A stretch of 64,000 nucleotides of DNA, taken from positions 2,418,001-2,482,000 of the forward strand of contig NZ_CP126446.1 in assembly GCF_030166655.1 (NCBI RefSeq). The letters run 5' to 3'. Below are positions 1 through 64,000 of this stretch, one piece after another; positions within the stretch are counted from its first letter, which is position 1; every line of letters starts with the position of its first letter. The stretch comes from Pontibacillus chungwhensis (GTDB lineage: Bacteria; Bacillota; Bacilli; Bacillales; BH030062). A program made the translations under genes and the position numbers. A model generated the notes under the pieces. It was not told the DNA's origin and made no database searches. It was given only the letters and a program-made list of their open reading frames with translations.

Positions 1-20
1 ATTGTCTGCCTCCTTATAAG

Positions 21-566
21 CTAACCGCCGTTTTTTCCATGAATTCTTTTCATTTCTTCAGCATATTGATCTGAACTTCCTTTGGGTATACTCAAACTCT
101 CCCATCGCCCCCCTTTAATTTCCTTTCCCAAGTAAACGATTTGTCCCACATGATAAGCATAGTGAGCCATTTGTCGTTCAATCGCCTCAAGTACCATATG
201 GCCTTCACTTCTAATATAGATGGTCTTTAGTAAATCTTCTTCTGTTAGGTTTCTTAAAGCATTAAATAATGTCTCCCAGCCCTTCTCCCATTGCTCGAGT
301 ATTAAATCCATCGGTAGGTCAGCCGGTTCAAATTCCTGATCACGATTCCGGAAAGATTTCTCTCCATCGCTAGTCATTACATCTGTCCACCTTGACACCA
401 TATTCCCACTAAGATGCTGAACAATGATTGCAATACTATTTCCATGCTGGCTTGTCCTTTCATAGAAATCACGTTCTGACAATTGACGAAAGGTTCCGTC
501 ACCTAATCCTTTCACACGCCGAAATCGGTCCTCTGCGATTCGTAGATATGCTTCCCCAATGGTCAT
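21..566 (-). CDS. DinB/DUF1572-like metal-dependent protein
   Basis: A 181-residue protein of the DinB-like four-helix fold, closest in feel to DUF1572. The expected metal triad is visible as His51 (in QHLSGN) and His135/His139 (in MAHYAYHVGQ), in the usual N-terminal and C-terminal positions. Some family members are thiol-dependent S-transferases, but the substrate here cannot be read from the sequence. ATG start with GGAGG about 6 nt upstream. It stands alone, and its 3' end is near the left edge of the window. The fold call is firm; the function is unknown. Confidence 0.8.
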   Translation of the reverse strand: MTIGEAYLRIAEDRFRRVKGLGDGTFRQLSERDFYERTSQHGNSIAIIVQHLSGNMVSRWTDVMTSDGEKSFRNRDQEFEPADLPMDLILEQWEKGWETLFNALRNLTEEDLLKTIYIRSEGHMVLEAIERQMAHYAYHVGQIVYLGKEIKGGRWESLSIPKGSSDQYAEEMKRIHGKNGG

Positions 567-774
567 GTAATTCCTCCATCCTTTGGTTTTGAATCTTTTC
601 TATGTAACGCAAATGTAATTAACAGAAAAATACAACAAATCCATTTTAACACATATGACCAAACCTTTAGAAAAGGAGTTTTCTTGCCTCCAATATACAT
701 TAGACGATATGAAAAGGATTGCTCTTACAATCTATATGCGAAAATCGTATAACTTAGAGAATAGCTCCATCGAA

Positions 775-809
775 ACAAAAAAAGAACTTTGACCTCTTAA
801 GTCAAAGTT
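775..809 (-). terminator. Terminator of the VOC gene
   Basis: Arms AACTTTGAC (785-793) and GTCAAAGTT (801-809) pair perfectly around a 7-nt loop. On the minus strand they are followed by a run of seven T. It lies directly downstream of the VOC gene. Confidence 0.85.
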
Positions 810-839
810 GAACGTTTCATTTTAATTTATCTCCTTGGT

Positions 840-1205
840 TTACACCAAATTCCCTGAGATATTCTTATTCTTTGTCATGTCTATAATGCGAAATGGGTTC
901 CCATCTGGGTCCTGGAAGATTGCATATCTTCCTGGTGGAATATCACATGGCTCCTTGATAAAGCTAAGCTTATGCTGATTTTCTTCATAGAACTGGTTTA
1001 CATCTTCAATAACGAATACCCCACCTGAAGGAACCAAACCTTCATCATCTTCAACCATAAGCTGAACTTCTTCATTCTCCGTGAACCTTAATGCTACTGT
1101 ATGATCTCCTTCCCGCCAGGCTTCCTCTAAACCAAGTACCTCTTTGTAATAGGATAGAGATTGATTCATATCTTTCGTAGGATGACATAGGAAAGCTAAT
1201 TTCAA
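840..1205 (-). CDS. VOC (glyoxalase/dioxygenase-fold) protein
   Basis: A 121-residue single-domain VOC protein: the N-terminal beta strand KLAFLCH..KDMNQSLSYY and the C-terminal FQDPDGNPFRIID motif are typical of the glyoxalase/bleomycin-resistance superfamily. I place the start at a TTG (1205) because AAGGGAG sits 8 nt upstream. The in-frame GTG at 1214 overlaps that Shine-Dalgarno sequence and is unlikely. Substrate unknown. It ends in its own terminator and has no obvious operon partner. Confidence 0.8.
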   Translation of the reverse strand: MKLAFLCHPTKDMNQSLSYYKEVLGLEEAWREGDHTVALRFTENEEVQLMVEDDEGLVPSGGVFVIEDVNQFYEENQHKLSFIKEPCDIPPGRYAIFQDPDGNPFRIIDMTKNKNISGNLV

Positions 1206-1406
1206 TTCGAACACTCCCTTAATGTAAAATCATTCCACTCTGTGCTACTAACTTTATACGAACCAAGCGACATTGTCGAATCTAAACCTCCCTGTTTACA
1301 TCTCCCCCCTAACCATCCAATGTTTGCGAATAATCAAATTTCTTAGTTTTGGAAAAACGTTGAAAGGGAATTCACTTACGAACATTATGTTTTGAGGAGA
1401 GATTCC

Positions 1407-3056
1407 ATGATGACACAAGGATGGACATGGCTTTGGGAAAAGCATGATCAAGCAAAGGATTTGCTTCGTTTCTTCACTAAGCCGAACGAGAGCACTGCCA
1501 CTGAGAGGAATCAATCGAACCAAAAAGAACAATCATCGGGCGGTGGCGGTGGAAAAAGAAGTTATAAGAAAGCTCAATTAATTGGACTTATAATAGGCCC
1601 TTTACTCTTTGCCCTAACTCTTATCTTTTTTCAACCTGAAGGGTTATCCTATGAAGGGAAAGCTGTTTTAGCCAGTACATTATGGGTGGCTATTTGGTGG
1701 ATGACAGAAGCGGTCCCGATCCCTGTCACTTCCCTGATCCCTATCGTTTTATTTCCTTTAACAGGTGGTCTTGATATGGATCAAACCGCATCCTCTTATG
1801 GTGATGACACCATCTTTTTATTTATGGGAGGATTTATGATCGCCCTTGCTATGGAGAAGTGGAACTTACATAAACGCATAGCACTGACGATTATCTTAGC
1901 CATTGGAACAAATACAAGACGCATCATACTCGGGTTTATGGTAGCAACTGGATTCTTATCGATGTGGATTTCTAATACAGCGACAGCGATGATGATGGTT
2001 CCAATTGGTCTTGCTATTATTTATCAAGTTTCTGAACAACTGAAAGACGACGACTCGATCGATACCTCAAAGGAAAACTTTGAATTCGGGAAAGCTCTCA
2101 TGCTTGGAATAGCCTATTCGGCCTCAATTGGAGGGATTTCCACACTCATTGGCACACCACCAAATACAGCTTTTGCAGGGGCAATTAGCAACTTATATGG
2201 AATAGAAATTTCCTTTGCCCGTTGGATGTTGTTTGGCGTACCCATTGCATGGATCTTTATCTTTATCGCTTGGTTCTACCTGGTGAAAGTAGCTTATCCT
2301 CCTAAAATCAGTCAACTACCTGGTGGACGTGAAGTAATCAAGAACGAGAAAGACGACCTTGGAAACGCTTCTTTCGAGGAGAAAATAATTTTAATTATCT
2401 TCACCCTTGCAGCTTTCTCTTGGGTCACTCGCTCATTCCTACTTCAACCCTATGTCAATGAGAATATCGGAGACGCCATGATCGCTTTAACGGCCTCCTT
2501 TATCCTATTTGTGATTCCTTCAAGAACGACAAAAGGGGATCGACTTCTTGACTGGGACACAGCTGTAAAATTACCATGGGGAATCCTTTTGCTGTTTGGT
2601 GGAGGACTTGCCATCGCAACAGGATTTACGGAGTCAGGCTTATCAGAATGGATCGGTAATCGACTCACCGTGTTACAAGGCATCCATATTTTCGTCGTCC
2701 TGCTGGTCGTTTCCGCCATGGTTATATTCCTAACAGAAATTACGTCTAACACAGCTACTGCCAATATGATGTATCCGATTATGGCTTCTCTTTCTGTGGC
2801 ACTCGGAGTGCACCCTTATGCAGTTATGATTGCAGCAGGTGTTGCTTCTTCATCAGCCTTTATGCTTCCTGTAGCGACCCCACCGAATGCGGTTGTATTT
2901 GGGTCTAATTATTTAAGGATTCCAGATATGGCTAAGGCAGGATTCGCCCTTAATTTAACAGGCATTGTACTTGTAACCCTTGCTGTTTACTTCTGGCTAC
3001 CTATTGCTTGGGGGATCGATCTGACAGAAATACCCGAAATGTTAAAAAAAGAATAA
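1407..3056 (+). CDS. Sodium-dependent dicarboxylate transporter (DASS family)
   Basis: A membrane carrier of the divalent anion:Na+ symporter family (SLC13/SdcS type), expected to import C4-dicarboxylates such as succinate with Na+. About 549 residues with a hydrophilic N-terminal tail of about 50 residues containing a Gly-rich run (SSGGGGGK), then 10 or more membrane segments. The paired family motifs SNTATAMMM..P (first half) and TSNTATANMM..P (second half), plus GTPPNTAFAG and ATPPNAVVFG, form the Na+/substrate site. I chose ATG 1407, with GAGGAGA 6 nt upstream, over an in-frame TTG at 1392 that overlaps that site. Monocistronic, with a terminator directly after it. Confidence 0.92.
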   Translation: MMTQGWTWLWEKHDQAKDLLRFFTKPNESTATERNQSNQKEQSSGGGGGKRSYKKAQLIGLIIGPLLFALTLIFFQPEGLSYEGKAVLASTLWVAIWWMTEAVPIPVTSLIPIVLFPLTGGLDMDQTASSYGDDTIFLFMGGFMIALAMEKWNLHKRIALTIILAIGTNTRRIILGFMVATGFLSMWISNTATAMMMVPIGLAIIYQVSEQLKDDDSIDTSKENFEFGKALMLGIAYSASIGGISTLIGTPPNTAFAGAISNLYGIEISFARWMLFGVPIAWIFIFIAWFYLVKVAYPPKISQLPGGREVIKNEKDDLGNASFEEKIILIIFTLAAFSWVTRSFLLQPYVNENIGDAMIALTASFILFVIPSRTTKGDRLLDWDTAVKLPWGILLLFGGGLAIATGFTESGLSEWIGNRLTVLQGIHIFVVLLVVSAMVIFLTEITSNTATANMMYPIMASLSVALGVHPYAVMIAAGVASSSAFMLPVATPPNAVVFGSNYLRIPDMAKAGFALNLTGIVLVTLAVYFWLPIAWGIDLTEIPEMLKKE

Positions 3057-3060
3057 ACAA

Positions 3061-3089
3061 AAAGGACAGGGAGCCCCTGTCCTTTTTTT
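3061..3089. terminator. Bidirectional terminator between DASS and AKR genes
   Basis: AAAGGACAGG and CCTGTCCTTT form a strong stem around a short loop with T-runs on the plus side and A-runs before it. It ends the plus-strand transporter and probably also the convergent reductase. Confidence 0.9.
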
Positions 3090-3090
3090 G

Positions 3091-3933
3091 TTAATATTCC
3101 TCATAAGTCGCTGGATCTTGATCGTTTAATCGCCCATGGTCTTGATGAAGCGCATTGATCTTGTCTACTTCAGTTTCATGTAATGTAAAGTCAAAGATAG
3201 AGATATTCTCAAGCTGGCGCTTATAAGAAGATGATTTCGGAATTGGAATTGAACCGATCTGATAGTGCCAACGTAAAATGACCTGTGACACACTTTTATT
3301 ATAGGCAGATGCAATCTGCTGCAATTCCTCATCCTGCAGCACTTCACTCGCTCTTGCTAACGGACTCCAAGACTGAGTTTGAATTCCTTTTTCATGATCG
3401 TACGTACGCTGAGTCTCTTGATTGAAAAACGGATGAAGCTCTACTTGGTTAATACTTGGCTTTACGCCTGTTTCATTCTCTAGTCTGTCTAAATGTTCAG
3501 GAAGGAAGTTACAAACACCAATTGATCGGATTAATCCCCATTTTTGCGCATCCAATAACGCCCTCCAAGCCTCCACATACTCATCTTGACTCGGATTCGG
3601 CCAATGAATTAAGTATAAGTCGTAATACTCCAGCCCGGCCCGATATAATGATTCCTGAATGGCTGTAACAGCTTGATCATAATTATGATAGCGTCCTGGT
3701 AACTTAGAGGTCACAATCAGGTCTTCCCTTGGAACAGAACTACGGCGAATCGCTTCTCCTACTGTCCCTTCATTTTCGTAATTATAAGCAGTATCAATAA
3801 GCCGGTATCCTGTTTCGATGGCGCTTTGAATCGCACGAACACCTGTATTTCCATTCAATTTATACGTACCAAATCCAATAGCTGGCACTTTTAGCCCATC
3901 ATTTAGTGTAATCATTGGTATAGATCTATCCAT
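3091..3933 (-). CDS. Aldo/keto reductase
   Basis: A 280-residue NADPH-dependent aldo/keto reductase (AKR5-like, similar in layout to Bacillus YtbE/YvgN). Visible: GFGTYKLNG near the N terminus, the catalytic Asp47 and Tyr52 (IDTAYNY), the lysine in VTSKLPG, the histidine in YLIHWPNP, and the cofactor-binding IPIPKSSS near the C terminus. The ATG at 3933 has AAAGGAG 8 nt upstream, so I prefer it to the upstream GTG at 3942. It probably reduces small aldehydes or ketones; the physiological substrate is not deducible. Confidence 0.92.
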   Translation of the reverse strand: MDRSIPMITLNDGLKVPAIGFGTYKLNGNTGVRAIQSAIETGYRLIDTAYNYENEGTVGEAIRRSSVPREDLIVTSKLPGRYHNYDQAVTAIQESLYRAGLEYYDLYLIHWPNPSQDEYVEAWRALLDAQKWGLIRSIGVCNFLPEHLDRLENETGVKPSINQVELHPFFNQETQRTYDHEKGIQTQSWSPLARASEVLQDEELQQIASAYNKSVSQVILRWHYQIGSIPIPKSSSYKRQLENISIFDFTLHETEVDKINALHQDHGRLNDQDPATYEEY

Positions 3934-3990
3934 AATTTCCACTCCTTTCTAATCTATGTACCTAATTCCACTAACGATATTAATAAAACT

Positions 3991-4031
3991 AAAAAAGGCG
4001 CACCAAAGGTCAATCCCTCTGGTACGCGTTT
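3991..4031 (-). terminator. Terminator of the membrane hydrolase gene
   Basis: On the minus strand GCGTACCA pairs with TGGTGCGC (one G-T pair) across a 14-nt loop and is followed by six or more T. It lies just past the stop codon of the alpha/beta hydrolase. Confidence 0.7.
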
Positions 4032-4039
4032 GATAACAC

Positions 4040-5899
4040 TTATAATTGAGTCAATGTGTTGGAAACCATCATAACCGTGACGATTATTGCGTAAATAATC
4101 CCTCCAAGATAAGGGTTTTTGGTCACCCTGTATAGTTTGCGTGTGATGATTGCAGCCAACGGGATGACGACAATAATTGGGAACAACCAGATCCCCGCGA
4201 TGTTTGAGATGTTCGTAAAGAATACGTCACCTTCTATAAAGAAATGAGTGTACTGAATGGCTACTATAACAATCGCACTCAATCCGTTGAAAAGCGCCAT
4301 CAAAGCTGTGTTGATCCACTCTTTCTTCCCGGTTGCTACGTAGTTAAAGCAGTTAACTGAAATTGAATTAGCCACATAGAAAAGCAAGAAGAATGGCAAG
4401 TACTTTAGTGCTATTAATAATTTATCTGGCGTAAAAGCCTTAATGGTAAGAACCCAAATCCGAAAATCCGTTGTAAAGAAGTAATCCGCTACAAAGACTA
4501 ATCCAAAAGCACTTACCGTTACTAGAAGAGCAAGTAGGATTGTCTTCCACAAGCTTCTTAAGCTGATCCAAACTCCTGTCGCCCGAAGATCAAGGCCTTC
4601 TTTCTTAGAGAAAAACATATAAGATAGGAACAATATTACAATCGTGACCACGCCCATTACAGCTGACCAAACGCCAATATAGTAAACAGGAGCTTGGGGG
4701 AAAAAGTCCGGACGATTTGTTGCGCTCCAGGTAAACAATGCTAAGTAAGACCATCCAGATACAATAGCACTGACAAGGAGTCCACCCCAGAACCATGCTT
4801 TACCTACCCCTCTTGGCGCTGCGCTAGCTACAGCTGACTCCGTTGCCTTCAAGGATGAAAACGTACTTGTATTCAGCAGAACTTTTGTAAAGCTTACAAC
4901 AAATATGAAGAAAGCGACTAATCCGAGGAAGTTAAAGAGTACTTTCCACTGCCAAATCTGATTTGATGAATCAATTGATTCAGGGGCCCCAATCGATTCG
5001 TCAAAATAGTCTAGTAGACTTGTTACGACACTACTTGAGAAATGATTCCAAGGATGGATTTGATTCGGATTATAAATAACCCTCATCGCTTCTTCTCCGT
5101 TTACGCCCTCCTTATAAATTTTATAGCTCTCCCGGTCCTCCTTAATCTCGCTTGGGTCCACCCCAAAGTGAAGGAAAGACTGAGCATAATCTGTATCGAT
5201 GTAATCTCTTGGCGGAGTAACTGTTCCGTTTTCTGTTAAGCTACGGAAAAAGAATTCATCATATTTTGCAGCAACGATTCCAACATCTCGGGTCCCATAC
5301 ATATTTGCATATTCTTGATCACCATTACGCATGGACCAATAAAGAGGTTCCCCAGGATCATTTGTATACATGGCATCGTTCGCAACAAGAAGGACAGATG
5401 AAATTAAACGCTCTTCCTCAGGCTTTTTATTGTCCTCAAGAACAGACCAGTTCGCAGCTCTTGCGCCATTTGAGTGGCCTGTCACCCCAATCCTCTCATG
5501 GTCTACATAAGGAAGATCAGCCAATAATTCTACGGCATCATACATTCCTGTACCTCGTTTTTGCCATTCTGAAGGCTCAACAGGATCCGAGTTGCCATGC
5601 CCATACATATCAATAGAAATCACAACATAGCCACGTCTCGCAAGTTCCACATTGTTCAAGTCTTGCATTTCACGATTATTGTACCAGCCGTGACTTGTTA
5701 CAATTCCAGGCGCTTTGTCCTCTTCAGACACACCTTTAGGTTTAAATAAAAGAGCACTCAATAAATGTCCGGATGGGGTTTCAAAGCGTAAATCTTTTAC
5801 TTCAACATCGTTTCCAGATGTCTGTACAAAATAAGCCCCTACCATACTAACGAAAGCTAATACTAATGAAAGAATCAGATACTTGGACGCACTTCTCAT
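4040..5899 (-). CDS. Alpha/beta hydrolase with C-terminal membrane domain
   Basis: A 619-residue protein in three parts: an N-terminal signal anchor (residues 6-25), an alpha/beta-hydrolase domain (about 35-320), and a C-terminal block of seven or so hydrophobic segments (about 325-619). The hydrolase shows the oxyanion-hole HG (70-71) and the nucleophile elbow GHSNG with Ser143; a late histidine in QIHPWNHF is a candidate base. The esterase part should lie outside the membrane. The hydrolase-plus-membrane-bundle layout is unusual, and I know no defined substrate. A cre-like site lies 38 nt upstream of the ATG, suggesting carbon-catabolite control. Confidence 0.8.
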   Translation of the reverse strand: MRSASKYLILSLVLAFVSMVGAYFVQTSGNDVEVKDLRFETPSGHLLSALLFKPKGVSEEDKAPGIVTSHGWYNNREMQDLNNVELARRGYVVISIDMYGHGNSDPVEPSEWQKRGTGMYDAVELLADLPYVDHERIGVTGHSNGARAANWSVLEDNKKPEEERLISSVLLVANDAMYTNDPGEPLYWSMRNGDQEYANMYGTRDVGIVAAKYDEFFFRSLTENGTVTPPRDYIDTDYAQSFLHFGVDPSEIKEDRESYKIYKEGVNGEEAMRVIYNPNQIHPWNHFSSSVVTSLLDYFDESIGAPESIDSSNQIWQWKVLFNFLGLVAFFIFVVSFTKVLLNTSTFSSLKATESAVASAAPRGVGKAWFWGGLLVSAIVSGWSYLALFTWSATNRPDFFPQAPVYYIGVWSAVMGVVTIVILFLSYMFFSKKEGLDLRATGVWISLRSLWKTILLALLVTVSAFGLVFVADYFFTTDFRIWVLTIKAFTPDKLLIALKYLPFFLLFYVANSISVNCFNYVATGKKEWINTALMALFNGLSAIVIVAIQYTHFFIEGDVFFTNISNIAGIWLFPIIVVIPLAAIITRKLYRVTKNPYLGGIIYAIIVTVMMVSNTLTQL

Positions 5900-5936
5900 A
5901 ATGTCTTTCCCCCTTTCAATGGTACATGTATATGTT

Positions 5937-5950
5937 TGTCATCGCTTACA
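5937..5950. promoter_or_regulatory. Candidate CcpA cre site upstream of hydrolase
   Basis: TGTAAGCGATGACA (minus strand) fits the cre consensus TGWNANCGNTNWCA at every position, and the plus-strand reading fits as well. It lies 38 nt before the hydrolase ATG, in the promoter/leader zone. CcpA binding is inferred, not shown. Confidence 0.5.
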
Positions 5951-6142
5951 AAACACTTATTTCATGACTTCGCTAAAATATTTATTAATGCAGCGGTAAA
6001 CCATCTAACCATTTAGGTTTAGGTTTAAAAGCGTTTATCCCAACAGAAAAAGAATTATAATACTGGTCGTTTTAAAAATGTAAAATATTTCAATACAGAA
6101 CTACATCTATAGAATCTGCTTATTAACCCTCAACAAAATCCG
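5951..6142. other. Intergenic region without recognisable gene
   Basis: An A+T-rich spacer upstream of the hydrolase. I see no open frame with a ribosome binding site, no strong hairpin and no repeat. It probably carries the hydrolase promoter, but no clear -35/-10 pair stands out. Confidence 0.4.
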
Positions 6143-6187
6143 AAAAAAAGATGCCCCTCAGAAGACATAATCTCCGAGAGACATCTT
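6143..6187 (-). terminator. Terminator downstream of methyltransferase and remnant
   Basis: On the minus strand AGATGTCTCTC pairs with GAGGGGCATCT (11 bp, including G-T pairs) and is followed by a T-run. It ends the methyltransferase transcript after the small broken frame. Confidence 0.8.
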
Positions 6188-6242
6188 ATGTTTCATATTT
6201 GACACAGATCTCCAAACGCCCATCTCTGCTCTTTTGAACCGT

Positions 6243-6326
6243 TTACGCGTCTGCTGCTAATGTATATCTTGATCCGTCTTCTACTTTTTTGTCCCACGCT
6301 TTCTGGTTATGCTCTGATAGATTCAT
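6243..6326 (-). pseudogene. 27-codon remnant of a methyltransferase N terminus
   Basis: An ATG frame with GAGG just upstream reads MNLSEHNQKAWDKKVEDG, then RYTLAADA and a stop. The SEHNxKAWDKxVEEG pattern is how a group of Bacillaceae class I SAM-dependent methyltransferases begins, but no SAM-binding motif or continuation follows in any frame before the terminator at 6143. I read it as the leftover start of a deleted gene. It could instead be a functional micro-ORF. It lies 24 nt after the stop of an intact methyltransferase. Confidence 0.5.
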
Positions 6327-6349
6327 AGCCTCGTTCCCTCTCTAGTATC

Positions 6350-7123
6350 TTACTTTTGACACACATAAATCATCTCATGACTAGTAGCAGTTAGAGGATC
6401 TTCTTCCCAATTCCCGTACGTATGAAGGATAGTAAGTCCATGACGCTCAAGCAGTCTCTTCATTTCTCTTGGAAAGACAAATCGTAGTGTTATGTGAGCA
6501 TGATCTTCCTTCACAATCTTACCCTGTTGATTTCTATATTTCCTCTTGGTGGTGTTGTATTGGACCTGCTCTAATGCGTCATACCTGCTCAAGTGATACA
6601 CATCAACCATCTGCCCACTTGCTTCATTTTCGTATGAATACTCAAATTCCTCTTCTGGTTCATTCAATAGCTCGTAGGCATTTGGGAAACGGGTTCCAAA
6701 GATAAACACACCACCTTCATTTAGATGACGGCGAACGGAGTCTAGCAATCCATCCTGAGCACCATTTGTGAGAAAGTGCTGAAAAGAATTTCCCACTGTA
6801 AAGATAAAGTCCACTTTGATAGAAAGGTTTAATTTTGAACAATCTCCAAGAATCCAGGTAATTTTATCTTCTGAAGTGGTCTTTTGTTTTGCTACATCCA
6901 GCATACCCTGATGCACATCTACTCCAGTGATAGGATAGCCCTCACGCGCCAAAGGAATCGTAGCACGCCCAGTTCCACATGCCAGGTCCATCACAGGCCC
7001 CCCTTGCCTCTTTGCCCATTTCATAAGAAGCGGGAGATCTCGTTGATAATTGCTATGTTCCTTATCATAAAGAGTGGGGTTATCGTACTCATCGAAATTA
7101 TATAGTTGATCAAGATCTTCCAT
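6350..7123 (-). CDS. Class I SAM-dependent methyltransferase
   Basis: About 257 residues with a Rossmann-type methyltransferase core: motif I DLACGTGRATIPLA, motif II GVDVHQGM, and a later GNSFQHF stretch. No substrate-specific features are seen, so it could act on a small molecule or a protein. The ATG at 7123 has AAGGAGG 5 nt upstream; the longer frame to 7150 lacks such a site. It follows the MFS exporter on the same strand after 48 nt, so co-transcription is likely. Confidence 0.85.
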   Translation of the reverse strand: MEDLDQLYNFDEYDNPTLYDKEHSNYQRDLPLLMKWAKRQGGPVMDLACGTGRATIPLAREGYPITGVDVHQGMLDVAKQKTTSEDKITWILGDCSKLNLSIKVDFIFTVGNSFQHFLTNGAQDGLLDSVRRHLNEGGVFIFGTRFPNAYELLNEPEEEFEYSYENEASGQMVDVYHLSRYDALEQVQYNTTKRKYRNQQGKIVKEDHAHITLRFVFPREMKRLLERHGLTILHTYGNWEEDPLTATSHEMIYVCQK

Positions 7124-7171
7124 AGATTCCTCCTTATATATGAAATACAATATCTAGCCCAAGAGAATTCA

Positions 7172-8419
7172 CTACATTTGTAGTGGCTCCACTTTATCCA
7201 CTCTGGTGCTATGACTTGTTAAAAACAGTAATAGAACAGAAGGAACGATTAAAACAGAAGCTCCTGTCCATAAAGCAATATATGAGTTGACCGCTTCAGG
7301 AATCGCTCCTGACAAAAACGTTCCAAGTATACCGGATATGCCTCCCATTACATAGGTTGAACTTTTTACTCTAGAAAGCATATGATCTGGAGTAATACCC
7401 TGATGAATAGAAGCTTGTATAACAAATGCCATCGACAAGGCCCCGTCAAATAAAAACATACCAAAACAAGCTACATAAAAGTTTGTACCCATCCCAATGA
7501 GGAGCGTTCCCATACCAGAAACGATAAGCATGATACTAAGAAGAGGGATCCAGCTGAGCTTTTTCACCCACCTTAACAACACCACTCCTGCTATGTTCCC
7601 TACTCCGGCACAAGAAAGTAACAGGCCAATACGGTCAGGCTCCAAATCCATGGCTGTTTTACCGTGAATCACGACCGTTAACACGACAAATGTCGTAGAA
7701 AAACTAAGCAGACAGATAACAATCGTGCAGACAACTTGCGAAGTGTTGGTAAAAAGAATAGTAAACCCCTCAACCGCTTGCTGCCAGAACTTTTTAAGCT
7801 TCTCTTTATTCCCCACTTTGTTGGTGTGGTTATCTATAGTTTCACCCGTTACCTGCACGCTCAGAATGAAGAGCATTGAAATTAGCATAAGCCCTCCACA
7901 CACTAAAATAGTAGCCGCTGATCCAAATTGAGCTAAGAAGAATCCTGCCACAATCGGTCCTATTAAAGTCGAAATCGCATCAGCTGCTTCTAAACTTGTA
8001 TGAGCATTAACAAGATTTTCTCTCCCCGACACTTTCGGAATAAGTGAATTAAACGCGGTTCTACTTAATAACCCTACAATACCTAAAAGAAATAACACGA
8101 CAGCAATCAGTAAACTCGTAAACTCTCCTTGAAATAATAAAAAAGATAAGATAAGGAGTAGAACAGAGCTTATAGCTTTCGAGTAGATCATGACGTTTCT
8201 TTTATCTTTACTTTCAATCCATGTTCCAGCTGGAATGGCGAATAGGAGTCCACCCGCTTGTTGAGAGAGCGCAACAAGGGCTGTGATAAGCGGTGAGGCG
8301 GTTAACGTTAACACAATAATGGGAATGACAAGTTCTCTAAATCTTTGTCCAAGAACAGAACTTAAATTAGAGGACCACATCTTTAAGAAATTCTTATTTA
8401 TAGTATAGTAATGAAGCAA
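7172..8419 (-). CDS. MFS transporter (EntS/MFS_3-like)
   Basis: About 415 residues with roughly 12 hydrophobic segments, of the efflux-type major facilitator group: NKNFLKMWSSNLSSVLGQRF at the start and a loop IPAGTWIESKDKRNVM matching the GxxxDRxxRR-like motif between TM2 and TM3. A TTG at 8419 has GGAAGG 8 nt upstream and fits the family N terminus; the GTG at 8428 abuts that site. The role is probably export of a small compound. It sits between a NUDIX hydrolase and a methyltransferase on the same strand. Confidence 0.85.
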   Translation of the reverse strand: MLHYYTINKNFLKMWSSNLSSVLGQRFRELVIPIIVLTLTASPLITALVALSQQAGGLLFAIPAGTWIESKDKRNVMIYSKAISSVLLLILSFLLFQGEFTSLLIAVVLFLLGIVGLLSRTAFNSLIPKVSGRENLVNAHTSLEAADAISTLIGPIVAGFFLAQFGSAATILVCGGLMLISMLFILSVQVTGETIDNHTNKVGNKEKLKKFWQQAVEGFTILFTNTSQVVCTIVICLLSFSTTFVVLTVVIHGKTAMDLEPDRIGLLLSCAGVGNIAGVVLLRWVKKLSWIPLLSIMLIVSGMGTLLIGMGTNFYVACFGMFLFDGALSMAFVIQASIHQGITPDHMLSRVKSSTYVMGGISGILGTFLSGAIPEAVNSYIALWTGASVLIVPSVLLLFLTSHSTRVDKVEPLQM

Positions 8420-8512
8420 GATGATCACCTTCCACTTTTTATTTATATAAAAGGTAGCATCTCTTGTTTACATGTCATGATCCTCCTGACCTTCTCAATA
8501 TAGATTCGATAA

Positions 8513-8971
8513 TTACACTTCTTCGAGTTTTTCTTTAGCTGCCCTTATAACCGGGATATCTGGTGGATTCAGCTCAGATGGAAGGCTGGTGAACGGAAAG
8601 AACTGCAAGTCATCTACTTCCTCTTCTTGTTTTTGTAACGTTCCGCTATACTCAAAACATATATAAGCAGCAGTCACGTTATAAACTTCATCCCCGTGAG
8701 GCAGTTTGTAATAGAAATCTTCGCCTGAGAACACGTTAAGTAATGTCCACTTTAAGGCATGTAACCCCGTTTCTTCTTTTAATTCTCTAAAAGCCACTTC
8801 TTCTAAAGTCTCACCTAGTTCCATGGAGCCTCCTGGCAGTCCCCAACACTTATTGTCTTTCCTTAACTGCAACAATAGCTGACCTTCCTTATTCAATAAC
8901 AACACACATGAACCCGGCATTAGAAGAGGTCTTGTCCCTACCGTTTTCCTCAATTCTTTTATGTATCCCAC
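8513..8971 (-). CDS. NUDIX hydrolase
   Basis: 152 residues. The Nudix box is complete: Gly48-x5-Glu54-x7-Arg62-Glu63-Leu64-x-Glu66-Glu67-x-Gly69-Leu. The N-terminal part YIKELRKTVGTRPLLMPG is common to a Firmicute ADP-ribose/nucleotide pyrophosphohydrolase group. The start is a GTG with GGGGGA about 8 nt upstream. It likely hydrolyses a nucleoside diphosphate derivative; the substrate is unknown. Same strand as the MFS gene, with a gap of about 90 nt. Confidence 0.9.
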   Translation of the reverse strand: MGYIKELRKTVGTRPLLMPGSCVLLLNKEGQLLLQLRKDNKCWGLPGGSMELGETLEEVAFRELKEETGLHALKWTLLNVFSGEDFYYKLPHGDEVYNVTAAYICFEYSGTLQKQEEEVDDLQFFPFTSLPSELNPPDIPVIRAAKEKLEEV

Positions 8972-9019
8972 TCACGATTTCCCCCATTTCTTTCAACCAT
9001 CCTTATATAAATGGACTCT

Positions 9020-9529
9020 TCAGTGAAGATCTCCAATCTCCTTCCATCCATAAACCAATTCTTCGAGAGCTTCGCTCCCCACTTTGATAGGCACTGAAGC
9101 GATCTCCACAGCTCCAAGTGATTCGTAAAAGCGGCAGGCAGGATTTTCTCTTAACACGAGCACCACCATAGAAGAGATTCCTTCTTTTAAGAGATCCTCC
9201 ACCACTGGACGAACCAACTTTCTACCAAGCCCTTTGTTTTGGTGCTCATCTCGTATATAGATCGCATATAATTCCCCTTCATACCCTTCATACTTTCCAC
9301 TTCTCTCCTTCCCACCATTTGAGAACCCCACTATTTCTCCTTCTGCAGTTTCTGCAACATATATGGATTGAGTTTCGATAATTCCTTTCCATTGTTTTTC
9401 ACGACTATCATAAGTCATCTTTTCTAGAACCTGATCAGGTACAACACCTTTATAAGTAGTTTTCCACGTATCCACCTGCACTTTTGCAACGTTTCTCCCA
9501 TCTCCCATTTTTGCCTTGCGAATTCTCAT
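9020..9529 (-). CDS. GNAT-family N-acetyltransferase
   Basis: 169 residues. The acetyl-CoA-binding motif A is seen as LYAIYIRDEHQNKGLGRKLV (Q/RxxGxG/A), followed by VLRENPACRFYESLGA (motif B). ATG start with AGGAGGGG upstream. The acceptor substrate is unknown; such small GNATs acetylate amines, peptides or antibiotics. It is probably the first gene of the NUDIX-MFS-methyltransferase group, since all four are on the minus strand with short gaps. Confidence 0.9.
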   Translation of the reverse strand: MRIRKAKMGDGRNVAKVQVDTWKTTYKGVVPDQVLEKMTYDSREKQWKGIIETQSIYVAETAEGEIVGFSNGGKERSGKYEGYEGELYAIYIRDEHQNKGLGRKLVRPVVEDLLKEGISSMVVLVLRENPACRFYESLGAVEIASVPIKVGSEALEELVYGWKEIGDLH

Positions 9530-9680
9530 CCAACCCCTCCTAAACTGATGCCTTCATTCATCCTTTCTTATTGTTGAAAAGTTACTAAAATAACAAAAAC
9601 AAACTTCAAGGAAGTTTACAATAAATGACATAGTACACATTATTCCAAATTAATTAGCTGAATTCAATAAAAATTCGCAA

Positions 9681-9714
9681 AAAGGCGCACCCTCAACTGG
9701 GTACGCCTTTTTAT
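9681..9714 (-). terminator. Terminator of methyltransferase-VOC pair
   Basis: AAGGCGCACCC (9683-9693) and GGGTACGCCTT (9700-9710) form an 11-bp stem with one G-T pair and a 6-nt loop. On the minus strand it is followed by T-rich sequence just past the VOC stop codon. Confidence 0.85.
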
Positions 9715-10385
9715 TTAACTTCTAATTCATGTTGGTCATTAACCATAATCCGTTCACCCGTTTTCAGCAAAATTTCTAAAGGATGAATTTCTGCTTCTTT
9801 ATTTGAAAAGATCCACCGCCTGCCTGGTTCAATTAGCAAGAGAGAATTCCCATCTTCTCTATTTCCCATAAAGTTGAGGGATGAGCCACTAATAGCTTCC
9901 TGATCTCGTTCATGTATTCCAATACTCTTCAACTTTTCCCCTGCCCATAGCGCATCTTGAACCGTTAGGCTTATTTCGCTAATGTTTAATAGGTTTTTTG
10001 CTGAGAATGGTTCCTCCCTGTCTTCTGATATGGAATGTCTAGCAATGAATTCAACAATATTTCCAGCCGGATCATAGAAATAGAGGGAATGAGCAGGAAG
10101 ATTTGAGAAATCTGCTTCATCTTCTCCTTCTTCTGTGTTCAATTGAACTCTCGACTGAACCCACTGCTTCGCGTCATTAAATTGATTAGAAGGAACGTTA
10201 AAAGCAAAGTGATAGTAAGGGGCACCTGCTACATTCTTTGAAGTAAACACTAATACGCTCTCCCCGACACGAACTTCAAAGCAATGGCCACCTTCGTTTA
10301 TAACTTCCATCTCTAATACATCCTTATAAAAGCGTTTCATACCTTGGAGCGCTTTTGTTTTTAAAACAACTTTATTTATTTCCAC
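9711..10385 (-). CDS. Two-domain VOC protein
   Basis: About 224 residues with a VOC N-terminal half (KTKALQGMKRFYKDVLEMEV..., ending YDPAGNIVEFIAR) and a second shorter half (LTVQDALWAGEKL..., LLIEPGRRW), as in paired-VOC dioxygenase-like proteins. The GTG at 10385 shares its first base with the TAG stop of the upstream methyltransferase (TAGTG) and has GGGGGAGG 7 nt before it, so translation is probably coupled. The upstream in-frame GTG at 10415 lies inside the neighbouring gene. Substrate unknown. Confidence 0.8.
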   Translation of the reverse strand: MEINKVVLKTKALQGMKRFYKDVLEMEVINEGGHCFEVRVGESVLVFTSKNVAGAPYYHFAFNVPSNQFNDAKQWVQSRVQLNTEEGEDEADFSNLPAHSLYFYDPAGNIVEFIARHSISEDREEPFSAKNLLNISEISLTVQDALWAGEKLKSIGIHERDQEAISGSSLNFMGNREDGNSLLLIEPGRRWIFSNKEAEIHPLEILLKTGERIMVNDQHELEVK

Positions 10386-11176
10386 TATGCCCCCTCCCCC
10401 TTTTTTATTGCCCACCAGATTGTCCAGCGGTCTTGATCTACTATATAGGCTTCTTTGTCTATCCTTTTGTCTATATAGGAAATATACTGCTCAATTTCCT
10501 CGTCACTTAGTTCATACAAGATGGAACGACCCTTTCTTAATCGAACTTCACCGTAGAATTCTTCTTTCGTTTCATAGCGTTTTCTTTGCTCCCACAATGT
10601 TGTTTCTTGTATTGAGTGAAATCCAGCACGCATTAAAGCTTTCTTTACAAACTCACTTTCATAACGTCTGTTTTCTTCAATGGATTTAAGTCGAGGAAAC
10701 AGCGTAAATAAAAATCCTCGCAAATGATGTTGATTCCCTTGTAAGAAGCAGTCATCGAGCGTACGGTCCTGAACGACAAACAAACCCTCATCTTTAAGAA
10801 TTCGATTGGCTTCATGGAATGCCGGGACTAAGTTTTCTAAATGGTGAATCAGCGCTCTCTCTATGACAAGGTCAAACGAATTTGTATTTTCTCCGGTCTC
10901 TGTCGCCTTTCCCTGAACAAATTGTAAAGCCTGCTCGTTATAGTTTCCCTTTTCTGAAGCGCCTTTGATCATTGAATGTGAATAGTCTATTCCCGTCACG
11001 CTACCCACACCTAACTTTAGTAAGGCTTCTGAATAAATCCCTCCACCACAGCCGATATCAGCAGCTTTATCAACAACTCTTCCGTCAATAATGCCCTCCA
11101 TTTGTTGTAACCATTGATCGTGAGCATTTCTGTCAGTATACGTATACATGTTGCTTTCATCGTGAAAGTCGATCAT
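10385..11176 (-). CDS. Class I SAM-dependent methyltransferase
   Basis: 263 residues with motif I DIGCGGGIYSEALLKLG, GIDYSHSMI (motif II) and the RALIHHL and EANRILKDEG stretches of methyltransferase family 11. The likely target is a small molecule. ATG start with AAAGGGAGG 6 nt upstream. Stop and start codons overlap with the following VOC gene, which suggests the two act on the same metabolite. Confidence 0.87.
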   Translation of the reverse strand: MIDFHDESNMYTYTDRNAHDQWLQQMEGIIDGRVVDKAADIGCGGGIYSEALLKLGVGSVTGIDYSHSMIKGASEKGNYNEQALQFVQGKATETGENTNSFDLVIERALIHHLENLVPAFHEANRILKDEGLFVVQDRTLDDCFLQGNQHHLRGFLFTLFPRLKSIEENRRYESEFVKKALMRAGFHSIQETTLWEQRKRYETKEEFYGEVRLRKGRSILYELSDEEIEQYISYIDKRIDKEAYIVDQDRWTIWWAIKKGEGA

Positions 11177-11296
11177 GACATGCCTCCCTTTCTGCTTTAA
11201 TTATATCGGAGCTGTTGTAGTAAGAATAATACAACTATTCTATAGTAAGAGATAACAATTGCTTATCACTTGATTAGATCTATGTATAAAACATAA

Positions 11297-11338
11297 ACAA
11301 AAGCAACACTTATTCTTAAAGAATAAGCGTTGCTTTTT
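11297..11338 (-). terminator. Terminator of marR-rhodanese operon
   Basis: Arms AAGCAACACTTATTC (11301-11315) and GAATAAGCGTTGCTT (11321-11335) pair with a single non-Watson-Crick position (a G-T wobble in the minus-strand RNA). A/T runs flank both sides. Confidence 0.8.
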
Positions 11339-11377
11339 CAGCTACCTGCTTGGACTTATATATTTAGAAAATTAGTT

Positions 11378-11764
11378 CTAACAATAACAGTTCATTCCAC
11401 CATTACCTTCTTCTTTTTGAACAGAGAAGCCAATCTTCTTCCAGGCAGCTATACCCCCATATAATTCCTTCGCATCATACCCCTTATGCAATAACGGGAT
11501 TGCTGCTTTAGCAGCCAGGGTACACCACGTATCCCAACAATAGAGGACAATCGTTTTGTCCTTCGGGAACTCATTTATTCTTTCCTCTAATTGATTAAGC
11601 GGGATCTCCCATGACCCTGGGATACGCTCTTCTTGAGCTTTCGCACCGATTCGAACATCGACAAGAATTACGCTTTCAGGCGTTTCGTTCACTAGCGATT
11701 GATACCCCATAGGACTAATGGTTGCATCTAACTTGGCCTTAAAGTAATCAATTCTTTCCATCAT
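11378..11764 (-). CDS. Rhodanese-domain protein
   Basis: 128 residues forming a single rhodanese domain: VILVDVRIG, IPGSWEIPLNQL, and the active-site loop YCWDTWCTLAAKA with Cys76 as the likely sulfur-carrying residue. The tail ends in NCYC, giving two more cysteines. It overlaps the end of the MarR gene by 17 nt, so it is translated from the same transcript. With a MarR partner it may belong to a thiol/sulfide or redox-stress response; this is inference. Confidence 0.85.
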   Translation of the reverse strand: MMERIDYFKAKLDATISPMGYQSLVNETPESVILVDVRIGAKAQEERIPGSWEIPLNQLEERINEFPKDKTIVLYCWDTWCTLAAKAAIPLLHKGYDAKELYGGIAAWKKIGFSVQKEEGNGGMNCYC

Positions 11765-12191
11765 GCTCCCCCTCTTGAATAGAATTCCAAACCTTTTTCA
11801 AAATGGATTTAAGATGACCTTTTTCATCTTGATCTAACACCGATAAAACAGAATTTTCTGTTTTATTCAATTGTTTTCTTCCCTTTTTTAGCGCGGATAC
11901 TCCATACTCCGTAACCGTTAATCCAAAAGAACGTCGATCATTTGGATTTCTCACTCTTTTAATCAAATCAATCTTTTCTAAATGATCTACATGAGCTACC
12001 ATCGTCGTTCGATCAATGAATAGCGCTTCGGAAACTTGGATTTGAGATGCATTCGGATACTGTTCAATGTGTTGTAATACCCCAAACTGCGGGGCGGTTA
12101 TATGTAATTTTCTTAAGTACTCCGTAAATAACGCTTCCATTTCCTCTTCTACTTTAGCCAGTAAAAAACCATAAGAATCTTGTATCTGCAA
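11748..12191 (-). CDS. MarR-family transcriptional regulator
   Basis: 147 residues with the winged-helix MarR core: ITAPQFGVLQHI, SQIQVSEALFIDRTTMVAHVDHLE (recognition helix) and the wing NPNDRRSFGLTVTE with the conserved DRR. No obvious redox cysteine is present. TTG start with AGGAGGG 5-6 nt upstream. A palindromic operator candidate lies directly upstream, so it probably represses its own operon including the downstream rhodanese. Confidence 0.9.
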   Translation of the reverse strand: MQIQDSYGFLLAKVEEEMEALFTEYLRKLHITAPQFGVLQHIEQYPNASQIQVSEALFIDRTTMVAHVDHLEKIDLIKRVRNPNDRRSFGLTVTEYGVSALKKGRKQLNKTENSVLSVLDQDEKGHLKSILKKVWNSIQEGEHDGKN

Positions 12192-12207
12192 CGTGTTCCC
12201 TCCTAAA

Positions 12208-12244
12208 TAATCAGTTTATTATATTATCAGTTTAGCTGATTAAA
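12208..12244. promoter_or_regulatory. Candidate MarR operator
   Basis: ATCAG-TTTAG-CTGAT (12226-12240) is a palindrome with 5-bp arms. The octamer TCAGTTTA occurs twice, at 12211 and 12227, a 16-nt spacing. The element sits 17-50 nt before the regulator's TTG start, where an autoregulatory operator would be expected. Confidence 0.6.
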
Positions 12245-12340
12245 TTATATTTTCAACCTTTTTAAGGAAAATAATACTAAAATCACTTACAGAAAATAGA
12301 CGGATGCAGAAACACAACCGCCTAAATCATTTATTCTAAT

Positions 12341-14257
12341 TTATAACACTCTTTCAGATATCCTATCCAGCAGATCTGATTCAAATTCCTCAAGTGACTT
12401 CTTATAAGTCCCTTCTTGACCATATTGCCTCACCTGAACCGCTCCATGCTGTTCTTCATCATCACCTACCACGAGTAGATATGGAATTTTTTTCATCTGA
12501 ACGTCACGAACTTTATATCCTAGTTTCTCTTCCCGAAAATCGGTTTCCGCCCGAACCCCATTATGTTTTAAACGGTCTCTCAGCTCCTCCGCATACTGCC
12601 CGTGAACCTGGTTCGATACTGGAATTACCTTTACTTGAACAGGTGCAAGCCAGTCTGGGAAAGCTCCTCCAAAGTGTTCAATCAAAATGCCTAAGAATCT
12701 GTCTATCGAACCAAATACCGCCCTATGGAGAACCACAGGTCGTGTCTTCTGCCCGTCCTTATCTACATAAGAAAGGTCAAATTTCTCAGGCATTTGGAAA
12801 TCAAGCTGGACTGTAGCGCATTGATGACTTCTGTTTAGAGCATCTTTAATATGAACATCAATCTTCGGTCCGTAAAAAGCACCGTCCCCTTCATTCACAG
12901 TGTAGTTATATCCAAGTGACTGAAGGACTGTCTCTAATGCATTTTCGGCCTGATTCCATAGACTATCGTCTCCCATTGAATCTTCTGGTCTTGTTGAAAG
13001 CTCAATCGAATAATCGAAACCAAATGTCTGATACACATAATCAATTAAATTTAAACAGGAACGAATTTCATCTTCAATTTGTTCCGGTGTTACGAAGATA
13101 TGAGCGTCATCCTGACAAAATGTTCTCACCCGAAGCATCCCATTTAGCGCTCCGCTAAATTCATGGCGGTGGACCTGACCAAATTCCGCCATTCGAATCG
13201 GAAGATCCCTGTATGAATGAAGCTGATCCTTGTAGATCAACATATGCCCCGGACAGTTCATCGGCTTTAGAGCAAAGCGCTGATCATCTACTTCTGAGAA
13301 ATACATATTCTCTTTATAATGGTCCCAGTGACCCGATTGTTCCCAAAGCCGCTGATTCATCATCATTGGAGTTCTGACTTCTTCATAATCAAATGAATGC
13401 TGCAAGTCTCTGAGGAATCTTTCTAATTCATTCCTTATTGTTTGACCCTTCCGTAAGTAAAACGGCATGCCCGGAGCTTCTTCAGAGAACATAAATAAAT
13501 CAAGCTCTTTTCCTAACTTACGGTGGTTCCGCTTCTCTGCTTCTTCTAAGAAATTTTCGTACGCTTGTTTATCTTCTGCAGAAGCAAAAGCAATTCCATA
13601 CACACGCTGCATCACATCCTGGCTGCTGTCACCTCTCCAATATGCTCCCGCTACACTCGTAAGAGAAAAGGATTTGATCCACTTTGTAGACGGAACATGT
13701 GGACCTCTGCAAAGGTCGACAAATTCCCCTTGTCGATAAACAGTTACAGGTTCGTGACTTGGAATAGCTTGTAGTAGCTCCATCTTATAAGGATCATGGA
13801 AGAAGAGACGTTCCGCCTCTTCTCGTGATAAAGCTTCTCTCTTTATTTCCAAGTTTTCACTTATGATCTTCTTCATTTCTTTTTCAATTTTTAGAAGATC
13901 TTCTTTCTGTATGGAATGGTCTACTTTTATGTCATAGTAGAACCCATTTTCAATAACCGGTCCTACTCCAAACCTAGCCTCCCCATAAATTCGTTTAACG
14001 GCTTGTGCTAATACATGTGCACTTGTGTGGCGCATTAACTCTAATCCATCATTAGAATCTAAAGAGACTAACGAAATGCGTGCATCTTCTTCAATAGGAC
14101 GCTTGAAATCATACAATTCCCCATTTACTCGTCCTCCAACTGATCTCTTTTTCAAGCTTTGGCTAATAGAGACAGCAATATCTTCTAACGTACTTCCTTT
14201 TGGGTACTCTTTTTCCTTTCCATCTGGAAAAATCATATAGATCATACTTTCGTTCAT
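12341..14257 (-). CDS. thrS: Threonyl-tRNA synthetase
   Basis: 638 residues, close to the usual ThrRS length. Order: TGS domain (about 1-65), the tRNA-editing SAD domain with HTSAHVLAQAVKR, the class II catalytic core with motif 2 around RMAEFGQVHRHEFSGAL and the zinc-ligand cysteine in LKPMNCPGH, motif 3 VLHRAVFGSIDRFLG, and the C-terminal anticodon domain. It charges tRNA-Thr with threonine in the cytosol. ATG start with GAGGAGTG. Expression is controlled by two T-box leaders upstream, which sense uncharged tRNA-Thr. Confidence 0.98.
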   Translation of the reverse strand: MNESMIYMIFPDGKEKEYPKGSTLEDIAVSISQSLKKRSVGGRVNGELYDFKRPIEEDARISLVSLDSNDGLELMRHTSAHVLAQAVKRIYGEARFGVGPVIENGFYYDIKVDHSIQKEDLLKIEKEMKKIISENLEIKREALSREEAERLFFHDPYKMELLQAIPSHEPVTVYRQGEFVDLCRGPHVPSTKWIKSFSLTSVAGAYWRGDSSQDVMQRVYGIAFASAEDKQAYENFLEEAEKRNHRKLGKELDLFMFSEEAPGMPFYLRKGQTIRNELERFLRDLQHSFDYEEVRTPMMMNQRLWEQSGHWDHYKENMYFSEVDDQRFALKPMNCPGHMLIYKDQLHSYRDLPIRMAEFGQVHRHEFSGALNGMLRVRTFCQDDAHIFVTPEQIEDEIRSCLNLIDYVYQTFGFDYSIELSTRPEDSMGDDSLWNQAENALETVLQSLGYNYTVNEGDGAFYGPKIDVHIKDALNRSHQCATVQLDFQMPEKFDLSYVDKDGQKTRPVVLHRAVFGSIDRFLGILIEHFGGAFPDWLAPVQVKVIPVSNQVHGQYAEELRDRLKHNGVRAETDFREEKLGYKVRDVQMKKIPYLLVVGDDEEQHGAVQVRQYGQEGTYKKSLEEFESDLLDRISERVL

Positions 14258-14282
14258 CTTTATTCACTCCTCAATAAAAATT

Positions 14283-14525
14283 AAAAAAACGCGCAACATC
14301 CCTATGAAAAGGGACGAGCGCGTATACTCGTGGTTCCACCCCACTTCCCGGTAAACAAACCGGCTTCGTGACCGCTGTATCGTAGCATCTACGGCGCAAG
14401 CTTACTAAAAGTTCAGCCACGCAAGCTCCCAGGGGGTAAGACGATTCACCTGCATTAGGAAGATCTCAGCACCCCTCCCTCTCTGTAAATCGGTCATAAT
14501 CGCTCATGTCCTGTTCAACGCTAAA
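14283..14525 (-). promoter_or_regulatory. T-box leader, proximal copy (thrS)
   Basis: Reading on the minus strand: AGAGAGGGAGGGGTGCTGAG near the 5' side of stem I, a conserved CTTACCCCCT (14435-14437 encodes ACC, a Thr codon, as the probable specifier), the T-box sequence GGGTGGAACCACGAG at 14327-14341, then a GC-rich hairpin (ACGCGC...GCGCGT) with a T-run at 14285-14325. This is the antiterminator/terminator arrangement of a tRNA-sensing T-box. Confidence 0.92.
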
Positions 14526-14605
14526 TAACTATGAAAAAAATCTTCATTGTAAGTTAGATCCACTGCTCTCCAAACACTCATTAACCGATCCTGCCAAAAC
14601 GAATA

Positions 14606-14856
14606 ACAAAAAACACACCCATCCCTAAATAGGGACGAGTGTGTTGCTCGTGGTTCCACCCAAGTTCTCATTACATCTGTAATGACTCAAAAAACGCTGT
14701 ATCGTAGCGGCTACGGTATAGATTACATACAAGTTCACCTATACAGCTCGAAGGGGGTAAGACACTCTGCTGCGTTAGGAAGTCTCAGCACCCTTCCCTC
14801 TCTTAAAACCGTTCAGAATCCTCATGTCCTTTTCATAGCTTTTGTTATTTTTTACT
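14606..14856 (-). promoter_or_regulatory. T-box leader, distal copy (thrS)
   Basis: A second complete leader upstream of the first, with the same elements: AGAGAGGGAAGGGTGCTGAG, CTTACCCCCT (candidate ACC specifier at 14756-14758), GGGTGGAACCACGAG at 14647-14661, and a terminator hairpin ACACAC...GTGTGT followed by T-run at 14609-14645. Stem-loop sequences differ from the proximal copy while the functional motifs are kept, so both copies look maintained rather than a fresh duplication. Confidence 0.92.
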
Positions 14857-14885
14857 ACTATATTCCAAAATTAGTTTATCGTCAA
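14857..14885 (-). promoter_or_regulatory. Sigma-A promoter of the thrS leader
   Basis: Minus-strand TTGACG (14885-14880) and TATAGT (14862-14857) with a 17-nt spacer, directly upstream of the distal T-box. Confidence 0.8.
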
Positions 14886-14914
14886 TCTTTTTTCAATAAA
14901 TCTATTCAACTTTT

Positions 14915-15352
14915 TTATCGATATACGCTCGCACATGTGTTAGCTTGCGGTTCATAATAACAATGTTCTTTATACTGACCTGCAAACGGTTGACCATACC
15001 ATGTAGGTGGACAAGAACCTGAAGGGTTGAAATACCAAAGTGAATACTTAGCCGGAAATTGTCTCCAGAATTTTAGATTCTTTTCAGCCAATCGCTTCTC
15101 TGTAGACCTGGCCCTATTATAAAAAAGGTTTCCTTTTTGGACCGCTTCAAACGAGTAGTTCCCTCCTTGAACTTGGTAAATAACATCAGAGATCGTCCTC
15201 AAATCTTTAAAGTCCAAACAATTGGCTGCCGCCCGATTTACAATCACATTCCCCACATAAAGCATTCCCTGCTTGCCTTCACCCACCGCTTCCGCTCTCA
15301 TCATCCTAGCCATTAGGGCAATATCTGAATCTGTATATTTTACTCTCGGCAT
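14915..15352 (-). CDS. cwlJ: Spore cortex/cell wall hydrolase, CwlJ-like
   Basis: 145 residues matching the SleB/CwlJ catalytic domain (Hydrolase_2): DIALMARMMRAEAVGEG with the likely catalytic Glu21, VGNVIVNRA, and the C-terminal block SLWYFNP..CPPTWYGQPFAGQYKEHCYY. It has no signal peptide, as in CwlJ, which reaches the spore during coat assembly. It degrades cortex peptidoglycan on germination, so its presence implies endospore formation. No gerQ neighbour is seen here. Confidence 0.9.
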   Translation of the reverse strand: MPRVKYTDSDIALMARMMRAEAVGEGKQGMLYVGNVIVNRAAANCLDFKDLRTISDVIYQVQGGNYSFEAVQKGNLFYNRARSTEKRLAEKNLKFWRQFPAKYSLWYFNPSGSCPPTWYGQPFAGQYKEHCYYEPQANTCASVYR

Positions 15353-15493
15353 ACTTTCACCTCACATTTTGTGTATAAAGAATCTCCTGGTGTTAGAGTG
15401 AATGGAAAGATCCATAGTTTATAAGTATGTAGGAGTGGCTTATCCTATTATCCCTTTTCTGTTACCGTCCCCATGGAACCTCCCTCCCAACAA

Positions 15494-15526
15494 AAAAAGG
15501 GCAAAGTCTGTTAGACTTTGCCCCTC
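15494..15526 (-). terminator. Terminator of the acyl-CoA catabolic operon
   Basis: On the minus strand GGGCAAAGTCT pairs with AGACTTTGCCC and is followed by a run of seven T. It marks the 3' end of the 11-gene operon. Confidence 0.9.
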
Positions 15527-15547
15527 GTCACCCTTATTCTTACAAAT

Positions 15548-17209
15548 TTAAACGCGACTCTTCTCTTCTTCTTGCAGTTGTCTCCAAAGAATTTTACCTG
15601 AGCTCGTTGTCGGAAGAGAGTCTCTGAATTCTATCAACCTCGGATATTTATAAGCAGCCATGTGTTCTTTTGACCACTCAATAATTTCATCCTCTGTAAC
15701 CTGCCCCACCGCATCTTCATTTAAGATCACGAAAGCTTTCACGGTTTCTCCACGACGGGGATCAGGCACCCCTACGACACAGGCCTGCTGAATAGCGGGG
15801 TGGTTATAAAGTAGGGATTCCACCTCTGTGGGCCATACCTTATATCCTGAAGCATTTATCATGCGTTTAACACGGTCCACAATAAAGAAATACCCCTCTT
15901 CATCGACACGTCCAATATCCCCGGTCCTGAAGAACGTCTTACCTTCCAGTTCAAGGAAAGCTCCTTCATTGTCCGCTTCATTATAGTATCCAACGAAAAC
16001 TTGAGGACCGTTTACGACGATTTCTCCTGTCTCATTGACTCCTAATTCTTGTTGGGTGGCAGGATCAATAATGCGCGCATCAACATCAAAGGATGGCACA
16101 CCAAGGCACTGAAGCTTCGGACGATCAGGTGGATTAAAGTGCGTATGTGAAATAGTCTCAGACAATCCATATCCTTCTATAAACTTAAGACCTGTCATTT
16201 CGTATAGCTTATTCCCAACAGCTTCCGGTAGAGCTGCTCCTCCACCTGCTAATACTTGAAGGGTAGAGATGTTGTATGAAGAAAGGTTCGGATTTGAAAG
16301 GAAATCAATCAGCATGGTACTGATCATTACCCAGTGAGTGACTTGCTTTTCCTCGATCATTCTCGCTGCCATCTCACGGTCCCAACGAGTCAAGATCACC
16401 ATCGTACAACCACCATAAACAGGTGCATGAAGACTGTGAAGCATACCCGTCACATGGAAAAGTGGCAACGTCGTTAAATGGACACTATCCATTGTTATGC
16501 TTACCCAGTTATACGCAGAAACCGCATTTGCTTGTACCGTCGAATTGGTATGCATGCATCCTTTCGGTTTTCCTGTGGTTCCGGATGTATAAGGCATCAC
16601 ACATAAATCATCAGGTCCTGCCTCGGCCGGCTTAGGTTCAAACCCGGCTGCTAAAGCATCTTTCCAGTAATACGTGCCCGCATGGTGGAATGACTGTGGC
16701 GGGGTGAGTACTTCTGGCGGTAGCCCATCCATCGGTTGAGCAGGCAGATAATCATGATAAGAGGCCACAACAATGGATTCAAGCGTTGTTGATTTCATAA
16801 GGGGCTGCACCCGTTCATACAGCTCCTGTCCAACGATTGCGTGTTTGATTTCACTATCTTGTATAAAAAAGGCTAATTCCTCTGACGTAAGCATGGGGTT
16901 AATTGGAACGACTAAGGCATCAGCGCGATTAATGCCGTAAAAGCTTACCGCGTATTGAGGAGAGTTTTGCATAAAGATTAAAACTGGCTCTCCTTTTTCA
17001 ACGTTAAGCTTATGCTGAAGATACCCTGCAAGAGCTTTTGCTTCGTCCTTAAAAGTTCGATAAGAGATCTCGCTTCCATAATAAGATATGGCAGGATGTT
17101 CAGGAAAACGAGCAGCCGCTACCTCTAAGTTATGGTAAAGCGTCGTTTGTGGTACAGACAGACTTTTCGTTACACGATTCGGATAATAGTCATAATGATT
17201 CGTTAACAT
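15548..17209 (-). CDS. Acyl-CoA synthetase (AMP-forming ligase)
   Basis: 553 residues of the ANL adenylate-forming family. Motifs: the P-loop YTSGTTGKPKGCMHTN, the A5 motif GYGLSE, TGDIGRVDEEGYFFIVDR (hinge Asp/Arg), and the C-terminal lysine in TTSSGKILWRQL. It activates a fatty or related carboxylic acid to its CoA thioester with ATP, the entry step for the operon. It is the last gene of the operon. Chain-length preference cannot be read; medium/long chain acids or keto acids are all possible. Confidence 0.92.
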   Translation of the reverse strand: MLTNHYDYYPNRVTKSLSVPQTTLYHNLEVAAARFPEHPAISYYGSEISYRTFKDEAKALAGYLQHKLNVEKGEPVLIFMQNSPQYAVSFYGINRADALVVPINPMLTSEELAFFIQDSEIKHAIVGQELYERVQPLMKSTTLESIVVASYHDYLPAQPMDGLPPEVLTPPQSFHHAGTYYWKDALAAGFEPKPAEAGPDDLCVMPYTSGTTGKPKGCMHTNSTVQANAVSAYNWVSITMDSVHLTTLPLFHVTGMLHSLHAPVYGGCTMVILTRWDREMAARMIEEKQVTHWVMISTMLIDFLSNPNLSSYNISTLQVLAGGGAALPEAVGNKLYEMTGLKFIEGYGLSETISHTHFNPPDRPKLQCLGVPSFDVDARIIDPATQQELGVNETGEIVVNGPQVFVGYYNEADNEGAFLELEGKTFFRTGDIGRVDEEGYFFIVDRVKRMINASGYKVWPTEVESLLYNHPAIQQACVVGVPDPRRGETVKAFVILNEDAVGQVTEDEIIEWSKEHMAAYKYPRLIEFRDSLPTTSSGKILWRQLQEEEKSRV

Positions 17210-17253
17210 TTCGTCATTCCCCTTTCCACTTTAAACAAATTCATTACTTTCCT

Positions 17254-18228
17254 TTATGGAACAAGTACCAATTTCCCTTTTGTCTTACGGCTCTGAAGTA
17301 GTTCATGTACATTGGCTGCCTCAGCTAACGGGTAAACACCACCAATGGTAAGCTTCAATTCATCTCTCTCAACAAGCCCAAGGAGCTCTTGTAAGCTTGA
17401 ACTGAATAGTTTAGGCTTTTTCATAATTTGCGGTAAGAAAAAGCCAATTACAGATAGGTTACGATTCATTAAACCAGACGGGTACATTTGTGCTGGATTT
17501 CCACTCGCAACTCCGTAGACTACCACTCGTCCAAATGAGCGCATACATTTCACTGTTTCATGAAAAATTTCGCCTCCAGCCATTTCTAACGCAACGTCAA
17601 CTCCTTTGCCTCCATTTGCTTCTATTACTTGCTCACGCCAATTCTCTTCTGTGTAGTTGATCGCAGCATCTGCCCCTAATGATTTGGCAAACTCTAACTT
17701 TTCTTTGGTACTAGCTGTTGCAATGACTTTGCCGGCTCCGAACGTCTTCGCTAATTGCACCGCAAGGGAACCAACTCCTCCAGCTGCAGCATGAACAAGT
17801 ACCGTTTCTCCTTCTTCGAGTTGGCCCATAGTCTTTAGAATATGGTAAGCGGTGAGCCCTTGAAGAGGGAGAGCCACAGCTGTTTCAGGTGATACGCCAT
17901 TCGGAATAGGAATTAAAGTCTGAGCGTTTGCTACCGCAAATTCAGCATAGCCTCCTTTTTCAATAAGCGTCACAACACGGTCTCCTTTAGTCACATTCTG
18001 TACACCCTCACCAACTTCTTCCACAACTCCAGCTACTTCAGCTCCAGGAATAAAAGGGAGAGGGGTAGGCACAACATAGGCGCCCTCACGACGAGCTGTA
18101 TCTGCGTAGTTTACGCCGATCACCTCTACTTTAAGAAGAACTTCTCCTTCAGCAGGACTAGGATTCTTGAAGTCTTTCATTTCTAAAACCTCAGGTCCCC
18201 CATAATACTCAAATTGAACAGCTTTCAT
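17254..18228 (-). CDS. Quinone oxidoreductase-like MDR protein
   Basis: 324 residues of the zinc-independent medium-chain dehydrogenase/reductase group (QOR type): PGAEVAGVVEEVGEGV, and the NADPH-binding VHAAAGGVGSLAVQLAK. No catalytic or structural zinc cysteines are seen. It would reduce an enone, quinone or enoyl-type double bond with NADPH. It lies 12 nt after the crotonase gene in the operon and may reduce an unsaturated or keto intermediate; the exact reaction is unknown. Confidence 0.88.
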   Translation of the reverse strand: MKAVQFEYYGGPEVLEMKDFKNPSPAEGEVLLKVEVIGVNYADTARREGAYVVPTPLPFIPGAEVAGVVEEVGEGVQNVTKGDRVVTLIEKGGYAEFAVANAQTLIPIPNGVSPETAVALPLQGLTAYHILKTMGQLEEGETVLVHAAAGGVGSLAVQLAKTFGAGKVIATASTKEKLEFAKSLGADAAINYTEENWREQVIEANGGKGVDVALEMAGGEIFHETVKCMRSFGRVVVYGVASGNPAQMYPSGLMNRNLSVIGFFLPQIMKKPKLFSSSLQELLGLVERDELKLTIGGVYPLAEAANVHELLQSRKTKGKLVLVP

Positions 18229-18240
18229 AGATCTTCCTCC

Positions 18241-19026
18241 TTATTTGCCTGTAAACGCAGGCTTTCGTTTCTCTACAAATGCTTGAACGCCTTCTTGGTG
18301 ATCCTCAGTCGACACCATGACAGTTTGTGTAATACGCTCTTGCTCGAGTATGGAAGCCAGGTCACTTGTTTCAGATTGGTTCACAAGCTTTTTCATCATA
18401 CTAATGGCACGTCCTGGCCCCATGGCGAGTTTTGCAACATATTCTTTTGCTGATGCTTCAAGCACACTTTCTTCGTATACGCGATTCACGAGTCCAAGGT
18501 CACTAGCCTGATCGGCTGATATGGGTTCTGCTTGGAACAAAAGCTCTTTCGCCTTATAAGGCCCTAGCTTTTTGGTGAGAAAGTAGCTGCCTCCCCCATC
18601 TGAAACTAATCCTACTTGGGCAAAACTTAAAACAAACTTACTATCTTTGGCTGCTAGAATTTGATCACTCGCTAATACTAGATTCCATCCTGCCCCTGCT
18701 GCGAATCCATGAACGATGGACACAATGGGCTTTGAACATTCCTTCATCGCTAAAATGAGTTCATTTAAATACCCTAAATGGTCATATACATCTGTTGCTG
18801 TGGCGTGCCCCATTTCTTTTACATCTCCACCAGCAGAGAAAGAGCGGCCTGCACCAGAAATCGTAATCGCCTTAATTGCATCTGAACGATCGGCTTCTTT
18901 GATAGCTTGGGTAAGCCCAAGGATCATTTCTTCACTAAAGGCATTTAAACGATCTGGACGATTCAACACACAGGATAAAACTGGACCGTTTTGTTCAATC
19001 AATAAATGGTCGTTTCCTTCAAACAC
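18241..19026 (-). CDS. Crotonase-family enoyl-CoA isomerase/hydratase (PaaG-like)
   Basis: 261 residues. The oxyanion-hole regions are present (SFSAGGDVKEM, and GFAAGAGWNLVLASD). The two glutamates of classical hydratases are replaced: Asn115 sits where the first Glu (GGGxEL) would be and Gln137 near the second. Asp143 is retained in GLVSDGGGSYFL, the pattern of PaaG-type isomerases. So double-bond isomerisation (delta3/delta2 or related) is at least as likely as hydration. It lies between the long acyl-CoA dehydrogenase and the MDR reductase genes. Confidence 0.85.
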   Translation of the reverse strand: MFEGNDHLLIEQNGPVLSCVLNRPDRLNAFSEEMILGLTQAIKEADRSDAIKAITISGAGRSFSAGGDVKEMGHATATDVYDHLGYLNELILAMKECSKPIVSIVHGFAAGAGWNLVLASDQILAAKDSKFVLSFAQVGLVSDGGGSYFLTKKLGPYKAKELLFQAEPISADQASDLGLVNRVYEESVLEASAKEYVAKLAMGPGRAISMMKKLVNQSETSDLASILEQERITQTVMVSTEDHQEGVQAFVEKRKPAFTGK

Positions 19027-19044
19027 TCTAATTCCTCCTTTATA

Positions 19045-20814
19045 TTAGCGAATGAACATATTCGCTTCGATCATTTGAGACGCAATAACACGATTTCGTT
19101 CAATCCGATTATCTGTAAGAAAGGCATTTAAATTTATAGAAACCCCCATTAGAAATTGAGAGCGTATTTCATCCTTTAGTAACGAAGCTCCTAAATATTT
19201 CGCATTCGTTTCTACTCTAGCTAAACAATCCTCAACAAATGTTTGAGCTAACTTTTCTTTCAAAGTGGAATGGCGATCTTGTTTGGCTCTTGCTTTTTCT
19301 GCTCTGATCACGCTAGATTCTGCCCGGTACAGGTCGATCGCAATATTGGCAAGCTTCATAAGTGTTTCTTGCTCATTCTTCATGGCCTCACCGTAGGCTT
19401 CATAAGCAGCTCCAGCACAGACTAGGAAGATGTTACGGAACGTTTCTACAGCCTGATTTAGAGAAGTGAGAATGTCCTCCTCTTTTTGGACGCCACTTTC
19501 GAGCTTCGCCTGGGCTTTTTCTATTAATGAACGGGCATCCACTTCCCCTTTCGCAACCCTTTTAAAGAAAGCCCCTGGTATGAGTAAACGATTTATTTCG
19601 TTGGTGCCTTCAAAAATCCGGTTAATTCGCGCGTCACGATATGCTTGTTCGACTGGGTACTCTTTAATAAAGCCTGCTCCCCCGTGAAGCTGAACACCTT
19701 CATCAGCTATATAATCAAGTGTTTCCGACCCAACTACTTTACAGATTGCTGACTCTAATGCATGTTCATTCATTGCTTTTGCAATCGATTTATAATCAAA
19801 CGACTCCGCATATCCCCCTAGAGCTGACTCCACTAGCCCAGCCGTCCGGTACATAACAGATTCAGCGGCATACAGCTCACTTGCCATCGTAGCCAGTTTC
19901 TCCTGAGTGGCAGGGAAGTCGGCTATGCGCCTCTTAAACTGTTTCCGCTCAGTTACCTGGGCCAAAGTAGCATCTAAAACAGCGCGAGACGCACCAGTTG
20001 TTGCAAAACCAAGGTTAAAACGACCTAAGTTCAATACATTTAAAGCAATAACGTGCCCACGCCCTACGTCTCCAAGGAGATTCTTAACAGGAACTTGGCA
20101 ATCTTCAAAGATGACAGAACACGTTGATGAACCTTTAATACCCATTTTTTGTTCCTCTGGACCGATGGATACCCCTGAAAAACCTCTTTCAACAATAAAC
20201 GCTGAGAAATGCTCTCCATCAACTTTTGCATAAACAATAAATGTATCAGCGAAAGCCGCATTCGTAATATAAATCTTCGTTCCATTAAGGATGTAATGCG
20301 TACCTTCTTCATTCAGTACCGCAGTAGTCCTAGCTGATAACGCGTCTGACCCTGCCTCTGGTTCTGTCAGGCAATACGCTCCTATAAATTCACCAGAAGC
20401 AAGCTTAGGTAAGTAGGTTTCTTTCTGTTCCTTAGTCCCAAAATACGTAATTGGAAGAGAAGCTATACACGTGTGATTACTGTGAGCTACGGAATATCCA
20501 CTCGCACTACCAAGGGCTTCCCCCACTATTCCTTTGCTGATCTTATCGAGACCTAACCCCCCATATGCTTCTGGAATACTATGTCCAAGTAAACCCAGTT
20601 CTCCTGCTTGTTTCATAAGCGAAGCGACCAGATCATAATCTCCGCTTTCGATCGTTTCTCTATGAGGATAAACTTCTCCCTTTAGGAATTTACGTGCTGT
20701 TTCTTGAATCATTTTATGCTCATCCGTCAAATCCTCAGGGGTAAACATTTCTTCAAGCGAGATCCTCTCTGTTAGAAATTGACCGCCTTTTACCATCTTA
20801 TCGACTGGATTCAT
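19045..20814 (-). CDS. Acyl-CoA dehydrogenase (long form)
   Basis: 589 residues. The acyl-CoA dehydrogenase core spans about 20-420: AYCLTEPEAGSDA (FAD/substrate), LNGTKIYITNA, GHVIALNVLNLGRF, and the C-terminal FEGTNEINR. A helical C-terminal extension of about 150 residues follows, as in VLCAD/FadE-like Bacillus enzymes. It introduces the alpha-beta double bond in fatty acyl-CoA and passes electrons to ETF, not encoded here. The start overlaps the end of the comB-like gene by 17 nt, so the two are tightly coupled. Confidence 0.93.
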   Translation of the reverse strand: MNPVDKMVKGGQFLTERISLEEMFTPEDLTDEHKMIQETARKFLKGEVYPHRETIESGDYDLVASLMKQAGELGLLGHSIPEAYGGLGLDKISKGIVGEALGSASGYSVAHSNHTCIASLPITYFGTKEQKETYLPKLASGEFIGAYCLTEPEAGSDALSARTTAVLNEEGTHYILNGTKIYITNAAFADTFIVYAKVDGEHFSAFIVERGFSGVSIGPEEQKMGIKGSSTCSVIFEDCQVPVKNLLGDVGRGHVIALNVLNLGRFNLGFATTGASRAVLDATLAQVTERKQFKRRIADFPATQEKLATMASELYAAESVMYRTAGLVESALGGYAESFDYKSIAKAMNEHALESAICKVVGSETLDYIADEGVQLHGGAGFIKEYPVEQAYRDARINRIFEGTNEINRLLIPGAFFKRVAKGEVDARSLIEKAQAKLESGVQKEEDILTSLNQAVETFRNIFLVCAGAAYEAYGEAMKNEQETLMKLANIAIDLYRAESSVIRAEKARAKQDRHSTLKEKLAQTFVEDCLARVETNAKYLGASLLKDEIRSQFLMGVSINLNAFLTDNRIERNRVIASQMIEANMFIR

Positions 20815-21547
20815 ATTGTCCTACCTCCTTAATCGACCCTGACTGCTTAGAGAATACAGGGACGACTTTGAAATAATCTTCATTCGCCACAAACTCTATG
20901 TCCCTAGCCAACCCGTAAGCTGCCATCATTTCACCCACCCGGGTCTCCGCTAAGACTTCCTTTGCCCTATACGTTTCGTTCCTATAAATCATTAAAGCAC
21001 CCCGAGCCGCATCGGAAAGAGACCATTCTCCAAGCTTCATTAAAGCTTGAATAAGCCCCCCTGCCCCGTAATAATCCTCAAGGCAAAATGCGTTAGCAGA
21101 GCCTGAACATACAAGCACAAGATCTCCATGTTGATGATTGTGGTAGAGGTGTTCAGCTACGGCTCCTACATTTAAAAGAGAACACAAATAGACAAAAGAA
21201 GCTCCTTCTGATCGACGGGTAGCGACGGTCCCATTCGTTGTAGACAAAATAAGGGGGCGATCCTTTACGACAGAATTAAGCGCCAAAGGGTTTGGCGGAT
21301 GAAATCCATCAATCGTAATTCCTCCATATTCTCCTGCTACTATAGGATTCTCACGTTTCATTTCCTCGGCTACCCTTTTAGCTTCCTCTTCATTTAACAC
21401 CGGAATAACCTCAAGTGCTCCGTGCGCTAAGCTTGAGGTGATAGTAGAAGTAGCAAGTAGTACGTCAAACACAACCGCGACTGAGTCTGCCTTCCAGCGA
21501 GACGGATCAATATCTTCTTTCTTCATTACCACATGTATGCGCCCCAC
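20798..21547 (-). CDS. 2-phosphosulfolactate phosphatase-like (ComB family)
   Basis: 249 residues of the ComB family: VFDVLLATSTITSSLAHGA, NGTVATRRSEGA, SLLNVGAVAEHLYHN, and CSGSANAFCLEDYYGAGGLI. Characterised members hydrolyse 2-phosphosulfolactate in coenzyme M or spore sulfolactate synthesis. No comA, comC or other sulfolactate gene is near. Here it sits inside an acyl-CoA operon, after the kinase gene and overlapping the dehydrogenase gene, so it may act on another phosphorylated hydroxy acid; that is inference. GTG start with GAGGGTG 5 nt upstream. Confidence 0.85.
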   Translation of the reverse strand: MGRIHVVMKKEDIDPSRWKADSVAVVFDVLLATSTITSSLAHGALEVIPVLNEEEAKRVAEEMKRENPIVAGEYGGITIDGFHPPNPLALNSVVKDRPLILSTTNGTVATRRSEGASFVYLCSLLNVGAVAEHLYHNHQHGDLVLVCSGSANAFCLEDYYGAGGLIQALMKLGEWSLSDAARGALMIYRNETYRAKEVLAETRVGEMMAAYGLARDIEFVANEDYFKVVPVFSKQSGSIKEVGQYESSR

Positions 21548-21549
21548 AT

Positions 21550-22602
21550 TTACACCCTCGCTGTATCTTCAGCTAGTTCAATAAGGTGATTAACAAAGTG
21601 ATTCATGTGAGCAAATCGAGGATCATCGGTTTGCCCCATTTTATAACGGTAATAAATTTGCTGCACAATGCCGGCCAATTTAAAGTAAGCAAAGGTGAGG
21701 TAAAGGTTAACATTTGTTACATCCCGTCCACTCTTCTCAGCATAACGCTGTATAAATTCGTCACGAGTGAAGAATCCATCCTCAGTTGTAAGAGGAGGCT
21801 TACCGAGCCCTTTTCTTAAAGACTCCGGGTCATCTTTTTCAATCCAATAGCCTAAGGCTACCCCGAGATCTGCCATTGGATCACCGACTGTCGTCATTTC
21901 CCAATCAAAAAGCCCTACCATACGGCTGTAATCATGACTAGCAAACATGGCATTATTCAATTTGTAATCGTAATGAATCACGGATGCTTCAGAAGAAGAG
22001 GGTATATGTTCAACCAACCACTTCTTAATCCGTTCCCCAGATTTCACATCATCTGTTATAGAATTGTCATACCGTTTGATCCACCCATGCACCTGACGTT
22101 CCATGAACCCTTCAGGCTTCCCCATTGTTTCGAGTTCTGTACCCTTATAGTCAAGATTGTGAAGTTCTACAAGACGATCAACCATTTCTTTTGAAATCGT
22201 TTGACCGAGTTCAGGAGAACCTTCTATCCCATCTGGCCATTCTGTATCAAGAACAATCCCCCTTTTTCTTTCCATTATGAAAAAAGGAGCCCCGAATACA
22301 GATTCATCTCCGTAAACGAACGGTTTAGGAGCAAGATCAAACTTTTTATTAAGCGCTTTCAAAATTGTGTATTCACGATGCATATCATGAGCTTTCGGAG
22401 CTACTGGCCCTAAAGGAGGGCGCCTCAGGACAGCTTCCCACTCTCCTGCTTTTAATTCATAAGTTAAATTTGAATGCCCCGCACCAAACTGACGAACTTC
22501 TAATCCCCTTTGAGGGAAAGATGGTACATGTTCTTTCAAAAATGCTTCCAATTTCTTCACTTCTAGCTCTTCTCCACTCCTTACTGGCTGGGTCTCTTGC
22601 AT
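21550..22602 (-). CDS. APH-family kinase (ACAD10/11-type, LvaA-like)
   Basis: 350 residues of the aminoglycoside phosphotransferase/choline kinase fold. The subgroup signature VLRRPPLGPVAPKAHDMHRE follows the N-lobe. The catalytic loop is His210-Tyr-Asp212-Tyr-Lys-Leu-Asn, and the metal-binding loop is LFDWEMTTVGDP (Asp233). This is the kinase type fused to the dehydrogenase in ACAD10/11 and free as LvaA in the Pseudomonas levulinate pathway, where it phosphorylates 4-hydroxyacyl-CoA. That role is the best hypothesis here; drug resistance is unlikely. Confidence 0.88.
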   Translation of the reverse strand: MQETQPVRSGEELEVKKLEAFLKEHVPSFPQRGLEVRQFGAGHSNLTYELKAGEWEAVLRRPPLGPVAPKAHDMHREYTILKALNKKFDLAPKPFVYGDESVFGAPFFIMERKRGIVLDTEWPDGIEGSPELGQTISKEMVDRLVELHNLDYKGTELETMGKPEGFMERQVHGWIKRYDNSITDDVKSGERIKKWLVEHIPSSSEASVIHYDYKLNNAMFASHDYSRMVGLFDWEMTTVGDPMADLGVALGYWIEKDDPESLRKGLGKPPLTTEDGFFTRDEFIQRYAEKSGRDVTNVNLYLTFAYFKLAGIVQQIYYRYKMGQTDDPRFAHMNHFVNHLIELAEDTARV

Positions 22603-22617
22603 TGTTCTCCTCCTTTC

Positions 22618-23013
22618 TTAATCGTTGACGATATAATGAGCTAACTTCTCCCGAATTGAATTAGAAAGGGGATGGCTCTTCTCTGTTTCGACATTAAAAG
22701 AAACGATGACAGTCTCCCCTCTTGCTATCAATTCTTTTGTTTCGTCATCATAGATTTCTTGTTGGGCAGTAAAACTGCTATTACCGATCCTCGTAATCTT
22801 CGTCTCAATTACAAGAACCTGTCTAAAATAAGCTTGTTTTATAAAATCACACTTCGCTGAAGCAAGTACATAATTCTGATCGTTATTGAAGATAGCTGCA
22901 TCATAAAAAAACTGAATTCTAGCATCTTCAAAATAAACGAAATAGTTACTGTTATTCACATGACCAAGTAAGTCCGTTTCACAAAAACGGACGATTACTT
23001 TATGCTGGTGCAT
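22618..23013 (-). CDS. Acyl-CoA thioesterase (4HBT/YbgC-type hotdog fold)
   Basis: 131 residues with the hotdog signature RFCETDLLGHVNNSNYFVYFEDAR, in which the Asp of the TDxxGHVNN motif is catalytic. It cleaves acyl-CoA thioesters, releasing CoA. Placed 15-16 nt from both neighbours in the operon, it may rescue CoA from dead-end intermediates. ATG start with a GGTGAGG site. Confidence 0.9.
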   Translation of the reverse strand: MHQHKVIVRFCETDLLGHVNNSNYFVYFEDARIQFFYDAAIFNNDQNYVLASAKCDFIKQAYFRQVLVIETKITRIGNSSFTAQQEIYDDETKELIARGETVIVSFNVETEKSHPLSNSIREKLAHYIVND

Positions 23014-23028
23014 ATCGCCACCTCACCT

Positions 23029-23907
23029 TTATGAACGCACTTTTCCATTTTCGTTATATTCATAGAATCCTTTGCCGGTCTTTCGTCCAAGTTCTCCTGC
23101 ATCTACTTTATCCACAATGGTTTTTGGAGGCTGATCCAGAGGATTCCCTGACTCGTTGTATTGCTGTTGCATCACATAATACCCAACGTCAATACCTGAT
23201 AGATCAAGCAATTCAAAAGGACCTAGTGGATGACTTAAGGCTTTCCTTGTAATCGTATCAATGTCTTTGAAATCAGCGTAGCCATTTTCATAGAGACTCA
23301 TAGCTTCTTTTTGGATCGCGAAAAGGATTCGATTGGCAATAAATCCTGAAATCTCTTTTTGAAGAAGGACGGCTGTCCGGTTCATTTGCTCACTAACTTC
23401 CATCGCAGTTTGGGCTGTTTCTTCTGAGGTGTGATCCCCCTTTACCACCTCCACACAATCCATCACAAGAGCCGGGAAGAAGAAATGCATGTTGCACACT
23501 CTGTCAGGTCGCTCTGTTGCGTCAGCAATCAAAGAACTTACAATAGTAGAACTATTGGTAGCAAGGATTGTGTGTGCAGGAGCAATCTTATCAAGATCAC
23601 TGAAGACATCGCGCTTTACATCAAGTTTTTCCACCACGGCCTCAATGACGAAATCTGCCTCACTGGCTGCCTCTTCAAGGCTTGGTGTAAAAGTAAGGCG
23701 ATTGAAGGCTTCATTTTTATCACCTTCTGAAATCTTATCTTTCTTCACCCATTTATCCATAATGCCGTGCAAGGTTTCTTTTGCTTTCTCAAGGGACTCT
23801 TCGTTTACATCCTGTAGTACGGTGGTATATCCCCCTAGCGCCCCAAGCATTGCAATCTGATGTCCCATTGAACCCGCGCCAATGACGGCCAGTTTATTAA
23901 TTTTCAT
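23029..23907 (-). CDS. 3-hydroxyacyl-CoA dehydrogenase
   Basis: 292 residues, the single-function length. N-terminal NAD site GAGSMGHQIAMLGALGG, central ATNSSTIVSS and the catalytic-histidine region NMHFFFPALVMDCVEVV, then the C-terminal dimer domain SGFIANRILFAIQKEA. It oxidises L-3-hydroxyacyl-CoA to the 3-keto form with NAD+. The usual HFFNP is changed to HFFFP here. No thiolase gene is in the window, so the cleavage step must come from elsewhere. Confidence 0.92.
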   Translation of the reverse strand: MKINKLAVIGAGSMGHQIAMLGALGGYTTVLQDVNEESLEKAKETLHGIMDKWVKKDKISEGDKNEAFNRLTFTPSLEEAASEADFVIEAVVEKLDVKRDVFSDLDKIAPAHTILATNSSTIVSSLIADATERPDRVCNMHFFFPALVMDCVEVVKGDHTSEETAQTAMEVSEQMNRTAVLLQKEISGFIANRILFAIQKEAMSLYENGYADFKDIDTITRKALSHPLGPFELLDLSGIDVGYYVMQQQYNESGNPLDQPPKTIVDKVDAGELGRKTGKGFYEYNENGKVRS

Positions 23908-23919
23908 TTCTTTACCTCC

Positions 23920-24483
23920 CTAAATTTGTATCCCTTCGAGGATCATCTTCATGTAAAGATCTGTTAACTCATCTTCTGAGACCTCACCATCCGGTTCATA
24001 CCAGAAGTAGCTCCAATTCGAGACTCCTAATACAGCAAAAGAAAGCATATCAGCGCGCAGATCACTTCTAAACTCTCCCTGATCGATACCCGTTTGGATA
24101 ATGTGCTGTAAATTCCGCTGAAATTCATCTCTTTTTGGGAGTACTTTTGAGGTATGTTTTTCACTTAAATGACGCATTTCCCTGAAAAACACCCTGGCGC
24201 TCTGAGCACCTGACTTAATATTACTGATGATCATTTTCACATTCGCATACAGTTTCTCTCGTTCCGTAAGCTCTTTGTCTTGTAAAATGAGATTCTGTTG
24301 ATCGAGCAATCCTTCAATAAACCGAAGATGAATATGCATCAACACGTCTTCTTTATTGGTAAAGTAATAGTAAAAGGTTCCTTTCGTTACACCGAGTTCT
24401 CTTGTAATATCTTGAATCGATGCTTCTCTGAACCCTCGTTCTCCGAATAGGGCTATGCTTGTATTGATGATTTTCTCTCTCAT
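23920..24483 (-). CDS. TetR-family regulator of the acyl-CoA operon
   Basis: 187 residues. The N-terminal helix-turn-helix is ASIQDITRELGVTKGTFYYYFTNKEDV (about residues 20-50), followed by a helical ligand domain. It is similar in layout to FadR/YsiA-type fatty acid regulators of Bacillus. Because it is the third gene of the operon and the operon promoter carries a 28-bp palindrome of TetR type, autoregulated repression relieved by an acyl-CoA is the natural model. The effector is not known from sequence. Confidence 0.9.
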   Translation of the reverse strand: MREKIINTSIALFGERGFREASIQDITRELGVTKGTFYYYFTNKEDVLMHIHLRFIEGLLDQQNLILQDKELTEREKLYANVKMIISNIKSGAQSARVFFREMRHLSEKHTSKVLPKRDEFQRNLQHIIQTGIDQGEFRSDLRADMLSFAVLGVSNWSYFWYEPDGEVSEDELTDLYMKMILEGIQI

Positions 24484-24519
24484 GTTTACGTTCCTCTCGT
24501 TAGTAAGTTGTGTAAGTCG

Positions 24520-25299
24520 TTAACAGTGAGCCTGCATCCCACCATCAACCACTAGCGTTTCACCTGTTACATAATTTGAAGCTGCAGAGGCTAAAAATAG
24601 AGCTGCCCCTTTTAAATCTTCCTCACTACCAAACCGATTTAGTGGTGTTCGATCCAAAATGTGCTGACCACCTTGCTCAAGGACCACTTTTGACATTTTG
24701 GTTGGGAAGAATCCTGGGGCGATCGCGTTCACATTGACGCCATGGGCTCCCCATTTCACGGCGAGATCTTTCGTAAGCGTTAAAATTGCTCCCTTACTCG
24801 CGTTGTATCCGACTGTATCCATAAAACGAGGATCAGCCCCGCCTAATCCAGCTACAGAAGCAATATTGATAATCTTACCTGCGCCTTGATCGACCATTAC
24901 TTTTCCAACAGCTTGTGCCATCAGGAAGGTTCCGCTTGCATTCACATTCATTACCTTTTGCCAGGCTTCAAGAGGCATTTCTAAAGATGGCGCCCCCCAC
25001 GTAGCTCCACTATTATTAACTAAGATATCAATCTTTCCAAACGATTCTATAGATTGTTTTACAACTTCATTTACTTGATCTTGGTTGGTGACATCACACT
25101 GCAAAGCAATCGTTTTAACACCATGTTTTTCTTCCATGCTCCGAGCAACTTCTTCACATGCTTCTTTCTTACGTGAACAGAGAACCAAGTTGGCGCCTGC
25201 TTCTGCATATGCTTCAGCCATTTGAGCACCAAGCCCCCGGCCTCCTCCGGTAATAATAGCCGTCTTTCCGGTTAGATCGAATAATTGTTGAACGTGCAT
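24520..25299 (-). CDS. SDR-family oxidoreductase
   Basis: 259 residues of the classical short-chain dehydrogenase fold: TGGGRGLGAQMA (cofactor), DILVNNSGA, IINIASVAG (catalytic Ser), YNASKGA (Tyr and Lys), and the C-terminal NYVTGETLVVDGGMQ. It is NAD(P)-dependent. In the operon it could interconvert a keto and hydroxy acyl group, for example the 4-keto/4-hydroxy step if the lva-like model holds. It is second in the operon, 12 nt after the first gene. Confidence 0.9.
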   Translation of the reverse strand: MHVQQLFDLTGKTAIITGGGRGLGAQMAEAYAEAGANLVLCSRKKEACEEVARSMEEKHGVKTIALQCDVTNQDQVNEVVKQSIESFGKIDILVNNSGATWGAPSLEMPLEAWQKVMNVNASGTFLMAQAVGKVMVDQGAGKIINIASVAGLGGADPRFMDTVGYNASKGAILTLTKDLAVKWGAHGVNVNAIAPGFFPTKMSKVVLEQGGQHILDRTPLNRFGSEEDLKGAALFLASAASNYVTGETLVVDGGMQAHC

Positions 25300-25311
25300 C
25301 GTCTTCCTCCT

Positions 25312-26520
25312 TTATTGATGTTTGGCGAGTTCAAGTTTGGCTATTTGACGTCGATGCACCTCATCTGGTCCATCGGCTAATCGTAATGTTCTTGAGTTAG
25401 CCCACTGAGCAGCTAATGTAAAGTCATCACTCACACCAGCGCCTCCATGAGCTTGAATCGCCCGGTCAATTACATTTAATGCCATTTGAGGAGCAACAAC
25501 CTTGATCATCGCAATCTCAGCTTTCGCTTCTTTATTCCCTACCGTATCCATCATATAGGCAGCTTTTAGAGTTAGAAGTCTTGCCTGTTCAATCTCTATC
25601 CGGGAAGTAGCAATCCACTCCCTCACTACCCCCTGATCAGCCAATGGTTTATGGAAAGCAACGCGTTCTTGTACACGCTTACATAAATCATCAAGCGCTC
25701 TCTCAGCTGCACCAATTAACCGCATGCAATGATGGATGCGTCCAGGACCAAGACGTCCTTGCGCGATCTCAAAGCCTCTTCCTTCTCCAAGAATCATATT
25801 TTGAGCGGGTACACGCACATTGTCAAAATCTATTTCTGCATGACCATGAGGGGCATGATCGTAACCAAACACCGGAAGCATTCGTTTAATCTTCACACCT
25901 TGTGCGTCTAGCGGTACGAGAATCATAGACTGCTGTTTATGACGAGGTGCTTCAGGATCTGTCTTTCCCATAAATATGGCGACCTTACACCGTGGATCTC
26001 CAGCTCCTGAAGACCACCACTTCCGTCCATTAATGACGTATTCATCTCCGTCTCGCTCAATCCTTGCCTCAATATTTGTCGCATCAGAGGAGGCAACATC
26101 AGGTTCAGTCATTGAAAAGCAGGAACGGATCTCTCCATCTAATAGCGGCCTGAGCCAACGAGCTTGTTGCTCTTCACTACCGTACCGCGCCAACACTTCC
26201 ATATTACCTGTATCAGGAGCATTACAGTTAAATACCTCCGGGCCAATGAGAGACCGTCCCATTTCTTCACAAAGAGGAGCATATTCAAGATTTGTTAGAC
26301 CAGCTCCGTATGTAGAATCGGGTAAGAATAAGTTCCACAACCCTTGATCTTTTGCTTTTTGTTTTAATTCTTCCATGACTGAAGGAACGGAATCAAAACG
26401 AGAGCTTTGTGCTGACAGCTGCTCTTCGTAAACCGCTTCATTCGGATAGACATGTTCATTCATGAAGGAACGCACTCTCTCAAGCAATTCATTTACTTTA
26501 TTTGAGTAATCAAAATGCAT
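25312..26520 (-). CDS. Acyl-CoA dehydrogenase, ACAD10/11 type
   Basis: 402 residues. Motifs: [67 protein letters not shown] and the C-terminal [18 protein letters not shown]. This DGPDEVH ending and the WWSSGAGDP stretch are characteristic of the ACAD10/11 branch. The ATG at 26520 has GGGGAGGAGG 6 nt upstream; a longer in-frame start at 26544 lies within the operator palindrome. As first gene of the operon and with an APH kinase downstream, it probably removes phosphate from a 4-phospho-acyl-CoA rather than doing simple oxidation (inference). Confidence 0.92.
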
Positions 26521-26537
26521 GGTTTTCCTCCTCCCCA

Positions 26538-26565
26538 TTAACATACTAACCGGTTAGTATGTTAA
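26538..26565. promoter_or_regulatory. 28-bp perfect palindrome, TetR operator
   Basis: The half-site GGTTAGTATGTTAA (26552-26565) is exactly mirrored by 26538-26551, giving a perfect 28-bp inverted repeat. It starts 4 nt downstream of the -10 box and ends 18 nt before the first gene, so a bound repressor would cover the transcription start. The TetR protein at 23920-24483 is the obvious candidate ligand. Confidence 0.88.
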
Positions 26566-26569
26566 TTCC

Positions 26570-26598
26570 ATTGTATGCTGATTATTCAGAAAATTCAA
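26570..26598 (-). promoter_or_regulatory. Sigma-A promoter of the acyl-CoA operon
   Basis: Minus-strand TTGAAT (26598-26593) and TACAAT (26575-26570), spacer exactly 17 nt, followed directly by the 28-bp operator palindrome. Confidence 0.8.
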
Positions 26599-26684
26599 GA
26601 GACAAGCTTGGAATTTATTCTTTCGATGTACGCCTACTATATAGAGATATCCTTCATCGTGAACTTTCCTATGTTTGTTTGGAC

Positions 26685-27206
26685 CTAATCGTCTATTTCC
26701 TCATCCATTTCTATATACCGTTCTGTAGCTTCATGTATCACGCGACTGAATGTTTCCGGTGTGACATCAGGATATTCTTCAATTTGTTCAGAACCTATTA
26801 CTCCTTTGACGAAAACAAGTACTCCTTTTACCCCTTTTAGGTAACTCTCCTCTTCATATTCCCGGCTATCCCTGGCAAACTGAAGAAATGTTGGCTGATC
26901 GTCAATGGGATAAGGGAGCATCTGATCGGAAAGGGTTAAAACGGATTGTAAGTGGGAGAAATTCTCTTTTACCTCTATGACTTTACGAATTCTGTCTGTT
27001 TTCTCCATTTCTGTATTCAAAAGACTATTCAGGGTTTTAATCATAGGAGAAAGATCATTATAAAAGTGTCTCACGACATATTCAAATTTCCCTTCGTAAT
27101 CCGCTCTCTTCTTCTCATACACTAACGCCGCGGCCGTAAGCAATAAAGTGAAAGTTAAAAATACGATAATTAAATTTTTCCCTTTCTCTATCCATTCTCT
27201 TTGCAA
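26685..27206 (-). CDS. Single-pass membrane protein of unknown function
   Basis: About 173 residues: a short basic start, one membrane segment LIIVFLTFTLLLTAAALVY, then a mostly helical, charged domain likely outside the cell. No catalytic motif seen and no family recognised. TTG 27206 has AAGGGTGG 8 nt upstream and is preferred; GTG 27218 overlaps that site. It follows the P-loop kinase by about 23 nt and is probably co-transcribed. Confidence 0.65.
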   Translation of the reverse strand: MQREWIEKGKNLIIVFLTFTLLLTAAALVYEKKRADYEGKFEYVVRHFYNDLSPMIKTLNSLLNTEMEKTDRIRKVIEVKENFSHLQSVLTLSDQMLPYPIDDQPTFLQFARDSREYEEESYLKGVKGVLVFVKGVIGSEQIEEYPDVTPETFSRVIHEATERYIEMDEEIDD

Positions 27207-27229
27207 ATAAACAACCACCCTTACTACTA

Positions 27230-27811
27230 TTATGTATATAAAACCCGATCCGCAAGAAAAGCTGGATTGACTGTTGTCTCATAATACTCTTCTGCTTTCC
27301 AATAACGTTGTTTGAATTTATTCAGGTCTCTTTGAGTAAGTGGATCCTCCCGTTTAAACCTTTGTTCTCTCGGACATTCCAAAAAGAAACAATAGTCTAA
27401 ATAAGACCTCCACTCTTCCCTCTGCAGAAAGCCCCCTTCAACAATAATGACACCTTTATCAGGGAGTTTAACAGTTACATTTCCGCATTGGTCCTTTTTA
27501 GAATGATAGAGAGGAAGCGTAACAGAATCGGAATTCAATACCCTTTCAAACAGATCTGTCGTTACTTGTTCAACGTCCCATTGTAAATGATAGTATTCCT
27601 CCCATTGCTGAAGTTCCGTGCCATAACGTCTTGATCTTTCTACAATGTAATCATCAAGATGAAAGATCACACCCATTACTTGTTGATCGGATAACGTTTG
27701 CAAGAGACGTTTTGAAAAGGTCGTTTTTCCAGACCGGCTCAATCCATCTATTCCAATTAAAATCCTGCTATTATGTTTCAACATTTCACTCATTATATTT
27801 ATTTCTACCAT
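27230..27811 (-). CDS. P-loop kinase, uridine kinase-like
   Basis: 193 residues. Walker A GIDGLSRSGKTTFSK is near the N terminus, followed by FHLDDYIVERSRRYG (the DD region typical of uridine/pantothenate-type kinases) and VIIVEGGFLQREEW (Walker B-like strand). It is related in layout to the uridine kinase/phosphoribulokinase group, but the substrate cannot be fixed by motif alone. ATG start with GGGAGGAG. Paired with the membrane protein downstream. Confidence 0.8.
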   Translation of the reverse strand: MVEINIMSEMLKHNSRILIGIDGLSRSGKTTFSKRLLQTLSDQQVMGVIFHLDDYIVERSRRYGTELQQWEEYYHLQWDVEQVTTDLFERVLNSDSVTLPLYHSKKDQCGNVTVKLPDKGVIIVEGGFLQREEWRSYLDYCFFLECPREQRFKREDPLTQRDLNKFKQRYWKAEEYYETTVNPAFLADRVLYT

Positions 27812-28010
27812 GCTACTCCTCCCATTTGGCTAACCACACCTTATTTTAACATATTTAACCAATAAATGAGCATGCGTGATTGCTTGTCCTTAATTCTTGG
27901 CCGAACCACCCTTTCACGAATATTACCATCATTTACTATCAACTATTCCGTTGAGACCGTTGTTGAGCAGATGCTACGATGATGAGAGCATTCATAGAAA
28001 GGTGATTTGT

Positions 28011-28226
28011 TTGAATTTTAGCGACCAAGTTGTATCGGTTAAGAAATGGCTTCTTTATTTACTATTATTAGCCATCCCTGTCGTCAATCTGGTAACCATC
28101 TTCGTTTTGGCTTTTGGTAATAAGAATGAAACCGTTCGTAACTATGGAAAAGCCTCCCTATTGTTAATGGCGATCATCATTGTCCTAATGCTCCTAATAG
28201 CATTCATTAGTATAGGTTTATCCTGA
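28011..28226 (+). CDS. Small two-segment membrane protein
   Basis: About 71 residues: LLYLLLLAIPVVNLVTIFVLAF, a short polar loop GNKNETVRNYGKA, then a second hydrophobic segment SLLLMAIIIVLMLLIAFISI. The start is a TTG with AAAGGTG 6 nt upstream. The longer frame from 27897 has no ribosome site and its extra N terminus does not look coding. Function unknown. It is followed by a strong terminator, which supports it as a real gene. Confidence 0.6.
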   Translation: MNFSDQVVSVKKWLLYLLLLAIPVVNLVTIFVLAFGNKNETVRNYGKASLLLMAIIIVLMLLIAFISIGLS

Positions 28227-28253
28227 TGCACCTCTCCCTACTATACTAGCAGC

Positions 28254-28287
28254 AAAACTCTCCCGTTCTTCCGGAGAGTTTTTTTCA
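28254..28287 (+). terminator. Terminator of the small membrane protein gene
   Basis: AACTCTCC and GGAGAGTT stem with about 8-nt loop, followed by a run of seven T. Confidence 0.85.
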
Positions 28288-28325
28288 TTGCTGTCCCATC
28301 TACTTTACTTCCACTCTTCTCCAAT

Positions 28326-28365
28326 AATAAAAAGTCGAATTCCTAATAGAATTCGACTTTCCCAG
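28326..28365 (-). terminator. Terminator of the alpha/beta hydrolase gene
   Basis: On the minus strand AAGTCGAATTC pairs with GAATTCGACTT around a short loop and is followed by a T-rich tail, just past the hydrolase stop codon. Confidence 0.85.
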
Positions 28366-28374
28366 AAGATCGTA

Positions 28375-29337
28375 TTATTTGTTCGATAACTCTTCTATGA
28401 AATTTGTGATCTTCTCTTGATAGGTCTCCTCAGCAACTGAATATCCCTCGGTATGCGTTGCACCTGGTACAATCCATAACTCTTTCTTCCCTTTGGCTGC
28501 TTTATACAACTTATTGGCCATTTCTGTCGGAACTAGTTCATCATCTCCTCCGTGGATAAAGAATAATGGAACTTTGGATTTTTTTACCTGATTCACGACA
28601 GAAGCTTCTTCAAATGTATACCCTGCCCTTATATTTGTAACTAAACTCGTAACCTGGAGTATAGGAAATGACGGGATATGATAAAGATTTTTCATCTGAT
28701 GAGCTAACTCTTCATTAACGGCTGTATAACTACTATCAGCAATAACTCCCTTTACTTCACTCGGCAATTCTTCTCCCGCAGTCATTAGGACAGTAGCCGC
28801 CCCCATCGAGAAACCATGAAGAATAATAGAGTCTGCCCCTTTTTCTTCTATAAGGAGATTGATCCACTGTTTATAATCAAAACGATCATCCCATCCGTAT
28901 CCAATATAGTCCCCCTCACTATCCCCGTGTCCCCTGGCATCTGGCTTTAGTACATTGTAACCTTCCTCATAATAAAACTTTGTGATCCCTGGCATTTGCT
29001 CTTTATTGCCTTTGTACCCATGAGCAAGAATAACGGTTTTGCCGTTAGGCTTCTCATTTTCTAAATAAACAGCTTTAAGCGATAAGCCATCATCGGTTTT
29101 TATCTCCAGGGGTTGAAAGCTTTGCTTTTCCGTCCATTCTCTCACGATTTCTTCTTTCTCCTGCTCTTCTTCTATCACACTCGCAGCCTTAGCCACGTCA
29201 GCTTCACCACCGTGCAAATCTACCGCTCTACTACCACTATCAATAGCGACTCCATAAAAGTAGTTACCTGCACCTCCTAAACCCACAATCATAATAAAAA
29301 CGATGGCCATAACAATCCAACCAATTCGTTTCTTCAT
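28375..29337 (-). CDS. Membrane-anchored alpha/beta hydrolase
   Basis: 320 residues with an N-terminal anchor (about 5-30) and an extracellular alpha/beta hydrolase domain: LAHGYKGNKEQM (oxyanion hole), DARGHGDSEGDYIG, the nucleophile elbow GFSMG with Ser177, IHGGDDELVP (acid) and GATHTEGY (His). It belongs to the YqkD/BAAT-like peptidase S9-related esterases. The ATG at 29337 follows AAAGGAG; a longer frame to 29391 is less supported. A cre-like site about 90 nt upstream suggests catabolite control. Confidence 0.88.
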   Translation of the reverse strand: MKKRIGWIVMAIVFIMIVGLGGAGNYFYGVAIDSGSRAVDLHGGEADVAKAASVIEEEQEKEEIVREWTEKQSFQPLEIKTDDGLSLKAVYLENEKPNGKTVILAHGYKGNKEQMPGITKFYYEEGYNVLKPDARGHGDSEGDYIGYGWDDRFDYKQWINLLIEEKGADSIILHGFSMGAATVLMTAGEELPSEVKGVIADSSYTAVNEELAHQMKNLYHIPSFPILQVTSLVTNIRAGYTFEEASVVNQVKKSKVPLFFIHGGDDELVPTEMANKLYKAAKGKKELWIVPGATHTEGYSVAEETYQEKITNFIEELSNK

Positions 29338-29425
29338 AACTCGCTCTCCTTTAATCATTGATAACTTCCTAACACTTGATCTACTATACACGGAACGAAC
29401 CTATTTCAGCGAATCTAACACTTAT

Positions 29426-29439
29426 AGTAAACGCTTTCA
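29426..29439. promoter_or_regulatory. Candidate cre site
   Basis: TGAAAGCGTTTACT on the minus strand fits TGWNANCGNTNWCA at all but the last base. It lies 89 nt before the alpha/beta hydrolase ATG and about 150 nt before the divergent carbonic-anhydrase-like gene. Confidence 0.45.
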
Positions 29440-29586
29440 AAACAATTGATGTCTTTGTACTTATAAAGCCATAGGTGTTAAGACTTTATTCAATTTACCC
29501 TCCACCTTTAAAGAAAGGATCCTTTTTCTTTTATGAGAATTTATATATAATAGATTTGTAAAGTTTACTATGCTAGGAGGACCATT

Positions 29587-29964
29587 ATGTCAGAAAAAAC
29601 ATTTGCTACTGTTATTACATGTATGGATGGACGCGTTCAACTACCTGTAAACGAGTGGATGCAAAACCAATACAATACGCCTTTTATTGATACTATTACA
29701 GCAGCAGGACCAGAGAAAGTTGTCTTGGCTGGTTCGGCTTCAGAGGTGGACTCTATGAAAGAAAAGGTGACCATCTCTTGTGATGCTCATGGCTCTGAAG
29801 TTCTTGCGGTTGTTGGTCACCATGACTGTGCCGGAAACCCTGTCGGACGGGAACAGAAAGTAGAAGAAATTAAACAAGCAGTAGAAGCCGTTCAAGCTTG
29901 GGATTTCCCTGTACAAGTTATTGGATTATTTGTTAATGAAAACTGGGAAGTTGAAACTATCTAA
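29587..29964 (+). CDS. Mini beta-carbonic anhydrase-like protein
   Basis: 125 residues, well short of normal beta-carbonic anhydrases (about 190-220). The zinc ligands and dyad appear intact: Cys12-x-Asp14-x-Arg16 (TCMDGR) and His78-x-x-Cys81 (HHDC). It would hydrate CO2, or bind zinc without activity. The usual N-terminal helices and parts between the motifs are missing. ATG start with AGGAGG upstream. Monocistronic, ending in a strong terminator. Confidence 0.75.
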   Translation: MSEKTFATVITCMDGRVQLPVNEWMQNQYNTPFIDTITAAGPEKVVLAGSASEVDSMKEKVTISCDAHGSEVLAVVGHHDCAGNPVGREQKVEEIKQAVEAVQAWDFPVQVIGLFVNENWEVETI

Positions 29965-29968
29965 AAGA

Positions 29969-30001
29969 TGAAAAAATCAGCTCTTCTGGGCTGATTTTTT
30001 C
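29969..30001. terminator. Bidirectional terminator
   Basis: AAAAAATCAGC and GCTGATTTTTT flank a short loop between convergent genes (carbonic anhydrase-like and GNAT). Confidence 0.85.
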
Positions 30002-30522
30002 ATACCCTTTTCTTTCCACTCATGCTCTAAAATCCCCATTTCATACAAGCTCCAATACCCTTCTCCCACTTTCCTATGATCTCGTAAAAGACCTTCCGTC
30101 TGAAATCCTACCCTCTTATAACATTGGATCGCAGAAGTATTGAAATGAAATACGCCAAGAGTGACTCGATGTAAGTTAAGGTCTTCAAAGGCTAGTTGCA
30201 ACACCTTCTCCACTGCCTGTGGAGCAATTCCTTTCCCTCTCATAGATTCATGTACAAACACCTTTCCAATTCGTGCAGAGCGGTTCACGTAATCTATTCG
30301 CCCTAAGGAAATATGACCGACTGTTTTCCCCTCTTCATTAATCTTGTATATAAATCGATCGGCTCCATCTTGATTCGCCCCATGAATATAGTCTTCAAGC
30401 TGATCCTCACTTAATGGGAAACTAAATTGTGAACCGCTCCACTGCACCAATAAGTCAGGTGATGGAATCCAGTCCATAAGCCGTGAAAAGTCTGATGAAG
30501 TAAATGGCTGTAGGGTAACCAA
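29977..30522 (-). CDS. GNAT acetyltransferase (RimJ/RimL-like)
   Basis: 181 residues. Motif A IGKVFVHESMRGKGIAPQAV and motif B LGVFHFNTSAIQCYKRVGFQTEG are those of the RimJ/RimL N-acetyltransferase group. TTG start with AGGAGG 6 nt upstream. The acceptor is unknown; ribosomal or small-molecule amines are typical. Confidence 0.88.
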   Translation of the reverse strand: MVTLQPFTSSDFSRLMDWIPSPDLLVQWSGSQFSFPLSEDQLEDYIHGANQDGADRFIYKINEEGKTVGHISLGRIDYVNRSARIGKVFVHESMRGKGIAPQAVEKVLQLAFEDLNLHRVTLGVFHFNTSAIQCYKRVGFQTEGLLRDHRKVGEGYWSLYEMGILEHEWKEKGMKKSAQKS

Positions 30523-30589
30523 AGCGCGCCTCCTTTGTGAGTATCATAATCGTCCACTAACGATATGGACTTTTTTACCAGTTTAACAT

Positions 30590-30626
30590 AAAAAGAGACC
30601 TAAATCGTAACGATTTAGGTCTCTAC
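30590..30626 (-). terminator. Terminator of the BCCT gene
   Basis: AGAGACCTAAATCG and CGATTTAGGTCTCT form a 14-bp stem with a tiny loop; a T-run follows on the minus strand. Confidence 0.9.
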
Positions 30627-30631
30627 TCTAT

Positions 30632-32215
30632 TTAAGATGATGTTTCTTCTTTTAATGTTTCTGAAGCAGTCTGGGTTTCTTGGGAAACAATCCCCTGGTC
30701 TACTGCCATTTCACGCGCAACCTTAGGAGCTAGCCATACTGGTGGTAACATAAGAATAGATACCGGTACAGCTGTTACAACGATAAAGTTCTGGAGCGTT
30801 TGAATACTACTCTCGCCTATTCCAAGTAACGTTGAGGCGATGGCTCCGAATAATAGAGCCCAGAATACGCGAAGCATCCGTGGTGGATGAGCGTGACCCG
30901 TGAGCGTTACGGCCACTGAATAAGACATAGAGTCAGCTGTTGTGGCCACAAATACGATGGTAACCACTAGGAATCCACTTGCCATTACGGTTCCAAATGG
31001 AACTTGCTCCATAATTGCCATCACAGCAGCGGGCATGCCTGAATTGTTTAAAGCATCAGAGATAGATCCTGGTGTTTTCATTTCATAGAATAGACCAGAT
31101 CCGCCCACGGCTGAGAACCAAAAGTTACTTACAAGCGGAGCTAGAATGGCCACAGCCATTATTAATTCTCTTATAGAACGACCTCTTGAGATACGGCTAA
31201 TAAACATAGCCATAGCAGGACCAAATCCAATAAACCAACCCCAGAAGAAAATCGTCCAGTAACCAAGCCAACCGTCATCCCCTCTGTAAAGACTCATGCG
31301 TACAAAGTTTTGGATTTGAAATGCTTCAGCCCCAATAAAGGAGTCAATGATAAAGAACGTAGGGCCTAAAATAAGCATCCCTACCATTAGCACTAACGCT
31401 AACCCTACATTAATTCGACTTAACAGCTGAATACCCTTATCTACACCAGTAGCGGCTGAAATAGAAGCGATGACTACTAGAAAGATAATGACGACAGATT
31501 GGGTAAAGATTGTATCTGGTACATCAAATAAATACTGCAGGGCATAGCCTACCTGAAGTCCTAAAAATCCAATCGGTCCAATTGTTCCCGCTGCTACAGC
31601 AATAATAGATACGATATCAGCTACAGAACCAACGATACTACCTTTGCGGAAGATTTTTTCCCCAAACATAGGATAAAGCATCGTACGAGGTTTTAGAGGG
31701 TAGCCTTTATGATAGTGAGCGTACATAAGTACAATGGTAGTCACCGTCCCAAGACTTGCCCAAGCAGTGAATCCCCAGTGGAAGAAGCTTTGAGCTAGTC
31801 CAGGCACTACGGATTCTGCAGGTGTCATTCCTTCTTCTGCAAACAGAGGAGGCGTCGTCAAATAATGGTACAACGGTTCTCCAGCTGCCCAGAAAACACC
31901 TCCTGCCGCTAATAACGTACATAAAATCATCGATACCCAACGGAATATTCCGTATTCAGGCTTATTCAAGTTACCAAGTTTCACTTTTCCATATTTCGAT
32001 AGTGCCAATGCCACTCCAACAATGAAAGTAGCAAGTAATAGTAATTGCCAGAATGCTCCAAAGAATTTAACAGAAAAGTCGAACGCACTTGTGATCCATT
32101 CCCCCATTAGTGTGTCATTCACAAGGGACATTACAAGAAATAGTAAGAGAAAACCTCCACTAATGATAAATGCGACCCAATCAAGCCCCGTTCTCCTATT
32201 CGTTTCGTCAGTCAT
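30632..32215 (-). CDS. BCCT-family betaine/carnitine/choline transporter
   Basis: 527 residues, about 12 membrane segments, of the betaine-choline-carnitine family, which imports osmolytes with Na+ or H+. The family region YWTIFFWGWFIGFGPAMAMF followed by RISRGRSIREL is clear. The aromatic/serine pattern of betaine carriers (WAWW..WSPFVG) is altered to WGWF..FGPAMA, so the substrate may not be glycine betaine itself. ATG start with AGGAGG. In a salt-adapted organism, osmolyte uptake is the likely role. Confidence 0.9.
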   Translation of the reverse strand: MTDETNRRTGLDWVAFIISGGFLLLFLVMSLVNDTLMGEWITSAFDFSVKFFGAFWQLLLLATFIVGVALALSKYGKVKLGNLNKPEYGIFRWVSMILCTLLAAGGVFWAAGEPLYHYLTTPPLFAEEGMTPAESVVPGLAQSFFHWGFTAWASLGTVTTIVLMYAHYHKGYPLKPRTMLYPMFGEKIFRKGSIVGSVADIVSIIAVAAGTIGPIGFLGLQVGYALQYLFDVPDTIFTQSVVIIFLVVIASISAATGVDKGIQLLSRINVGLALVLMVGMLILGPTFFIIDSFIGAEAFQIQNFVRMSLYRGDDGWLGYWTIFFWGWFIGFGPAMAMFISRISRGRSIRELIMAVAILAPLVSNFWFSAVGGSGLFYEMKTPGSISDALNNSGMPAAVMAIMEQVPFGTVMASGFLVVTIVFVATTADSMSYSVAVTLTGHAHPPRMLRVFWALLFGAIASTLLGIGESSIQTLQNFIVVTAVPVSILMLPPVWLAPKVAREMAVDQGIVSQETQTASETLKEETSS

Positions 32216-32493
32216 TATTTTCCTCCTGAATTGTGTTATATCTTTTGCTAGATATAGTTCGTATTTTGTTCTTAGATGCTCTGGAATTGTTCTTTCTCTA
32301 TATTAGAAGATGCTTCTCCCCTTTAAATCCGACCTTTTTTACATAGTTTTTAATTATATAGATTGTAAATGAACACGTCAAAATGTAATTTTCGTCGATT
32401 TAGGAGAATTTCTGAGCTTTATGGAGGAACCTATAACTTCTATTAGTGAGACATTAAAGGATAAAGAGATTTAAAAGGATTTAGCTCTTTTTA

Positions 32494-33570
32494 TCAATTG
32501 ACTTTTATAAGTTTTTCGGGCTCATGCCTGTGCTTCTTATAATAATCCACTTCATGAGTCATATAATCAGCTAGACGCGGGCAAACAATGCCCGTTCCCT
32601 TTAAGTGCTTTATAGTATTTGCAGAATCGTAATAGGCTTGTAATGTAAAGTAGTCAATCGTTTCCCGTTCCACTTGCACCCATTTGCGAATCAAAGATAA
32701 AGAAAGCGTCTTAGACACGAAAGAAGACGGGAGTGTATAGGAAGGGGTTTTTCCGACTAACGTTTGAGCGATTAAACGATAAACCTCCCTTACAGTCAAA
32801 GGCTCAGGGTCTGTTAAATGAAATACTTTACTCTTAGCAGTCTCATCATGCGCAAGGAAAGTTGTCGCATCAACCACATAATCTATAGGGACAAGATTTA
32901 TAAGCGCTTCCCCTCCCCCTATATATGGAATGGGGAGTCTTGCGAATTTGTCTAAGAACCGCATCATAAAGTAGGGGCCATCGAACTTAGCCGTTTCCCC
33001 TGTTTTTGAATGACCCATCACAACTCCTGGACGAATAATCGTAATGGGTAACTTATTCATATAAGAATGAACCATAACTTCTGCTTCATATTTGGTTTCT
33101 TCATAATAATTCTTAAAGGCTTGACCACACTCTAACTCGTCCTCATAAATGGAACCAGACCGATCTCCTGAAACATAAGCCGTACTAAAATAGATAAATC
33201 GTTTCAAGGAAGAAAACGGAAGAATAAAATCTAATACATTTCTAGTTCCGTTCACATTCACTCTATGCGCAATATCTTCTGGGACCGCGAGATCATATAT
33301 AGCTGCAAGGTGAAAAACATGTGTGACCTCTTCTGTTAACCTCCTTCTTGTTCCTTCATCTATTCCTAGTTCAGACTTTGTAATATCGCCTTCAATAATG
33401 GTGATTTTCGAATAATGAACCATATCCTCTATTGCATGATAGGCCTTTTGAATTTGGTCACGGTAGACTAATAATTCAAAGCGAGCATCATGGTCTATAT
33501 CAACTAACTTTTTAATCAAATTAGATGATACAAAACCAGGAAATCCTGTAATAAAATAAGTTCGTGCCAT
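32494..33570 (-). CDS. Extended SDR/NAD-dependent epimerase-like protein
   Basis: 358 residues of the extended SDR fold: ITGFPGFVSSNLI (TGxxGF cofactor loop), VFHLAAIYDL, IYFSTAYVSGD (Ser/Thr), and YYEETKYEAE (Tyr-x3-Lys). The C-terminal half resembles NAD-binding_4 or fatty-acyl-reductase-like proteins of Bacillaceae. It oxidises or reduces a hydroxy/keto or acyl group; the substrate is not known. ATG start with GGGAGGGG. Monocistronic. Confidence 0.85.
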   Translation of the reverse strand: MARTYFITGFPGFVSSNLIKKLVDIDHDARFELLVYRDQIQKAYHAIEDMVHYSKITIIEGDITKSELGIDEGTRRRLTEEVTHVFHLAAIYDLAVPEDIAHRVNVNGTRNVLDFILPFSSLKRFIYFSTAYVSGDRSGSIYEDELECGQAFKNYYEETKYEAEVMVHSYMNKLPITIIRPGVVMGHSKTGETAKFDGPYFMMRFLDKFARLPIPYIGGGEALINLVPIDYVVDATTFLAHDETAKSKVFHLTDPEPLTVREVYRLIAQTLVGKTPSYTLPSSFVSKTLSLSLIRKWVQVERETIDYFTLQAYYDSANTIKHLKGTGIVCPRLADYMTHEVDYYKKHRHEPEKLIKVN

Positions 33571-33702
33571 ATCGGATTACCCCTCCCATAAAAACGCTTA
33601 AAACACTTAAGTATATTCATTGAAACATAGAACATAACAGGCCATGAGGAAGTGAAAGACAATCATTCAATTTGCTTAAATAAACTTGTTAAAGCAATGA
33701 AC

Positions 33703-34131
33703 TCAGTTCATATCGGTTGAGTATTGATCCTGAATATAAGTAATGGAATTTAGAATTAACTTTTGCAAAACTTCTATATCAATATCTGCGAGCTTATTTA
33801 CATAAACGCAGGCTTTCCCTGTTTTATGTTTCCCTAAATGCTCCAATAGCTTCTCTCGTTCAGGTTCTCCTTGTGCCAAATAAAGGCTATGCTTCGCTTT
33901 TCTTGGAGAGAAACCTACGACAGGCGCGTCTCCTTCATGCCCCGATTCATACTTGTAATGATAGGATCCAAAGCCAATAATGGAATCTCCCCACATTTTC
34001 GCCTCACATCCAGTTGTTTCGGTGAAAAGGTCAAGCAACCGGTATGCGTCTTCACGCTTCTTTACACTTTCCACTTGTTCTATAAATTCGATGACGCTTT
34101 GATCATTCGGTTTTGTTTTTAGTTCATACAT
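33703..34131 (-). CDS. DUF1801-family protein
   Basis: About 142 residues. The stretch AKMWGDSIIGFGSYHYKYESG and FSPRKAKHSLYL match DUF1801 (YdhG-like), a family with structures related to the frataxin/YdeI fold but no settled function. The ATG at 34131 has GGAGGG upstream; the frame to 34146 is less supported. Confidence 0.85.
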   Translation of the reverse strand: MYELKTKPNDQSVIEFIEQVESVKKREDAYRLLDLFTETTGCEAKMWGDSIIGFGSYHYKYESGHEGDAPVVGFSPRKAKHSLYLAQGEPEREKLLEHLGKHKTGKACVYVNKLADIDIEVLQKLILNSITYIQDQYSTDMN

Positions 34132-34300
34132 AGACGAACCCTCCATCTGTCTTTAATTAATACTCTTAATCTCTCATAATGCACTAAGTTTTTTAGGATT
34201 TAGAAGTTTATTATTTGCTAAATAGGTTAAAGATTGCCATACTCAAACGTGAGTCAAAAGACTTAGTTTGTTTCTCACAAATGACTAGGAGGCTAATTAC

Positions 34301-34864
34301 ATGAGCGTTTATAATTACTCAGCTATAGCGATGAACGGCAAAGAGCAATCCCTTGAAGAATATAAAGGAAAAGTGCTTTTAATCGTTAATACAGCAGGTC
34401 GATGCGGGTTTACATATCAATACGAGGACCTTCAACGTTTGCACGAGAGATACAAGGATAAAGGTCTTGTTATCTTAGGTTTTCCATGTAACCAGTTTGA
34501 TAACCAAGAACCTGATGAGAACGAAAAGATTCAAACAAATTGTCTATTAAACTACGGCGTTTCATTCCCTCTCTTTCAGAAGATGGATGTAAGAGGAGAA
34601 CACGCCCATCCACTCTTCACTTATTTATCTAATCAAAAAGCATTTGAAGGTTTCGACAAGTTTCACCCTGTGGCGAAAGTCCTCATTCCACTACTGAATG
34701 AGAAACACCCAGAATACCTCACAGATGACTACTCCATTAAATGGAATTTCACAAAGTTCTTAATCAATACGGAGGGAGAAGTGGTTCAACGCTTTGAATG
34801 CACCACGGATACGATTGACATGGAACAAGACATTGAAGAGCAACTCGCTCAGTTGACGGTTTAA
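34301..34864 (+). CDS. Glutathione peroxidase-family thiol peroxidase
   Basis: 187 residues. NTAGRCGFTYQYEDL with the peroxidatic Cys35 (not selenocysteine), GFPCNQFDNQEP and WNFTKFL supply the Cys/Gln/Trp/Asn set. It is longer than the usual 160 residues because of an insert before IKWNFTKF. Bacillaceae lack glutathione, so thioredoxin or bacillithiol is the likely reductant. ATG start with TAGGAGG. No partner gene nearby. Confidence 0.92.
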   Translation: MSVYNYSAIAMNGKEQSLEEYKGKVLLIVNTAGRCGFTYQYEDLQRLHERYKDKGLVILGFPCNQFDNQEPDENEKIQTNCLLNYGVSFPLFQKMDVRGEHAHPLFTYLSNQKAFEGFDKFHPVAKVLIPLLNEKHPEYLTDDYSIKWNFTKFLINTEGEVVQRFECTTDTIDMEQDIEEQLAQLTV

Positions 34865-35010
34865 TTACTATCTCCTCTGGCCCTTCAGGTTAATGCTTGA
34901 AAGGTTGGAGGCTTGTCTTTTATTTAAGACTTTTCCATTAGAGGTCTTCTCCAAATGTATCTGATAGCTGTTCTATTTCTTTCGTTTTCTCAAAGTTTGA
35001 AAAGTCTTCA

Positions 35011-35739
35011 CTATTGATTTGGAGTCAATTGATGTAACCTAGCTCGAATCTCTTTTATAATAGTTCTATTCGTTTTGACCCTTGCATAATATTTGTCTTC
35101 CCCTTCAATCACATGCCATTTTGTTTCAGCAGTAGATGTTTTATCAAGCATATCTTCTACCGCTGCCACGTATTGATCCCACTTCTCCCGGTTTCTCCAG
35201 TCTTCCTTTGTAATCTTCCATTGCTTTAATGGATCTGCCTCTCTTTCCTTAAATCGCCTTAGCTGTTCTTCATTGGAGATGTGAAACCATAATTTAATCA
35301 CAATGTATTGATCCTGAACGAGTAACTTTTCAAAATCATTGATCTCATGATAGGCTCTATTCCATTCTGAATAATCCGCAAAGCCTTCCACTCTTTCTAC
35401 CAATACTCTTCCATACCAGGATCGATCAAATATACCGATCTCACCGTAAGCAGGTACCTTTGTCCAGAAACGTTTTAAATAATGATGCCTCTTTTCATTT
35501 GAAGAAGGGGCACTAATTGGATGTACAGAGAAACCACGCGGGTCCAGGCCACTGGTTAACCTTTTAATAGCTCCGCCTTTCCCTGCTGCATCCCATCCTT
35601 CACATACAATTAGCACACCAAGCTTATGATCTACTAACATCCGTTGAAGTTGAAGCAATTCCACCTGGGTTTGTTTCAACTCTTTCTTGTATTGCTTTTT
35701 GTCGTCTATCTGTAAAGAAAGGTCAACTGATTCAAGCAT
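35011..35739 (-). CDS. ppk2: Polyphosphate kinase 2 family protein
   Basis: 242 residues. Walker A CEGWDAAGKGGAI, the lid/Walker B region FDRSWYGRVLVERVEGF, and DPRGF between them are diagnostic of PPK2. It transfers phosphate between polyphosphate and nucleotides (NDP/NTP or NMP, depending on class, which I cannot assign). It is cytosolic. ATG start with AGGAGG. Terminated in the following A+T-rich spacer. Confidence 0.92.
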   Translation of the reverse strand: MLESVDLSLQIDDKKQYKKELKQTQVELLQLQRMLVDHKLGVLIVCEGWDAAGKGGAIKRLTSGLDPRGFSVHPISAPSSNEKRHHYLKRFWTKVPAYGEIGIFDRSWYGRVLVERVEGFADYSEWNRAYHEINDFEKLLVQDQYIVIKLWFHISNEEQLRRFKEREADPLKQWKITKEDWRNREKWDQYVAAVEDMLDKTSTAETKWHVIEGEDKYYARVKTNRTIIKEIRARLHQLTPNQ

Positions 35740-35931
35740 TCCCTCATCCTCCTACATGTTTTCTCTACTACCTCTTCTTTTAATGATGTTTTAGTTAAGA
35801 ATCATCATTTTACTTCGATCGATTAAATACAATGAGCCCTTACTCTTTAACTTCTTCCCTCATCCGATATTTTCCTTTTCTTTAATCCGTTTAAATCAAA
35901 AGGATCTAGACCATAATCTATTAATAAAGAA

Positions 35932-36082
35932 ATGCCGGCGGAAAGAGTTCAATCGTCATGCTTATGCATTGACCTATTTTGTCGTAATACTTATAGGTTC
36001 ACAATACTTTTATCTGTTAATTCGCAATCCTAAGGGAGTCTCTTCCTTAGCTCGTTTTATATGGATGACGCTGAAAACTTGA
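35932..36082 (+). pseudogene. Possible frameshifted small membrane-protein gene
   Basis: Within a 450-nt gap, an ATG (35932) begins a frame that soon looks non-coding. The adjacent frame from about 35940 to the TGA at 36080-36082 reads RRKEFNRHAYALTYFVVILIG and on through a basic tail, which looks like a real membrane segment with positive flanks but lacks a proper start. One indel near 35936 would join the two. Family not recognised; could be chance. The rest of 35740-36192 shows nothing clear apart from presumed promoters. Confidence 0.25.
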
Positions 36083-36192
36083 GAAATGGTATACCTTTTT
36101 GGCGAAATTTTGCCCGCTTCTACTATCGCAAATAGAAAATGACCTTTATAATAGACAAGCATGAACTTATCGAAGGAAAAGGTGTGTAAAAC

Positions 36193-37749
36193 ATGAGCTT
36201 ACTCACAGTAAAGAACTTAAGTCACGGCTTTGGGGATCGTGCGATCTTCGAGGACGTTTCTTTTCGTTTGTTAAAAGGAGAACACATTGGACTTATCGGA
36301 GCCAACGGTGAAGGTAAGTCTACTTTTATGAATATTATTACAGGTAAATTAGAGCCTGACGCGGGGAAAGTTACTTGGTCAAAGCGAGTGCGAGTTGGGT
36401 ATTTAGATCAACACGCAGACTTGAGCCAAGGTATGTCGATCCGTGATGTTTTACGAACAGCGTTCCAATATTTATTTGATATTGAAACTGAAATGAATGG
36501 TTTATTTGCCAAAATGGGTGAGGTAGAGCCAGAGGAACTTGAACAGTTGCTTGAAGAGACGGGACGAATGCAAGATGAATTAACAAACAATGACTTCTAC
36601 ACCATTGATGCCAAAGTAGAAGAAGTCGCAAACGGTCTTGGCCTGGATGATATTGGCTTAGAACGAGATGTGAACGATTTAAGCGGGGGACAGCGCACTA
36701 AGGTACTACTCGCTAAGCTACTTCTTGAAAAGCCAGATATCCTGCTACTCGACGAACCAACAAACTACTTGGACGTAGAACACATTGAGTGGTTGCGTAC
36801 GTTCCTTCAAAATTACGAGAACGCCTTTATCTTAATCTCACACGATATCCCATTCTTAAATAGCGTTGTAAACTTGATTTATCATATGGAAAACCAAGAG
36901 CTTACAAGGTACCCTGGCGACTATGATGAATTCTTACGTGTATATGAAATGAAGAAGCAACAAGTTGAGGCTGCCTATAAAAAACAGCAAAAAGAAATTG
37001 CCAACTTAAAAGATTTCGTGGCACGTAACAAGGCTAATGCTGCTACAAGTAAAATGGCGATGTCTCGTCAGAAGAAGCTTGATAAAATGGACGTCATTGA
37101 ACTGGATTCTGAAAAGCCAAAACCAAGTTTCAATTTTAAACAAGCCCGTACACCAGGCAAATATTTATTTGAAACGAAGGATCTTGTCATTGGGTACGAT
37201 GAACCCCTCTCAAGACCATTGAACTTAGAGATGGAACGTAATCAAAAGATTGCCCTTTCAGGTGCAAACGGAATTGGTAAGACAACCCTGCTTAAAAGTA
37301 TATTAGGAGAAATTCAGCCTGTCTCAGGTTCTGTTGAGCTTGGCGATCATCTCCATATCGGGTACTTTGAACAAGAGTTGAAAGAAGAAAGTAATAATAC
37401 CTGTATAGAAGAAATCTGGGAAGAATTTCGTCATCTTACACAGTACGAAGTTCGTTCCTCCCTTGCAAAGTGTGGCTTAACGCAAAAGCACATCGAAAGT
37501 AAAGTGAAAGTATTAAGTGGTGGCGAGAAGGCCAAAGTTCGTTTATGTAAGCTAATTAACAAAGAAACAAACCTGCTTGTCCTAGACGAACCGACCAACC
37601 ACCTTGATGTGGATGCGAAAGCAGAACTAAAGCGAGCGCTTAAAGATTATAAAGGAAGCGTCTTAATCATCTCACACGAACCTGACTTCTACCAGGATAT
37701 CGTAACGGATGTATGGAACTGCGAAGACTGGACAACAAAAGTATTCTAA
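36193..37749 (+). CDS. ABC-F family ATPase (YkpA/YbiT-like)
   Basis: 518 residues with two ABC domains and no membrane segments: Walker A GANGEGKST and GANGIGKTT, signatures LSGGQRTKV and LSGGEKAKV, Walker B LLLDEPTNYLD and LVLDEPTNHLD. A charged linker (about 255-300) joins them. ABC-F proteins act at the ribosome, in translation or antibiotic protection. This length and linker match the YkpA/YbiT housekeeping branch rather than resistance types. It ends in a strong terminator. Confidence 0.93.
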   Translation: MSLLTVKNLSHGFGDRAIFEDVSFRLLKGEHIGLIGANGEGKSTFMNIITGKLEPDAGKVTWSKRVRVGYLDQHADLSQGMSIRDVLRTAFQYLFDIETEMNGLFAKMGEVEPEELEQLLEETGRMQDELTNNDFYTIDAKVEEVANGLGLDDIGLERDVNDLSGGQRTKVLLAKLLLEKPDILLLDEPTNYLDVEHIEWLRTFLQNYENAFILISHDIPFLNSVVNLIYHMENQELTRYPGDYDEFLRVYEMKKQQVEAAYKKQQKEIANLKDFVARNKANAATSKMAMSRQKKLDKMDVIELDSEKPKPSFNFKQARTPGKYLFETKDLVIGYDEPLSRPLNLEMERNQKIALSGANGIGKTTLLKSILGEIQPVSGSVELGDHLHIGYFEQELKEESNNTCIEEIWEEFRHLTQYEVRSSLAKCGLTQKHIESKVKVLSGGEKAKVRLCKLINKETNLLVLDEPTNHLDVDAKAELKRALKDYKGSVLIISHEPDFYQDIVTDVWNCEDWTTKVF

Positions 37750-37754
37750 AACCA

Positions 37755-37784
37755 AAAACCAGGACCAATCAGGTCCTGGTTTTC
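37755..37784 (+). terminator. Terminator of the ABC-F gene
   Basis: AACCAGGACC and GGTCCTGGTT around a 5-nt loop, then TTTCCTTTT. Confidence 0.88.
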
Positions 37785-37822
37785 CTTTTGTATCTCGATC
37801 TTTATCACACTACAGCACAAAC

Positions 37823-37874
37823 GCGTGCCAGACACCCTTTACCACTCTAAAGGAGGAGCGGGTGTCTGGCACGC
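37823..37874. repeat. Dispersed palindromic repeat, copy 1
   Basis: GCGTGCCAGACACCC (37823-37837) is perfectly mirrored at 37860-37874 around a 22-nt loop. The core GGTGTCTGGCAC resembles the GGTGTCTGACACC palindromes at 54027 and 55919. ACTAAAGCGG occurs just beyond it (about 37883), again as in the other copies. It lies between convergent genes. Confidence 0.75.
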
Positions 37875-37897
37875 TTTATTTCACTAAAGCGGTTTTC

Positions 37898-39223
37898 TTA
37901 CAATAACAATAAGCCTAGGGAGATAAATATACCGCTTATGATGAGGACAATTAAACAAAAGCCCATGATATCTTTAGCTTTTAAACCCGCGATAGCTAAG
38001 GCAGGTAATGCCCAGAAGGGTTGAATCATATTGGTCCAGGCATCTCCCCATGCTACTGCCATTGCGGTTTTAGGAATGGAGACACCTAGTTCTTTGGCAG
38101 CTTCAAGCATAATAGGAGCTTGCACCGCCCATTGTCCACCACCTGAAGGCACAAAGAAGTTTACAATTCCAGCGCTAATAAAGGCGAAGAAAGGAAATGT
38201 AAATTCAGTTGAAATGTTCACAAACCACGAGGACATTTCTTGCGCGAAACCAGAAGCCACCATCATCCCCATAATTCCCGCATAGAATGGGAACTGAATG
38301 ATAATTCCACTAGCTCCACTTACAGCTTCCTTCACAGATTCAATAAAGGCTTTAGGCGTTCCATGAAACAGAATACCAAGGAACAAGAAACCAAAGTTTA
38401 CAATATTCAAGTTGAGTTGAAATCCGTTGCTGACAAAATAATAAATGAGAAATGCCAGCCCCAGAACACCAGTTATTATAGCAAGGATCTTACTATGCTC
38501 TAGACGATCAGCTGGGGTCATTTCTTCTTTATCGAGTGTAGCCGCTTGATAATCTTTGCCTTCGTCTAACAAAGAGCGATCAATAACGACTCTCTCCTCT
38601 TTCTCTGGCATCATACGGTAATTAAGTATAGGTAATACAATAAATAATGAGCCAACTATCGCCAAATTAAATACGGAGAAAATGGTTTCATCCGTTTGTA
38701 TAATTCCTATGATACCTTGCGAGAAATGATCCGGGGTAGCAATCGTTAATGGAATGGATCCTGCTAATCCTCCATGCCACACAAGGAAGCCTGAGTAAGC
38801 ACTTGCAATAAGCAAACGATAATCAACATTCTCCACTTGCTTGGCTAATTCTTTCGCAAATAATGCCCCAATAACAAGACCAAATCCCCAGTTCACCCAA
38901 CTTGCTAATAAGGATACAAGGGTGACAAATACGATTGCTTGGCCAGGTGAATTTGGTTTTGATGCAAGACCACTCAGGATCCTTTTAAATAACGGACTGC
39001 TTGCCAACACAAACCCCGTGACAAGAACTAACACCATTTGCATGGAAAAGGTTAATAAATTCCAAAATCCTTCTCCCCAATATTGAACCATTTCGACAGG
39101 AGTACTCCCCGTAACTCCCATACCTAGTAAAAATACAACGAGTGTAAGAATAATGACAAACACAAATGGGTCTGGCAAATATCTTTGCATGAGCCTATTC
39201 GAAAAATCAATTGCTCGTTTCAT
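37898..39223 (-). CDS. atoE: Short-chain fatty acid transporter (AtoE family)
   Basis: 441 residues, about 12 hydrophobic segments, starting RAIDFSNRLMQRYLPDPFVF and containing SWVNWGFGLVIGALFAKELA, FFVPSGGGQWAVQAPIM and WGDAWTNMIQPFWALPALAIAG, all typical of AtoE/TIGR00366 carriers for acetoacetate, butyrate and similar acids. It would feed CoA-dependent degradation such as the operon at 15-26 kb. ATG with AGGGAGGG. A cre-like site 19 nt upstream suggests glucose repression. Confidence 0.9.
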   Translation of the reverse strand: MKRAIDFSNRLMQRYLPDPFVFVIILTLVVFLLGMGVTGSTPVEMVQYWGEGFWNLLTFSMQMVLVLVTGFVLASSPLFKRILSGLASKPNSPGQAIVFVTLVSLLASWVNWGFGLVIGALFAKELAKQVENVDYRLLIASAYSGFLVWHGGLAGSIPLTIATPDHFSQGIIGIIQTDETIFSVFNLAIVGSLFIVLPILNYRMMPEKEERVVIDRSLLDEGKDYQAATLDKEEMTPADRLEHSKILAIITGVLGLAFLIYYFVSNGFQLNLNIVNFGFLFLGILFHGTPKAFIESVKEAVSGASGIIIQFPFYAGIMGMMVASGFAQEMSSWFVNISTEFTFPFFAFISAGIVNFFVPSGGGQWAVQAPIMLEAAKELGVSIPKTAMAVAWGDAWTNMIQPFWALPALAIAGLKAKDIMGFCLIVLIISGIFISLGLLLL

Positions 39224-39241
39224 AAAACTCCCTCCCTTTTA

Positions 39242-39255
39242 TTAAAGCGTTTTCA
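39242..39255. promoter_or_regulatory. Candidate cre site upstream of atoE
   Basis: TGAAAACGCTTTAA on the minus strand fits the cre consensus TGWNANCGNTNWCA except at one position. It is 19-32 nt upstream of the atoE ATG, a position suited to roadblock or initiation control by CcpA. Confidence 0.45.
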
Positions 39256-39357
39256 AAATACCCCACCTACTAAACTACCAAAACAAACCTTTTAATTCAA
39301 ATAATTTTTTGATTATTACAAAATATATAACAGGCCATTAGCCATTATTCATAAGAA

Positions 39358-39392
39358 AAGAGCGAACCTCCTGATTAGGACGATTCGCTCTC
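39358..39392 (-). terminator. Terminator overlapping the M15 peptidase stop
   Basis: On the minus strand GAGCGAA and TTCGCTC pair around a loop that includes the stop codon region, followed by TTTTC. Confidence 0.65.
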
Positions 39393-39989
39393 CTTTGACT
39401 CTTTTCTTTCCTTGTTTTCTACTTCTGGCCTTTTTCCATACTTCAATTCACGAATCGATAATCCAAAATCCATTTGGAGATGAGGGTAATCCTTAAAGGA
39501 GCTCCAATCTCCTCCCCACTCGAACCCTAAGTCCTTAGCAATTGCGACCACTTCCATCCAATCTGCTTTTCCGTTCCCATTTCCATCACGGCTTGTATCC
39601 CATACGACATCTCCGCTCTTGGTGCGTAAGGCAAAGTCAATAGCAAGTCCATAATTATGATAAGATTCCCCGCCATCCGCATGGGTTACGACAGATCCAT
39701 TATCTGTTCGGCCTTGCGCATATAATTCATTCTGTCTTTCGATTGATCGATGGCCATCGGTAATCACTACAGAAATCCCTTTATCTTCAGCTCTATTTAC
39801 TAATGTATTTTTAGCTTCTTCTACTTTAGGATGCAGATCCGTAGGCATAGACACATCCTTCTTCTTTATAGGTTGAAAAACATCCTTCGTGCTTTCCACC
39901 GAGTCGGTATTGGCTATTAGCCATAGTACAAGAAACCCGGCACCCACAAACAGTATTAAAAAAGCTACGATGTTTAATAATAATTTCAA
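39375..39989 (-). CDS. Membrane-anchored M15 peptidoglycan endopeptidase (CwlK-like)
   Basis: 204 residues: a signal anchor (about 5-26), then a LAS-type D-Ala-D-Ala carboxypeptidase/L-Ala-D-Glu endopeptidase domain. Zinc ligands His111 and Asp118 (SYHNYGLAIDFAL) and His170 (DYPHLQMDF) are all present, with TDGHRSIERQNELY before them. It cuts peptidoglycan stem peptides outside the membrane. The first codon is TTG with AGAGGAA about 10 nt upstream, so the exact start is less sure. Confidence 0.9.
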   Translation of the reverse strand: MKLLLNIVAFLILFVGAGFLVLWLIANTDSVESTKDVFQPIKKKDVSMPTDLHPKVEEAKNTLVNRAEDKGISVVITDGHRSIERQNELYAQGRTDNGSVVTHADGGESYHNYGLAIDFALRTKSGDVVWDTSRDGNGNGKADWMEVVAIAKDLGFEWGGDWSSFKDYPHLQMDFGLSIRELKYGKRPEVENKERKESKESESS

Positions 39990-40150
39990 CAGTTGTGCAT
40001 TCCTCTCAGTGTAACTTTCTATTTATGTTTAGAATATCACATTGAAATGCTTTGAAGCATCAAGGGAACACCTATCAATGCGCCCAGGGAGTTTAACGTT
40101 TACAAAAAAGAGGAAATATATCCCTAAAGTAATCAAACGGAGGGTTAAAA

Positions 40151-40348
40151 ATGGCTGAGAAGAAACAGCAAAACCGAAAACTTACTGAGAACGATCAGAG
40201 CTTTAAAGAAAAGAAAGAAAAAGAAGGCTTAATAGACGGAGTCCCAACAGAAGATCAACGAGAAGAGCAAGTTGAAGAACAAAAGAAAACAAAATCAAAA
40301 GATGATTCCTCTACAGAAGAACTGTATAGTGAAGATTTTCGGAAATAA
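40151..40348 (+). CDS. Small highly charged protein, unknown
   Basis: 65 residues, very rich in Lys, Glu, Gln and Asp, with no hydrophobic segment; probably disordered. ATG with GGAGGGTT upstream. No family recognised; length and composition recall small stress or spore proteins of Bacillaceae, but nothing specific supports that. Confidence 0.6.
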   Translation: MAEKKQQNRKLTENDQSFKEKKEKEGLIDGVPTEDQREEQVEEQKKTKSKDDSSTEELYSEDFRK

Positions 40349-40442
40349 TATTCTATGAGGTTTACAAATTTCTATAGCGGGTATTCTTAAGATCAGCAAC
40401 ACTTAATTAAATAGGTAGTAATAATAGCAGTTTGGAAACGTA

Positions 40443-40471
40443 TTGACATTACACACAATAGATACTATAAT
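40443..40471 (+). promoter_or_regulatory. Consensus sigma-A promoter of the candidate ncRNA
   Basis: TTGACA (40443-40448) and TATAAT (40466-40471), both perfect, with a 17-nt spacer. It is the only promoter I saw in the window with both boxes perfect, and no protein-coding gene follows for about 430 nt. Confidence 0.88.
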
Positions 40472-40477
40472 TAATTA

Positions 40478-40788
40478 TTGTGCCTTCGATAAAAGGCAAA
40501 TAAATATCGGAAATTGAAAGAGTGATGTGTATGAGACTGGCATTCTGCTATGTTTTAATACGACTTAATCACACTGGATCAGCTTCGGAGCTGTAAGGAT
40601 GCAATAGAGGTAGGGATTGCGTCGTTTAAGTTGAAAAACTACCTTGTAGAATTTATAAACCGCGGCAGTGTTTGACGATCTAATCAAACACAGACCTTGC
40701 TAAATAAGCAAGCAAGATAAATGAGTAAAATCATTTTTTCCTAAGTACGATAACAAAGCGAGTCAGGTGACGACCTGGCTCGCTTTTC
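40478..40788 (+). ncRNA. Candidate structured non-coding RNA, unknown family
   Basis: Starts 6-7 nt after a perfect -10 and ends at a strong terminator. Predicted elements: (1) hairpin GCCTT/AAGGC (40482-40497) whose loop CGATA can pair with TATCG at 40505-40509, an H-type pseudoknot; (2) CAGCT-TCGG-AGCTG (40580-40593); (3) GATGCAAT/ATTGCGTC (40598-40623) whose loop AGGTAG can pair with CTACCT at 40639-40644, a second pseudoknot; (4) GTGTTTGA/TCAAACAC (40668-40691); (5) CTTGCT/AGCAAG (40696-40712). It does not match tmRNA, RNase P, SRP, 6S, or a riboswitch class I know. A 21-codon frame (ATG 40531) exists inside but has a weak ribosome site. Confidence 0.7.
40756..40788 (+). terminator. Terminator of the candidate ncRNA
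   Basis: AAGCGAGTCAGGT (40756-40768) and ACCTGGCTCGCTT (40773-40785) form a 13-bp stem with one G-T pair and a GACG loop, followed by TT(CC). A weaker hairpin with T-run at 40719-40739 could end a shorter form. Confidence 0.85.
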
Positions 40789-40904
40789 CAATTTCAATCT
40801 CCTTTTTTCTCTACTTTTTTCAAATCCCCCCTAGTTAATAAAGGATTTTATACGCATTCAACGAATAGGTAACAGTGCATATTCTATTGAAAGGTGTTTA
40901 GTCT

Positions 40905-41519
40905 ATGAAACCCTGGCGTAAAGAAACCTCATTATTTCTTACCTCTAATTTTATTTTATGGATTTACATAGAAGGACTTATTTTTATAACTGCTATCACA
41001 GGAAACTTTGTTAATCTTAAAGAAATAATTTTTGGGATTCTTTTAGTGAGTGCATTTACTGGACTTATTTTTGTATGGGGATTGGTTCTTCCTTTGCTAG
41101 GAATAAGGTTTATTTTAAAGAGAAAAAAGAAATTTCACCATATACGAGTAGCTGGTCATTTCATTGGTGGGTGGATCATTGTAGCCCTCCTATTCACCGG
41201 TACATTCAAAGGCTATGATATGTGGGAGCAAAGAGTCGTATTCGGTGGCGAAGATGGGAAGAAATCTCTTTTAAAACAAGGAAAATCCTATGCAGAAAAG
41301 GAGTTAAGCTCAGATTACAACCTATACGATTACAATTTTTCATCTGCAATGTTTATGCCTAAAGATGAATCTGTCATGACTGGAGATGATCATGCAACTG
41401 TGATCCTTCGTTACAAAAATAATAGATGTATTCAAGATGGCCAATCAAATTGCTACACAATAATTACTTCCAGATATCACAGCGGGAAATGGTCACCCTT
41501 CTTTATGAAAAAAAATTAG
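40905..41519 (+). CDS. Membrane protein of unknown function
   Basis: 204 residues with three hydrophobic segments in the first half (about 10-35, 40-65, 80-105) and a soluble C-terminal half containing a Cys pair (NNRCIQDGQSNCYTI) that could form a disulfide outside the cell. No family recognised. ATG with GAAAGGTG. It follows the ncRNA terminator by about 115 nt, so it should have its own promoter. Confidence 0.65.
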   Translation: MKPWRKETSLFLTSNFILWIYIEGLIFITAITGNFVNLKEIIFGILLVSAFTGLIFVWGLVLPLLGIRFILKRKKKFHHIRVAGHFIGGWIIVALLFTGTFKGYDMWEQRVVFGGEDGKKSLLKQGKSYAEKELSSDYNLYDYNFSSAMFMPKDESVMTGDDHATVILRYKNNRCIQDGQSNCYTIITSRYHSGKWSPFFMKKN

Positions 41520-41535
41520 AGACACAGGGACTGTA

Positions 41536-41841
41536 TTATTCACTTCTTCTGATAACCTTAGTGGCCACTTCTTGATTTCCTAATTTCTTCACCCAGATGC
41601 TTACATGGTCACCTACCGAAATCCCTTTTACTTTATCTCCTTCTATTTCTGTATTCTCACCTATTAGAATCTTATACACAGGGTATTCCGCTTCCGGGTC
41701 ATTGGCTGGTGGTGAAACAACGATACTCTTCCCTCCTTCTTCTACCTCGTCAACATAAAAACCACTGTAATCCGCTCTTTGCATCAGTGTGATTCCTATT
41801 ATTCCAACGAGGATAACCGCAGCTCCTATCCATCTCTTCAT
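41536..41841 (-). CDS. DUF3221/YobA-like membrane-anchored protein
   Basis: 101 residues: an N-terminal anchor (about 4-22), then a small beta-rich domain GFYVDEVEEGGKSIVVSPP..., VGDHVSIWVKKL. This matches the DUF3221 group of small secreted Bacillus proteins (YobA). Function unknown. ATG with AAGGAG. Confidence 0.75.
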   Translation of the reverse strand: MKRWIGAAVILVGIIGITLMQRADYSGFYVDEVEEGGKSIVVSPPANDPEAEYPVYKILIGENTEIEGDKVKGISVGDHVSIWVKKLGNQEVATKVIRRSE

Positions 41842-41988
41842 CCTGCACCGCTCCTTCGCTTGGATTTACCCATTAGTCGTACAACCCTTCTCCCAGGTTG
41901 CACTTTCTCAGGAAGTTTACAATCTTCTCCCACAAATTTCCCTTCGTTTGATACGATTGAATAAACATCGAATCAAAGGGGTACCCAA

Positions 41989-43389
41989 ATGAGAAATAGG
42001 ATTACGATTGCCATTATAATGATCCTCTTAATCGGAATTGGTTTATATACATCAATGGATACACCTGAAGAAATACAACCTATAGATCTTGAATCCGTAA
42101 AGGTAGCTCATAACATGGATGAGGTAAAAAACTTTTACTATCAAAACCTAAGTGGTCTAAAACGCGCTGAATCTTTAGGGTTAACAGAAGATATTGATAA
42201 AACCTATGATGTAGGAGGAATTGATGGAGAGATTACATTTGATGAAGCATGGTACAACGGGAAGAATCTATACGTTTTATACCATCGGAAAGTATCCTCC
42301 GTCGGAATAGGAACATCACCAAATGGTGAAGAACAACCTGTACCACACTTATATTCAGAAGAAAACACGCCTTATACAATCGAAGTTAATCAACAATTGT
42401 CTCCGCTGATCGTTTTGACATCAGGGCTAGCAAGAGGGAAAGGGATACAACTTAATAATAGGTTTTACTCCAGCTTAACATTAGCTGTTCCTCAGGACGT
42501 AAAGGTCATAGGGGAAAACGCTTTGGTGAACGGCACATCCATGGTGAACATTAATGGAGAATCAAAAGAAGTGACTTTTTCTTTCAAGATCGATGCTAAA
42601 GAAGATGTTGTAGAGAGATTTGAGCTTTCACAAACCTTCACCTATAAAAACGTTTCTGTAACACTAGATTCGATTGAAATGGGCACATTTGGTACAAAGC
42701 TTTTCACCCATATCAATCATCCTAAAGGTGGTCGTCCTAAAGAGATTCAGATCGCAGCGAGCACCCCTGACTCTGAACAGATTGAATTTGTACAAAGGCT
42801 AGTGCCTAATAAGGAAACACGTGAAGTGACAAACGACTATATTCTGAATGGGTTTGAAGCTGTTCATTCCATACCTAAAAGTTTAGACATTACATTAAAG
42901 AGCATACAATTAAATGGTCATAAAGACTTCTCCTTTAAAATGGATACTACCCGGTTACCACAGGGATTAGGAGAAAACGATTCCTATGAAGAGCACCCGA
43001 ATGAGGTCATCAAAAAAATTGATGATTCAGCGGTAAGCCTTTCTTCTATTAAATATGATCGTGATTATTTATCCTTTACTCTAGCAAGGAAATCAATGAA
43101 CTCTTTAAATGCTCCTTATAAAACGATTAGCTTCCATACTGGCCCTAAGGTGTCTGGGGTAGCCAATGAAACCGAGTCCCCTTTTTCCGTAGATGCATCA
43201 AAAGCAGATGGCTCAGAGATCCCCATTGGATACACCGGAAATCGCGCAGAAGTGAACAATGGGGAAGAGAAACTGAGGTTTAACATTCCATCTGAAGCAA
43301 TAGTGAATTCTCCCTACATCACTGTTTCACTTACCAACCTCCCTTCTAAAGTTGTTTTCGATGAAAGAAGAATGGTGAAGTTGAACTAA
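41989..43389 (+). CDS. Large secreted/anchored protein, DUF4179/DUF5643-like
   Basis: 466 residues with one N-terminal membrane segment (TIAIIMILLIGIGLYTSM) and a long beta-rich exterior part. Segments such as FTYKNVSVTLDSIEMGTFGTKL recall the DUF5643/DUF4179 repeats found in Bacillaceae anti-sigma-like or cell-surface proteins, but I see no enzymatic motif and the match is weak. AAAGGGG 7 nt before the ATG. Function unknown. Confidence 0.65.
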   Translation: MRNRITIAIIMILLIGIGLYTSMDTPEEIQPIDLESVKVAHNMDEVKNFYYQNLSGLKRAESLGLTEDIDKTYDVGGIDGEITFDEAWYNGKNLYVLYHRKVSSVGIGTSPNGEEQPVPHLYSEENTPYTIEVNQQLSPLIVLTSGLARGKGIQLNNRFYSSLTLAVPQDVKVIGENALVNGTSMVNINGESKEVTFSFKIDAKEDVVERFELSQTFTYKNVSVTLDSIEMGTFGTKLFTHINHPKGGRPKEIQIAASTPDSEQIEFVQRLVPNKETREVTNDYILNGFEAVHSIPKSLDITLKSIQLNGHKDFSFKMDTTRLPQGLGENDSYEEHPNEVIKKIDDSAVSLSSIKYDRDYLSFTLARKSMNSLNAPYKTISFHTGPKVSGVANETESPFSVDASKADGSEIPIGYTGNRAEVNNGEEKLRFNIPSEAIVNSPYITVSLTNLPSKVVFDERRMVKLN

Positions 43390-43423
43390 CATCTAAATGT
43401 ATGTGCCTAAACCAAAAGACTAA

Positions 43424-43540
43424 TCAAGCTTTCGGTTCGGCTATGCTTCGGCAGAATCCGTCGAATCCGTTAACTTTATGGTCGTCATTGCCGTTATTAC
43501 AATCGTACAAATGAGAGCTTTGGACTATAAAGCACATTAA
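43424..43540 (+). pseudogene. C-terminal remnant of a sugar ABC permease (MalF-type)
   Basis: 38 in-frame codons before a TAA read FRFGYASAESVESVNFMVVI, then AVITIVQMRALDYK. The GYASA motif followed by a last membrane segment is how MalF/LacF-type permeases end. It has no start and a stop directly upstream. It lies 19 nt before the start of a second broken permease, the gene order of an intact sugar ABC operon. Confidence 0.7.
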
Positions 43541-43559
43541 GGGGGGAGAAGAGTCCATT

Positions 43560-44052
43560 ATGGAGAAAACAGGAGAACGTTTACTGTTACTGATATACGC
43601 CAGTCTTATTGTCATTCCGATGCTCACGGTACTCTTCTCGACATTCAAAACAACTTCTGAAATGTATGAGAACCCAATTGGGTTTCCTTCTGCGTTTGAT
43701 GTATCCAACCATTCCAAAAGGATTGTTTGAAGCAAGCTGTATTGACGGATCCAACAATTGGAAAATGTACACAAGCATTGCTCTCCCTTTATCTCTTCCA
43801 TCTCTATCAGCGACGGCTATTTTCTTATTCGTGATGCATTGGAACGATTTATTGTATCCTTTGTTATTTATTACGAAAGACGAATACAAAACATTGCCTC
43901 TAGGCCTTCTAGAGTTTCAAGGGCAATACATGACGAATTTCCCAATGCTCTTCACAGGGGTGATGATCGCTTCCGCTCCTATGATTATTGCCTACGTGTT
44001 CTTGCAACGCTATTTTATCGCTGGCATGACTGCCGGATCTGTTAAAGGGTAA
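43560..44052 (+). pseudogene. Sugar ABC permease (MalG/LacG-type), internally deleted
   Basis: The first part (ATG 43560 with GGGGGGAG upstream) reads MEKTGERLLLLIYASLIVIP and on through SEMYENPIGFPSAFDVSN, a normal MalG-type N terminus, then stops at 43731. The C-terminal part continues in another frame from about 43705: IPKGLFEASCIDGSNNW, the EAA loop, then the last membrane segments to 44052. Compared with a normal length of about 275 residues, about 110 residues in the middle are missing, with a frame change at the junction near 43700-43710. The gene cannot be functional. Confidence 0.85.
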
Positions 44053-44098
44053 AAGAAAAGCGCAAGCCTCTATTGAGTTAGAAGGCCTGCGCTTTTTC
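44053..44098 (+). terminator. Terminator of the decayed permease operon
   Basis: AAAGCGCAAGCCT (44057-44069) and AGGCCTGCGCTTT (44083-44095) form a 13-bp stem with one G-T pair, followed by a T-run. The terminator outlived the genes. Confidence 0.8.
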
Positions 44099-44141
44099 TA
44101 TTATCATGTTATTGGGACGCTTCCGTCCTAAAGATGACTCA

Positions 44142-44702
44142 TTATTGGTCTTTCTTGTAAGTGTAGTATTGAAAATCAAACTCTACCCTTACATAGTCTT
44201 GAACAGTATCGAAATAATCTCTATTTACATCGATTGTATAGCGCTCATTGGGACCAGACGTTTCCCCAACCAAAATTTGGTCCTTTTCGATTTTTTCTCC
44301 ATTTGCTGTAGTAAATAGGACGTTCTCTTTCGGCTTAAACGTTACTTCTTCACCGCCACGATTAAAATTGGTAAGAAAGCCGCCTTTTTCTTTATCCTTG
44401 AAACTTTGACGTATGTCAAATGTCAGAGTGTAGTTACTGTCTGAATCGATGCTTACGCTCTCTAAAAGAACCGTAGAGCTTCCCTTTTTAAGCACAGGCT
44501 TATCCACATCTGTCTTCTTATCGTTTAACCACTCTTTTTGGATCCTAACGCTTCCTTTTATAGCCGGGTCCTCTAACTTAAGTGTGTACCCGTCCTCTTG
44601 AAAGATGTTTTCTCGTATCCCTTGCGTAGAGGAGAAAAAGTAGACGGTTGTAAATACGACGATCGCAATCATGGAGAGAAGTATAGCTATAATTTGTTTC
44701 AT
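44142..44702 (-). CDS. Anchored exported protein, unknown
   Basis: 186 residues: N-terminal membrane segment IIAILLSMIAIVVFTTVYFF, then a beta-rich domain ending YVRVEFDFQYYTYKKDQ. No cysteine for lipid attachment was seen near the anchor, and no family is recognised. ATG with AAAGGAGAGG. It sits next to other exported unknowns (41536, 41989), suggesting a patch of surface proteins. Confidence 0.65.
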   Translation of the reverse strand: MKQIIAILLSMIAIVVFTTVYFFSSTQGIRENIFQEDGYTLKLEDPAIKGSVRIQKEWLNDKKTDVDKPVLKKGSSTVLLESVSIDSDSNYTLTFDIRQSFKDKEKGGFLTNFNRGGEEVTFKPKENVLFTTANGEKIEKDQILVGETSGPNERYTIDVNRDYFDTVQDYVRVEFDFQYYTYKKDQ

Positions 44703-44723
44703 AATACCTCTCCTTTTGTTCTA

Positions 44724-45209
44724 CTATGTTGATTGGCCAAATGATTCTGGCATTTTCGCAGCCACTACTTTACCAGTAGCACAGCATACGTCACCAGAGA
44801 ATACTTCAACATGAATGGCAAATTTCTTTGGATGAATTTCTTCAATGGTGCCCATTGCCTTTAAAGGTTGACCTTGTGGGGTTGGCTTTTGGAAATTCAC
44901 TTGAAGGGATGCGGTTACAAACCTAGGGGCTTCTTCCCCATCACCTGGCTCGTGTCCATTTTTTCTATGTAAGGCTAGTGAGGCAGAACCTGTACCATGA
45001 CAATCGATTAAGGAAGCAATCAGACCTCCATAGACAAAGCCCGGAATGGCTGTATGCTCAGCCTTTGGTGTATATATGGTTACGGTCTGATCTCCATTCC
45101 AGCCTGTCCGAAACTGATGCCCCAACTCATTTAGCCTTCCACACCCATAACACCAGGAAAAGTCATCAGGATAGCAATCCTGAATCGCATGCAATACATC
45201 TGAACTCAT
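44724..45209 (-). CDS. PaaI-family hotdog thioesterase
   Basis: 161 residues. A Cys-rich start CYGCGRLNELGHQF, then the hotdog motif GFVYGGLIASLIDCHGTGSA (G-G-x-x-A-x-x-x-D) and a central-strand VTASLQVNFQKPTPQG. PaaI-type enzymes cleave aryl- or acyl-CoA esters. The CxxC near the start could bind a metal. It lies 21 nt upstream of the anchored unknown on the same strand. Confidence 0.87.
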   Translation of the reverse strand: MSSDVLHAIQDCYPDDFSWCYGCGRLNELGHQFRTGWNGDQTVTIYTPKAEHTAIPGFVYGGLIASLIDCHGTGSASLALHRKNGHEPGDGEEAPRFVTASLQVNFQKPTPQGQPLKAMGTIEEIHPKKFAIHVEVFSGDVCCATGKVVAAKMPESFGQST

Positions 45210-45308
45210 CCAATCATCCTCCCTCTCCCATTCTTTTCCTAAATATCATAATATGAAACCGCTCTATTATACAATAAACGTTTGATAAAAATCGGCGCTA
45301 AACAGGTG

Positions 45309-45422
45309 CTAATCATACAGAAAGATGGTTCGTAATAAAAACAGCAAAAGAATAATAAATGCAATAATAACAACAACCTTCAGGATTTTCACCCGCTTTT
45401 GAAAAGGAGTTGGTCCTTTCAA
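45309..45422 (-). CDS. 37-residue single-span membrane peptide
   Basis: A TTG start with GGAGGG 6 nt upstream gives MKGPTPFQKRVKILKVVVII, then AFIILLLFLLRTIFLYD and a stop. The basic N terminus plus one long hydrophobic helix is a credible small membrane protein, too short for most gene callers. Function unknown; small-protein regulators and type I toxins both look like this, but no antisense RNA signal is clear. Confidence 0.55.
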   Translation of the reverse strand: MKGPTPFQKRVKILKVVVIIAFIILLLFLLRTIFLYD

Positions 45423-45461
45423 TACTATCCCTCCCATTTAGAAAACCCTATGGAAATAAGA

Positions 45462-45503
45462 GAGTTGAAAATGCTCAGGGAAAGTTCCTAGAGCATTTTC
45501 AGG
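45462..45503 (-). terminator. Terminator of the exonuclease gene
   Basis: GAAAATGCTC (45467-45476) and GAGCATTTTC (45491-45500) form a 10-bp stem just past the stop codon. Confidence 0.75.
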
Positions 45504-45505
45504 TT

Positions 45506-46444
45506 TTATACGGCTTCAAAGTAACGAATGAAGTCCTCTTCAGAAAGCACCTCAATCGAGTGCCCTTGAGCGATTAGGGTTTCGACACGTTCTAACTTGC
45601 TACTCTTCTTCCCCTGTACATAATCCTGGAACGCTCGATCACCTACAACCACATAGTTGGTTGTCGACCGAACGGACGATTCCCACATACCCCCGTGGTC
45701 CACAACACGCTGGATGGCTTCCTCCCTCTTCAAGGATTGCAATTTCCCAGTAAATACGAACGTCGCGTTATAAAAAGGGTGAGAGGTATTAAATTCTCGG
45801 GAAGCTGCCGTATAGTTTCTAGCTTCTGCTTTTGAAGTTCCTTTTTTAGCCTGTTTCTTTCGATTTAATCTGGCTGGTTCATAAGATGAATCAAACATCA
45901 TCCCGTTAATCGTCTGACTCTTCTCAACGAGTTCTTTCTCATCACCTGCATCTAAATGCTTTCCTGCTTCTAAGAAGATTTGAGCTGCAGCGCGTGCATC
46001 ATCTAAGGCATGATGGTGATTCAGATCAATATTTAAATGATGAGATAGTTCCTTTAAGTTATACCTTGGAAACGACCAGGTCTTCTTGGCAATATTCATC
46101 GTGCAGTTATAAGCAATCATTGGATAAGGAAGGTTATATTCATCGAGCACCGCACGTAAAACCCCCATATCAAATTGAGCATTATGAGCTAATAGGAATT
46201 TCCCTTCTAAAAGGGGTTGAAGATCTTTCTGCCAAAGCGTATCAAACTCATATGCATCTTTAACGTCTTCTTTCGTAATGCCATGAACGGACACATTTAT
46301 CGGCGCAAAATAGCTTCGTTTTGGCTTTACTAATGAATAATATTCTTGTTTGGGCTGACCATTTTCATATTCAACGAGACCAATCGAACAAACACTGGAC
46401 CTCGAAGAGTTAGCTGTTTCAAAATCAAGCGCTATAAAATTCAT
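45506..46444 (-). CDS. DnaQ-like 3'-5' exonuclease with BRCT domain
   Basis: 312 residues. N-terminal DEDDh exonuclease (about 1-165): FIALDFETANSS (Asp7, Glu9), LLAHNAQFDMGVL, and HHHALDDARAAA (His and Asp). After a basic linker, a BRCT domain (about 220-312): FVFTGKLQSLKREEAIQRVV, STTNYVVVGDRA. This layout matches Firmicute DNA polymerase III epsilon-like proteins thought to act in DNA repair. ATG with GGTGGGGAAG. Confidence 0.9.
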   Translation of the reverse strand: MNFIALDFETANSSRSSVCSIGLVEYENGQPKQEYYSLVKPKRSYFAPINVSVHGITKEDVKDAYEFDTLWQKDLQPLLEGKFLLAHNAQFDMGVLRAVLDEYNLPYPMIAYNCTMNIAKKTWSFPRYNLKELSHHLNIDLNHHHALDDARAAAQIFLEAGKHLDAGDEKELVEKSQTINGMMFDSSYEPARLNRKKQAKKGTSKAEARNYTAASREFNTSHPFYNATFVFTGKLQSLKREEAIQRVVDHGGMWESSVRSTTNYVVVGDRAFQDYVQGKKSSKLERVETLIAQGHSIEVLSEEDFIRYFEAV

Positions 46445-46528
46445 TCTTCCCCACCTACTCTAGTCTGTTTCTTTCTATGATATAGGGTTTTATCCCATCT
46501 CGTCTATTGTCTTGTTTTGGATACTCTA

Positions 46529-47296
46529 TTAGAAAGGGAGAGAATTTCTTTTATATTCAATCCCAAGTTCGTAGAACCATTGATTTAACCCTGCCCAGAG
46601 TACCTCACATTGATCATAAACAGACTCTTCATCAGAAAGATTCCCTTTCAGTACCGTGTTAGCCAGTTCATCGAACCCCGAAGGCTTAGAAGCTTGACCC
46701 ATCGCTTCTTCAAACATTTTCGATTGAGTACTATAAAACGTTCTGTTTCCAAGCCCTATTAGAATGGAAGTTTGCCTTAAGAGCTGAAATGCTCCTTGTG
46801 GCAGGAATGTAAAATGCCCTATCACATAAGCATTTCGAATTTTACCCATGCATTCATACGGCTCCCAAATCATAAATTCCCTCATAACATCAACCTTCAT
46901 TTCTTCGGTATGTGTGAAAGGACATTCTTTCAATGTTTCAAAGAACTCTTCCGGATCATATACCGGTAATACATTAACAAAAGACCCAGCCCAGATTGGC
47001 CAAGTGGCTTCATAGCGCTTCGCTTTCTTTATAATCGAAGACCTCTCTAGCGATCCAATTTCCAATTTATAAGGAGGGTATATAAACTCATAACTTTCAA
47101 GCTTTACCCCATCTTTTGTGATAACATGCATCTCAATATCTGAATAAGGTCCCGGGTTCCCTGCTCCCACGGAGCCATACACCCCGATAGCTATAATATC
47201 TTTTCCGTGTGTGGTAATTAGTCTATCTACCACCTCTTTAATCATGGTATCTTTCTCTTCTTTAGAAGTTTGAAGGGGGGCTTTTAACAGATCCAT
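46529..47296 (-). CDS. ANT(4')-like nucleotidyltransferase
   Basis: 255 residues resembling kanamycin nucleotidyltransferase along its length: AIGVYGSVGAGNPGPYSDIE with the nucleotidyltransferase motif Gly41-Ser42...Asp53-x-Glu55, then EPYECMGKIRNAYV (the region of the ANT(4') catalytic base), TFLPQGAFQLLRQTSILIGL and ending NSLPF (compare KRIPF). It could adenylylate the 4'-hydroxyl of aminoglycosides, but a chromosomal housekeeping role is also possible. No mobile-element marks are near. Confidence 0.85.
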   Translation of the reverse strand: MDLLKAPLQTSKEEKDTMIKEVVDRLITTHGKDIIAIGVYGSVGAGNPGPYSDIEMHVITKDGVKLESYEFIYPPYKLEIGSLERSSIIKKAKRYEATWPIWAGSFVNVLPVYDPEEFFETLKECPFTHTEEMKVDVMREFMIWEPYECMGKIRNAYVIGHFTFLPQGAFQLLRQTSILIGLGNRTFYSTQSKMFEEAMGQASKPSGFDELANTVLKGNLSDEESVYDQCEVLWAGLNQWFYELGIEYKRNSLPF

Positions 47297-47327
47297 ACGT
47301 TCACTTCCTCTTCATTGTAATAAAGTC

Positions 47328-48419
47328 TTAAGAGTTCTCCCTTTCATCGTTCTTTGTTAGCCTTAAAGCAACAACAACGGCCAGCACACCAGCTGAAGCT
47401 TTCCCAATCATAACGGGGACCATCATATCTTTCTCCACCCCAGCTACAAAGGCAAGGTGACTTCCTATTACGAACGCTCCACTAACAGAGAAGGCAGCAT
47501 TCACAACTTTCCCTCTGCTCGTCATATCCTTCATCATTCCGAACATAGGTAAGTGATGAGCTAAAGATGCCATCAGTCCTGTCATCGCACTGGCATCTAA
47601 CTTAAGATGCTCACCCCATTTTGTAAATAATTTCTCCCCTTTCCGATTTAAAAACGCCACAAGAGGGTAAGCTCCAGCCAACGTTACAGTAATACGCCCT
47701 ACAATGACCACGCCTTCACTCAAAGGTGCCATGCCAGGGATAACGGTAAAACCTGTGAGCGTCTCAATAATAATGGCTACTAAACCAGTAATAACAGTGA
47801 GCTCAACCCCTTTTCCAAACAAAGCAAAGAAACGTATCGTAGCATTTGTGAATAGCCATAGCCCCATCGCAATCAGGAGCGCCAACAGAATAGAGGGTAC
47901 GAGATTTTGAATCATCCAAAAAGGTTTATAACCTGCAACAAATCCGCCTATAAAGACCCCAACGGGAATGGTCATCATTCCGATTAAGATCCCTTTAGCG
48001 AAGTAAGGCCGATCCTTCTTCTGTATCACGGTTAAAGCAATTGGAATCGTAAAAACCAGAGTCGGCCCCATCATCGTCCCGAGGAGTGACCATGAGAAAA
48101 TAGCCGCTTCTTGGGTAGAAGCAAGAGAGGTTGCTAAGGGATAAGCCCCCATGTCAATGGCAAGAAGCATTGATGCAAACATAGACGGATCTGCTCCAAA
48201 CCACTCAAAAACCGGCACAACTATAGGTGAGAGCCATGTTGCTAAAACAGGAGCGAGGGAGATAATCCCAACCATAGAAAGAGCGAGAGGCCCCATCATC
48301 ATAAATGCTTCATAAAATCGCCAACCGAGATACAGTTTATGATTCAAAACATAATAATCTAGCGCTCCAAGCACCATAAAAAGACACATCACACCCAATA
48401 TAAGATCATTAATCCACAA
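47328..48419 (-). CDS. eutH: EutH-family ethanolamine transporter-like protein
   Basis: 363 residues, about 10-11 membrane segments. DMGAYPLATSLA, WSLLGTMMGPTLVFTIP, MTGLMASLAHHLPMFGMM and VSGAFVIGSHLAFV match EutH. It would import ethanolamine. No other eut gene (eutABC, shell proteins) is in the window, so it is an orphan here. I place the start at TTG 48419, with AGGAGGT 6-7 nt upstream; the ATG-initiated longer frame runs through that site. Confidence 0.87.
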   Translation of the reverse strand: MWINDLILGVMCLFMVLGALDYYVLNHKLYLGWRFYEAFMMMGPLALSMVGIISLAPVLATWLSPIVVPVFEWFGADPSMFASMLLAIDMGAYPLATSLASTQEAAIFSWSLLGTMMGPTLVFTIPIALTVIQKKDRPYFAKGILIGMMTIPVGVFIGGFVAGYKPFWMIQNLVPSILLALLIAMGLWLFTNATIRFFALFGKGVELTVITGLVAIIIETLTGFTVIPGMAPLSEGVVIVGRITVTLAGAYPLVAFLNRKGEKLFTKWGEHLKLDASAMTGLMASLAHHLPMFGMMKDMTSRGKVVNAAFSVSGAFVIGSHLAFVAGVEKDMMVPVMIGKASAGVLAVVVALRLTKNDERENS

Positions 48420-48546
48420 CCGTTTACCTCCTCCCCTCATCAAAATGGAAAACTTATGTATTTAGCCCTTTTATCGTAACATTAAATAAAGTTTACGAAA
48501 CGAACTTTTTTCCTCTTCATGTGGTATGGGTACACAATTGCTAACG

Positions 48547-48576
48547 ACAAACGCGCCCCCGTATCAGGGGGCGCGC
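48547..48576 (-). terminator. GC-rich terminator of the ZIP gene
   Basis: CGCGCCCCC (48552-48560) and GGGGGCGCG (48567-48575) with a 6-nt loop; the following T-run is short (TTTGT). Confidence 0.7.
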
Positions 48577-48582
48577 TCCATT

Positions 48583-49311
48583 TCACCGTAAACTATCGGT
48601 TAATAAGATCATGCTTACAAATCCAAGTATAAATGAGACTGTAGCCACGCGTTCATTTCCATCTCCGTGACTTTCTGGTATGAGTTCTTTATAGACGATA
48701 AACAGCATCGCACCAGCCGAAAATGCGAGACCGTATGGAATGGCACTATGAAAGAATTGTCCAAACCATATTCCAATCAGCGCAGCGACAAGTTCGACAA
48801 GGGCGGTTATGGTTACAAATAACATGACTTTCACCCTTCGAACCTGCTGAAGGATCAGGAATAATGCGACAAGGAATCCTTCTGGCATATTCTGAAGACC
48901 GATTACAAAAGCCACAATGGAACCCAAATCATCTATTCCACTTGCAAAACTAATTCCTACAGATAACCCTTCCGGTACGTTATGAAGAGACATGGCTGTA
49001 ATAAAGAGTATGATAGATGAGCGGGATACCCTTGTGCCATCATGCTCTAAATTCTGATGAGGAAGAATGATCTCTAAGATCATGAGGACAAGTGTGCCAA
49101 CCAAAATACCTGTAATCAACACAGGAACACTAGACAGCTTTAAAGCAGATGGGATCAGTCCATAAGTAGAAGCCGCTACCATCACTCCGGCTGTATAAGC
49201 TAGCAATATATCTCGCCCTTTATGAGAAAGGGTTTTAATCAATAACACAGGTAACGCACCTAAAATGGTGCACATCGACGCTATGACGACACCCATCAAC
49301 TCTGCATTCAA
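48583..49311 (-). CDS. ZIP-family divalent metal transporter
   Basis: 242 residues, about eight membrane segments. The family motifs HNVPEGLSVGISF (TM4) and QNMPEGFLVALFL (TM5) form the metal-binding site; histidines in HQNLEHDG belong to the variable loop. It imports zinc or iron/manganese. TTG 49311 is preferred (GAGGAGGGG 7 nt upstream) over the frame to 49371. Confidence 0.88.
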   Translation of the reverse strand: MNAELMGVVIASMCTILGALPVLLIKTLSHKGRDILLAYTAGVMVAASTYGLIPSALKLSSVPVLITGILVGTLVLMILEIILPHQNLEHDGTRVSRSSIILFITAMSLHNVPEGLSVGISFASGIDDLGSIVAFVIGLQNMPEGFLVALFLILQQVRRVKVMLFVTITALVELVAALIGIWFGQFFHSAIPYGLAFSAGAMLFIVYKELIPESHGDGNERVATVSFILGFVSMILLTDSLR

Positions 49312-49493
49312 AGCTAATCCCCTCCTCATACTATGGTATGAGGATAGGCTAAGGTTCATGAATTTGTTCAATTTACATTTTTATGGAACAAAAAATAAGA
49401 CCGGATTAACTTAAATGACAAAGAACAGGTTACAAGGAGCTCTCACAATGACCTTGATGCCTTCTCTAAAGCTATAACAAGAAAGTAAGAATA

Positions 49494-49524
49494 AGAAAAA
49501 CTCAGACATCGGTCTGAGTTTTTT
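49494..49524 (-). terminator. Terminator of the L,D-transpeptidase gene
   Basis: CTCAGAC/GTCTGAG stem with a 4-nt loop and T-run on the minus strand. Confidence 0.85.
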
Positions 49525-49528
49525 ATGA

Positions 49529-50035
49529 CTAATCATCAATAGCTTTATATTCTTTTCCTAGTTGCTGGAACGATTTATCTGTAGAGGTAACAAGAATCTT
49601 TGTACCAATCGGAATTTTCTCGTAAAGTGATTCCACATCTTTATTTTGCATACGAATGCATCCATTTGAAATATATTTCCCTATAGAATCAGGACGATTC
49701 GTACCGTGTACACCGTAGATCCGACCGTCTGTATCTTTGGCATCGAATCCAATCCACCTTGTTCCTAGTGGATTCCTAGGATCTCCTCCAGGTATGTTCA
49801 ATTTACGATAATAGGGATTTTTTGCTTTAACTGTGATGGTATGAAGGCCTTCCGGAGTCAGGTCCGTTGTTTTTCCTGTCGCAACGGGATAGACGCCCTG
49901 AATCTTCCCATCATTCATGAAAGCCAATTCATTTGTTGCTTTATTCACTACAACGAAAGGATACCCTCTAGCAGGGTTCTCCCCTATGGGCCAGATCGGA
50001 GAAACAAGTAATATAAAAACGAGCAAGCTCTTCAT
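49529..50035 (-). CDS. L,D-transpeptidase (YkuD/ErfK family)
   Basis: 168 residues: a signal peptide (KSLLVFILLVSPIWPIG) and a YkuD domain with the catalytic motif HGTNRPDSIGKYISNGCIRM (His...Ser-x-Gly-Cys-x-Arg), Cys being the nucleophile. It cross-links or modifies peptidoglycan stem peptides outside the membrane; in Bacillus similar proteins act in the spore wall. There is no LysM domain, unlike YkuD itself. ATG 50035 with AGGAGG 8 nt upstream. Confidence 0.92.
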   Translation of the reverse strand: MKSLLVFILLVSPIWPIGENPARGYPFVVVNKATNELAFMNDGKIQGVYPVATGKTTDLTPEGLHTITVKAKNPYYRKLNIPGGDPRNPLGTRWIGFDAKDTDGRIYGVHGTNRPDSIGKYISNGCIRMQNKDVESLYEKIPIGTKILVTSTDKSFQQLGKEYKAIDD

Positions 50036-50089
50036 CACTAAAACCTCCTAACGACTTTGGTTTTAGTGGTAGCTTGCCCTCTCTATTTA

Positions 50090-51040
50090 TTAAATATCAC
50101 TCTTTTTAAACGATCTCTTAATAATTAGGTATTGCTCAATTTCATTTAATAAATTGAATAAACTCGCTCGCTCTTCGAATTCCTTTCTGGTTTGCGGGAG
50201 GTCTCCCTTCTTAAAGCCCTCTTTCATTTTTTTAATCTGCTGCAAAAACAAGACGGCCGTATTTCCGGGATGGACACTATCTGATAGCTCGTCAAAGAAT
50301 TCTGCCATAATCATGGATTGCTCATAAGTAGAATTAATTCGGCTAATCAGCGGTAACATGCGCTCGAGCAATTCAAATTGTTTCTGGCGCATCTGAAAGT
50401 AGTGGTAATATTCATGGTGGTTTCGAAGCAAATGGTTCTCAACATCTCGGTAAGCCAGGCTCTTAGCCTCTTCTAGCATATGAGCTGTCTCTGTTAACTC
50501 TTTTCCAGACCACTTCTGGTCACCGGTTCTTAAGAATTCAGCAACTTCCTTAAGGATGATACTGAAATGATTCTCGATTTGTCGCTGCTTTTCTTTTAAA
50601 TTGCCTTCTAAACTCGGCATGTACAAGTTAAGAACAAGGGCGACACCGATCCCTACAACTATTAATAAGAATTCGTTATAAAGGGTTTCAAAGCCAATAT
50701 TATTAGAGCCATATAAGTGCAGGATGATAACAGAGCTTGTTACAATTCCCTCTTTAACTTTTAATTTCACTGTGGTGGGTATGAACAAAATCAACATGAG
50801 CCCAATAGCGAGGGGATGATACCCGATGGTTTCAAATACAGCGAATGAAAAAGCCATTGCTAGTAAACAAGCTGCGAAACGGGACGAGGCACTCATAATT
50901 GAGCGCTTTCTCGTGTTTTGAATACATAGTATGGTAAGGATTCCAGCCGAAGCGAAATTCGTTAAGGCCAAGATTTGAGCAATCCAAATCGCAATAGGCG
51001 TCCCTACCGCGGTTTTAATCGTTCGATATCCAATCTTCAC
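50090..51040 (-). CDS. FUSC/aromatic acid exporter-like membrane protein
   Basis: 316 residues. About six membrane segments in the first half (RTIKTAVGTPIAIWIAQILAL...), then a cytosolic helical half ending in YLIIKRSFKKSD. It matches the Bacillus DUF939/aromatic acid exporter group (YqjA/YgaE-like). It may export aromatic acids or other anions; the substrate is unknown. Followed on the same strand by no close partner. Confidence 0.82.
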   Translation of the reverse strand: MKIGYRTIKTAVGTPIAIWIAQILALTNFASAGILTILCIQNTRKRSIMSASSRFAACLLAMAFSFAVFETIGYHPLAIGLMLILFIPTTVKLKVKEGIVTSSVIILHLYGSNNIGFETLYNEFLLIVVGIGVALVLNLYMPSLEGNLKEKQRQIENHFSIILKEVAEFLRTGDQKWSGKELTETAHMLEEAKSLAYRDVENHLLRNHHEYYHYFQMRQKQFELLERMLPLISRINSTYEQSMIMAEFFDELSDSVHPGNTAVLFLQQIKKMKEGFKKGDLPQTRKEFEERASLFNLLNEIEQYLIIKRSFKKSDI

Positions 51041-51085
51041 GTCTTAATCTCCTTTAGTGTCGGTCACTATTCCATTTAAACGAGG

Positions 51086-51117
51086 AAAAAAGATGGCCAA
51101 TTTGACCATCTTTTTTC
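51086..51117 (-). terminator. Terminator of the bacilliredoxin gene
   Basis: AAAAGATGG and CCATCTTTT stem between the bacilliredoxin stop and the FUSC-like gene, with A/T runs on both sides. Confidence 0.75.
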
Positions 51118-51119
51118 AC

Positions 51120-51551
51120 TTACATTTCTTCACAATGTTCATCAAAGATTGCTTGTAACTTGTTCACAACTTGAATAGGATCAAAGCCTTCAATGTCGTG
51201 GCGTTCCACCATTGTAACAATCTTACCGTCTTTTAAGAACGCAAAAGATGGTGATGATGGTGGGAAACCTTCAAAATATTCACGGGCACGATTTGTAGCT
51301 TCACGATCTTGACCAGCAAATACAGTTACAAGGTGATCCGGACGTTTATCGTAATGAACGGAATGAGCCGCAGCCGGGCGTGCTACACCGCCAGCACAAC
51401 CACATACAGAGTTAATCATAACGAGTGTGGTTCCTTTACGCTGTAATGCTTCGTCTACTTCTTCAGGTGTGGTCAGTTGTTCGTAACCAACCGATTCGAT
51501 TTCGTTACGCGCCTGACCAACAGCGTCTTGCATGAAAATATTAAAGTCCAT
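51120..51551 (-). CDS. Bacilliredoxin BrxA/BrxB
   Basis: 143 residues with the family's CGC active site: [17 protein letters not shown], Cys50-Gly51-Cys52. It removes bacillithiol from oxidised protein thiols in the cytosol, so it implies a bacillithiol-using Firmicute. ATG with GGAG about 10 nt upstream. Monocistronic. Confidence 0.95.
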
Positions 51552-51749
51552 ATGTGCATAGCTCCTTTTTGTAGATAATCTACTAAGCCCATCATATCAA
51601 GATTGCCCAGGGCTTTCAACGAAATTACTTGGAAAATCATAACGGACTTTGTCGGAATATTTCTATTGACGTCTCAAGCTACAACACCTATATTACAAAA
51701 TGAACACTTGGAAAAAGCAAACAGATCACTCGTATGAGGAGGAACCACC

Positions 51750-52178
51750 ATGGCATACCTATTTGTTGCCCCCATTGCCATCATTCTTATTGTAATTGGC
51801 GGCATAAAGAAGAATAAACTCTTACTAGCGATAGGAGCTTGTTTAGCTATTTTTTTCGCTTATATGGCCTATACATCTACTCCGCCAACGACCACACCAG
51901 AGGGTTTTAAAGATGCAGAAACCTTAAAAGAAGAGCCAGGTATAGAACGTTTATCAGAGTATTTAGATGATAAGTATCCGAATGCCATTTATAAAATGAA
52001 GCCGCAAAAACAAGGAGAACAATCGTCTCACTACATAACTGTTGTATTCGAAGATGAGCCGGAATGGTTTTACAATTACCTCGTTACAGAAGACAAAATT
52101 ACCCAGGCAGGCCTACTCGCTCCTGAAGGGGAAGATCCAGTAGAAGGACAGTATTTTGAAGAAGAGGTTGAAGAGTAA
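51750..52178 (+). CDS. Membrane-anchored protein, unknown
   Basis: 142 residues: two hydrophobic segments in the first 45 residues (AYLFVAPIAIILIVIGG and LLLAIGACLAIFFAYMAY), then an acidic exterior domain with PEWFYNYLVTEDKITQAGLL and a strongly acidic tail. ATG with GAGGAGG. No family recognised. Confidence 0.7.
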   Translation: MAYLFVAPIAIILIVIGGIKKNKLLLAIGACLAIFFAYMAYTSTPPTTTPEGFKDAETLKEEPGIERLSEYLDDKYPNAIYKMKPQKQGEQSSHYITVVFEDEPEWFYNYLVTEDKITQAGLLAPEGEDPVEGQYFEEEVEE

Positions 52179-52192
52179 AGGATTTCAGATAC

Positions 52193-52242
52193 AAAAAACT
52201 GACCTTAACAGTCCCGTTTAGACGTTAAGGTCAGCTTTTTTT
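52193..52242. terminator. Bidirectional terminator
   Basis: CTGACCTTAAC (52199-52209) and GTTAAGGTCAG (52224-52234) form a perfect 11-bp stem with A-run before and T-run after, between convergent genes. Confidence 0.9.
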
Positions 52243-52255
52243 GTGTATCAAACCC

Positions 52256-52381
52256 TTATTCGTTTTCACTTGAGTTCTTCTTATTACCTTTTGCGTATTT
52301 CCCCTGGCGGCCGTACTCTTTATTCTGTTCTTCCGTACGATTTTCTCCGCTTTTTCCTTGATTATTACTGTTACTAGCCAT
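52256..52381 (-). CDS. 41-residue hydrophilic protein
   Basis: ATG with GGAGGTAATAACA upstream gives a 41-residue product rich in Asn, Ser, Gly, Lys and Glu (begins MASNSNNQGKSGENRTEEQN; contains EYGRQGKYAKGNKKN). The strong ribosome site and a terminator right after it support a real gene. The composition resembles small spore or stress proteins, but no family is recognised. Confidence 0.65.
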   Translation of the reverse strand: MASNSNNQGKSGENRTEEQNKEYGRQGKYAKGNKKNSSENE

Positions 52382-52476
52382 TGTTATTACCTCCTTAGAA
52401 GTTCACTTTGTTGACTACAGTAATCTATACCTGATTTGTTAGGATTGTAAACACAATTTTTAGGAATAAATGGTAT

Positions 52477-52998
52477 TTATCCACATCGGCAGCGTTCAAT
52501 GCAATTTTCAGCAACAGCTTGAATCATATCTGCTTCAAATAAAATGCCAACACCTGATTTCCCTTTTCTGGCTACAAGGCCAAATTCTCGTCCATCCTCT
52601 AAATCAAAAACAATCATTTCATCTATCATTAACGTAACCTCGTCTGTCTCTACTTCCTTCGCATAAATGGAAATGCCTCTTATTTCAGTTACAAAGAGCT
52701 GATCCACAGAAATATGATATAAAACATTCTCTTCGTCCTCTTCTTCCCTATGCAACTCAGAAGGATGAAGTTTCGTCACATCCCAGTAACGAACAAACCC
52801 TTCTGATTCAAGTCTTGTATTATGAATGGAGATGTACTGATGATTGACTTCAATCAAAACAGAATCATATTCATCAAGAGCTTCATCTTGTACATGAAGA
52901 CTTGTCGATGTAGCAATAATGGAATCAAGTCTTTGACCCACTAAATATGCCAGAGCCACAACATCTTTTTCTGATAAATGTGCTTTAAAGGGTTTCAT
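52477..52998 (-). CDS. Conserved-looking acidic protein, unknown
   Basis: 173 residues, acidic, no membrane segment; ends CIERCRCG with three cysteines. Segments such as EVNHQYISIHNTRLESEG and GREFGLVARKGKSGVGILF suggest an alternating beta structure. No family recognised. Good GGGGAGGAG ribosome site before ATG. Confidence 0.65.
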   Translation of the reverse strand: MKPFKAHLSEKDVVALAYLVGQRLDSIIATSTSLHVQDEALDEYDSVLIEVNHQYISIHNTRLESEGFVRYWDVTKLHPSELHREEEDEENVLYHISVDQLFVTEIRGISIYAKEVETDEVTLMIDEMIVFDLEDGREFGLVARKGKSGVGILFEADMIQAVAENCIERCRCG

Positions 52999-53099
52999 GC
53001 GTTTTCTCCTCCCCTTACTGCTTCAATCTTTTAACTGGCGATGTTATTACATGAGAATTATAATGAATGAGGTAATTCCAAAGAGAAAGGACCTCCGTT

Positions 53100-53996
53100 A
53101 TGCATAATGAAAAGAAGATCGGGATACTTTATACAGCTAGCGCTTATATCTTGTGGGGGATTTTGCCGATTTACTGGAAGTTGATTCAAGAGATTCCTGC
53201 CTTCGAAATATTAGCCCACCGGATCATTTGGTCCTGCCTTTTTATGTTTGGCATTATTATTACCCTTCGTAAAGCTGACCAGTTTAAAGAAGAGTTTGTA
53301 CGAATTCTAGCTAACAAAAAGCAAATGATCGGTATTAGTCTCGCTGCTGTTACGATCAGCATAAATTGGGTTACTTACATATGGGCAGTGAACTCCAATC
53401 ATGTAGTAGAAGCTAGTTTAGGCTATTATATTAATCCACTTGTCAGCATATTCTTAGGATTCATTGTATTAAAAGAAACCTTTAATAAAGCTCAATGGGT
53501 AGCCATTTTCTTAGCAGCTGCCGGTGTTACTTATATGACGTGGAACTTCGGATCATTCCCATGGGTTGCGATACTGCTTGCCTTTAGTTTTGGCTCTTAT
53601 GGCTTACTTAAGAAAATGGTAAATGTAGGAGCGATGTTTGGACTTACCATTGAAACATTAGTGGTCACACCTATTGCCCTACTTTATTTGGGTATTCAAC
53701 AATCTGGAAATCTAGGAGAAATCGAATGGATTTCAATGACTTCTCTTTATGTATTCGGGGCAGGGATTGTCACTGCGATACCACTCCTTCTTTTCTCAAG
53801 TGGAGCTAAACGTATCCCCTTATCAATGGTTGGATTCCTACAATACTTTGCACCGACCATTATGCTAATCATTGGGGTATTCGTGTACAACGAACCCTTT
53901 ACTCATGTACATCTCATCGCCTTCACGTTGATCTGGTCCGGATTAGCCATCTATACTCTATCAAGACTAAAGAGACCTCGTCCCCTATCCCAATAA
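53100..53996 (+). CDS. rarD: EamA-family transporter RarD
   Basis: 298 residues, ten membrane segments in two EamA repeats. The start GILYTASAYILWGILPIYWKLI and the first-repeat end EASLGYYINPLVSIFLGF are characteristic of RarD (TIGR00688). It probably exports amino acids or related compounds; in enterobacteria RarD is linked to chloramphenicol sensitivity. Good AAAGGAC site before ATG. Confidence 0.93.
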   Translation: MHNEKKIGILYTASAYILWGILPIYWKLIQEIPAFEILAHRIIWSCLFMFGIIITLRKADQFKEEFVRILANKKQMIGISLAAVTISINWVTYIWAVNSNHVVEASLGYYINPLVSIFLGFIVLKETFNKAQWVAIFLAAAGVTYMTWNFGSFPWVAILLAFSFGSYGLLKKMVNVGAMFGLTIETLVVTPIALLYLGIQQSGNLGEIEWISMTSLYVFGAGIVTAIPLLLFSSGAKRIPLSMVGFLQYFAPTIMLIIGVFVYNEPFTHVHLIAFTLIWSGLAIYTLSRLKRPRPLSQ

Positions 53997-54011
53997 TGGC
54001 TCCTGCACCTC

Positions 54012-54039
54012 ACTAAAGCAGTAAACGGTGTCTGACACC
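54012..54039 (+). repeat. Dispersed palindromic repeat, copy 2
   Basis: ACTAAAGCAGTAAAC followed by the palindrome GGTGTCTGACACC (54027-54039). It shares TAAAGC-N-TAAA-N-GGTGTC-N-GACACC with copy 3 at 55906. It lies between rarD and the ABC exporter. Confidence 0.75.
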
Positions 54040-54060
54040 AATAAAGTTCATCTTCTTAAA

Positions 54061-54098
54061 ATAAAAAGCAGGGGGGGCACTTATGCCTCCCTGCTTAG
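54061..54098 (-). terminator. Terminator of the ABC exporter gene
   Basis: Minus-strand GCAGGGAGGCA pairs with TGCCCCCCTGC and is followed by five T. Confidence 0.85.
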
Positions 54099-55846
54099 TT
54101 TTGTTTCATTTTTAGTTGCTCGTCCGCAAATTGCTTATAGGTCTGATGGGTGTCGTAAAGCTCAGTGTGATCCCCTACACCTGTTACATTTCCTTGGTCG
54201 AGAAATACTATTTGATCTGCATTGACAACAGTTGATAACCGATGAGCAATGACAATCGTCGTCCGGTCTTTCATTAAGTTATCAAGGGCTTTTTGGACGA
54301 CCATTTCAGCCTTACTGTCGAGACTCGAGGTCGCTTCATCCAACAACAGAATTTGCGGGTTACGAATGAGCGCCCGAGCGATCCCGATACGCTGGCGTTG
54401 TCCTCCTGAAAGCTTAATTCCCCGTTCCCCCACCTCTGTCTCATATCCAGACGGGAATGCTTGAATAAACTCATCTGCATAAGCCATGCGTGCCGCTTGA
54501 TGGATTTCTTCTTCGGGGGGTATTTCATCCAGTCCATACACGATGTTATCCCTTATTGTACCTGCTATTATAGGACTTTCCTGTGAAACATAGCCGATCT
54601 TACTCCGCCACTCTTCTAGTGAGAATGATTCAATAGAAAGATCGTTCACGATAATAGCACCTCCTGTTGGAGCGTAGAAACGTTCTAATAACGAGAACAA
54701 CGTTGTTTTTCCGCTCCCACTAGGACCCACTACAGCCGTTACAGCGTTAGGTTTGACTGTAAACGAGACATCTTTAAGAACAGGCTCGTCCTGATTATAA
54801 GAGAATTGAACATGGTCTAGCACAATCGAATGCATCTCTTCCCCTAATCTCTTACCAGATTGTAGAGGTTCTTCTTTTCGTGAGAGGATGGCCACGATCC
54901 TCTCTGTAGCCCCAACAGCCTTCTGTAGCTGAGTGAAAAAGTTCGTAAAACGACTTAAAGGGACCACGATTTGAAAGAGGTACAGAATAAAAGCGACAAG
55001 ATCTCCTGCAGTAAGAGCCCCTGAGGAGACGCGAAATCCTCCATACCCTAATACAATAACGAGCATCGCCATCATAACCAAGGTCATGAGCGGCCCTATA
55101 ATCGCTTGAATCCTTGCTTCCTTCACCCCGTACTCAAACAAATGGGTAATGCCTGTCTTACCCTTATTAAATTCTCTCTCTTCAGCATTAGATGCCTTTA
55201 CTAGACGTATCTCAGAAAGAGTCTGGCTTATGGTGGACGTAAACGTGGCTGTCTCATCTTGCAGACTCCTTGAAATCTTATACATTTTGCGCCCTAGAGG
55301 AAGGATAATCCCAATTGCGAGAGGAACAGCGATCAACATGACCATCGTCATCTTCCAATCTAAATAAAGAAGAATGATAATGGAACCAATGATCGAAATC
55401 AAACCAGTAAAGAAATTAGTAACATGTTCTGTAATCAAATTCTTCACAATGCTTGTATCATTAATAATACGAGAGATCATCTCACCCGTTTTCGTTTGAT
55501 CATAAAACGAAACCGGTAACTTGATATGTTTATCCCACACACGAGTCCTTAGGCTCGCCACTATATGCTGACCGACATAATTCAATAGATAGATGGAAAG
55601 ACCACTTGCTACAGCTTGTACTAGGAAGATTACAAATAATCCAACGACATAGATCCACTTAAAAGATTCCATTGTAAAATCATCAATAAATCCTTTTGTT
55701 AACAGAGGGATGACTAACCCAACGATTGTAGATAACACACTAAAACCAACAGCGAAAGCCATCCGTCCCTTAGATGGATTCGTTCCACGAACAAGACTAA
55801 GAAAATCTCTCCACCCTATTTGACTCTTTTCTTCTTTCATTTTCAT
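54095..55846 (-). CDS. ABC exporter, fused membrane and ATPase domains
   Basis: 583 residues. Six membrane segments (about 20-300) then an ATPase domain: Walker A GPSGSGKTTLFSLL, signature LSGGQRQRIGIARAL, Walker B ILLLDEATSSLD, and the H-loop IVIAHRLST. It is a type IV exporter half-transporter (multidrug/lipid A-like), expected to work as a homodimer. I place the start at ATG 55846 with GGGG upstream; the longer frame to 55957 runs through the dispersed repeat and is not coding. Confidence 0.93.
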   Translation of the reverse strand: MKMKEEKSQIGWRDFLSLVRGTNPSKGRMAFAVGFSVLSTIVGLVIPLLTKGFIDDFTMESFKWIYVVGLFVIFLVQAVASGLSIYLLNYVGQHIVASLRTRVWDKHIKLPVSFYDQTKTGEMISRIINDTSIVKNLITEHVTNFFTGLISIIGSIIILLYLDWKMTMVMLIAVPLAIGIILPLGRKMYKISRSLQDETATFTSTISQTLSEIRLVKASNAEEREFNKGKTGITHLFEYGVKEARIQAIIGPLMTLVMMAMLVIVLGYGGFRVSSGALTAGDLVAFILYLFQIVVPLSRFTNFFTQLQKAVGATERIVAILSRKEEPLQSGKRLGEEMHSIVLDHVQFSYNQDEPVLKDVSFTVKPNAVTAVVGPSGSGKTTLFSLLERFYAPTGGAIIVNDLSIESFSLEEWRSKIGYVSQESPIIAGTIRDNIVYGLDEIPPEEEIHQAARMAYADEFIQAFPSGYETEVGERGIKLSGGQRQRIGIARALIRNPQILLLDEATSSLDSKAEMVVQKALDNLMKDRTTIVIAHRLSTVVNADQIVFLDQGNVTGVGDHTELYDTHQTYKQFADEQLKMKQN

Positions 55847-55905
55847 GCCCCACTTCACTCCATACTCCTCATTAAAGTGTACCACACCACCTCGCTTTAC
55901 TATGG

Positions 55906-55931
55906 TAAAGCGATAAATGGTGTCAGACACC
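55906..55931 (+). repeat. Dispersed palindromic repeat, copy 3
   Basis: TAAAGCGATAAAT then the palindrome GGTGTCAGACACC (55919-55931), preceded by a small CTTTAC...GTAAAG hairpin. It is upstream of the ABC exporter, so copies 2 and 3 bracket that gene in the same orientation. Confidence 0.75.
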
Positions 55932-55954
55932 CTTTTGTCTGCTAAAGCAATACA

Positions 55955-55989
55955 CAAAAAAGGCGCTTCAAAGAGGAAGTCGCCTTTTC
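55955..55989 (-). terminator. Terminator of the FAD oxidoreductase gene
   Basis: Minus-strand AAAAGGCGACTTC pairs with GAAGCGCCTTTT around a short loop, with a T-run. Confidence 0.8.
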
Positions 55990-55993
55990 AAAC

Positions 55994-57109
55994 TTATTGA
56001 ATCGCCATACCAGGGTCGAAATCCTTAAGGTCAATTTTCGTGTGAGTGCCCATTGCAATGTTGGCTAATTCTGCCCCGAAATAAGGACCACTCGTTAAAC
56101 CGGATGCCCCTAAGCCATTCGCCACAAACAGCCCTTGTATACCCGGTACTTCTCCTAGCACTGGCCTTGAACCTGGTGTGAACGGGCGAAAGCCTACTTT
56201 CGTTTGTACATACTGACTATCCGCTAAACCAGGTGCTACACGGAGCACTTTATCCAGCAATTCATTTACTCCCCCAATTGTCACATCAGGATTAAATCCA
56301 GCCTCATCCTCTTTAGTAGCTCCAACGACAATTCTCCCATGATCAAAAGCTAAGATATAGTGATTGTATGGAGGCAAGACTACGGGCCATTCTTTTGTAT
56401 TTGACTCAGGTAGGTCTAAATGGATTATCTGTGCTTTTTGAGGACGAGCCTCAAAATGAAGTCCTAAAGGTTTTAAGATCTCTTTCGCCCATGCACCACC
56501 TGTCACACACACCTGGTCACTTTCATAAACGTCATCTCCGACCTTCACTCCCGTTACACGATTACCTTCATACACTAGCGATGCATCCCCATTTATAAGT
56601 TCAGCACCATTTTTCTCCGCTGCCCGAACAAGAGCATCTCGCACTGCCCCGCCTTGAACTCGAGCGGCTCCACTTACATAAACTGCACCGTATTCTTTAG
56701 AAAGTACCGGAAACAGACGGTTGGTCTCTTCAGCAGAAAGTCTCGTAACCTCCCCCATCTCAGGAGTGGTTTCTCGTCGCTTTAAAGCGACTTCCATCTT
56801 TCGATCCAACTTCTCATCTGTATCAAAAATGTTAATAGCACCTACGCGCTCATAACCTGTATTTGTCTCCCCGTCTTTCTCTAACTCTTGAATCAGTTCA
56901 GGGTAATAAGCGGCTCCGTTCTCAACAAGTTTGTACCAGGATTTATTTGAACGATTCGTTAGCCATGGACATATGATACCGGCGCCTGCCTCAGTGGCTT
57001 GTCCCTGGTCTTGTCGGTCAACAAGCATAACCCTTTCTCCTGCTTTAGCAAGATGATAAGCAGTGGAGGCACCGACAATTCCTCCTCCAATGACGATATG
57101 TTTTTTCAT
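55994..57109 (-). CDS. FAD-dependent amino acid oxidase/dehydrogenase (DAO family)
   Basis: 371 residues. N-terminal FAD motif IVIGGGIVGASTAYHLAKAGE (GxGxxG), VTGGAWAKEIL and a C-terminal GLFVANGLGASGLTSGPYFGAELA. It belongs to the DadA/glycine oxidase/sarcosine-oxidase-like group that oxidises amino acids at the alpha or N-methyl carbon. The substrate is open: D-amino acids, glycine, sarcosine or dimethylglycine. A role after betaine demethylation would fit the organism but is only inferred. Confidence 0.88.
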   Translation of the reverse strand: MKKHIVIGGGIVGASTAYHLAKAGERVMLVDRQDQGQATEAGAGIICPWLTNRSNKSWYKLVENGAAYYPELIQELEKDGETNTGYERVGAINIFDTDEKLDRKMEVALKRRETTPEMGEVTRLSAEETNRLFPVLSKEYGAVYVSGAARVQGGAVRDALVRAAEKNGAELINGDASLVYEGNRVTGVKVGDDVYESDQVCVTGGAWAKEILKPLGLHFEARPQKAQIIHLDLPESNTKEWPVVLPPYNHYILAFDHGRIVVGATKEDEAGFNPDVTIGGVNELLDKVLRVAPGLADSQYVQTKVGFRPFTPGSRPVLGEVPGIQGLFVANGLGASGLTSGPYFGAELANIAMGTHTKIDLKDFDPGMAIQ

Positions 57110-57173
57110 GATGACACCTATCCCTATTCAGTCTAATATACTCTCGTCATTGTACAAGAATTAACGTCGCAAC

Positions 57174-57356
57174 TCAATTAGACTCTTCTCGCTTTTCACT
57201 CAACAGGAGCAACAACGTCGCGACAGGCCCCGTGAACAAGGATAATAAGAACCAGTTTAATCCGGTTCGGTTCTTCCCTTGAGCAAGTCCAGCGTTTATT
57301 AACGCAAGCGTTCCCCAACCTACATAGTAAGATTCATCCAGCGTAATCACCCCCAC
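57174..57356 (-). CDS. Small membrane protein, unknown
   Basis: About 60 residues with two hydrophobic stretches (WGTLALINAGLAQ and WFLLSLFTGPVATLLLLL) and a charged tail. The AQGKNRTGLNWF loop resembles small 2-TM proteins common in Bacillaceae. The first codon appears to be GTG and the ribosome site is unclear, so the start is uncertain. Function unknown. Confidence 0.5.
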   Translation of the reverse strand: MGVITLDESYYVGWGTLALINAGLAQGKNRTGLNWFLLSLFTGPVATLLLLLSEKREESN

Positions 57357-57438
57357 TTCATTGTATCACTGCGATGGTAAATAATGTTTGTTAGATCGAT
57401 TCCCTTCTCTTATAATAAAAGAAAGAAGGAGGTATTCC

Positions 57439-58626
57439 ATGACTACGAAAGAAAAAGTTTTTCAATCTCAGTTTAAAGAAGGGGCCTACCCCTTTTATGA
57501 AGACCTTCGAGCAAATGATCCCATCTTTAAAATGTCAGAAGTACATAATCAGACAACTTGGATGGTGACACGTTTTAAAGATGTGAAGGAACTCCTAAAG
57601 ACGCCAAGCTTTCTAAAAGACTTCTCGAAACTATACCAGAATCAAGATGAAGGAAATGTTGAGCAGAACATTTTCAGTAATATGATGCTAGACCTTGACC
57701 CACCTGACCACTCTAGACTCCGAAAACTCGTAGCACCTTATTTTAATCCAAAAACGATAGCGAGATTAGAACCAAGAATAGATGAGATTGCCAAAGATCT
57801 AATTCATGAAATGAAAGAAAAACAAGGACCTGTTGATCTCATCGATGAATTTGCCTTTCCACTCCCTATTATTGTCATAAGTGAATTACTCGGAGTCCCC
57901 CCTGAGGATCGTCATTCATTCAGAAAATGGTCCAACTCCATCGTTTCTGCATCTGAAGGAGACCATCCTCAATTTTCTCAAGATGTAAAAGACTTTGTAT
58001 CCTATCTCGATGAACTCTTCGAGCGCCGACGTCACGATCCTAAAGATGATCTTATCTCAAACCTCATTCAAGCAGAAGAAGAGGGAGAGCAATTAAATCA
58101 CAATGAGCTCTACTCCATGGTTGTTCTTCTTATCATCGCCGGACATGAAACGACGGTTAATTTAATTGCCAATACCATGTACGCTCTCATGCAACATCCA
58201 AGTCAGTTTAATCAACTGAAAGAAGACCACTCTTTGATTGAAAGCGCAATTGAAGAAGGATTACGCTTTTATAGCCCTGTTGACTTCTCCACCGCTCGTT
58301 GGGTAGAAGACGACCGGGACTTTCATGGCAAAACGCTTAAAAGAGGGGATGTCATCTTCGCCTCACTAAGCTCAGCAAACCGGGATGAAGAAAAGTTTGA
58401 ACAAGCCAATCATTTTGACCTAACACGTGCGACCAATCAGCATGTTGCATTTGGATTTGGGATTCATTTTTGTCTGGGCGCGCCTCTTGCAAGGTTAGAA
58501 GGCAAGGTTGCCATACAAAACTTGATTACCTCTTGTCCAAACTTGGATCTTGCCCCGAACACAACTCCTACTTGGCGAAAAATGTTCTTATTAAGAGGTT
58601 TAGAGAAGCTTCAAGTAACATTATGA
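57439..58626 (+). CDS. Cytochrome P450
   Basis: 395 residues, standard bacterial length. I-helix LLIIAGHETTVN (AGHET), K-helix ExxR in IEEGLRFYSP, and the heme loop FGFGIHFCLGAPLARLE with the heme thiolate Cys345. It hydroxylates an unknown substrate and needs a ferredoxin and reductase, neither of which is nearby. ATG at 57439 has AAGGAGG 8 nt upstream; the longer frame from 57388 is less likely. Monocistronic, with its own terminator. Confidence 0.95.
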   Translation: MTTKEKVFQSQFKEGAYPFYEDLRANDPIFKMSEVHNQTTWMVTRFKDVKELLKTPSFLKDFSKLYQNQDEGNVEQNIFSNMMLDLDPPDHSRLRKLVAPYFNPKTIARLEPRIDEIAKDLIHEMKEKQGPVDLIDEFAFPLPIIVISELLGVPPEDRHSFRKWSNSIVSASEGDHPQFSQDVKDFVSYLDELFERRRHDPKDDLISNLIQAEEEGEQLNHNELYSMVVLLIIAGHETTVNLIANTMYALMQHPSQFNQLKEDHSLIESAIEEGLRFYSPVDFSTARWVEDDRDFHGKTLKRGDVIFASLSSANRDEEKFEQANHFDLTRATNQHVAFGFGIHFCLGAPLARLEGKVAIQNLITSCPNLDLAPNTTPTWRKMFLLRGLEKLQVTL

Positions 58627-58630
58627 GAAT

Positions 58631-58670
58631 AAAACAGGTGCAGTGATAACATCACTGCACCTCTCTTTTA
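58631..58670 (+). terminator. Terminator of the P450 gene
   Basis: AGGTGCAGTGAT (58636-58647) and ATCACTGCACCT (58651-58662) make a perfect 12-bp stem followed by TCTCTTTT. Confidence 0.9.
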
Positions 58671-59549
58671 CCCTTCTGCTTCCATAGCGTCTTTCTTCGT
58701 CTCATGAACGGTTCCAAAAGGATGCTCAGGTGGAGCGTAGATCACATACACTTTCATCGGTACGTCACCAATATTCGTTATGTTATGCCACTTTCCTGCT
58801 GGTACCATAACCGCATAATCATCCATCACTTTTTGCTCAAACGTAAGCTGATCTTTTGTGTCTCCCATCTGCACAAATCCTTCTCCTTGCTCGAGTCGGA
58901 TGAACTGATCAACATTAGGATGAACTTCTAGCCCAATGTCATCACCAGGCTCAATGCTCATCAACGTGACTTGAAAATGTTCTCCAGTCCAGAGGGCGGT
59001 TCTAAAGTTATCATTCTCAAGCGTAAGCAGGTTGATATCCACTACCAATGGCTCACCACCGTAGTCCTGCATTGGCATACGGGACTCATGACCAGATAGC
59101 GCATTAAAACGCTCTGCGATTTCCGCTTCGTCATTGCACGCTCTTAAGAACAAATCTTGGACTGGCGAAAGCTGAGGGTGTTCATACCTATCACGATACG
59201 CTCCGTAGTTCCTAGACTGAATCTCATAAGCTAGATCTAATCCTTCTTCAAATGTGTTAAACGATATGCGATCAATTTGATAAGCAGGATTGTTTCCTTT
59301 TATTTCTGTATACAAATCGGTAAATCTCTGTAAATGGGCTTGCTCTTTCTTTAAGGCATCATGAATGGAGCGCCGCTGAGTTTCATTGGTGGTGGCCTGT
59401 GCCAACCGGTAGTAAAAGTCAACCGCCGTTGCTTCCCCTATTATTCCTGTTAAGAGTGCATCAGCTATCTGCTCGTTGCTACGATTGATGTCACCTGATC
59501 TATAGTAAACATCATCTTGATATGGCTCAATATGAGAACCATAATACAT
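58668..59549 (-). CDS. Ferritin-like domain fused to cupin
   Basis: 293 residues in two parts. The N-terminal half (about 25-165) is helical with ferritin/rubrerythrin-like Glu/His spacing: ADALLTGIIGEATAVDFYY, ALKKEQAHLQRF, and ACNDEAEIAERF. The C-terminal half (about 175-280) is a cupin: TLMSIEPGDDIGLEVHPNVDQF, GKWHNITNIGD (metal His/Glu). Each half is common, the fusion less so. It may bind iron or protect against oxidants. Third ATG (59549) has AAGGGG 9 nt upstream. Confidence 0.75.
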   Translation of the reverse strand: MYYGSHIEPYQDDVYYRSGDINRSNEQIADALLTGIIGEATAVDFYYRLAQATTNETQRRSIHDALKKEQAHLQRFTDLYTEIKGNNPAYQIDRISFNTFEEGLDLAYEIQSRNYGAYRDRYEHPQLSPVQDLFLRACNDEAEIAERFNALSGHESRMPMQDYGGEPLVVDINLLTLENDNFRTALWTGEHFQVTLMSIEPGDDIGLEVHPNVDQFIRLEQGEGFVQMGDTKDQLTFEQKVMDDYAVMVPAGKWHNITNIGDVPMKVYVIYAPPEHPFGTVHETKKDAMEAEG

Positions 59550-59620
59550 AACCATCATCCCCTTTAAAAATTCATCACCTCATCCTATGCACCTTACTTA
59601 TTTTCTGTACGAAATTCATT

Positions 59621-59656
59621 AAAAAAGGACTAAACCTAATATGGCTTAGTCCTTTC
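59621..59656 (-). terminator. Terminator of nhaC
   Basis: AAAGGACTAAACC and GGCTTAGTCCTTT stem with flanking A/T runs. Confidence 0.8.
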
Positions 59657-59659
59657 GTG

Positions 59660-61072
59660 TTACATGGAAGTTGACTGATCTGTCTTTCCTTCAATCTTAT
59701 TCTTCACAATACTAAATCCAATCAGTGCGAATATAATGGACAGAATCGGTGTAATCAAATTAAAAAAGGCATAAGGCACGTACGAGAGCGTCTGGACTCC
59801 AAGAGTACCCGCTACAAACACCCCGCCTGTATTCCAAGGAACAAGTACACTCGTTACCGTCCCTCCATCTTCAACAGCACGCGATAGATTCTTTCTATGA
59901 AGGTTATGTTTCGGGTAAACTTCTGCGTACATTCGGGCTGGAATAATAATCGAGATGTATTGTTCAGCCATCGCAATATTCGTTAAGAACGAGGTGAAAA
60001 TGGTGGTTGGAATAAGGGCCTTTCCTGAGCGAATTAACGTCACAATCCCATCCATTAATCGCTTCAACATCCCAGTTCCTTCTAAAACGCCACCAAAAAT
60101 CATTGCAACAAGTGTTAGAGAGATCGTATACATCATACTGCTTAGACCACCTTTGTTCAGCAGCTCTCTGATCATCTCATTATTCGTTTCTAAGGAAAAG
60201 CCTTCATACAATGTATTCACTGCTGTTCCTACCTGATCTCCCTGAATACCAATCTGACAGAGAAATCCGAGGATAACTCCAATGCTTAAAGCGGGTAAAG
60301 CCGGCACTTTAAATAATACAAGCACAATTACCGCAAGAGGCACGAGAAGCAACCAAGGAGAAATGAGGAAGTGATCCTCAAGACTCGTCATAATGCCCTT
60401 AATCCTCCCTCCTTCAAAGCCGCTTCCTGAAAATTGTCTCCCCATAAAGAAGAAGATGCAAAAGGCAATTAGATAAGCCGGAATCGTCGTATATAACATG
60501 TGCTTAATATGTTCGAATAAATTGACATCCGCAATACCTGAAGCCAAATTCGTCGTATCCGATAAAGGAGACATCTTATCCCCCATATAGGCTCCGGAAA
60601 TAATCGCACCTGCTATCATAGGCTCAGGAATGCCCATACTAATTCCTATTCCCATACCAGCAACCCCCACAGTTGCCATCGTTGACCAGGAACTCCCGAT
60701 CGATAAAGCAACAACCGTACAAAGAAGCATAATGGAAACAAGGAAAAATCCAGGTGAAATTAATTTAAGTCCGTAATAAATTAAACTTCCAACAATGCCG
60801 CCTCCAATCCATGAACCAATAATAAGACCGACTAATAACAGGATCACGATAGCAGGCAAAGATTTATGTATTCCTTTATAATAACTTTCTTCAATCGCTT
60901 CCCACGAATACCCGTAGAGCAAAGCAATAACTGAGGCTGAGAAAGCTCCAAGCAATAAAGGTACATGAGGTGCGCCTTCATATTTTATGATTGTGAACCC
61001 CATTCCTACAATCATAATCAATAACGGTAAAACCGCTACTCCTATCGGCATCTCTTTCTTTGGACTCTCCAA
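59660..61072 (-). CDS. nhaC: Na+/H+ antiporter NhaC family
   Basis: 470 residues, about 11-12 membrane segments. GSWIGGGIVGSLIYYGL, GSSWSTMATVGVAGMGIG, GAYMGDKMSPLSDTTNLA and VLVPWNTGGVFVAGTLGV are family motifs. It exchanges Na+ (or malate/lactate in some relatives) for protons, fitting life in salt or alkaline conditions. TTG start with GGGAG 8 nt upstream. Confidence 0.92.
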   Translation of the reverse strand: MESPKKEMPIGVAVLPLLIMIVGMGFTIIKYEGAPHVPLLLGAFSASVIALLYGYSWEAIEESYYKGIHKSLPAIVILLLVGLIIGSWIGGGIVGSLIYYGLKLISPGFFLVSIMLLCTVVALSIGSSWSTMATVGVAGMGIGISMGIPEPMIAGAIISGAYMGDKMSPLSDTTNLASGIADVNLFEHIKHMLYTTIPAYLIAFCIFFFMGRQFSGSGFEGGRIKGIMTSLEDHFLISPWLLLVPLAVIVLVLFKVPALPALSIGVILGFLCQIGIQGDQVGTAVNTLYEGFSLETNNEMIRELLNKGGLSSMMYTISLTLVAMIFGGVLEGTGMLKRLMDGIVTLIRSGKALIPTTIFTSFLTNIAMAEQYISIIIPARMYAEVYPKHNLHRKNLSRAVEDGGTVTSVLVPWNTGGVFVAGTLGVQTLSYVPYAFFNLITPILSIIFALIGFSIVKNKIEGKTDQSTSM

Positions 61073-61304
61073 ACCACCAACTCCCTTCTTTCTATTACAA
61101 TTTCTGAACTTTCCCTCTTTTCCCTTCGTATTAAACTACCCAATTTTAAAATAAGGAAATGGAACCAGCTGTGACCCCACACATCGCTATTTAGACCCAA
61201 AGGAACCGCTTTCATAAAGATTAGTTTAAACCTAAAAAAGAGCCCATGGTATCCCATCGACCCCTTCCCTTTTCTTCTATTCGCTACAGTTCCTTGTTTT
61301 GAGC

Positions 61305-61721
61305 TTAATTTGATTCAACCAGAATATCTTTTAACTTACGGAATGTTTCCTCTGTTACTTGATTACGATCGATTATAAATTCTGATCCATCTACCATATT
61401 TAATGTAAGCGTGTCATCGTTTCCCCTTACCAGATGGTGAATTTGATTATACTTCAATTGCTTACTCTGAAATAAAGGAAATTGGGCTATTTCCAATCTG
61501 TCTTTATAAAATTGAATGTAAGCCTTCTTTTTTAAAAAGGAGTAATAAATAGTTTTTAAAATACCTAGAGTCAATGTAGTGACTAACAACAGTTTATCAC
61601 CAGCTGAAAGAGCGGATTGGAACTGAATCAATAAAACCGCGCTTATAACACCTAAAGCAGCATAATACAATTCGTTATTTCCCTTACGTTTCCACGCTCT
61701 ACTTGAACCATACGGAAACAT
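61305..61721 (-). CDS. Two-segment membrane protein with PH-like tail
   Basis: 138 residues: two hydrophobic segments (about 18-36 and 42-60), then a short beta-rich domain (AYIQFYKDRLEIAQFPL..., FIIDRNQVTEETFRKLKDIL) that resembles bacterial PH/YcxB-like domains. No enzymatic motif. ATG with GGGGGAA. Function unknown. Confidence 0.65.
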   Translation of the reverse strand: MFPYGSSRAWKRKGNNELYYAALGVISAVLLIQFQSALSAGDKLLLVTTLTLGILKTIYYSFLKKKAYIQFYKDRLEIAQFPLFQSKQLKYNQIHHLVRGNDDTLTLNMVDGSEFIIDRNQVTEETFRKLKDILVESN

Positions 61722-61882
61722 GATTATTCCCCCAAATTCGCCTTTTTGTTATTTTATCAGAAAATTCGATCAAAATCCACAACTCTACTTTACTTTTTAT
61801 ATTGACCTATCTTTCTTATACATACTAGAATATTCCGCGGGTTAATAATGCCTTGATACTAAAGGAAAGACGAGGGTCAACA

Positions 61883-62521
61883 ATGGTCTATCGCGTAAGT
61901 ATATATTTATTAGGAATGTTCGTGAACTTTTTTGGTGTTGCATTACTCATTAAAGCAACTCTTGGCGCAGGATTTTGGACAGCTTTGTTCGTCGGACTAT
62001 CCGATCAACTTGGATTTACAGTAGGCCTCTGGTATGCCTTGTTTCAGTTTCTGTTTATATTCGCAAACGGATGGCTTATGAAGCAAAAACCTGAACCACG
62101 TGCCCTGATCCCCCTCTTTTTAGAAAGTTTTATTCTAGATTTCTGGTTAGAAATTGTTTTTCATAACTTCACATTGCTTCATGCACCATTCCTTTTACAA
62201 GCTGGTGCCATGATACTCGGAATTTCACTCAGTGCAGCAGGGGTTGGTCTTTACATTCTGCCTGCCTTGCCAAGAGCTCCTGTCGATCAGCTCTTCCTTG
62301 CGATCGCAAGCAGATTTACAATAAGCTTACGCCTTAGTCAAACCCTTGTGGCTCTTACTACGTCAACTTCGGCCCTACTTATGGGCGGCCCTGTGGGACT
62401 TGGCACTGCAGCCGGGGTATTATTTGCTGGACCGATCATTCAGCTCACTTATACCAGAGCTTACCCATATTATTACTTGATGCATCCGAACTTTAAGAAA
62501 CGCTATGAATTCGTCCTATAA
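61883..62521 (+). CDS. YczE/YitT-like integral membrane protein
   Basis: 212 residues, about five to six membrane segments. RVSIYLLGMFVNFFGVALLIKATLGAGFW and PALPRAPVDQLFLAIASRF fit the YczE family of Bacillus (BCR, YitT-related), of unknown transport role. ATG 61883 follows GAGGGTCAACA; the longer frame from 61853 is less supported. Confidence 0.82.
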   Translation: MVYRVSIYLLGMFVNFFGVALLIKATLGAGFWTALFVGLSDQLGFTVGLWYALFQFLFIFANGWLMKQKPEPRALIPLFLESFILDFWLEIVFHNFTLLHAPFLLQAGAMILGISLSAAGVGLYILPALPRAPVDQLFLAIASRFTISLRLSQTLVALTTSTSALLMGGPVGLGTAAGVLFAGPIIQLTYTRAYPYYYLMHPNFKKRYEFVL

Positions 62522-62523
62522 TA

Positions 62524-62556
62524 AAAAGCGTCTGCGAGTAAGCAGGCGCTTTTATA
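62524..62556. terminator. Bidirectional terminator
   Basis: AAAAGCGTCTGC and GCAGGCGCTTTT stem between the convergent YczE-like and GNAT genes. Confidence 0.85.
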
Positions 62557-63094
62557 GTTTCTTTTCAAGTTGAAGATCCAAGGGTTCTTTCTCGTAGATC
62601 TCTTGATTTACCTCTTCTGCTATGACACATCCTACAGATTGATAGAATTGTTGAGTTTCCACTGCAGGGTGAGCGCCTATATAGAGTTTCTCCGCACCTA
62701 AATCTTTAGCGATTTGGCAACATTTAAGAAACAGTTGTCTCCCTATGCCTTCCCCTCTGTATGCATTTGAAACGTGAATAAACGGTAACGGGATATATTG
62801 ATTTTTTGAACCGAAGAATCTCTTTTCTACATTCGCAAACCCGATTACCTTTTTTCCATCCATTGCACAAACGACACCACCGCCATTTTTTGAGCATTCT
62901 CTTAAATACAATGAAATATCTTGTTTTTGTTCTTCACTCCAATTATCTATAAAATAATCAGACCTTGTATCCACTTTCGTTTGACCATTTATATACCAGA
63001 CATCTTCCGTTTCCTGATAGCGGTCAAAATCTATTAAGAATTTTTCATTAATATCGTTAGCGCTTACATTCCTTACCTCTATACTCCTTGCCAA
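62552..63094 (-). CDS. GNAT-family N-acetyltransferase
   Basis: 180 residues. Motif A PFIHVSNAYRGEGIGRQLFL and motif B AEKLYIGAHPAVETQQFYQSVGC are clear. TTG start with GGGAGGG 8 nt upstream. The acceptor is unknown. Monocistronic. Confidence 0.88.
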   Translation of the reverse strand: MARSIEVRNVSANDINEKFLIDFDRYQETEDVWYINGQTKVDTRSDYFIDNWSEEQKQDISLYLRECSKNGGGVVCAMDGKKVIGFANVEKRFFGSKNQYIPLPFIHVSNAYRGEGIGRQLFLKCCQIAKDLGAEKLYIGAHPAVETQQFYQSVGCVIAEEVNQEIYEKEPLDLQLEKKL

Positions 63095-63158
63095 TTCGAA
63101 TCCCTCCCTTGTTTAGTATACAATAAAAATAGAATCTTAACATTTTTCAGAAAAAGGA

Positions 63159-63187
63159 TTGACGGAAAATTTCTCACCCGTTATAAT
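63159..63187 (+). promoter_or_regulatory. Sigma-A promoter of the S-box gene
   Basis: TTGACG (63159-63164) and TATAAT (63182-63187), spacer 17 nt, 32 nt before the riboswitch. Confidence 0.85.
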
Positions 63188-63218
63188 CCATATCAAGCTT
63201 TATTAATTAAATAACGAA

Positions 63219-63333
63219 CTCTTATCCAGAGTGGCGGAGGGACTAGGCCCTGTGACGCCCGGCAACCTTTCAAGAAACATCTTGAAAAAGGTGCTACTTC
63301 CTACAGATCAGATGATGATCTGGCAGATAAGAG
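63219..63333 (+). promoter_or_regulatory. SAM-I (S-box) riboswitch
   Basis: P1 arms CTCTTATC (63219-63226) and GATAAGAG (63326-63333). Between them are the conserved AGAGTGGCGGAGGGACTAGG, GCCCTGTGACGCCCGGCAACC, AAGGTGCTACTTCC and CAGATGATGATCTGGCAGAT blocks of the S-box. SAM binding should stabilise the following terminator and switch the gene off when methionine/SAM is plentiful. Confidence 0.97.
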
Positions 63334-63350
63334 GAGGCCTTGTTACATCC

Positions 63351-63382
63351 ACCCTCTTCTTATTCAGGAAGAGGGTTTTCTT
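63351..63382 (+). terminator. Riboswitch-controlled terminator
   Basis: ACCCTCTTC (63351-63359) and GAAGAGGGT (63368-63376) with TTTCTT after; the expression platform of the S-box. Confidence 0.88.
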
Positions 63383-63424
63383 ATACTCTCTTCCGTATAC
63401 TTACTTTTGAAAGGATGAATAAAG

Positions 63425-64000
63425 ATGAAACGAACACTTGAACAACGCTTACAGGATGGACCGGTCGTTTGCGGCGAGGGGTACTTATTCGAATTGGAAC
63501 GAAGAGGGTACTTACAAGCGGGCTCTTTCGTACCTGAAGTAGCTCTTGATAATCCTCAAGCCTTAAAACAAACCTATCGTGACTATATGAATGCTGGCTC
63601 TGATGTGGTCTTAGCATTCACTTATAATGCTCACCGAGAGAAAATGCGTATTATCGGAAAAGAAGAACTGCTTGAGCCCCTTAATCGTCAAGCTATTCGC
63701 CTGGCGAAAGAAGTGGCGCAGGAAAATACAGTTGAAGAAGCCTTAGTGGCCGGAAACATTTCCAACACAAACCTCTTCGACCCTGAGGATGAGTCATCTA
63801 AAGAAGCCGTCCGTACTATGTTTGCTGAAATGATCACGTGGTGTAAGGAAGAAGGAGTCGACTTTGTAAACGGGGAGACATTCTATTACTTCGAAGAGGC
63901 CCAAATTGCACTTGAGGAAATAAAAAAGCAAGACCTACCTGCTGTTATTACACTTGGCGTTATGGGTGAAAATCAAATGCGTGACGGTTATGAAGTCGAA
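63425..64000 (+). CDS. Homocysteine S-methyltransferase, BHMT-like (partial)
   Basis: 192 codons before the window ends, open to the last base. The N terminus GEGYLFELERRGYLQAGSF, then VPEVALDNPQALKQTYRDYMNAGSDVV closely parallels mammalian betaine-homocysteine methyltransferase ([22 protein letters not shown]), more than the MetH/YitJ type. NGETFYYFEEAQIAL matches the central part. The zinc-binding cysteines would lie downstream, outside the window. ATG with AAAGGATG. Under S-box control it would make methionine from homocysteine, possibly with betaine as donor. Confidence 0.88.
   Translation, partial: MKRTLEQRLQDGPVVCGEGYLFELERRGYLQAGSFVPEVALDNPQALKQTYRDYMNAGSDVVLAFTYNAHREKMRIIGKEELLEPLNRQAIRLAKEVAQENTVEEALVAGNISNTNLFDPEDESSKEAVRTMFAEMITWCKEEGVDFVNGETFYYFEEAQIALEEIKKQDLPAVITLGVMGENQMRDGYEVE

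Follow-up and report, generated by a model that had tools for sequence, protein, structure and literature searches.

The closest described relative of the RNA studied here is BsrC, encoded between ydaG and ydaH of Bacillus subtilis and represented in Rfam by RF01410. It is expressed vegetatively in B. subtilis and, in the accessible part of one study, is bound by Hfq, with a BsrC peak at 474265-474410 that is the highest among the rows listed (PMC3574147). The available text of Rasmussen et al. (PMC2784878) joins the bsrC segment with the upstream gene. Transcripts of the BsrC-locus RNA have been published, in the sources as far as they were accessible, for B. subtilis and for P. riograndensis, in the latter on the minus strand. 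A second B. subtilis locus, between cspC and ydeB, appears in the available excerpts of BSGatlas (PMC8208703) as an Rfam-based annotation absent from earlier resources, and is called there a toxin-antitoxin RNA. In the partly accessible literature we found no paper on the strand or the function of BsrC-locus RNA. Type II hammerhead ribozymes in phage leaders were described by Perreault et al. (2011, PMC3088659), and the available portions of that paper make no mention of a common downstream RNA.

The RNA gene described here lies in a 64-kb stretch of DNA, hereafter the window, and had been picked out by a sequence-only reading as an orphan structured RNA that matched no family. Its features are as follows.

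40443-40471, plus strand: sigma-A promoter TTGACA-17-TATAAT, 12 of 12 letters, with a predicted start at about 40478
40478-40789, plus strand: long-form RNA gene of about 310 nt, its ends predicted from promoter and terminator
40537-40548, plus strand: CUGGC motif and 5′ strand of the outer helix P0 (40542-40548), from alignment A1 and the P0 permutation test
40549-40635, minus strand: match to Rfam RF01410 (BsrC), the reverse complement of the centre of the RNA, from cmscan at gathering thresholds
40563-40631, plus strand: core, from alignment A3 of 98 sequences
40563-40567/40627-40631, plus strand: core helix P1
40580-40582/40591-40593, plus strand: core helix P2
40598-40605/40616-40623, plus strand: core helix P3
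within 40563-40631, plus strand: unpaired core letters of the window, CACACUGG, GGAG, AAG and the P3 loop AGAGGUAGGG
40646-40652, plus strand: 3′ strand of P0, from the permutation test
40659-40666, plus strand: ACCGCGGC motif, conserved in the long form (A1, 20 sequences: CGCGGC invariant, preceded by a nearly invariant A and C)
40755-40789, plus strand: intrinsic terminator, stem at about 40755-40786 with 11 pairs (7 G-C), a run of four T, then AATT; tail TTTTCCAATT

The promoter that had been proposed is present with both boxes perfect; sites of at least 9/12 otherwise numbered 4 there against 3.6 in shuffles, no excess. The claim of about 300 nt free of a credible protein gene also held: the plus strand from 40478 to 40790 has no ORF of at least 40 aa, and the longest among those of at least 8 codons spans 24 codons (40522-40596). 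The predicted terminator exists, with 11 counted pairs before its four T; two simpler scans that demand more T miss it, its T run being short. Terminators 3′ of the RNA often end in TTTT(T)CCAAT, in the window at 40784-40793 and in homologues (17/39, against 0/103 terminators elsewhere in the same loci); the tail alone occurs in 16/98 loci and 20/884 control windows. Folding energy is -93 kcal/mol for the plus strand (z -5.25), and the minus strand gives z -2.94, in each case with none of 100 shuffles as good.

The description as an orphan did not survive a search of Rfam: RF01410 matches across its full model (1-87) at 69.1 bits, against a gathering cut-off of 38. The sequence-only reading had named a hit to a known family as counting against it, and such a hit was found, but on the opposite strand; the RNA is a homologue of the B. 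subtilis BsrC locus, read on the sense strand, of which Rfam models only the other strand. The suggestion of an undescribed ncRNA is therefore right only in part. Up to E 10, the locus otherwise gave only two Rfam matches far below cut-off (a snoRNA and a thermometer) and none to 6S RNA, RNase P, SRP, tmRNA or OLE, and ARAGORN found no tmRNA in the 64-kb window. Elsewhere the window holds a T-box leader (14628-14845, minus strand, 102 bits) and a SAM riboswitch (63219-63333, plus strand, 89 bits).

Several lines of evidence bear on the strand. All of 16 further loci had their Rfam match on the strand opposite to that found by our sense model. Across 98 cores and 17 pairs, 186 cells held G-U and 13 held A-C, the latter being what a wobble of the opposite strand would give. 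Within 330 nt upstream, 50/98 loci had a promoter scoring 10/12 or better on the sense strand and 11/98 on the antisense strand, and a terminator lay no more than 300 nt after the core at 36/98 and 3/98, respectively (five shuffles gave 0, 0, 0, 1 and 0 of 98); a stricter terminator rule gave 15 sense and 1 antisense. The RNA lies on the plus strand, and the Rfam model appears to be its reverse complement, because covariation, the G-U/A-C asymmetry, promoters and terminators all favour plus; on these grounds, and on the opposite matches, we rejected the Rfam strand as the real one. That the window encodes a sense-strand RNA of the BsrC family we regard as virtually certain. Of 24 single-contig genomes in one Paenibacillus-type genus, 15 carry the RNA as a minus-strand gene between 0.47 and 0.64 Mb, which in relation to the published P. 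riograndensis transcript is suggestive only.

The 98-sequence alignment A3 describes a three-way junction of P1 (5 pairs), P2 (4) and P3 (8), in which 14 of the 17 core pairs show two-sided changes. Paired cells make up 95.1% of the alignment, compared with 77.7% when shuffled and at most 46.9% when slid. The window's RNA locus scores 91.9 bits against sense model R2 (E 2.1e-29), its own sequence being among the model's 98. While the stems vary, the joining and loop letters are nearly fixed: P1 and P2 are joined by UUCACACUGG and P2 and P3 by AAG, the loop of P2 reads GGRG, and that of P3 reads AGAGGNAGGG, with one extra letter in some sequences. It is covariation, not folding energy, that carries the case, because the 87-nt core by itself does not exceed shuffles in stability (mean z of -0.48 for the sense and -0.97 for the antisense strand in 49 of the 98 cores; the sense core is lower in energy than the antisense in 48 of the 49). 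Folding energy was rejected as proof given these unremarkable z values.

Around this core, the long form to which the window RNA belongs adds CUGGC, the outer helix P0 and ACCGCGGC; a crude CGCGG test assigns it to 42 of 98 loci, with at least one false label (L064). P0 strands fit each other better within loci than between them (mean score 13.97 against 12.75, sd 0.37), and 1 of 2,000 permutations was as good in 39 of the 42 long-type loci, three without a recognisable 5′ motif having been left out and the best helix in a few loci being other than P0. ACCGCGGC resembles the 3′ half of the T-box (T-box leaders also carry ACCGCGG) and is the complement of a stretch of 16S helix 18; either likeness may be chance, and a pairing with that stretch was not retained as an explanation. 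The two H-type pseudoknots that had been proposed fared differently. The complementary segments exist in the window sequence but are not conserved and fall outside the shared fold: CGATA/TATCG becomes CGCTA/TATCG in two congeners that are 95% identical, and 2/42 long-type loci (expected 1.2) and 6/56 others (expected 1.6) had a P3-loop complement of at least 6 nt in the 76 nt that follow. We therefore rejected them as part of the shared fold. Two further candidates were discarded: a CsrA sponge, by inspection, as there is one AAGGA-type site that is lost in phage copies, and a VIPR guide RNA (PMC13142463), as by eye there is no alternating GGY/NN repeat of the kind set out in the accessible part of that report. 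A free-standing structured RNA gene, as claimed in the sequence-only reading, is strongly supported: relatives keep it, its helices P0 to P3 show compensatory changes, and one strand carries the promoters as well as the terminators.

A DNA search was positive in 20 of 61 genomes, the window's own counted. The sense models extend this to 210 of 398 Bacilli genomes and 78 of 146 genera (R1, E 0.001) or 213 genomes and 80 genera (R2, E 0.01). Of the genomes found with R2, 179 carry a single match and 34 carry two or more. With no match in the other 185 of 398, the RNA falls short of being universal in Bacilli. It is carried by 8/8 genomes of the window's own genus, 44/44 of Bacillus, 74/75 of one Paenibacillus-type and 24/26 of one Brevibacillus-type genus, and 19/19 of one further genus, the genus names being putative. 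A pattern scan of named genomes returned at least 119 stretches, and among the 80 matches listed were Bacillus-, Paenibacillus- and Brevibacillus-like names and two contigs titled Pseudomonas sp. ISL-84 (L194 and L220), which probably represent a misnamed Bacillus-like genome.

Neighbouring genes differ in most loci, with no conserved class of downstream gene of the kind expected for a riboswitch or cis-acting leader. Within 1 kb of the core on either side, a cold-shock gene was found at 22 of 98 loci, a CarD-like gene at 10 and both at 5; flanks were mostly 1.5 to 3 kb, gene order and side vary, and the counts are not independent because the loci are related by descent. No locus of the 98 had a cold-shock gene solely beyond 1 kb, and the window's own locus (L001, 1.5 kb each side) has neither gene. 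The ORF downstream of the window RNA (40905-41519) had no BLAST match among ORFs of the other loci, including the 95%-identical congener L002, and the RNA is therefore probably not its leader. At L084 (2545-2700) and L085, from Geobacillus by inferred name, the core has its own promoter and sits just before a Shine-Dalgarno (SD) sequence and ORF; pairing between AAACAAAA, which precedes the SD, and the 3′ strand of P1 could create a switch.

B. subtilis (G473, taken as strain 168 from the genes beside copy A and the matching coordinates) carries two copies of the BsrC-locus RNA. Copy A sits on the plus strand (474.27-474.65 kb) between ydaG and amj (ydaH) and has a weak sense promoter, TTGTGT-17-TATTAT (8/12), with a predicted start at 474266; another promoter-like site (9/12) inside the core region predicts a second start. 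The published Hfq peak, in the passage available, begins within 1 nt of the predicted sense start and lies 5′ of the core without covering it, with no strand given. The second copy, an R1 match at 559867-560018 on the minus strand, lies between cspC and the CarD-like ydeB, where the gap has no ORF of at least 60 aa on the RNA's strand. Tested as a type I toxin-antitoxin locus, the RNA gene in the window offers plus-strand ORFs of at most 24 codons and, among minus-strand ORFs of at least 40 aa, one 40-aa TTG ORF overlapping the core.

Relatives of the core also occur in phages. In the Brevibacillus-type genus, R2 gave a further 25 weaker matches of 27-47 bits, and of 16 such loci fetched, the 15 whose neighbours were viewed all lie among phage-like genes (by eye, with Pfam names for 2/3 protein fragments). 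With viral contigs and phage Emery added, 29 of 30 phage-type loci match at 26.7-52.6 bits, L170 being unmatched at E 0.05. Phage Emery has the element upstream of a DNA polymerase gene, between gp73 and gp74. When 22 loci were picked by the core alone, the sequence immediately upstream was a hammerhead motif in 10, a different conserved cassette in 11 and neither of these in one (L156). Of six motif-bearing loci given to Rfam, its hammerhead model accepted L151; L155 and L164 fell just below the cut-off, L152 fell short of it, and L165 and L171 were unmatched at E 0.5. Hammerhead and cassette forms have a common UACAUA-like spacer before P1, and an SD and ORF downstream; the core lies a few nt past a predicted ribozyme cut and just ahead of the SD. 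The phage alignment shows two-sided changes in 14 of 17 pairs and 95.1% paired cells, over 25 distinct rows and in an alignment fitted to the model. Because P3 loop, P2 loop and junction are held in common, the phage cores are likely to be homologous to the chromosomal core, with remote scores that leave some room for convergence. One IMG/VR contig carries a strong chromosomal-type copy (L168:6960-7046, minus strand, 97 bits) beside an apparent CarD-like gene, probably host DNA in a provirus record.

The cassette, GGGCUUCGGCCC, a variable paired stem and GGAGGUUCGAACCUCC, takes the hammerhead's position immediately 5′ of the phage core and is a candidate self-cleaving ribozyme; the members tested (8 + 4) had no Rfam match. 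Its reference copy is as follows.

L145:3054-3140, minus strand: cassette GGGCUUCGGCCC/GGAGGUUCGAACCUCC, also upstream of the core in L146-L150, L154, L157-L159, L170 and L292-L297

We propose that the window holds a free-standing, plus-strand small RNA gene whose product acts in trans and whose core is a receptor for a cellular factor. We give this whole statement, RNA identity, trans action and receptor together, a probability of about 0.6; the receptor step by itself, that the core binds a cellular factor, we hold to be an even bet. What the analysis shows of this is the strand on which the RNA lies, its fold (outer helix P0 and the P1-P3 three-way junction), its conservation, and the presence of transcription signals of its own. 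The window RNA is a long-form member of an RNA family widespread in Bacilli that includes the B. subtilis BsrC locus. Its fixed junction and loop letters would form the receptor, most likely for a protein, and the RNA may sequester or recruit the bound factor. In phages the related module would work in cis, placed at the new 5′ end that a ribozyme creates and bringing the factor to early messages. First candidates for the factor are cold-shock proteins, CarD-like proteins and Hfq, because of frequent genes nearby and published binding, the latter taken from partly accessible reports.

Among other explanations, a trans-acting antisense RNA survives best, although we think it unlikely. The G-rich P3 loop AGAGGNAGGG would, with the help of Hfq, base-pair with several mRNAs at C-rich stretches, a picture consistent with the near-invariance of the loop and with the strong enrichment of BsrC with Hfq in B. 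subtilis in the accessible data (PMC3574147). However, the junction and P2-loop letters are near-invariant too, which a seed alone would not need, and Shine-Dalgarno sites would not be partners for a G-rich loop. We favour a receptor over a plain antisense seed because the unpaired letters are near-invariant while the stems change: fixed joining letters with free stems point to the pattern of receptor RNAs, whereas an antisense seed would need the loop alone.

We give a still smaller chance to a cis-acting leader, riboswitch-like or attenuator, in which the core switches a terminator or access to a start codon. The core lies less than 200 nt before csp on the same strand in L066, L072, L080, L087, L103, L112, L114 and L115 and before carD in L118 and L119, and it also comes shortly before an ORF in L084 and L085 and before phage ORFs; yet the genes downstream have no evident function in common, the window's downstream ORF is unmatched in other loci, and a terminator follows the core within 300 nt in 36/98 loci, with the next gene convergent in others. 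The position of phage copies, a few nt after the predicted ribozyme cut and just before the SD, would also suit a protection or translation-enhancing module, with the junction shielding the 5′ end or an SD-like P3 loop offered to ribosomes and free copies acting as stable decoys. We consider this quite improbable: in many chromosomal copies the predicted 5′ end is tens of nt away from the core, and only about five pairs can form between the loop and the anti-SD. It is highly improbable that the locus acts through a small peptide of 24 codons (40522-40596, plus strand) or of 21 from the ATG at 40533; by eye, L001-L006, the window's own locus and its closest relatives, all keep the 21-codon frame open, L005 with 3 nt deleted, but ATG and frame are absent from the other A1 sequences viewed, in which the RNA fold is kept. 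Least probable of all is a functional minus strand as in Rfam BsrC, whose model does match that strand, given the 186 G-U against 13 A-C cells, the promoters and terminators on plus, and the joining by Rasmussen et al., in the available text, of the bsrC segment to an upstream gene, taken here as ydaG, on the sense strand.

A wider picture, which we put forward tentatively at somewhat less than even odds, is that one hitherto unrecognised RNA module is common to a widespread, mostly single-copy small RNA of Bacilli and to ribozyme-processed leaders of phage early genes, hidden behind a mis-stranded Rfam entry; it would be a three-way-junction receptor for a conserved host factor that phages exploit in cis, with a second, so far undescribed self-cleaving cassette replacing the hammerhead. 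The RNA occurs, mostly once per genome, in 80 of 146 sampled genera of Bacilli, B. subtilis included, and the literature as far as accessible assigns it no function. Rfam-based annotation puts the BsrC-locus RNA on the wrong strand, and the corrected strand and fold yield a model that finds it reliably. The two copies in B. subtilis make the question of function testable at once, and the phage relatives beside ribozymes offer a second route to it.

Among known systems, T-box leaders gave no match at the locus of the window RNA at E up to 10. Phage relatives of its core follow type II hammerhead ribozymes like those in the phage leaders of Perreault et al. (2011, PMC3088659), by Rfam match in L151 and by eye in other loci, whereas the motif occurs within 250 nt upstream in 0/98 chromosomal loci. 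The B. subtilis cspC-ydeB locus has the same core as the window RNA, and B. subtilis bsrC (ydaG-ydaH; RF01410) has a homologous 87-nt centre in common with it. RF01410, however, models the opposite strand and the centre only, to which the window RNA adds P0, ACCGCGGC, its own promoter and its own terminator. The BsrC locus family is already known; the correction of strand and fold, the long form and the phage relatives are new.
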